Source of the DNA: a virus | Virus record (IMG/VR): IMGVR_UViG_3300030012_002384 | Span: 1 to 20,856 of that record | Reading direction: 5' to 3' (one strand) | DNA: 20,856 nt | In this document: one piece after another, positions 1-20,856 of the stretch | Numbering within the stretch: position 1 is the stretch's first letter | Layout: each line of letters starts with the position of its first letter | Notes under the pieces: generated by a model | Told to the model about the DNA's origin: nothing | Database searches by the model: none | What the model saw: only the letters and a program-made list of their open reading frames with translations | Made by a program: the position numbers and the translations under genes

Positions 1-1138
1 TTGTTACATTAGTTGTATAAGCTGTCGTTTTGTCTGCTTTTAAATAAAATCTTAGTGGGTGTCCATCGTTACTAGCATCTGATTGGTCAAATCTGTAGTA
101 ATAAGTTTTACCTGTATCTGCGCCATCAAAGTTTAAAACAGCACCCTCAACTCCATCAATCGTATATGCGTTACTTGATCCTACCCCTGTATATGGGTGT
201 GCTGATGTTTTGGTAATTACTTTGACTTCAAACGATATAGGAGAAGATGAGCTTCCCCAATCTGATTTGTAATCTCTACCTCTTGTCCTTTCAACAGTAC
301 CAGCTTGTCCTGATGTATTCTGTGTGCCTGTTGCATTGACACCCGGAAGATCAATGTTTGCTGTACCATCGAAAGAAACACCACCAATATTTCGTGCAGT
401 TTGCAAAGCTGTAGCTGTCGCTGCATTTCCTGTGGTCGAACCTGACGTGCCACTTACATTTCCTGTTACATTGCCTGTAATATTTCCTGAAAATGTACCT
501 GACAATACATCTGTGCTTGAATTAAAAGTTAACCCTGATGCTGTTTTTGGTCCTAAGTCGCCTGTCGCTGCTGTTGTAAAGAGTGGAAAACAGGTCGTGT
601 CTGACGACTCATCCGCAACTGTGATAGCAGTAGGCACAAAACTTGTTGATGCTTTACCATCTAATTGTGTTTGTATATTTGAGGAAACATTGTTTAAATG
701 ACCAAATTCTGTATTAGACACAGTCCCATCGTGTATTTTGGTTGCATCTATTGCTGCACTCGTATTGACATCTGCATTCACTATAACCCCTGTGCCGATA
801 GCCGATGTGCCTGTAACATTTCCTGATCCATCGAAACTTGCTGATGTCCAAGTAACATCGCCTGTCATACCTATTGTACGACCTGTGGCTAAAGCTGTGG
901 CAGAACTTGCAACACCTGTTAAATTACCTGTAACATTTCCTGTCAAGTTCCCAACAAATCCACCTGTTGCGGTAACTGTTCCAGAAGATACTACACTCGT
1001 TGCTGTTAAATCAGGCATGTTAGCAGCTATGTTTGCGAGTGTTACTTTAAGATTCGAGCTAGATTGTACAATAACAAACTCTGCGCCACTCGATGGTGTC
1101 GTAGTTGCGGTAAAATCTGAAATCTTCTTAGTTGCCAT
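1..1138 (-). CDS. tail fibre-like protein, C-terminus cut by window edge
   Basis: The frame is open from an ATG at 1138 to the left edge, giving the first 379 residues; the C-terminus lies outside the window. The N-terminus (MATKKISDFTATTTPSSGAE) resembles those of phage fibre proteins from marine contigs. It is followed by Ser/Thr/Gly-rich low-complexity sequence with repeated short units such as GNLTGNVTGNLTG and GNITGNVTGNVSG, typical of trimeric fibre shafts. The last 70 or so residues visible (SNAYTIDGVEG, then YYYRFDQSDASNDGHPLRFY) match a beta-rich module that I recall from cyanophage and pelagiphage tail proteins. It starts three bases after the preceding gene ends. Role inferred: virion appendage for host-surface binding. 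Family placement is from memory; tail location is likely, receptor specificity unknown. Confidence 0.75.
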   Translation of the reverse strand, partial: MATKKISDFTATTTPSSGAEFVIVQSSSNLKVTLANIAANMPDLTATSVVSSGTVTATGGFVGNLTGNVTGNLTGVASSATALATGRTIGMTGDVTWTSASFDGSGNVTGTSAIGTGVIVNADVNTSAAIDATKIHDGTVSNTEFGHLNNVSSNIQTQLDGKASTSFVPTAITVADESSDTTCFPLFTTAATGDLGPKTASGLTFNSSTDVLSGTFSGNITGNVTGNVSGTSGSTTGNAATATALQTARNIGGVSFDGTANIDLPGVNATGTQNTSGQAGTVERTRGRDYKSDWGSSSSPISFEVKVITKTSAHPYTGVGSSNAYTIDGVEGAVLNFDGADTGKTYYYRFDQSDASNDGHPLRFYLKADKTTAYTTNVT

Positions 1139-1348
1139 TTATTGTATTGTCCAAGTCGTTGTCGATGTTGTTGGTACATCTTGCCAATTATCAGGAGATA
1201 TATCTGTCCTATCTTCTTGTTGTATTAATTCGTTATCTTCGGTAGCAATCAAAAACAAATTATCTTCTGTTTCTATGTAACCTTGTGCGGTTTCAGGTAC
1301 AGTAGTCCAAGTAGTGCTTGTTGTAGTCAGAGGTGTCCATGTGGTCAT
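1139..1348 (-). CDS. small Thr/Trp-rich structural protein
   Basis: About 69 residues. The ATG at 1348 shares its A with the TGA of the adaptor gene, so translation is probably coupled; an upstream in-frame TTG at 1351 is less likely. The sequence starts with TTWTPLTTTSTTWTTVP and ends with TTSTTTWT, so a Trp-bearing Thr-rich motif occurs at both ends around an acidic centre. I recognise no named family. Its place between the head-tail adaptor and the fibre suggests a small tail or connector component, which is inference from context only. Confidence 0.65.
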   Translation of the reverse strand: MTTWTPLTTTSTTWTTVPETAQGYIETEDNLFLIATEDNELIQQEDRTDISPDNWQDVPTTSTTTWTIQ

Positions 1349-1974
1349 CAATAAGCCCCATAGTCAATTCTTGTGGTTGGTGCTACTCCTGAGTGCCTAT
1401 CTCTTTCGTTTGATGAGATGATGTCTTGTTTGGCTCTGTCATAAAGACTTGCCCAAGTTTGTAATCTTTTATCGTTGAATAAATATGGCTCTGCTTCTAC
1501 TAACGAACCATACAAGTAAGCATCTGGGTGAAAAGTAAGCATATCATTTGATGTATTACTGTCTGACAAAGCTGTAAAATACTTAAAGTAAAGCATTTCT
1601 ATCTCGTATATACCATCTGGTATAGGTCTGAGCTGAAAATTATTGCCAATAATTGAAAATGCTTTAGGTTTACCTGTTTTACTACCAGCTTGTACTCTAT
1701 CCATTTGCTCTGGTGTTAGATACTCTAATGCTGTTTTTGGATCAGTATTAAGTTGTATATTGCGCATAGCAACAAAATTATCAGGTAAAGTATAATATTC
1801 TGTATCTGCAATAGTATTAGCAGTTACTCTTGTTTCCATGCGCCTTATCTTGAAATCTCTCCTGTGCCTTGCTTCTGCTAAAGCTATAAATTCAGGTATT
1901 TTCTCATCAAGATCAGTTCTGTCTAACCAATTAGCGATTGCAGTCTTTAATTCTGAATATGTAGAAATTGCCAT
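1348..1974 (-). CDS. head-tail adaptor protein (SU10/gp6-like adaptor)
   Basis: 208 residues. The N-terminus (TYSELKTAIANWLDRTDLDE) followed by IPEFIALAEARHRRDFKIR is the helical signature of phage adaptor proteins that dock on the portal and form the first ring of the tail. Further on are YYTLPDNFVAMRNIQL, a beta segment around residues 105-135, and the closing helix SLYDRAKQDIISSNERDRHSG, all in the order seen in SU10-type adaptors. It overlaps its neighbours by a few bases on both sides, so it is part of one leftward late operon with capsid and portal genes. Function is inferred from family resemblance recalled from memory and from position. Confidence 0.75.
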   Translation of the reverse strand: MAISTYSELKTAIANWLDRTDLDEKIPEFIALAEARHRRDFKIRRMETRVTANTIADTEYYTLPDNFVAMRNIQLNTDPKTALEYLTPEQMDRVQAGSKTGKPKAFSIIGNNFQLRPIPDGIYEIEMLYFKYFTALSDSNTSNDMLTFHPDAYLYGSLVEAEPYLFNDKRLQTWASLYDRAKQDIISSNERDRHSGVAPTTRIDYGAY

Positions 1975-2273
1975 TATATTCTTCTCTGTGTCGTTTTAAG
2001 ATATTTATATTCAGGGCTATTGAGTAGTTTTTTCACACCCTGTTTGTGATCTGGGTTAAATAAATCAACCCCAAATTTTCTTTTCCATTCATAGTACACA
2101 GTCATAGGAATCCTTGCAGATAACCTAAAATCATCCGATTTGAGATGATCTTCCTGTTGTAGTCGTTTGTTCGAGTCAATAAGGGGTTGTATATTTTCAA
2201 TGTGTTCTATTGCAAACTCCCCTGTGGGATTATGATAGTGAAATATTTGATTATGTCCTATCTTTCTACTCAT
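1974..2273 (-). CDS. hypothetical late protein
   Basis: 99 residues, charged, no membrane segment. Visible features are FHYHNPTGEFAIEHIENIQP near the N-terminus and a basic C-terminus (KKLLNSPEYKYLKTTQRRI). The ATG at 2273 overlaps the TGA of the upstream gene (ATGA), and its stop abuts the adaptor start, so it is co-translated with structural genes. I recall similar proteins next to adaptors in marine phage contigs but know no function. It could be a minor virion or assembly protein. Confidence 0.65.
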   Translation of the reverse strand: MSRKIGHNQIFHYHNPTGEFAIEHIENIQPLIDSNKRLQQEDHLKSDDFRLSARIPMTVYYEWKRKFGVDLFNPDHKQGVKKLLNSPEYKYLKTTQRRI

Positions 2274-2551
2274 TCACTTAACTCATCTATATACAGATTA
2301 GCTGTAGAACTTGCCACAATCGCAGCAATTTTCATACCGCCATCAATTTTAAATATCTCATCATTGTTCGCTGCGAGATATGTTGAGCTTGTGGTTGCAG
2401 TAGGATTAGCACCAAATGCGATATGCACACCATCAGTATCAGCTATGACTCTGACATATTCTGTACTTGCATTAGTTGCTGCTGTTTGCTGAGAACCAGT
2501 ATTTACAGTCCTTTTGATTGTATTGGTTACTCTTAAACCATAATTAGCCAT
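2270..2551 (-). CDS. small beta-rich structural protein, decoration/head candidate
   Basis: 93 residues starting ANYGLRVTNTIKRTVNTG. Alternating hydrophobic and polar residues (YVRVIADTDGVHIAFG, then STYLAANNDEIFKIDGG, then MKIAAIVASSTANLYIDEL) suggest a compact beta-sandwich. An SD-like AGGAGATAA precedes the ATG. It lies directly downstream of another beta-rich small protein, after the capsid gene, where head decoration or head-completion proteins are often found. No named family is recognised and the role is inference from fold impression and position. Confidence 0.65.
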   Translation of the reverse strand: MANYGLRVTNTIKRTVNTGSQQTAATNASTEYVRVIADTDGVHIAFGANPTATTSSTYLAANNDEIFKIDGGMKIAAIVASSTANLYIDELSE

Positions 2552-2553
2552 AT

Positions 2554-2901
2554 TTATCTCCTAATTACAAATGTTACTAATAATTTTTTAGTTCCTGTAG
2601 AACCACCATCTGTAATCATTTCGATAGTTCCATCTTCTTCAACTCTATTAGCTGCTGTTGGTTCTGCTGAGTCTACAGTACCTGCTGCTGATCCTGAATG
2701 TGCAACTGTTATGCCACCACCTGTTACAGCAGTACCACCAATCTCGAAAGTTATTGCAGCATTACCACCACTTATAGCACCTTGTAGTGCTGTTATGATT
2801 TTAATTATTCTGCCACCATCAGGAACTGGTACAAACGTACTTGATGCAGTAGAAATATCTTCTATCTCTGCTGTTATAAAATAATCGTTTAATGTTCTCA
2901 T
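2554..2901 (-). CDS. small beta-rich structural protein, decoration candidate
   Basis: 115 residues from the ATG at 2901, which has GGAG seven bases upstream; an upstream in-frame TTG at 2919 would add six residues but overlaps that ribosome-binding site. The protein opens MRTLNDYFITAEIEDIS and continues with FVPVPDGGRIIKIITAL and a Gly/Ala/Thr-rich second half ending KLLVTFVIRR, all strand-forming. It is the first gene after the hairpins that follow the capsid gene. Candidate head decoration or stabilisation protein; assignment is by position and predicted beta content only. Confidence 0.65.
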   Translation of the reverse strand: MRTLNDYFITAEIEDISTASSTFVPVPDGGRIIKIITALQGAISGGNAAITFEIGGTAVTGGGITVAHSGSAAGTVDSAEPTAANRVEEDGTIEMITDGGSTGTKKLLVTFVIRR

Positions 2902-2978
2902 TAAATTTCTCCATGTCAATAACCCTCGTTCCGAAGCGATACCTTCTTCAAGGTCATTATTAATTTGGTATCAAAAGT

Positions 2979-3034
2979 GGGGGAGCAAAAAAACAAGGAT
3001 AAAAGCTCCCCCTAACATATATATCAGGATATAT
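2979..3034 (-). terminator. hairpin pair after major capsid gene, terminator or processing site
   Basis: Reading leftward from the capsid stop, a small AT hairpin comes first (ATATATC at 3019-3025 against GATATAT at 3028-3034). An 8-bp GC-rich stem follows (GGGGGAGC 2979-2986 against GCTCCCCC 3005-3012, 18-nt loop). The T tract beyond the stem is weak (ACTTTTGA), so partial termination or mRNA processing after the capsid gene is more likely than a complete stop. Confidence 0.5.
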
Positions 3035-3042
3035 GAATTTTA

Positions 3043-3984
3043 TTATGAAGTTGTTAAGTCAGCAATAGTCGCTGATGATGCTTCATTTTTAGCAACAAGT
3101 GTCCATTCTGCCAAGAGTAATCTCTTTTCAGCATCACCTGTTTTCGCTAGTTCTTGTGTTTGGAAAGGTCTTAAAAACCCTGTAGCAAACATTTCAGTAT
3201 CTACCGCTAAAGCACTTCTTCCAGAAGAACGAAGGAATCTATCGGCAATTACTCTAACTTCTCCGAAGTCTGAAACGTAAACGTCAATAGTAGCCACTAG
3301 ACTTCTATCTTCCGCCATGTCCATACGAGTTGAGTTGCCTGTAAATCCAGATACTTTTTGTTTGTTGAAAGAACCAACTAGCAATAAGTCAGGATCACCG
3401 CCATTGTCAAAACAGCTTTTTAGTTCTGTTTTAAGTATTGACTCAGTTAAAACTCTTTGTGTGCCATCTGTTACAGAGCCACTAGAGTTTGAACCACCTG
3501 AACCATAACTGTTGTTGGTTACTGTCCAAGATTCAAAACCTCTTGACTTACGAGCCGAAGCTCCATTGCCAGAACCTGCTGTTGCATCGTTCTTGCCTGT
3601 CAAGTCTAGTTCCATATCTCTTTTGAGTTCTTTCCCTGCTTTCGCTATTTGATAAGCTAGTTCAGAATCTCTACCTGCGTGATCAACTGCTTCTTGTGTA
3701 CCTGAAACCATAACCGGTTTGTAAGATATTTGAGTGTGATTAAACACCCTAGTTGTAGCTGATAACGCAGCGCTTGGAGAATCATCTCCTTCGATTTGCG
3801 CATTTGAAGCTGCTGATGCTAGTGAGTCAGTTTGCCATTCGTGCTTAGTAGCAGTCGCATCACCTACACCGATAGATGACATGAATGGTGTGTCTGTTGG
3901 AGAGATATCGTAGATAATATTCTGCAAGTCCTCTTTATTTCCCACAGCATCATAGGTTTCAAATGTGTTTGATAATTGCGCCAT
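3043..3984 (-). CDS. major capsid protein, SU10 type (DUF5309-like)
   Basis: 313 residues, the expected size of an SU10-type HK97-fold capsid protein. Diagnostic stretches are the N-terminus TFETYDAVGNKEDLQNIIYD, then ISPTDTPFMSSIG, KHEWQTDSLASA, TRVFNHTQISYKPVMVSGTQ, a central helix AKAGKELKRDMELDL, and the C-terminal RFLRSSGRSALAVDTEMFAT and LLLAEWTLVAKNEAS. An SD-like GAGGTG lies upstream of the ATG. Its place directly after the scaffold gene and before decoration-like genes fits head assembly. It forms the icosahedral shell; the family call is from memory of these motifs. Confidence 0.9.
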   Translation of the reverse strand: MAQLSNTFETYDAVGNKEDLQNIIYDISPTDTPFMSSIGVGDATATKHEWQTDSLASAASNAQIEGDDSPSAALSATTRVFNHTQISYKPVMVSGTQEAVDHAGRDSELAYQIAKAGKELKRDMELDLTGKNDATAGSGNGASARKSRGFESWTVTNNSYGSGGSNSSGSVTDGTQRVLTESILKTELKSCFDNGGDPDLLLVGSFNKQKVSGFTGNSTRMDMAEDRSLVATIDVYVSDFGEVRVIADRFLRSSGRSALAVDTEMFATGFLRPFQTQELAKTGDAEKRLLLAEWTLVAKNEASSATIADLTTS

Positions 3985-4020
3985 TTTTACACCTCTGTGT
4001 TAAAAGTTAAGTATTGTCGA

Positions 4021-5046
4021 TTAAAGCATGGATTTAATTAATGACGCAGCGTCATCAACTTTACCACTTCTCCTTAATCTGCTCTTTTGTCGCTTCACTT
4101 TCTCTGTATCTATATCTGATTTTGTCGTTGAAGTTCCGGGTTTAGTAACTTTAGGCACTACTTTAGATTTTTTCTTAGCAATCTGAGTTTTTTGAAGCTG
4201 GTCGTACAACATGGCATCGTAAAGTATCTTTACCGCCCTTGCATCAACCATCGAATCAATCTCTTGCTCAGTCAAACCTTGATCCATAGCATATTTTCTG
4301 ATGCTATTTTGTATTTTAGTACCTTCATCTGCATGGAAATAGTTTGGTATTTTGTCAGAAATAATCTTCTTGTTTGCATTTAAAGTTTCTTGCCATTTCT
4401 TCTTAAACTCAATTTTTTTAGCTTCTTCGACTTTGTTCTTTTCATCAGCAACTAATTTTTGTTGCTTTTCAAGATCATCTAATCTGCCTTTTTTGAGTAA
4501 ATAATCAGTTGGATTCTCTACCCTGAGTCTTTCCCAATCGGTTTTTTCTAAAGTTTTAAGTTCAGAACCAACCATATCGTCAAGTTTTTCAAGTTGAGAA
4601 ATGTAACGATCCCTTTCTTGCCGAGTCGCAGCTAATTCTTCATCAGCTTGTTTGCGTTGTTCGGACAATACTCGTGTCTTGTGTGTGTAATCAGCTTGTC
4701 TTGAATAACCTGCTCTAAGTTCATCGAGAGTAACCTCAACATTTTTACCATCGACCTTGATGGTGTATGTTTCTGGTTTCTCAACTTCCTCAGTTGGTTG
4801 TTCATCAACAATGTTTTCAACATCTGCGCTAGAAATTAGCTTATCATCTGTTTCTGTTTGTACTGATTCGGCAACATCATTTGCCTGTTCGACTACTTCA
4901 TCCTGAGTAGTCATTTCTTCTTCGGTGCTTTCAGATTGTTCTTTCGAGTTCTGCATGACTCCGAGAAGTGCTTTCTGTGCTGATTCAACATCAGTTACAG
5001 GAATTCCTTTGTGTTTGCTTTCTTTAGTTGGTATGTTATCACTCAT
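4021..5046 (-). CDS. capsid scaffolding protein
   Basis: 341 residues, highly charged. An acidic N-terminal third (residues about 35-90) is followed by the segment YTIKVDGKNVEVTLDELRAG and YSRQADYTHKTRVL, which is typical of phage scaffold-like proteins. A long coiled coil (about 130-220) and a basic C-terminus ending LRRSGKVDDAASLIKSML come next. Scaffold C-termini commonly bind capsid protein, and this one sits immediately upstream of the capsid gene. It directs procapsid assembly and is removed before packaging. It overlaps the previous gene by 4 bases. Confidence 0.8.
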   Translation of the reverse strand: MSDNIPTKESKHKGIPVTDVESAQKALLGVMQNSKEQSESTEEEMTTQDEVVEQANDVAESVQTETDDKLISSADVENIVDEQPTEEVEKPETYTIKVDGKNVEVTLDELRAGYSRQADYTHKTRVLSEQRKQADEELAATRQERDRYISQLEKLDDMVGSELKTLEKTDWERLRVENPTDYLLKKGRLDDLEKQQKLVADEKNKVEEAKKIEFKKKWQETLNANKKIISDKIPNYFHADEGTKIQNSIRKYAMDQGLTEQEIDSMVDARAVKILYDAMLYDQLQKTQIAKKKSKVVPKVTKPGTSTTKSDIDTEKVKRQKSRLRRSGKVDDAASLIKSML

Positions 5047-5300
5047 TTTTTATCTCCCTTACGTTCATCTTCTAGTATCTGTCCATTTTCGACAGTTTGC
5101 ACTAGGTTGTTTTTGACCTCTAAAATGGCTCTTTGCTTATGGTAAAGCGCTTCTCTGCCTTCGGTATCTTTGATTTCAGTAGATATCCATTGTTGATATC
5201 CATTGTTCAATACAGAATTGAAAGCAGCAACCATCTGGGGATTTTCAAGTAATAACTTGGCATCTTGTCCAGCTTTAATTTGCTGATCTTTTTCAGTCAT
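5043..5300 (-). CDS. hypothetical late protein between portal cluster and scaffold
   Basis: 85 residues, all-helical by composition: KDQQIKAGQDAKLLLENPQM, then VAAFNSVLNNGYQQWISTEI and EGREALYHKQRAILEVKNNL. Small helical proteins of this pattern often lie just upstream of scaffold genes in marine podovirus-like phages (memory). Stop overlaps the scaffold ATG (ATGA), start overlaps the preceding gene's end. No function known; an assembly or scaffold-associated role is a guess from position. Confidence 0.65.
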   Translation of the reverse strand: MTEKDQQIKAGQDAKLLLENPQMVAAFNSVLNNGYQQWISTEIKDTEGREALYHKQRAILEVKNNLVQTVENGQILEDERKGDKK

Positions 5301-5496
5301 TTTGTTCTCCTATCTGTTTGATTCTATCCACTACATAAGTGGGTATAGTTCTTCTCCCAGTAAGATATCCCTTAATTTTATTGACAGGTATGCCTGTTTT
5401 AAGGAACAGCTCATTGATTGAAACTCGGTGTTTCAACATCAAGTGTTGTAATTCGTATTTAGTAATTTTATTTTCTTTTTGCAAATGTTTTAACAT
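5293..5496 (-). CDS. small helix-turn-helix protein
   Basis: 67 residues with a recognisable HTH pattern: residues about 15-60 run ELQHLMLKHRVSINELFLKT, then GIPVNKIKGYLTGRRTIP, comparable to Xre-like domains with a short recognition helix and a following RRTIP turn. It is placed inside the late head operon with overlaps on both sides (28 bases with the upstream gene). It might regulate transcription or be a DNA-binding accessory of assembly. The HTH call is by eye; the target is unknown. Confidence 0.6.
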   Translation of the reverse strand: MLKHLQKENKITKYELQHLMLKHRVSINELFLKTGIPVNKIKGYLTGRRTIPTYVVDRIKQIGEQND

Positions 5497-5740
5497 TCTT
5501 TGGTTTTGGTCCTGTATTACCTGCTGCTCTTTTTCTCGATACAGCAGACCTAATTTGCGATTTGGTCATTCTTGCAGCTTTTGAAGCAGGTACACATTTA
5601 GGGTATTTGCGCCCACTTCCTTTAGACCTACCACATTTATTGAATCCACCACCTTTTTTTGGTGAGCCAATATCAACCCAGTTTTCTTTGAACCACTTGG
5701 TCAAACCGCCAGTAGACCTAGCCACTCCTGTAGCCCCCAC
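5468..5740 (-). CDS. DUF5872-like small basic protein
   Basis: 90 residues from a GTG at 5740, or 85 from a GTG at 5725. The second would begin VARSTGGL, which fits how I recall family members starting. Distinctive segments are LTKWFKENWVDIGSPKKGGG, then FNKCGRSKGSGRKYPKCVPA and ARMTKSQIRSAVSRKRAAGN. This is the DUF5872 pattern found in cyanophages and other marine phages, with two CG/KC pairs that could bind metal. Function is unknown. It overlaps genes on both sides, in a cluster of very small Lys-rich genes between portal and scaffold. Confidence 0.7.
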   Translation of the reverse strand: MGATGVARSTGGLTKWFKENWVDIGSPKKGGGFNKCGRSKGSGRKYPKCVPASKAARMTKSQIRSAVSRKRAAGNTGPKPKNVKTFAKRK

Positions 5741-5888
5741 CTCTTTTTTTGTAAGTCCTTACAAGCCAAGCATTAGCATAAGCAGAGGGATAAACTTTAA
5801 ACTTTCTTTTGGCTTCTGACTTTACCCTTGAATACAAAGCAGGATTGGTAGGTATATTACGACCTTTTTTTCTTGCTTTTTTTGCCAT
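5718..5888 (-). CDS. 56-residue Lys-rich phage protein
   Basis: Read directly from the sequence: ATG at 5888, stop TAG at 5718-5720. The protein contains KGRNIPTNPALYSRVKSEAK followed by RKFKVYPSAYANAWLVRTYK and KKRGGGYRSG. The IPTNPxLYxRVKxEAKxKFxVYPSAYANAWLVxxYKxRGGGY pattern is one I recall as a recurrent small phage protein usually next to DUF5872. It overlaps the DUF5872-like gene by 23 bases. Probably a nucleic-acid-binding or virion-associated protein, but function is unknown. Confidence 0.75.
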   Translation of the reverse strand: MAKKARKKGRNIPTNPALYSRVKSEAKRKFKVYPSAYANAWLVRTYKKRGGGYRSG

Positions 5889-5979
5889 TTTTTATGACAC
5901 CTCTGCCTATTAATACGTCTTTTTTGGTTATTTTTCCATCTTTGTTAAGATCAGGAAATTTTTTTTTCCTTTTTTTCAT
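5857..5979 (-). CDS. 40-residue protein with EF-hand-like loop
   Basis: ATG at 5979 overlapping the preceding TGA (ATGA), stop TAA at 5857-5859. After a run of Lys the sequence FPDLNKDGKITKKDVLIGRG contains D-x-N-x-D-G-x-I-T-x-x-D, the spacing of a calcium-binding EF-hand or dockerin loop, and the C-terminus is again Lys-rich. It overlaps the next gene by 32 bases, unusual even for phages, but both frames give family-like proteins. Function unknown; calcium binding in the virion is an inference from the loop. Confidence 0.65.
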   Translation of the reverse strand: MKKRKKKFPDLNKDGKITKKDVLIGRGVIKNGKKSKKKRS

Positions 5980-6146
5980 GCTCTAGCTACCTTCTTTGCT
6001 CTTGCGGATAAGTCTTTAAAATGAAAGACAGGTTTCGATGTTTTGCTGTGTGTCTTGCCTGTATGTATTGATCCATTAGGCATTTTATGAACAGCTCCTT
6101 TGAACTCCTTGCCTGTCCTAAAATAATGCTTAGTACCTGCTCCCAT
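5976..6146 (-). CDS. 56-residue basic protein
   Basis: ATG at 6146, TGA at 5976-5978. Sequence begins MGAGTKHYFRTGKEFKGAVH, then KMPNGSIHTGKTHSKTSKPV and FHFKDLSARAKKVARA. The pattern of a small basic protein reading 'G-x-G-T-K-H-Y...MPNGxxHTGKTHTxxSxxxxHFxxLS' recurs in marine phage head operons (memory). One base is shared with the previous stop and four with the next start, consistent with coupled translation. No function known. Confidence 0.7.
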   Translation of the reverse strand: MGAGTKHYFRTGKEFKGAVHKMPNGSIHTGKTHSKTSKPVFHFKDLSARAKKVARA

Positions 6147-6244
6147 TAGCAACTACCTATTTTCGTTTTCTTTTTCTTTTTCATCATTTTTTTCTTTGGT
6201 CTGCCTTTTTTAGAACCATAAGTTCCTGTTCCCATTGGACACAT
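6146..6244 (-). CDS. 32-residue Lys-rich peptide
   Basis: ATG at 6244 preceded by a good ribosome-binding site (AGGAGAAATACT), stop TAA at 6146-6148. It reads MCPMGTGTYGSKKGRPKKKM then a Lys run and KIGSC. Peptides of the form MPMGxGTYGSKxGRPxKK are frequent in these phages and often overlooked. Two Cys lie at the ends. Likely a minor virion or DNA-binding peptide, though that is only inferred from composition. Confidence 0.65.
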   Translation of the reverse strand: MCPMGTGTYGSKKGRPKKKMMKKKKKTKIGSC

Positions 6245-6254
6245 AGTATTTCTC

Positions 6255-6461
6255 CTAAAATAAATTTAATATCTCTTGCATGTTATTGCTTACAAGCGCA
6301 AATACAATGACTGCTCCATAAACAATATACTTGAATCTGAATATCTCAATCTTGACATCTCGCATATCTTTCTCGATATGTTGCAAATGATTGTTTTTTA
6401 TATCGCTTATATCTTTTTTGATAATCTCGATTTCGAGATTGAGTTCGTTTAAGTCTTTCAT
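6255..6461 (-). CDS. coiled coil plus C-terminal membrane segment, holin/XhlA-like
   Basis: 68 residues: an N-terminal coiled coil (about 1-42, LNLEIEIIKKDISDIKNN then HLQHIEKDMRDVKIEI) followed by one hydrophobic segment (about 44-60, FKYIVYGAVIVFALVS). This is the architecture of XhlA-like haemolysin/holin-associated proteins that sit in the inner membrane and help lysis. The position inside the head operon is not the usual lysis cassette, so a different membrane role is possible. ATGA overlap with the upstream gene. Confidence 0.6.
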   Translation of the reverse strand: MKDLNELNLEIEIIKKDISDIKNNHLQHIEKDMRDVKIEIFRFKYIVYGAVIVFALVSNNMQEILNLF

Positions 6462-6619
6462 GCTAGTGGCAATCTTTTTCTTTTTGGATAGAGGTTAAGA
6501 GCCATAGCAACCGCTTGTTTTTGTGGTTTACCTTCTTTTCTTAGTATTCGTATTTTTTTTGAGATGAGTCTATTTCTGCTCTCATTCTTGTAATCTGGCT
6601 TATATTTTGGAAAAGACAT
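6458..6619 (-). CDS. 53-residue basic protein (KxRxLRxEGxPQKQAVAxAL pattern)
   Basis: ATG at 6619, TGA at 6458-6460. The sequence runs MSFPKYKPDYKNESRNRLIS, then KKIRILRKEGKPQKQAVAMA and LNLYPKRKRLPLA. The 'LRKEGKPQKQAVAMAL' helix is a motif I recall in many small phage and bacterial proteins of unknown function. It starts on the first base of the portal stop codon, so is translated right after portal. No function known. Confidence 0.65.
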   Translation of the reverse strand: MSFPKYKPDYKNESRNRLISKKIRILRKEGKPQKQAVAMALNLYPKRKRLPLA

Positions 6620-8673
6620 TATTTCGGTCCTATCCCAACCGGTCTGCCTTGTACTGCTTCAAGCGCTAATTCTTGCTCGTTTAGTTCGAGTTGTGATTTT
6701 TTCAATTCTAAATCTTTGTTTTTGAGTGCTAAGTTTATTGCAGCTTCTTCTTGTTTCAGCTTCAATTCTTGTGCTTTTATCTCGGTTTCAATTTGTAATT
6801 CTTGTGCTTGAAGTTGTAGTTTTTGTAATTCAACTTGTGCTTTTTGAGCTTGTACTTTCTCCTCAACTGTAGGTTGCGGTGGTTGAGGTGGTGGCATCAT
6901 AGCAGGATTTGATATGAATGTATCAGTATTTTTATAACCAGCTTGTGCTATAAACTCACTAACTGCATTGTATATATTCTGTGGTTGCACTAATGTACCC
7001 ATACCACCTTGTTGCACCAAAGTGCTTATAATTTGCATAATACTAGACATTACTTGCATTTTGCTTTGTTGTGAGCCACTTCCTACACCTACACTAACTG
7101 TGCAGTTTAGTTTTTCTTTCCATCTCGATACATCAATCGGTACAAATTTACCATTGAGATAAAACATTTTCTCACGATCCTCGTATCTCTGGACAAGCGA
7201 GTAGATGTTTCTGAATAAATCTTTTACCCCTGTTTCTGCAAAAATACGAGCAATAAGCTCGATTCTTTGTGTTGCTGACTCTGTTGCTGCTGATATCGCC
7301 CCAGAGGTTACATGAGATGTCAATACGTCAGGATTCAGTCCTTGTGTCATTTTAGATACACCTGACCTTTCTTCCCTAATGCCATCTAAGTATCTGACCA
7401 TATCGAAAGCATAAGGTTGTATTTGTGGTGTCGGCAAAGCAGTTACAGCATTTGGACTTCTCATTCTGACAATACCACCCGGTCTTGATGTCAATAAATC
7501 ATCGAGTTCTACTTGCCCTGCTAAAACCGCATACCTTGCATTGTTGGTTAGATACATATTGTCTAACAGGTTTCTCATAATCGTTGATTTGATAAGCTGT
7601 ATATCGCTTACAGTATCAGCAATACTCATGCCATAAAACTTATGTGGTATCGGTATTGGGCAGATAGCTGAGAAAGGAATCATGTCTATCTCGATATTGT
7701 CCAATATATAACTACCACCTTTGGTAATCTTTCTAAGTTCGGCAATCCCATCGCCATCGAAGTCGAGTCTTATGTAACACTCGTCAATCCAAACCTTTTT
7801 GTTCGGTCCTTCACCTTCTGATGGTGGTACTGAATCATCATCGTAGCTAAACCTTGCTAGTCTTTCCTCGTTCAATTCAGCTTCGGAACTCATGTAGCTT
7901 GGTATATCTTCGATTACTTTAGGATCGTAACCTTCTTGTATTAGCTCACTTACAGTCTTTTTTACTCTATGGCATACAAACTGAGCATCGTGTAGATCAA
8001 CCGCCCTTCTCGACACCAAAAACTCCTCTGGTGGTACAGCTAAGACTCTTACTTGTCCGCTTGTTGTAGTTCTTTGTACTTTTACATCGTGGCTTTTGAT
8101 TTCAGGGCTAATCATTATGCCATTTTCATCTGACTGTGCTTTTTGTATTAGTGTTTCAGTATGTTCTAATACTTCAAGATCATCATTGGCGAGTATGGCT
8201 TGATACTCGATTTCAGTCAGATTTGTGTAATCTTCTTTGGTAACTTCTGTTTTTTCTTCCCAATAATGCTTGATTATGCCTGTTTTGCTGATAAGTGCGT
8301 CTTTGAAAGCATCATACAGCACCTTAAAGCCATTATTTTGGCGCATAAAGACATAATTGACGTAATCGGTGGCTTGTCTAGCCATCTCGACATCCTCTGG
8401 TCCTTGTGGCTCAAATTCAGCGATGTTGTTGTGTGTAGTAAATATGCGCATAAGCGATGGCATAATATACTCAATCGTATCTCTTACATCGGTGGTAACA
8501 ATCTCTGATCTGCCATCAATCTCATTGCCAAACTTCTCACCAAGATAATATTTCATGGCATCTTCTCTTTGATTTGAGAGTTCGCTGTTAGCATATCCTG
8601 TAGCTGATTGAATTTCTGTGCCTAAATGCGCAACTAATTCGCTTTCAGTCATTATTCTTGGTTTTTTTGCCAT
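6619..8673 (-). CDS. portal protein
   Basis: 684 residues, the size of podovirus/SU10-type portals. The N-terminal half shows portal features: DAMKYYLGEKFGNEIDGRSE, IVTTDVRDTIEYIMPSLMRI, then the acidic insert, VLAVPPEEFLVSRRAVDLHD, a long central helix with KSTIMRNLLDNMYLTNNARY, RPGGIVRMRSPNAVTALPTP and the clip/stem region around MTQGLNPDVLTSHVTSGAIS. The last 80 residues form a Gln/Glu/Lys-rich coiled coil, a barrel-like C-terminal extension. It is the dodecameric ring through which DNA is packaged. AAAAAAGG precedes the ATG, and the gene lies two small genes downstream of the large terminase. Confidence 0.85.
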   Translation of the reverse strand: MAKKPRIMTESELVAHLGTEIQSATGYANSELSNQREDAMKYYLGEKFGNEIDGRSEIVTTDVRDTIEYIMPSLMRIFTTHNNIAEFEPQGPEDVEMARQATDYVNYVFMRQNNGFKVLYDAFKDALISKTGIIKHYWEEKTEVTKEDYTNLTEIEYQAILANDDLEVLEHTETLIQKAQSDENGIMISPEIKSHDVKVQRTTTSGQVRVLAVPPEEFLVSRRAVDLHDAQFVCHRVKKTVSELIQEGYDPKVIEDIPSYMSSEAELNEERLARFSYDDDSVPPSEGEGPNKKVWIDECYIRLDFDGDGIAELRKITKGGSYILDNIEIDMIPFSAICPIPIPHKFYGMSIADTVSDIQLIKSTIMRNLLDNMYLTNNARYAVLAGQVELDDLLTSRPGGIVRMRSPNAVTALPTPQIQPYAFDMVRYLDGIREERSGVSKMTQGLNPDVLTSHVTSGAISAATESATQRIELIARIFAETGVKDLFRNIYSLVQRYEDREKMFYLNGKFVPIDVSRWKEKLNCTVSVGVGSGSQQSKMQVMSSIMQIISTLVQQGGMGTLVQPQNIYNAVSEFIAQAGYKNTDTFISNPAMMPPPQPPQPTVEEKVQAQKAQVELQKLQLQAQELQIETEIKAQELKLKQEEAAINLALKNKDLELKKSQLELNEQELALEAVQGRPVGIGPK

Positions 8674-8779
8674 TTTTTGCCTTTTTTGATTGTAATTCTT
8701 GTTCTAGCTTGTCAATTCTTTCTTCTAACTCTTTAAGTTTATGTGCAACAAGCGATGGTGATGTGATAAGTTCTGCCAT
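8645..8779 (-). CDS. 44-residue coiled-coil protein upstream of portal
   Basis: ATG at 8779, TGA at 8645-8647, overlapping the portal start by 29 bases. The sequence contains ITSPSLVAHKLKELEERIDK then LEQELQSKKAKNGKKTKNND, a short leucine-heptad coiled coil with a Lys-rich tail. The SD is weak (AAAAAAGATA). Small coiled-coil peptides just upstream of portal are common in marine phages; function unknown. Confidence 0.6.
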   Translation of the reverse strand: MAELITSPSLVAHKLKELEERIDKLEQELQSKKAKNGKKTKNND

Positions 8780-8795
8780 TATCTTTTTTCTATAT

Positions 8796-9047
8796 TTATC
8801 TTCTAAATTTATTTGGTTTGAGCAAATCTTTTCTTCTTTCTGAGTTCATGCCACGAATCGGTTGTCCACCCATAGTATTTATTGTATTCATCAGCTTTAT
8901 CAATTCTTCTTCAGAAATAGCTCCTTTAATGTATTTCATGCTTGGTGACATATCCATTAAAAATTGTCTTTCACCCTCAGATATAGCACCTTTGAATTTT
9001 CTCAATTCATTTTGCATTGTGCCTTTTTGTTTTTTCATGTCTGCCAT
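8796..9047 (-). CDS. hypothetical protein with internal repeat
   Basis: 83 residues with a strong ribosome-binding site (AGGAGATAAAA before ATG). A short internal repeat is visible: FKGAISEGERQFLMDMSPSM at residues 18-37 and IKGAISEEELIKLMNTINTM at 40-59, suggesting two helical hairpins. The C-terminus is basic (RRKDLLKPNKFRR). It sits between terminase and portal genes, so a packaging accessory is conceivable. No family recognised. Confidence 0.65.
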   Translation of the reverse strand: MADMKKQKGTMQNELRKFKGAISEGERQFLMDMSPSMKYIKGAISEEELIKLMNTINTMGGQPIRGMNSERRKDLLKPNKFRR

Positions 9048-9056
9048 TTTTATCTC

Positions 9057-10478
9057 CTAAACTATTGCTACTTTTGGTCCTAAACGACCTTTTTTGTTCC
9101 ATTTTGATGTTTCTGTGGTCGAATGTCTTAGACTCATCACCCCATATCTGGTCGCTGACATCAAATCGTCTTTGAGTTTGACAATTTTGCCATCTTTTCG
9201 GTGATAGAGTCTGTATTCATCAAACCAATCGTATAATGTGTTAAATACTTTGAATCTTCCTTGCTCCATACGAGTAAGCATTTCCATAATTCCTGCTTCA
9301 ACACTATTGCCACCCTTTTTCTCACCTAATGCTGGGGGATTTTCAAAGTGAAAGGGTAGCATATTTACATTTGCTTGGCGGTATTGTTCCGCCAGAGTAA
9401 TTCCTGATCCTTTATCATGCTGGTAGCCATCGTGAGGAAAAGCTATTGGAATGTAATGACTACCTTGTCTTTCGTTGATGTGTGTTGCATGATAATCCGG
9501 TGTCTGTTTAGACATTTTGTAACAATCATAGATATATACAATGTCCTCATCACGATCCCAAGCAACCCATACGACTGCGGTTGGATGGTCGTAACCAAAA
9601 TCAAGACCTGCGATTCGTGCAAAGTGGGTTGGTATTGCGAAAGGTTCACAGGTCAAGCTGTCCTCTGCGACAGGAAATACAAGTCCACTACCAATCATCG
9701 GAATACCTTTGGATCGCATATCCCTTTCATGTGGTGGCAGAGCAGCTAAAATCTGTTGTTTCATATCCTGAGTTAAATGTTCAGCATCTTCCCAACCAGC
9801 AGTTACCAAACCTTGTCCCGGTCTTAAATCGTTAGTAAAGTTTTGCACAACCTCTGTCATGCCTGATTCTGGGGTAAAAGTTAGGTAAACCGCCCCATTT
9901 TTATCTAAAGTCCTCGTTATACATTGAGAGTAGATATCCTGTGGTGGTTCTTCGTCTAGCCAGATCAAATCCAAACTCTCACCCATAAACTTCTCAGCGC
10001 CCATCTCGTATGCTTTGAAGGCAACCCTAGACCACCCACCTGTTTTGTGTTTTACAAGAACTGAGGAATGTGCGTTTGGCACTCCGGGTTTTCTTGTCGT
10101 TTCACCAATGAGATGTTTGGGGATCGAACCTTGCCCTTTATCTCTTGGGTTGTCAGGTTGCCCAAATAATTCTTTTTGACAGATATCTCTAGTGGTTTCA
10201 TTACTCGCACCACATACCCATGCCCTAATGGGTTTATCGTATCTTCTACCTTCCCACCAATCCGGGTATTCACCGGTTAAATGAATAGCAATCTCCATAG
10301 CCCCCACATAAGACTTCCCAACCCTATTCGCTGCCATCAATAGTCTTTGATTAGCTTCCGCACCTAGATCGTGGAAGTTCTTTTGAAATTTATAGGGTTT
10401 GTAATATTTGAGCTTGTTTTCGACTTGCCTTTGTTTGAGGGTTTTAAGGATTTCCTCAACCTTTTTGTTGTCGTCCAT
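9057..10478 (-). CDS. terminase large subunit
   Basis: 473 residues from the ATG at 10478 (AAGGA about 16 bases upstream). A TTG at 10535 would add 19 residues but has no ribosome-binding site. ATPase domain: Walker A AANRVGKS (about 49-56) and Walker B DLIWLDEE (about 170-177), followed by the coupling-type segment VYLTFTPESG. Nuclease domain of RNase H fold: IAGLDFGYDHPTAVVWVAWD with the first catalytic Asp near 293, followed later by YIPIAFPHDG and KLKDDLMSATRYG. It translocates DNA into the prohead through portal and cuts the concatemer. Its usual partner, a small subunit, is not adjacent but about 9 kb away (19244-19741). Confidence 0.9.
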   Translation of the reverse strand: MDDNKKVEEILKTLKQRQVENKLKYYKPYKFQKNFHDLGAEANQRLLMAANRVGKSYVGAMEIAIHLTGEYPDWWEGRRYDKPIRAWVCGASNETTRDICQKELFGQPDNPRDKGQGSIPKHLIGETTRKPGVPNAHSSVLVKHKTGGWSRVAFKAYEMGAEKFMGESLDLIWLDEEPPQDIYSQCITRTLDKNGAVYLTFTPESGMTEVVQNFTNDLRPGQGLVTAGWEDAEHLTQDMKQQILAALPPHERDMRSKGIPMIGSGLVFPVAEDSLTCEPFAIPTHFARIAGLDFGYDHPTAVVWVAWDRDEDIVYIYDCYKMSKQTPDYHATHINERQGSHYIPIAFPHDGYQHDKGSGITLAEQYRQANVNMLPFHFENPPALGEKKGGNSVEAGIMEMLTRMEQGRFKVFNTLYDWFDEYRLYHRKDGKIVKLKDDLMSATRYGVMSLRHSTTETSKWNKKGRLGPKVAIV

Positions 10479-10542
10479 ATTCAGGGCATAGTTGTCCTTA
10501 GTTTCGATTATAGTTTTTTTAATTATTGTTTGCAATAGCCCA

Positions 10543-10571
10543 CATATAAATTGGTTTAGTGTTAAGGTAAA
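10543..10571 (-). promoter_or_regulatory. candidate leftward promoter for terminase/late genes
   Basis: On the minus strand TTTACC (plus 10566-10571) and TATATG (plus 10543-10548) are separated by 17 bases. Each matches sigma70 consensus at four of six positions. A TTAAGGTA element (10562-10569, plus strand) overlaps the -35, so a factor bound there could control it. Weak evidence. Confidence 0.3.
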
Positions 10572-10590
10572 AGCAATATTTCCGATGAGA

Positions 10591-10612
10591 ATAGGGATAA
10601 GACTATTCCTAT
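10591..10612. other. hairpin upstream of terminase gene
   Basis: ATAGGGATA (10591-10599), loop AGAC, TATTCCTAT (10604-10612): nine pairs with one G-T. There is no T run after it in either direction, so a leader structure or protein site is more likely than a terminator. Confidence 0.45.
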
Positions 10613-10722
10613 ATTCATATCTGACTCAGGGGGTTGCCTACCTGACCTGTTCATGCTCTGGTTCTACGATCTGGTTTGCTAGTACCAAACATAGTCTTTG
10701 CTCAACCCTAGTTTACCATACT

Positions 10723-10785
10723 GTGTTATTAAGGTAAAGAAATATAATTGCAATTAAGGTAATTATTTATCTTGTAGTTAAGGTA
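10723..10785 (+). repeat. three tandem TTAAGGTA elements
   Basis: Three related 14-mers end at 10736, 10761 and 10785: GTGTTATTAAGGTA, TTGCAATTAAGGTA and TTGTAGTTAAGGTA. The cores start at 10729, 10754 and 10778, spaced 25 and 24 bp, so all face nearly the same side of the helix after a bit over two turns. This iteron-like or operator-like array leads into a promoter at its right end. Confidence 0.75.
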
Positions 10786-10800
10786 TTGACATGTTACAAT
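10768..10800 (+). promoter_or_regulatory. rightward promoter with TTAAGGTA element
   Basis: TATCTTGTAGTTAAGGTA is followed nine bases later by TACAAT (10795-10800). Read as a sigma70 promoter, TTGTAG (10772-10777) is 17 bases from TACAAT. No gene begins for about 440 bases, so it would make a long leader or a non-coding RNA. Confidence 0.5.
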
Positions 10801-10824
10801 TAGGTGAGGGAGAAATTATATTTG

Positions 10825-10838
10825 GTCTAGCGCTAGAC
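10825..10838. promoter_or_regulatory. 14-bp perfect palindrome, operator candidate
   Basis: GTCTAGCGCTAGAC is its own reverse complement. It lies just downstream of the -10 at 10795-10800, where a dimeric repressor would block transcription. Confidence 0.45.
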
Positions 10839-10869
10839 TAGATGAGATCTAAAGATATTCCGGGCTAAT

Positions 10870-10881
10870 TAGAAATTTCTA
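10870..10881. promoter_or_regulatory. 12-bp perfect palindrome, operator candidate
   Basis: TAGAAATTTCTA is self-complementary and its right half overlaps the -10 of the possible leftward promoter at 10876-10903. Its centre is 44 bp from that of the 10825-10838 palindrome. Confidence 0.4.
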
Positions 10882-10903
10882 GCAGAAAAAGAGTGTGTGT
10901 CAA
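10876..10903 (-). promoter_or_regulatory. candidate leftward promoter
   Basis: On the minus strand TTGACA (plus 10898-10903) matches the -35 consensus fully. TAGAAA (plus 10876-10881) lies 16 bases away and matches the -10 at four of six. It would transcribe toward the terminase and head genes. Confidence 0.35.
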
Positions 10904-11132
10904 TTATAGTCTTTTTACCTGAACAACATAAAATATTATCACTAACTTGGCTAAAGAAGAACGAATCATAATGCCTTTTAAAATCTAGTTACTCTAATCT
11001 AGTATCTCTTATATCTCTATGTGTAGAATATCAATGAATTAGCCCCTTTTCGGCGATTCTGATGGCTATTACCGGGCATTATTTTTTATTGGACATGACA
11101 AACCATGAGCTGTTGTGATCTGGGTAATTATT

Positions 11133-11169
11133 TTGTTATTAAGGTACGATATATCTTGTAATTAAGGTA
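11133..11169 (+). repeat. two tandem TTAAGGTA elements
   Basis: TTGTTATTAAGGTA (11133-11146) and TTGTAATTAAGGTA (11156-11169), 23 bp apart. The second is the -35 part of the promoter that follows. The first has no -10 at a proper distance and is likely an extra binding site. Confidence 0.75.
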
Positions 11170-11183
11170 CAATATCGTATAAT
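11152..11183 (+). promoter_or_regulatory. rightward promoter for the 11246 operon
   Basis: TATCTTGTAATTAAGGTA (11152-11169) is followed eight bases later by a perfect TATAAT (11178-11183). TTGTAA to TATAAT spacing is 16 bases. It lies about 60 bases before the ATG at 11246. The same 18 bases recur exactly at 18544-18561 before another gene. Confidence 0.7.
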
Positions 11184-11245
11184 ACTTACATAAGGAAATA
11201 ATTAATTGGATGTAGGATCATCCGGGAAAAACAAAGGAGTCAATT

Positions 11246-11443
11246 ATGGCAGAAAATAAATACGAAAAATTAGTTGAAACAATAATTGGTGGCGACCACT
11301 TAGACATAGACACATTGATTGAATTGATGCTTAAAAGTGATTGGACTGCTGATGATGTAGCTAATGAACTTGGCGAAGATTTCTATATCGAAACAAGAAT
11401 TGCCCAGATTTCAGAGAACAAGCACAAGAGGACAAATAAATGA
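11246..11443 (+). CDS. small acidic hypothetical protein
   Basis: 65 residues with a strong ribosome-binding site (AAAGGAGTCAATT before ATG). Helical and acidic: KLVETIIGGDHLDIDTLIEL, then MLKSDWTADDVANELGEDFY and a basic tail. First gene of a short rightward operon directly behind the TTAAGGTA promoter, a position where phages often keep early regulators or host-takeover proteins. No DNA-binding motif is clear. Function unknown. Confidence 0.65.
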   Translation: MAENKYEKLVETIIGGDHLDIDTLIELMLKSDWTADDVANELGEDFYIETRIAQISENKHKRTNK

Positions 11444-11670
11444 GTAGAAAAATCATAAGAGTTTACAAAGACTATGAGGTCGAGATAGATGATGCTGAAC
11501 TTAAAAGATGGAAAGATAGCATGGTTAAACATCCTGAAAACGGATTCACAATAGATGACTTTTATTCGGGAATTATTACCAGTGCTTTACTTAAAGAACA
11601 TGATGACTATGTAGAAGATAGTAGAAATTATCGACCACATAAATATGAAATAATTAATGAGGAGAAATAA
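11440..11670 (+). CDS. hypothetical early protein
   Basis: 76 residues, ATG overlapping the preceding stop (ATGA), so coupled to the gene before it. It begins MSRKIIRVYKDYEVEIDDAE and has charged, mixed alpha/beta composition with FTIDDFYSGIITSALLKEHD in the middle. No family recognised. Candidate early regulatory or anti-host protein by position only. Confidence 0.65.
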   Translation: MSRKIIRVYKDYEVEIDDAELKRWKDSMVKHPENGFTIDDFYSGIITSALLKEHDDYVEDSRNYRPHKYEIINEEK

Positions 11671-11671
11671 A

Positions 11672-11740
11672 ATGGCAAAAAACAAAGACTATAGAGAGAG
11701 TCATAGCAATATGGCTCTTTTTTTTACCATGAATAAATGA
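11672..11740 (+). CDS. possible 22-residue peptide spanning the terminator
   Basis: An ATG at 11672 follows a very good ribosome-binding site (GAGGAG, 7 bases away) immediately after the previous stop. The frame reads MAKNKDYRESHSNMALFFTM then NK and stop. The intrinsic terminator lies inside it, so most transcripts would end before the stop codon. It may be a real peptide, an attenuation leader, or a gene start decapitated by the terminator. Confidence 0.3.
   Translation: MAKNKDYRESHSNMALFFTMNK
11697..11725 (+). terminator. intrinsic terminator of the 11246 operon
   Basis: AGAGTCATA (11697-11705), GCAA tetraloop, TATGGCTCT (11710-11718), nine pairs with one G-T, followed directly by a run of eight T (11718-11725). 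No T run follows on the minus strand, so leftward transcription may read through. Confidence 0.85.
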
Positions 11741-11933
11741 CACCACTTGCCAATATTATCGTGCCAACTGCATTAATCAATATGATTGAATAGTCTTTCC
11801 AAAGCACACCAACCCATAACCACCCTAATACACCTATAAGTTGGATATATAAGTTCAATGGGTAGATATTGAGTGCAGTTAGGCACAATCCACTTGATAA
11901 TATAATTGAGCTAGTCCACTTTAGTATGTTCAT
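11724..11933 (-). CDS. small membrane protein, three hydrophobic segments
   Basis: 69 residues, almost entirely hydrophobic: ILKWTSSIILSSGLCLTALN, then LYIQLIGVLGWLWVGVLWKD and SIILINAVGTIILASGVIYS, consistent with three transmembrane helices joined by short loops such as YPLN and WKDY. I recall similar small inner-membrane proteins in marine phages and bacteria without known function. It overlaps the end of the methyltransferase gene by 23 bases, so it is the last gene of the leftward modification operon. Role unknown; superinfection or lysis functions are possible. Confidence 0.65.
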   Translation of the reverse strand: MNILKWTSSIILSSGLCLTALNIYPLNLYIQLIGVLGWLWVGVLWKDYSIILINAVGTIILASGVIYSW

Positions 11934-12720
11934 CTTCTGCTTCTAATATCGCAAGTCCAATTTGATAAGCAATCTGTGGCACAATCGCATTACCTAGTCC
12001 TTTAAGTCTGTCCACCCTATCGGAAACCCCATGAGCCACTCTACCCACATTGGGTTCAGATGACCACCACGAGGTTTGTCTGTGTATGCCGCTTCTGTTT
12101 CCCACATTTCTTGTGGTTTCGGATAAACCACTTGCTCTCTGAGAGTCGAGTGTTCTGTTCTGCCCTTGCGATTCTTGTCGTATTGTTTCTTTAATGCTTT
12201 TTCGCTTCTTGGTGGCAGAGAATCCATTGAGTTTGGAGTATGCCACAATCCAGACTCTATATCTTTGATGGGGAGCATTAACTGCTGAAGCTGGAATAAT
12301 AAACGATTGGACTTCGTAACCTTCGTTTTCCAAGTCAGTACACACTTGTTCGAATACCATGCCGTCTTGGATTGAAGTAAGATTCCTGACATTTTCGCCA
12401 ATAACCCATCTTGGTTTCGATGCTTTGATAACTCGTAACATTTCTGACCAGAGGTGGCGATCATCTTCTGTACCCTTTCTTTTACCTGCAACGCTGAAAG
12501 GTTGGCATGGGAATCCCCCACACACAAGCCCAATTCCATTTGATCTTTTCGGTTCATAATTTTTAATATCTCCTGTAATTGGTACATTCGGAAAGTTTTT
12601 TGCCAAAACCTTTTGACACCATTCGTTATTTTCTACAAATTGAACTGTTTCAAATCCACCTGTACTCTCTAATCCTAAACTAAATCCACCTATGCCGCTA
12701 AATAAATCAATGACTTTCAC
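11911..12720 (-). CDS. DNA cytosine-C5 methyltransferase
   Basis: 269 residues with the C5-methylase motifs in order: I DLFSGIGGFSLG (about 5-16), IV GGFPCQPFS with the catalytic Cys near 72, VI GENVR (108-112), VIII QRYRVWIVA (152-160), IX RVAHGVSDRVDRLKGLGN (227-244) and X GNAIVPQIA (243-251). It transfers methyl groups from SAM to cytosine C5 in DNA, probably shielding phage DNA from host restriction. The target-recognition region (about 161-225) is short and low in recognisable structure, and a second reading frame with its own conserved look runs through it. It overlaps the preceding methylase gene by 14 bases. Confidence 0.9.
   Translation of the reverse strand: MKVIDLFSGIGGFSLGLESTGGFETVQFVENNEWCQKVLAKNFPNVPITGDIKNYEPKRSNGIGLVCGGFPCQPFSVAGKRKGTEDDRHLWSEMLRVIKASKPRWVIGENVRNLTSIQDGMVFEQVCTDLENEGYEVQSFIIPASAVNAPHQRYRVWIVAYSKLNGFSATKKRKSIKETIRQESQGQNRTLDSQRASGLSETTRNVGNRSGIHRQTSWWSSEPNVGRVAHGVSDRVDRLKGLGNAIVPQIAYQIGLAILEAEDEHTKVD
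11994..12464 (-). CDS. nested +1-frame gene inside the methyltransferase
   Basis: Entirely inside the C5-methylase gene, one base forward in frame. The start chosen is the ATG at 12464, with AAAGGG eight bases upstream; the frame stays open back to 12587. The 156-residue product contains LTWKTKVTKSNRLLFQLQQL, then ESGLWHTPNSMDSLPPRSEK, RKGRTEHSTLREQV and the C-terminal LNPMWVEWLMGFPIGWTDLK. These pieces match, from memory, a conserved C-terminal or companion module of phage cytosine methylases; random out-of-frame translation would not be expected to look like this. It may be a separate protein or be joined to the methylase by a frameshift. Role inferred only: methylation partner. Confidence 0.6.
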   Translation of the reverse strand: MIATSGQKCYELSKHRNQDGLLAKMSGILLQSKTAWYSNKCVLTWKTKVTKSNRLLFQLQQLMLPIKDIESGLWHTPNSMDSLPPRSEKALKKQYDKNRKGRTEHSTLREQVVYPKPQEMWETEAAYTDKPRGGHLNPMWVEWLMGFPIGWTDLKD

Positions 12721-13330
12721 TATAATTCAATATCTCCTTGATAAGCAAAGGTGGAACTGCACCTTTTGCTGCTCCTTTAACACCTTGCAACCCTGTAGTC
12801 GCACCTCTCGGAGCTAGTTCGTGGCAAGACATTCCGGCTTTACAACTTTTAGCGACCATTTGCCAATTAGGATTGTTCGACCAGATATCAGTTGGTTTCA
12901 TATATTTAAATCCATATTGGCAATATGTTACTGTAGTGTATGGATAAGGTATAAGGTTCATTTTTCTTAACATGGCTCTAGGATTTTCGATGTAAAAGTA
13001 TTTAGGATTTAGTTCTTGTATGACTTTGACTGTTTTTTTAACAATTTCCATCGCATGATAAGTTTCTTCATTTTTAGGTGTGAATGGTCCATTTTTTTTA
13101 CCTTCCCAATTACGACCAAGAGCAGCTACACTAAATTTCTGACAAGGTGGACTCGCCCATATAATATCAGGCTTGTAATCTCCTAAAATAGATACATCAA
13201 AATCCATGATGTCCATTGTAAAATCAGCATTAAACTGATTTTCATTATCTAATGTTTTAGTTTCATAACCAAACTCTTTAGCTACTTTACTAAAACTTTT
13301 TGTGCCACAAAATAATTCTAATGTTTTCAT
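12707..13330 (-). CDS. second C5-methyltransferase-like protein
   Basis: 207 residues. Motif I is LELFCGTKSFSKVA (4-17), motif IV ASPPCQKFSVA with Cys near 63, motif VI IENPRAML (114-121; ENP instead of the usual ENV), and a motif X-like GAAKGAVPPLLIKEIL at the end. There is no obvious QxRxR motif VIII or recognition domain, so it is a compact variant that I recall from phages as 'DNA cytosine methyltransferase'. It overlaps the next methylase by 14 bases. It might methylate alone, pair with its neighbour, or have altered chemistry. AGGT lies five bases before the ATG. Confidence 0.75.
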   Translation of the reverse strand: MKTLELFCGTKSFSKVAKEFGYETKTLDNENQFNADFTMDIMDFDVSILGDYKPDIIWASPPCQKFSVAALGRNWEGKKNGPFTPKNEETYHAMEIVKKTVKVIQELNPKYFYIENPRAMLRKMNLIPYPYTTVTYCQYGFKYMKPTDIWSNNPNWQMVAKSCKAGMSCHELAPRGATTGLQGVKGAAKGAVPPLLIKEILNYSESH

Positions 13331-13349
13331 CTATTACCTATTTTAGATA
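13325..13349. repeat. 25-bp direct repeat, copy 1 (flanks PP-loop gene)
   Basis: Begins TTTCATCTATTACC and ends TATTTTAGATA; matches 14135-14159 at 23 of 25 positions. The offset between copies is 810 bp. Each copy contains a ribosome-binding site and start codon of the gene downstream on the minus strand. Confidence 0.8.
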
Positions 13350-14140
13350 TTACAAACTTCACAAGAACCTTGATCTTCATCGTACATTTCGTACTTTACA
13401 CCCAATTCTTTTTCTAAATCTTTAATAAATTTAAGTTGTTTTTGCCCAAATTCAGTATTAAATTCTTCTGTTTGTTTTTTCTTACTAGCTAACAAGCAAG
13501 GATAACAACCCACTCTATTACAACCCTCATCATATAATGAATTATATTCCCAACCATAGCTTTCGATATGGTCAAAACAATCTTGTGTATCCCAATCCAT
13601 AATAGGAAATCTTAAATTTACATTTTTGTCTAATGTTTTTGGTGTTGCACTAAACACTTCTTTATAACTATGAATTTCAGCAGAATCTAGCTCACCATAT
13701 TTCTTCTTTCTTTGGTAACTCTCATTTGATCTGATACCCAACCAAATTTGACCTTTTCTATTTTCGTAAAATCCCATTTTTTTAAACCACCTATTAACAG
13801 CAGTTTCTTTAAATCTAGCTGTGCAATGTCTTAAAATTCTGTTAGGGAATTTTTTTGTCCTTTTTATTAAATCATACATGGTCGGTGCTTCATTATAGCT
13901 TGTGTGCTGTATTTCAATGTTAGACTTTTCCTGTAAATAATCTAAATATTTATAAGTCTTAGGGTGATCCCACCCTGTATTGTAATGTAAGGGTATTATT
14001 TTTTTCTTATCAAAATGCTGTAATGCAAGTATAAAGGTAGCTGTACTATCTTTCCCACCAGACACAGGCACTATAATCTCGCTATCTGTTGGGATATGCT
14101 TGAATGTTCTTTGTGCAAATCCAAATTTCTCTTGTTTCAT
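13343..14140 (-). CDS. PP-loop ATPase, PAPS-reductase-like (DndC-like?)
   Basis: 265 residues. The PP-loop SGGKDS is at 27-32, and HYNTGWDHPKTYKYLDYL follows as in PAPS reductases. Conserved RHCTARFK has Cys near 106, IWLGIRSNES follows, and a cluster GCNRVGCYPC (Cys 207, 212, 215) and a C-terminal CEVC (260, 263) give enough Cys for a metal or Fe-S site. Family chemistry: adenylation or sulfur transfer. Next to two methylases it might take part in DNA modification, but phage PAPS-reductase homologues also occur alone. The gene is bracketed by 25-bp direct repeats, and its ATG overlaps the previous stop. Confidence 0.75.
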   Translation of the reverse strand: MKQEKFGFAQRTFKHIPTDSEIIVPVSGGKDSTATFILALQHFDKKKIIPLHYNTGWDHPKTYKYLDYLQEKSNIEIQHTSYNEAPTMYDLIKRTKKFPNRILRHCTARFKETAVNRWFKKMGFYENRKGQIWLGIRSNESYQRKKKYGELDSAEIHSYKEVFSATPKTLDKNVNLRFPIMDWDTQDCFDHIESYGWEYNSLYDEGCNRVGCYPCLLASKKKQTEEFNTEFGQKQLKFIKDLEKELGVKYEMYDEDQGSCEVCNI

Positions 14141-14159
14141 GTATCACCTATTTTAGATA
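14135..14159. repeat. 25-bp direct repeat, copy 2
   Basis: Begins TTTCATGTATCACC and ends TATTTTAGATA; differs from 13325-13349 at positions 7 and 11 only. It encodes the end of the Q-like protein and the start of the PP-loop gene. Confidence 0.8.
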
Positions 14160-14694
14160 ATGCGGATATTTCAATATTTTGTAATTTTTCGAGTAAATTA
14201 TGGTAAAAATCTTTGTAAATTGAGTAATTTTTTCTTGTTAATCCGATCATTTCTCTACGATTATTGTCATCATATATAAAGTTACCTGAGTTATCACAAT
14301 GCACACATTTAGTAATTTGGCTCAGATTTGCTATAAAACCTTTGCCATTACAGATTGGACAAGCATTTTCAATAACTTCTCGCATCGCTAAATTTATAAA
14401 TTTTTGTATTAAAGTCCTTTGATGTCCTATAGTCGTTTTGTGTTGTAATTTTTTGTCTTTTAGTAAATTTATAAAATTGTTATAAGTTTGGTAATATAAT
14501 TCTTGTGATATTAAAGACCTTGCTTTAGAGTTGTCAGCATATTTTGCTACTAGAAGGTTGTACTCAACACCAGACAAACCCCTTGTGCCGAGATAATGTG
14601 CTATATCTTCTGGTAAAACTGCATCATGGTTTTTACTCGATGGCTCTAAGCTCATAGATTTAGCAGTTAATAATTTGATAATCTCAGCTTTCAT
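14137..14694 (-). CDS. Zn-finger protein, Q-type antiterminator candidate
   Basis: 185 residues. The N-terminal half is helical (YLGTRGLSGVEYNLLVAKYA). A DnaJ-like zinc finger follows: CPICNGKGF (Cys 112, 115) and CVHCDNSGNF (130, 133), then RREMIGLTRKNYSIYKDFYH, which resembles the helix after the finger in lambdoid 82/21-type Q proteins. In that family Q binds near a promoter and lets RNA polymerase pass late terminators. No second DNA-binding motif is certain. If right, it would control the leftward late genes, which has not been shown. Alternative: an unrelated Zn-finger protein. Confidence 0.5.
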   Translation of the reverse strand: MKAEIIKLLTAKSMSLEPSSKNHDAVLPEDIAHYLGTRGLSGVEYNLLVAKYADNSKARSLISQELYYQTYNNFINLLKDKKLQHKTTIGHQRTLIQKFINLAMREVIENACPICNGKGFIANLSQITKCVHCDNSGNFIYDDNNRREMIGLTRKNYSIYKDFYHNLLEKLQNIEISALSKIGDT

Positions 14695-14989
14695 TATCTA
14701 GTTGATCTTGCAACCATTCCCATAATTCTTGTTGTGTGCCATGTTTCGACTCCCAATCGAAAGGTGAGTGATGATATGAGTCATTTGATGTCAAATGATG
14801 GTATGCGCAGAGTGTAATCCATTTACGAGATTTGAGGGATGTCCCGGTGTTGTGCGCAAGACCACGAAGATGATGAATTTGAATATTATCGCCCATCAAC
14901 CCAAGCTCCCTTCGACACACACAACACCCAACTTTTTCAATAGCAAGAGCATATCTTTTTTGTAATTCTTTAGATGGTTTTTTTGCCAT
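14684..14989 (-). CDS. HNH nuclease, Ref/DUF968-like
   Basis: 101 residues. Zn and catalytic residues sit in the order CCVC (22-25), IQIHHLRG (His 39, 40), LCAYHH (Cys 61, His 64, 65) and SYHHSPFDWESKHGTQQELW (from 71), followed by a terminal helix. That order and the closing 'HHSPFDWExKHGTQxExLW' match the Ref/DUF968 family, RecA-dependent DNA nucleases of phages that enhance recombination. It overlaps the next gene by 11 bases and begins 15 bases after the previous stop. Likely acts with the recombination genes at 16604-18244. Confidence 0.75.
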   Translation of the reverse strand: MAKKPSKELQKRYALAIEKVGCCVCRRELGLMGDNIQIHHLRGLAHNTGTSLKSRKWITLCAYHHLTSNDSYHHSPFDWESKHGTQQELWEWLQDQLDNES

Positions 14990-15004
14990 TTAAACATTAT
15001 AACA

Positions 15005-15229
15005 TTAGTCTTGATAAGTGTTCTCTCTTTGTACTTCTGCATAATAATCTGCTAAAACATCCCATTCGCTTTCAAGATTGTCTAATAATTGTTTTGCAAG
15101 ATCGTATGGACAACCTTCATCTACTAATTTTGCAAGGGCATGAAAGCGAGAATATTCCTCTGGTTCAGATTTTATTTCTTCAATCACATCAAGTGCATCA
15201 AAATAATAATTATTAAAAACTTTGCTCAT
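15005..15229 (-). CDS. small acidic hypothetical protein
   Basis: 74 residues, acidic and helical, reading SKVFNNYYFDALDVIEEIKS then YDLAKQLLDNLESEWDVLAD. ATG overlaps the stop of the HTH gene (ATGA). No family recognised. Confidence 0.6.
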   Translation of the reverse strand: MSKVFNNYYFDALDVIEEIKSEPEEYSRFHALAKLVDEGCPYDLAKQLLDNLESEWDVLADYYAEVQRENTYQD

Positions 15230-15435
15230 TCTTCAATCTCCAAACTGTACTCAGCAAACTGTTTTGTACCTGTTTCGTTATCAACCATTTGTGTTTTAAT
15301 TTTATATCCTTGTGCTTTCAAATCACTAATTCTAGCACTCAACCTAAAACAATTATATTTTTTTAATGCTCTTAAAGGGTTGATTTTTCTACCTTTTTTA
15401 AGGTCTTTTAGTATCAATTCACATTGTGTCGCCAT
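15226..15435 (-). CDS. winged-helix/HTH small protein
   Basis: 69 residues. The stretch INPLRALKKYNCFRLSARIS then DLKAQGYKIKTQM matches the HTH_39-like pattern 'PxxALxxYxCFRLxARIxDLxxxGYxI' used by many phage regulators, with the C-terminal strands forming a wing. A good SD (CAGGAG) precedes the ATG. Probable DNA-binding protein of the leftward operon; its target is not visible. Confidence 0.7.
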   Translation of the reverse strand: MATQCELILKDLKKGRKINPLRALKKYNCFRLSARISDLKAQGYKIKTQMVDNETGTKQFAEYSLEIEE

Positions 15436-15454
15436 AATTTTCTCCTGTTTTTTT

Positions 15455-15532
15455 TCATTTGCTTAGTAAGATTAATGAAAATATAATCGCACATAAGCAA
15501 AATCCTGTAAAAAATATTATAAACTCATACAT
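15455..15532 (-). CDS. 25-residue membrane peptide
   Basis: ATG at 15532, with AAAGGA eight bases upstream, to TGA at 15455-15457. The product MYEFIIFFTGFCLCAIIFSL then ILLSK is one hydrophobic helix with a short polar end. It lies in an otherwise empty gap of exactly its own size between two genes, which supports it. Function unknown. Confidence 0.5.
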   Translation of the reverse strand: MYEFIIFFTGFCLCAIIFSLILLSK

Positions 15533-15533
15533 T

Positions 15534-15890
15534 TTAGTTTCCTTTATTGTACCAATCTTTTTCTTTTCTTGTATTCGCACTAATGGTCCGCCATATATCT
15601 AGCTTTGCCATTTCCAAATCGAGTCTGCGCTTATATTTTTTGTGTTTTTCGATAGCTTTAGCAACTTTTTCTTTCGCATTTATAACCTCAATGTTAGTGT
15701 TTGCCATTGCTTCTCTTTGTCTTTGTGTGCCTTCTATTTGACAAGCATGGAGATATTCTTGATCTAATATTTGTTTCGCTTCTTCTTTTAACAGAAACAA
15801 CTCCGCTTCTGCTTTGGCTTCTTCTTCGCCAAGTTTTCTAATAAAATCACATTGTTTTTCGAGTTCTTCTTCTGATAATCTTAGTGTCAT
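15534..15890 (-). CDS. coiled-coil hypothetical protein
   Basis: 118 residues. Nearly all is helical, with heptads: MTLRLSEEELEKQCDFIRKL, KAEAELFLLKEEAKQILDQE, then VAKAIEKHKKYKRRLDLEMA and the end DIWRTISANTRKEKDWYNKG. Its ATG overlaps the stop of the replication-loader-like gene, suggesting a linked function. I recall similar coiled-coil proteins next to replication genes, with no known activity. Confidence 0.65.
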   Translation of the reverse strand: MTLRLSEEELEKQCDFIRKLGEEEAKAEAELFLLKEEAKQILDQEYLHACQIEGTQRQREAMANTNIEVINAKEKVAKAIEKHKKYKRRLDLEMAKLDIWRTISANTRKEKDWYNKGN

Positions 15891-16336
15891 TTTTTTAATC
15901 CTATCAATTTATTTTTGATTTTGTCAGGTAATTTAACAAAACTCTCTTTGGTTTTATGGTTTTGGTATAACTCTGTGAAAATTACTAATTTCTGCTCAAA
16001 CTCTTTCTCTGTTGATTTTCTTAGTGATTTCCTACCCATGATGTCAATGATTTTGTCAGCTAAGTCATCGTTTAATGGTTTTCTATCAAAGAATTTTTGG
16101 AATTTTTCTCTTAAATTGAGGTCTTGTTTTTTAAGATGTTTGATTAAGTGCGCTGGTACTTGTGGCTTCCATTCATCGACTTTGCTGTGTTCAATAAATG
16201 CCACCACCAAATCCTGATAATCGAAATCTCTGAGTGCTGCCCAAAATACAGCTTTTTGAGTCATATTGTACTTAGGTTGACTAGGATATGACTCATCTAT
16301 CCTTCGCATCAATGTTTTAAATTGTTCTTCTAACAT
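15887..16336 (-). CDS. possible replication/helicase-loader protein
   Basis: 149 residues with AAGGAGATA before the ATG. The N-terminal part, LMRRIDESYPSQPKYNMTQK then AVFWAALRDFDYQDLVVAFI and VPAHLIKHL, resembles the short helical domain of helicase loaders such as G39P-type proteins (a 'YP...T...W...L.D..Y......A' pattern). A basic helical C-terminus follows. It is the first gene leftward from the AT-rich candidate origin, which fits replication initiation. No ATPase motif is present, and the replicative helicase and primase are outside the window. The family link is weak. Confidence 0.45.
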   Translation of the reverse strand: MLEEQFKTLMRRIDESYPSQPKYNMTQKAVFWAALRDFDYQDLVVAFIEHSKVDEWKPQVPAHLIKHLKKQDLNLREKFQKFFDRKPLNDDLADKIIDIMGRKSLRKSTEKEFEQKLVIFTELYQNHKTKESFVKLPDKIKNKLIGLKK

Positions 16337-16364
16337 TATCTCCTTGCCTGATCCGGGATATTGC

Positions 16365-16431
16365 TAGTTATATATTATTAATATAATTATATTATTTATA
16401 TTATATATATATATTAATAATAATATAACTA
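16365..16431. other. AT-rich inverted repeat, candidate origin or unwinding element
   Basis: 61 consecutive bases (16368-16428) are only A or T. They lie within an inverted repeat: left arm TAGTTATATATTATTAATATA (16365-16385, 21 nt) pairs with 16410-16431 (22 nt) with one single-base bulge. Located between divergent operons, next to a helicase-loader-like gene and recombination genes, it is the best replication-origin candidate here. AT-rich divergent promoters could explain part of the composition. Confidence 0.55.
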
Positions 16432-16484
16432 CAATGTAAAAGTAAAGGTTGAATTAACGACAATATTGTAGTAATTTAGAATTG

Positions 16485-16551
16485 CTAGATGATGATTTGA
16501 GTAAAAATCTAAATGATCTGGGGGATTTTCACTTAGGGTATCATCATCTAG
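16485..16551. repeat. 12-bp inverted repeat CTAGATGATGAT, 43-bp loop
   Basis: CTAGATGATGAT at 16485-16496 and its exact complement ATCATCATCTAG at 16540-16551. The loop contains a GC-richer patch (CTGGGGGATTTTC). It sits 54 bases after the AT-rich repeat and 53 bases before the annealing-protein ATG, so it could be an initiator or regulator binding site. Confidence 0.55.
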
Positions 16552-16603
16552 TCCTAGATATCCCAGACAAAATAATTCCAGATCGTAAAAATAAGGAGCA
16601 ATT

Positions 16604-17170
16604 ATGCCTAATTTAACCTACAAAGAGGTTTGGGATGTTCTGTCAAAAAAAGATTGTACACCACATCACGAAATTATACCTCTTAAATACCAAACAAAAG
16701 ATGGCAAAACAGAACTTACTTACATTTCTTGGACCGGAGCTTGGAAAATGCTGATGGAAAGTTATCCACAAGCAACTTATGAGTTTCCAGAGGAGAAGGT
16801 GTTGCCGAATGGTTCGGTTACTGTCTTTTGTATAGTCAGGATTGAAAATCTTTCAAGAGAAATGTGGTTGCCGGTTTATGATAATCGGTATCAAAGCATA
16901 ACTAACCCCACATCTGCACAAATCAGCAACACAAGGATGAGGTGCTTAGTTAAATGTATTGCTATGTATGGACTTGGTTTATACATCTATGATGGCGAAG
17001 ATTTGCCTGAAAAACCAAATAAACCTAAAGAATCAGTAAAAGCTGATCCTCATGTTCAAGAAGTAGCCAATGCAAAAGGCAAAGAAAAAACTAAAATTTT
17101 ACAAAAAAAACTTAAATCAGGGGAAATAAATGAAGAAACAGACACAATCGGACTCGGAAATGCACTCTGA
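16604..17170 (+). CDS. single-strand annealing protein (DUF1071, Sak3-like)
   Basis: 188 residues. The N-terminal 140 are characteristic: LTYKEVWDVLSKKDCTPHHE, TELTYISWTGAWKMLMESYP, VTVFCIVRIENLSREMWLPV, then NTRMRCLVKCIAMYGLGLYI and YDGEDLP. These are the DUF1071 signature of phage recombinases that pair single strands during recombination-dependent replication. A Lys-rich tail follows. Ribosome-binding site AAGGAG is 5 bases before the ATG. The partner exonuclease overlaps its end by 41 bases, the usual SSAP-exonuclease pairing. It acts on ssDNA in the cytoplasm. Confidence 0.85.
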   Translation: MPNLTYKEVWDVLSKKDCTPHHEIIPLKYQTKDGKTELTYISWTGAWKMLMESYPQATYEFPEEKVLPNGSVTVFCIVRIENLSREMWLPVYDNRYQSITNPTSAQISNTRMRCLVKCIAMYGLGLYIYDGEDLPEKPNKPKESVKADPHVQEVANAKGKEKTKILQKKLKSGEINEETDTIGLGNAL

Positions 17171-17897
17171 GGGCAAAAAAACATACAGGATTAGCTCATC
17201 AAATGGCGCTAATTATGTATATGGTCATTACAAAGCTCGGAATACTCAGATATCAGAAGATAGAGAGGGTAAAGTTGAGGACCTTTCGGACAACCCATTA
17301 GTAACTTATGGAAACGATAACGAGAAATATGGGGTGGCAGCTTTTATAAAAAAAACGAAAACTGTTCCTGAATACATACTTGCCGACCAAGATCGTGATA
17401 GATTTGTCGTCAAAGATTGGTTAAAACTTGGTGATAAAGCTGATGCAATCATTGATATATCGGCTACACCTGATGGTTTAGTCAATAAAACATCTATTTT
17501 GGAAATAAAATGCCCAGATATGGGTAATTCTTGTTTCGATAAAGATGGCAAAGACAACACATTTGGTGTGCCGAAGAATGGATTTCCGATCCAATATCTA
17601 TGTCAATTAGCTATGCAACAAGCTGTTATGAATATGATGGTAGATGCTGATGGCGGACATATATACAAAATACAAAGGTCTTACTTGTTAGGTTGGTCGC
17701 CAAACAGGACAAGAATATGGGAATACAAATATAATCAGGAATTTATTGATTGGATTTGTAAGCAACTAGAGGAATATTCTTTATGTTTGATAGATGGCGA
17801 GAAAGTTAAGCCAAAACCAGACGATTATAAAGATATCGTGGTCGCAGAGTACGAAAACATTAAGCTGAAATGGGATTCAGCAGGAGAAAACACATGA
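17130..17897 (+). CDS. YqaJ-family recombination exonuclease
   Basis: 255 residues. The RecB/YqaJ nuclease core is visible: VTYGNDNEKYGVAAFIKKT (early helix), ISATPDGLV with the metal-binding Asp, SILEIKCPD containing E-x-K, and the QxxxY-like helix IQYLCQLAMQQAVMNMMV. It resects double-stranded ends 5'-3' to give the annealing protein its substrate. GGGGAAATAA precedes the ATG inside the annealing gene. The C-terminal 60 residues are typical of phage YqaJ proteins. ATGA overlap with the next gene completes a compact recombination operon. Confidence 0.8.
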   Translation: MKKQTQSDSEMHSEGKKTYRISSSNGANYVYGHYKARNTQISEDREGKVEDLSDNPLVTYGNDNEKYGVAAFIKKTKTVPEYILADQDRDRFVVKDWLKLGDKADAIIDISATPDGLVNKTSILEIKCPDMGNSCFDKDGKDNTFGVPKNGFPIQYLCQLAMQQAVMNMMVDADGGHIYKIQRSYLLGWSPNRTRIWEYKYNQEFIDWICKQLEEYSLCLIDGEKVKPKPDDYKDIVVAEYENIKLKWDSAGENT

Positions 17898-18244
17898 AAA
17901 TTAGTTTAACTTTGTTTCCACAGAAGATACACTCTCGTATCTTTTTGGGGATAAAAAAAATATTTAGCAGACTCAATGAGAACAATGAGAAAATCAAGCC
18001 ATTGTTTAAGAACTCTAAATTTACCATAAGAGAGGGTATACACCTTCCACCCGGAGATTATGAGCTAACAGGGTGGTATAATTGTAAAGAACTTGATGAT
18101 GATGACGATTTAGGTTCTGTAAATTTTACGATTGAGCCAAAAAAATCTGAGGGTAGCGGTAGTTTTGCTAATAACCCACAAGAAGGTATCAAGCCACAAT
18201 CAGCACCGACAGATGATTATGATGACTTTTTTGACAAGGAGTAA
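17894..18244 (+). CDS. acidic-tail protein of recombination operon (SSB candidate)
   Basis: 116 residues from the ATG at 17894, whose ribosome-binding site AGGAG lies eight bases upstream. An upstream in-frame ATG at 17870 would lie inside the exonuclease gene. The N-terminal half is mixed (KISLTLFPQKIHSRIFLGIK, then FTIREGIHLPPGDYELTGWY) and the C-terminus ends DDYDDFFDKE, an acidic-aromatic tip reminiscent of single-stranded-DNA-binding proteins. It sits between the exonuclease and a basic protein. SSB is a guess from tail chemistry and context; no OB-fold motif is certain. Confidence 0.55.
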   Translation: MKISLTLFPQKIHSRIFLGIKKIFSRLNENNEKIKPLFKNSKFTIREGIHLPPGDYELTGWYNCKELDDDDDLGSVNFTIEPKKSEGSGSFANNPQEGIKPQSAPTDDYDDFFDKE

Positions 18245-18246
18245 AT

Positions 18247-18531
18247 ATGCCAACAAAACGAGCTTATCAAAAAGATCCTAAAAAATATAAGCAAAAAAAT
18301 GCTGAATATTACAAGGAAAACAAAGAGAAATGGGCAGATTATCGTTCAAAAAAGACTCCAGAGCAGTTGGAAATTGAACGAGAAAAGCGCAGAGCAAGGT
18401 ATCAAGCCAATAAAGAGAAAGAGAAAGCTAACTCAAAGGCAAGGTACGAAAAGCTGAAAAAAGCACTAAAAACTAGTGTTTCTAACGATGAGGAACAGTC
18501 AAATCAAGATAAGGATGGCATAGATTGGTAA
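18247..18531 (+). CDS. highly basic Lys/Tyr-repeat protein
   Basis: 94 residues. Lys, Arg, Tyr and Glu dominate: KDPKKYKQKNAEYYKENKEK, ERRARYQANKEKEKANSKAR-like helical stretches and an acidic end (QDKDGIDW). It could be a long positively charged helix that binds DNA or RNA. Such 'YxKxNKEK' sequences also occur at the ends of HNH homing endonucleases, but no HNH residues are present. Last gene of the recombination operon, two bases after the previous stop. Confidence 0.6.
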   Translation: MPTKRAYQKDPKKYKQKNAEYYKENKEKWADYRSKKTPEQLEIEREKRRARYQANKEKEKANSKARYEKLKKALKTSVSNDEEQSNQDKDGIDW

Positions 18532-18543
18532 ATCGAACATAAA

Positions 18544-18576
18544 TATCTTGTAATTAAGGTAAATAAATCCTAATAT
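18544..18576 (+). promoter_or_regulatory. rightward promoter with TTAAGGTA element
   Basis: TATCTTGTAATTAAGGTA (18544-18561) is identical over 18 bases to 11152-11169. TAATAT (18571-18576) lies nine bases downstream, and TTGTAA-to-TAATAT spacing is 17. It precedes the ATG at 18621 by 45 bases, so that gene is controlled with the 11246 operon. Confidence 0.6.
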
Positions 18577-18620
18577 ATAGATATGGCATAAGCCATATTA
18601 GTTAAAAACAGGAGATTATT

Positions 18621-19217
18621 ATGACAATCAAAAATCAACTTTCTGCAATAAGAAAGATAATAGATCAACATTTAGCGAAAGCGGATGCTGAAATAAGACA
18701 AAAATTAGACATAAATTCATCTATGGAGTTAGGTAGAATTTCCTATGAAACAGATGAAAATGGCGAACTTTCTCAGTTCAAAGCACAAACAATCTTTAAG
18801 ATTAAAGGCAAAGAAAAAGAAGTAACACATTTCAAAAACTTAGTTAAATATCTTAAAAAATATAAACTTATATCAAGCACAACTCATTTTAACTCAACTT
18901 TTAGAAATAAAAGGGGTGAAAAAATAAGATTTGTTGGACTTAACTTAAATGCACGAAAAAATCCTATAATGCTAGAAGTTGATGGTAAGAAAGGATATAC
19001 GAGTGGGATAGGTTATTTGATACAAGATGGCGGTTTGAATACTGAAGAAAACATAGCATTAGTAAAAAAAGATGAAAGGTTTTCAAGCTATAAAGAAACT
19101 ATTGCTAAAGCCGACCAAATTCATGGTCATAAAGCTAAAATAGAACACCCATTAGTAGAATATGTTGATTACATACTTTGGTCAAAACATCGTATGGATA
19201 TACATAATCCACTTTAA
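18621..19217 (+). CDS. hypothetical protein under TTAAGGTA promoter
   Basis: 198 residues with AACAGGAGATTATT before ATG. The N-terminus is helical (IRKIIDQHLAKADAEIRQKL), followed by beta-type stretches (GRISYETDENGELSQFKAQT, VTHFKNLVKYLKKYKLISST, then GIGYLIQDGGLN) and HPLVEYVDYILWSKHRMDIH at the end. No family recognised. Because it shares the exact 18-bp promoter element with the 11246 operon, it is likely expressed at the same stage. A host-takeover or DNA-metabolism role is possible but not shown. Confidence 0.65.
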   Translation: MTIKNQLSAIRKIIDQHLAKADAEIRQKLDINSSMELGRISYETDENGELSQFKAQTIFKIKGKEKEVTHFKNLVKYLKKYKLISSTTHFNSTFRNKRGEKIRFVGLNLNARKNPIMLEVDGKKGYTSGIGYLIQDGGLNTEENIALVKKDERFSSYKETIAKADQIHGHKAKIEHPLVEYVDYILWSKHRMDIHNPL

Positions 19218-19243
19218 TTTAAAACAGGAGAAAAAATTGAGTG

Positions 19244-19741
19244 CTAATGCTTAGTTAAATCTTCACTATCCGACTGTTTAGAGGGCAATATTTCATTGTC
19301 CTCTTTTCTTTTGGACTCTTTTAAAATACTCAAACTATTAGCCAAATGTGGCATATCTTTGACCAAAGACTGTAGTTCTTGAACAAGCTCATCATCGGTC
19401 TTACTTGCAATATTATCGACATTGAGGTTGATATTTTGGCTAGAGTAGTTGCCTAATTCAAGTATAAGTTTTGCTACATTCATTTTGACACTATCTTGTT
19501 CTGAGTGTACTAATAGGTCTTGTAACACATTTATAGCCATGCCACTACTACTAGCAATTCTTTGCTCGTTAAATGCCCTTATTTCAGCTTGTAGCTTGTT
19601 TTTTAGGTAACTACCCATCTGTCGTGGATTTTGCTTATATCCACACTTTTGTGCGCTTTTGGTGGCATTTCCTGCTGTAGTACCTTCACAAAAGCACTCT
19701 ATAAATGCTTTTTCTTGATCTTTAGTAATTTTTTTTGGCAT
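19244..19741 (-). CDS. terminase small subunit candidate
   Basis: 165 residues from the ATG at 19741, which has GGAG six bases upstream; a TTG at 19768 is less likely. N-terminal helices ITKDQEKAFIECFCEGTTAG then NATKSAQKCGYKQNPRQMGS form a plausible HTH, followed by YLKNKLQAEIRAFNEQRIAS and the oligomerisation-like AINVLQDLLVHSEQDSVKMN. This order is typical of Terminase_2-like small subunits, which bind the packaging site. The C-terminus is acidic and variable. It is unusual in lying about 9 kb from the large subunit. It converges with the rightward gene ending at 19217. Confidence 0.7.
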   Translation of the reverse strand: MPKKITKDQEKAFIECFCEGTTAGNATKSAQKCGYKQNPRQMGSYLKNKLQAEIRAFNEQRIASSSGMAINVLQDLLVHSEQDSVKMNVAKLILELGNYSSQNINLNVDNIASKTDDELVQELQSLVKDMPHLANSLSILKESKRKEDNEILPSKQSDSEDLTKH

Positions 19742-19743
19742 AT

Positions 19744-19809
19744 TTACTCCAATATGTATAGGTAACAAAGCGATATGATCGCTGTCGTTACTAGTGCTTC
19801 TAGTATCAT
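19744..19809 (-). CDS. possible 21-residue membrane peptide
   Basis: ATG at 19809 overlaps the stop of the previous gene (ATGA), TAA at 19744-19746. The product MILEALVTTAIISLCYLYIL plus E is one hydrophobic helix. Its last codons contain the GGAG that serves the small terminase gene. Possible small lysis-type peptide; coupling is the only expression evidence. Confidence 0.4.
   Translation of the reverse strand: MILEALVTTAIISLCYLYILE
19769..19805. other. two small inverted repeats upstream of terS
   Basis: AGCGAT-ATG-ATCGCT (19769-19783) and TACTAG-TGCTT-CTAGTA (19789-19805), both perfect. They could form mRNA structure between the membrane-protein gene and the small terminase gene; no T run makes either a terminator. 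Confidence 0.45.
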
Positions 19810-20033
19810 TGTGATAAAGGATTAGACTGTTTTTTGATAAGCTCGTTTAGACGTGTTTCAAGCACAGCTATTTCCGCTTTCATCACAGCAATGTCCTGTT
19901 CTAGTGGTTTGATATCAACTGATTTCTTTTGCTCTAAGACATCAACTCTTTCAATGAGTTGACCTTGAAAAACAAACAAACCAGCTATCGTGATTACAAG
20001 ACCTATGCCTGTAGCTATAGTTTTAATATCCAC
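19806..20033 (-). CDS. N-terminal membrane anchor plus coiled coil (spanin/holin-like)
   Basis: 75 residues from a GTG at 20033 with a strong ribosome-binding site (AAGGAG, five bases before). Residues 5-24 (TIATGIGLVITIAGLFVFQG) are one membrane helix; the rest (IERVDVLEQKKSVDIKPLEQ, then DIAVMKAEIAVLETRLNELI) is a coiled coil. This is the layout of an i-spanin (Rz-type) or similar lysis protein facing the periplasm. No o-spanin or endolysin is visible here, so lysis function is inferred from shape only. Confidence 0.6.
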   Translation of the reverse strand: MDIKTIATGIGLVITIAGLFVFQGQLIERVDVLEQKKSVDIKPLEQDIAVMKAEIAVLETRLNELIKKQSNPLSQ

Positions 20034-20856
20034 GTATTCTCCTTAAATGTTCTTCTGCTTTAATTCTTTCTTTTACAGCATCCTCAATTTCTTCGTGATG
20101 TTTCGTAACATTGTCTTGATAGATGTCTTGATTGAAAGCATAAATATTTCGATTGTCAGTAAGTGTTCTTGTTTCATAGTATTCTCCCCCATCAATTACA
20201 AGTTGATCTTGAAAGATATCTTGATTAACAGAATTGTATGTATCTAAAATCTTATTATTTGACATAGCTTTAGCAACGATAAGTGATGTTGCAATGAGTC
20301 TTTGGTCTACTCTCTGGACAGTTTGATTGACTCTGCGTTCAATGTTTTCTATTGAAATCGCTGTATTAATTTCTCCAGAACTTTCACTATCCCTGCTTTC
20401 TTCCACCTCTGCATTACTGCTTTCGGTATCTTGCCCTCTTGTACTAGCGACCTCAGTTCTTTCATCTCCTTGTTCACTATCGACTGCTTCTGTTTCTCTG
20501 TCAGTTTCATTTACTTCCTCAGAAGCGACCTCAGTTTCTGTTTGATTTGATGAATCATCGTTTGTAACCATGCTTTCGCTTTCAACAGTTTCATTCCCAA
20601 GCTGTTCTCCATCTGATGATATTCCTGTGCTGCTCTCTTGCTCAGACTCCGCAACAACTGTTGTTTCGTTTCCTGCTGGTGGAGTTCCATTTCCTTCTCG
20701 ATTAATTTCTTCTCCGATATCTCCCTCTCCTTGTCCTCTAATTCCTTCTTCTGTGCTAGGGATTGGCTCAACTTCTCCGCCAAAGTCGGTGGTTTCGTAG
20801 ATGGTCTGCCCTGCTTCTGCAAAGGATTCTGTTTCAAACTCTCCCCCAAAGTCTTG
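20023..20856 (-). CDS. acidic repeat protein, N-terminus cut by window edge
   Basis: The frame is open from the right edge to TAA at 20023-20025 (277 residues seen); the internal ATG at 20571 need not be the real start. The visible N-terminal part carries a repeat (DFGGEFETESFAEAGQTIYE, then TTDFGGEVEPIPSTE) and a long Glu/Ser/Thr-rich low-complexity region. The C-terminal half has VNQDIFQDQLVIDGG and FNQDIYQDNV, a second repeat, ending in a basic helix (KERIKAEEHLRRIRGY). I have a vague memory of similar proteins in marine phages as virion structural proteins. Function unknown; it precedes a probable lysis gene. Confidence 0.65.
   Translation of the reverse strand, partial: QDFGGEFETESFAEAGQTIYETTDFGGEVEPIPSTEEGIRGQGEGDIGEEINREGNGTPPAGNETTVVAESEQESSTGISSDGEQLGNETVESESMVTNDDSSNQTETEVASEEVNETDRETEAVDSEQGDERTEVASTRGQDTESSNAEVEESRDSESSGEINTAISIENIERRVNQTVQRVDQRLIATSLIVAKAMSNNKILDTYNSVNQDIFQDQLVIDGGEYYETRTLTDNRNIYAFNQDIYQDNVTKHHEEIEDAVKERIKAEEHLRRIRGY

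Follow-up and report, generated by a model that had tools for sequence, protein, structure and literature searches.

The DNA analysed here, referred to as the window, spans positions 1-20856 of an IMG/VR virus record 34547 bases long, the remainder of which was read as contig L009. Portal, head, scaffold and terminase genes in the record point to a podovirus-like tailed phage. The terminase shares 61% identity with that of Pelagibacter phage Baldr, the closest cultured terminase being that of a Pelagibacter phage, and the portal protein is 39% identical to those of Pseudomonas phages related to PaP3. The source is an uncultivated marine podovirus-like phage, and by DNA similarity the 5-kb region under study shares with cultured phages a single 75-bp patch, located inside sak.

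Two operons diverge at the locus (Table 1). A loader-like gene lies to the left on the minus strand, and genes for Sak, an annealing protein, and for an exonuclease of the YqaJ type lie to the right on the plus strand; an earlier note made from the sequence had described a possible helicase-loader gene and an annealing/exonuclease pair here. Homologues of the loader-like protein matched phrog_2289, the PHROG helicase-loader family, in five of five cases (best E 1.7e-7), and comparison with the loader of Geobacillus phage TP-84 gave a weak match (E 2e-3). Searches of PDB and Pfam with this gene returned no useful match, a search of the GTDB genome collection found no relatives, and the predicted structure was poor (pLDDT 54.5). 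Judged by sequence, the 'helicase loader' identity is supported but remote. Profile searches for DnaB_C and DNA_pol_A found nothing in the window's record or in five related records; they covered these two Pfam families only, PF03796 also misses the annotated helicase of Baldr, and the records may be fragments. Elsewhere in the left operon, within 11911-14140, are two DNA methyltransferase-like genes (11911-12720 and 12707-13330) and a PAPS-reductase-like gene (13343-14140).

Table 1. Location of the features discussed in the text. Positions without a contig label are those of the window.
Feature	Location	Strand	Details
Noncoding divergent region	10536-11245		710 nt; rival origin location or tandem promoters
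Conserved gene, function unassigned	15534-15890	minus	118 aa; second in left operon; weak phrog_1389 match
Loader-like gene	15887-16336	minus	149 aa; remote homologue of SPP1/TP-84-type helicase loader
A/T-only tract, candidate DNA unwinding element	16368-16428		61 nt; based on length, stability, dyad and recurrence
Weak sigma-70-like promoter candidates, left operon	16411-16446	minus	TTTACT-18-TATTAT, TTTACA-18-TAATAT
Predicted sak operon promoter region	16449-16482	plus	contains palindrome ACAATATTGT at 16460-16469
Long hairpin, predicted	16485-16551	plus	12-bp perfect base stem; GATCTGG in loop; fold z -5.25
TTCCAGATC stretch	16575-16583	plus	just 5' of sak ribosome-binding site
Sak single-strand annealing protein (SSAP)	16604-17170	plus	PF06378, E 1e-40
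YqaJ/RecE-like exonuclease	17130-17897	plus	
Predicted leader hairpins, closing stem GGATAGATAG/CTATCTATCC or close variants	L036:13744-13814; L037:13618-13662		
Predicted leader hairpins, GGATAGATAG/CTATCTATCC-type	L047:4228-4269 and 7288-7338; L059:7826-7892 and 9915-9977		
Predicted leader hairpins, GGATAGATAG/CTATCTATCC-type	L067:5325-5389 and 7607-7669; L085:8834-8934; L089:9960-10117		

The gap between the operons contains the longest pure A/T run of the contig, and the 61-bp stretch described earlier proved exact. The runner-up in the 34.5-kb contig is 25 nt, and the longest run among 200 simulated order-2 Markov contigs was 28 nt. Among 60-bp duplexes of the contig, the tract ranks lowest in stability, at 6.0 SD from the mean compared with 3.0 for the next site. 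Its imperfect dyad reaches about 16366-16430. The 21/22-nt imperfect inverted repeat attributed to it is present (16369-16389/16393-16413, 81%). A second repeat, at 16373-16395/16400-16422, is longer and better matched (23 nt, 87%). In a gapless test the tract hairpin was equalled by 76 of 300 dinucleotide shuffles; by folding energy (z = -2.8), 3 of 200 shuffles were equally good. For a sequence of AT-only composition, the inverted repeat exceeds chance weakly.

Promoter candidates were found on both strands of the gap, in numbers no greater than in shuffled sequence. Transcription from those predicted for the left operon would pass through most of the A/T tract. The predicted sak promoter contains the palindrome ACAATATTGT, probably an operator, which is exact in L003, L004, L012 and L018, carries one mismatch in L019 and L022, and is replaced by ACCTTAATATTCTATTAAGGT in L005. 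The -10 element of this promoter is uncertain (TAGAAT in the window versus TGGAAT in L003).

Related contigs were gathered by profile scans with the loader, Sak, YqaJ and the small terminase, and in 29 of them the left genes diverge from the annealing/exonuclease operon as in the window. A/T runs of at least 30 nt were present in the divergent gap of 10 of the 29, with only 2 elsewhere in the same contigs, and in 15 of 29 this gap held the contig's longest A/T run; these counts are somewhat overstated, as they include the near-identical window, L003 and L004, and divergent gaps are AT-rich anyway. L091 adds another gap run of at least 30 nt beyond the ten. The tract accompanies Sak (window, L005) as well as an Erf-family annealing protein (L012, L018), which takes the gene position of Sak in L012 (5173-5718), L018 (5514-6059, assigned by similarity to L012) and L019 (4585-5142). 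It is also found where a 117-aa gene takes the left-hand place and the loader was undetected (L047, L089, L091). The sequence of the tract turns over among relatives; the A/T-only composition is retained. The tract sits close to the left start codon in most lineages (mostly 17-73 nt away), and its distance to the right promoter varies widely between lineages. Folding of the tract gave one imperfect hairpin, which beat shuffles in four of the six lineages examined (z -2.8 to -4.3), the signal being absent from L089 (z +0.46).

Conservation in relatives had been named as a check on the proposed origin. Several contigs have the tract at this place, and it is absent from the divergent gap of all eight members of a loader-bearing sister group that shares the gene order (L032, L034, L040, L043, L045, L051, L068 and L095). 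Phage Baldr (OQ414636), whose annotation includes a primase and a helicase of its own, has no A/T run above 26. AT-rich inverted TATTAGAAT/TACTAATA repeats were observed 3' of the exonuclease operon in three tract-less contigs (L043:9449-9563; L032:5814-5912 and 6728-6783; L051:14011-14040).

The perfect 12-bp inverted repeat that the earlier note placed beside the tract was confirmed, with arms CTAGATGATGAT (16485-16496) and ATCATCATCTAG (16540-16551) set 43 nt apart. No other perfect non-AT inverted repeat in the contig has arms of at least 12 and a spacer of up to 60, and simulation predicts 0.13 such repeats per contig. Its arms form the base of a long predicted hairpin that begins at or just after the predicted sak transcription start. 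In L005 the arms are altered to CAGATAGCG/CGCTATCTG with pairing intact and the GATCTGG loop retained, and on the loader side in L019 and L022 an 11-bp stem shows a paired change (AGAGTAGATAG versus AGAGTAGGTAG); this covariation comes from few sequences, and the sak transcription start is itself predicted. The TTCCAGATC stretch could pair with the GATCTGG loop to give an alternative RNA fold. Copies of TCCAGAT are repeated around both start codons in L005, and in L005 only. Because of its position at the predicted start, the arms that change yet pair in L005 and the similar leader stems in relatives, the palindrome is probably the base stem of a 5' leader hairpin on the sak mRNA. The same observations leave its assignment to the origin unsupported. 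Such a hairpin would act on the transcription, stability or translation of the sak message, and would be an element separate from the melting tract.

Stems with TAGATAG/CTATCTA were found in early-gene leaders of L036, L037, L047, L059, L067, L085, L089 and L024, two apiece in L047, L059 and L067. Leader-stem sites number 13 distinct examples, L019 included, and none was found in shuffled sequence. The window stem has its position in common with this family and not its sequence, and Rfam returned no family above the gathering score for the window or for six relatives. In phage HK022, put RNAs are antitermination leaders that follow PL and PR (PMC9378689). The sak leader resembles them in being a predicted structured RNA near an early transcript start, and the stems of relatives precede more than one early operon; unlike put, it has no sequence match or Rfam hit to it, and stem and loop differ. 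The likeness would be a functional analogy only. A broader proposal, which we regard as unlikely, is that the palindrome belongs to a family of leader RNAs (GGATAGATAG/CTATCTATCC and variants) that open several early transcripts in widespread uncultivated marine phages and, in the manner of put, would modify RNA polymerase or guard early mRNA. Two other RNA features were observed. In L089 a tRNA-Asn(GTT) (10126-10199) directly follows two leader hairpins. A small hairpin with a TAGGAT loop lies 5' of the 11246 gene in the window (11208-11223) and occurs also in L110 and L012, with paired changes in the stem (GGATG/CATCC in the window versus GGAAG/CTTCC in L110 and L012).

Features expected at replication origins were sought around the tract. 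No direct repeats of at least 9 nt (iterons) occur in the intergenic region 16337-16603. One exact DnaA-box 9-mer, TTATCCACA, the only one in the contig, lies at 16762-16770 on the plus strand; it is present in L003 and L004 and missing from L005, and is accordingly weak evidence. A DnaA-dependent origin was rejected, since there is a single box in place of a cluster and the box is not conserved in L005. On either side of the site, GC skew tracks the coding strand, and at fourfold-degenerate positions it vanishes. Gene orientation therefore explains the skew, and a skew switch was discarded as origin evidence; the skew analysis that had been put forward as a check was uninformative, speaking neither for nor against an origin.

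Known phage origins offer partial parallels. The primary origin of T7 consists of promoters followed by an AT-rich stretch. The window likewise has a possible promoter, then an AT-rich stretch, 5' of a gene; unlike in T7, no phage RNA polymerase was recognised and no PolA-type DNA polymerase was found here. In the Bacillus phage SPP1, oriL and oriR go with a gp38 initiator, a gp39 loader and a gp40 helicase. The window is similar in that a candidate AT-rich unwinding element lies near a G39P-like (remote) loader and annealing/exonuclease genes, and use of a host polymerase is presumed. It differs from SPP1, whose origins combine direct repeats with an AT-rich unwinding element (PMC6316719), in that no direct repeats were found beside the AT element and no phage DnaB-type helicase was found, none of the neighbouring genes tested against PHROG, Pfam and NCBIfam matched a gp38-like initiator, and the tract lies in a divergent gap, not within an initiator gene.

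Taken as an origin, the region is possible. The reading we prefer, held tentatively and somewhat short of probable, is that the A/T tract is the unwinding element of a replication origin within an early divergent control region. An initiator or leftward transcription would melt the tract, the phage loader would bring host helicase to it, and the replisome of the host would follow. This candidate is reasonable because the most easily melted, AT-only site lies with a loader-like gene in a phage in which DnaB and PolA were not found, and we rate it no higher because repeats and an initiator are missing and the sister group lacks the tract. The origin originally proposed is partly supported. Its easily melted site beside a loader-like gene is a reasonable candidate, and the tract recurs in several relatives; the role given to the palindrome lacks support, and iterons, an initiator gene and replication-linked skew were sought and not found.

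It is also possible, and nearly as likely, that this is an ordinary gene-control region in which nothing starts replication, made up of divergent early promoters and leaders only. The tract would then hold the left promoter and an A/U-rich untranslated leader that aids translation or keeps the promoter open, and the palindrome would be the sak leader hairpin. Promoter-like sites on both strands, the conserved operator-like ACAATATTGT and the left start codon adjoining the tract all fit such a region, and the sister phages keep promoters without the tract. AT-rich islands mark transcription control regions in SPP1 too (PMC6316719), and the window shares with these its divergent early promoters and operator-like palindrome; unlike them, the tract is longer and purer than promoters need. 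Indeed, the 46-70 nt of pure A/T retained in several lineages exceeds promoter requirements, the promoter sites are no commoner than in shuffles, and the spacing between tract and right promoter is too variable for the tract to be an UP element there.

An origin elsewhere, in the 710-nt noncoding region, is unlikely. Six same-strand copies of TTAAGGTA occur there (10562, 10729, 10754, 10778, 11139 and 11162), partly 23-25 bp apart, and L003 matches the window in both copies and spacing. In the counterpart region of L012 (11274-11418), 3.7 perfect copies of a 23-bp repeat adjoin the second A/T-only run of that contig (48 nt), a classic-looking iteron and AT-rich arrangement. The region in the window, however, contains no extreme AT tract, and a longer motif, TTGTAATTAAGGTA, recurs 5' of gene 18621 and before the TATAAT at 11178, which makes it look like a phage promoter element. 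TTGTAATTAAGGTA was observed in 10536-11245 and at 18540-18560, 5' of plus-strand genes and in places in tandem at 23-25 bp; it is probably a phage promoter element, or else represents iterons. TTAAGGTA too has a promoter-like context, at 18554. Highly improbable, finally, is that the tract plays no part in replication initiation and serves instead in cruciform formation, recombination or packaging, or as the target of a silencer protein. The imperfect hairpin that outdoes shuffles in most of the lineages folded, and the recombination genes that adjoin the tract, speak for such a role; against it, L089 shows no hairpin signal, and the terminase genes lie about 3 kb or farther from the tract.

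Comparison with relatives sets apart two things that the earlier note had joined, an element for melting and a hairpin in an mRNA leader. For this group of uncultivated phages, the leader hairpins that recur offer a regulatory element open to testing. Should the tract prove to be an origin, it would show how a small marine phage in which neither a DnaB helicase nor a PolA polymerase was recognised could enlist the host machinery with scarcely more than a loader and an easily melted site.
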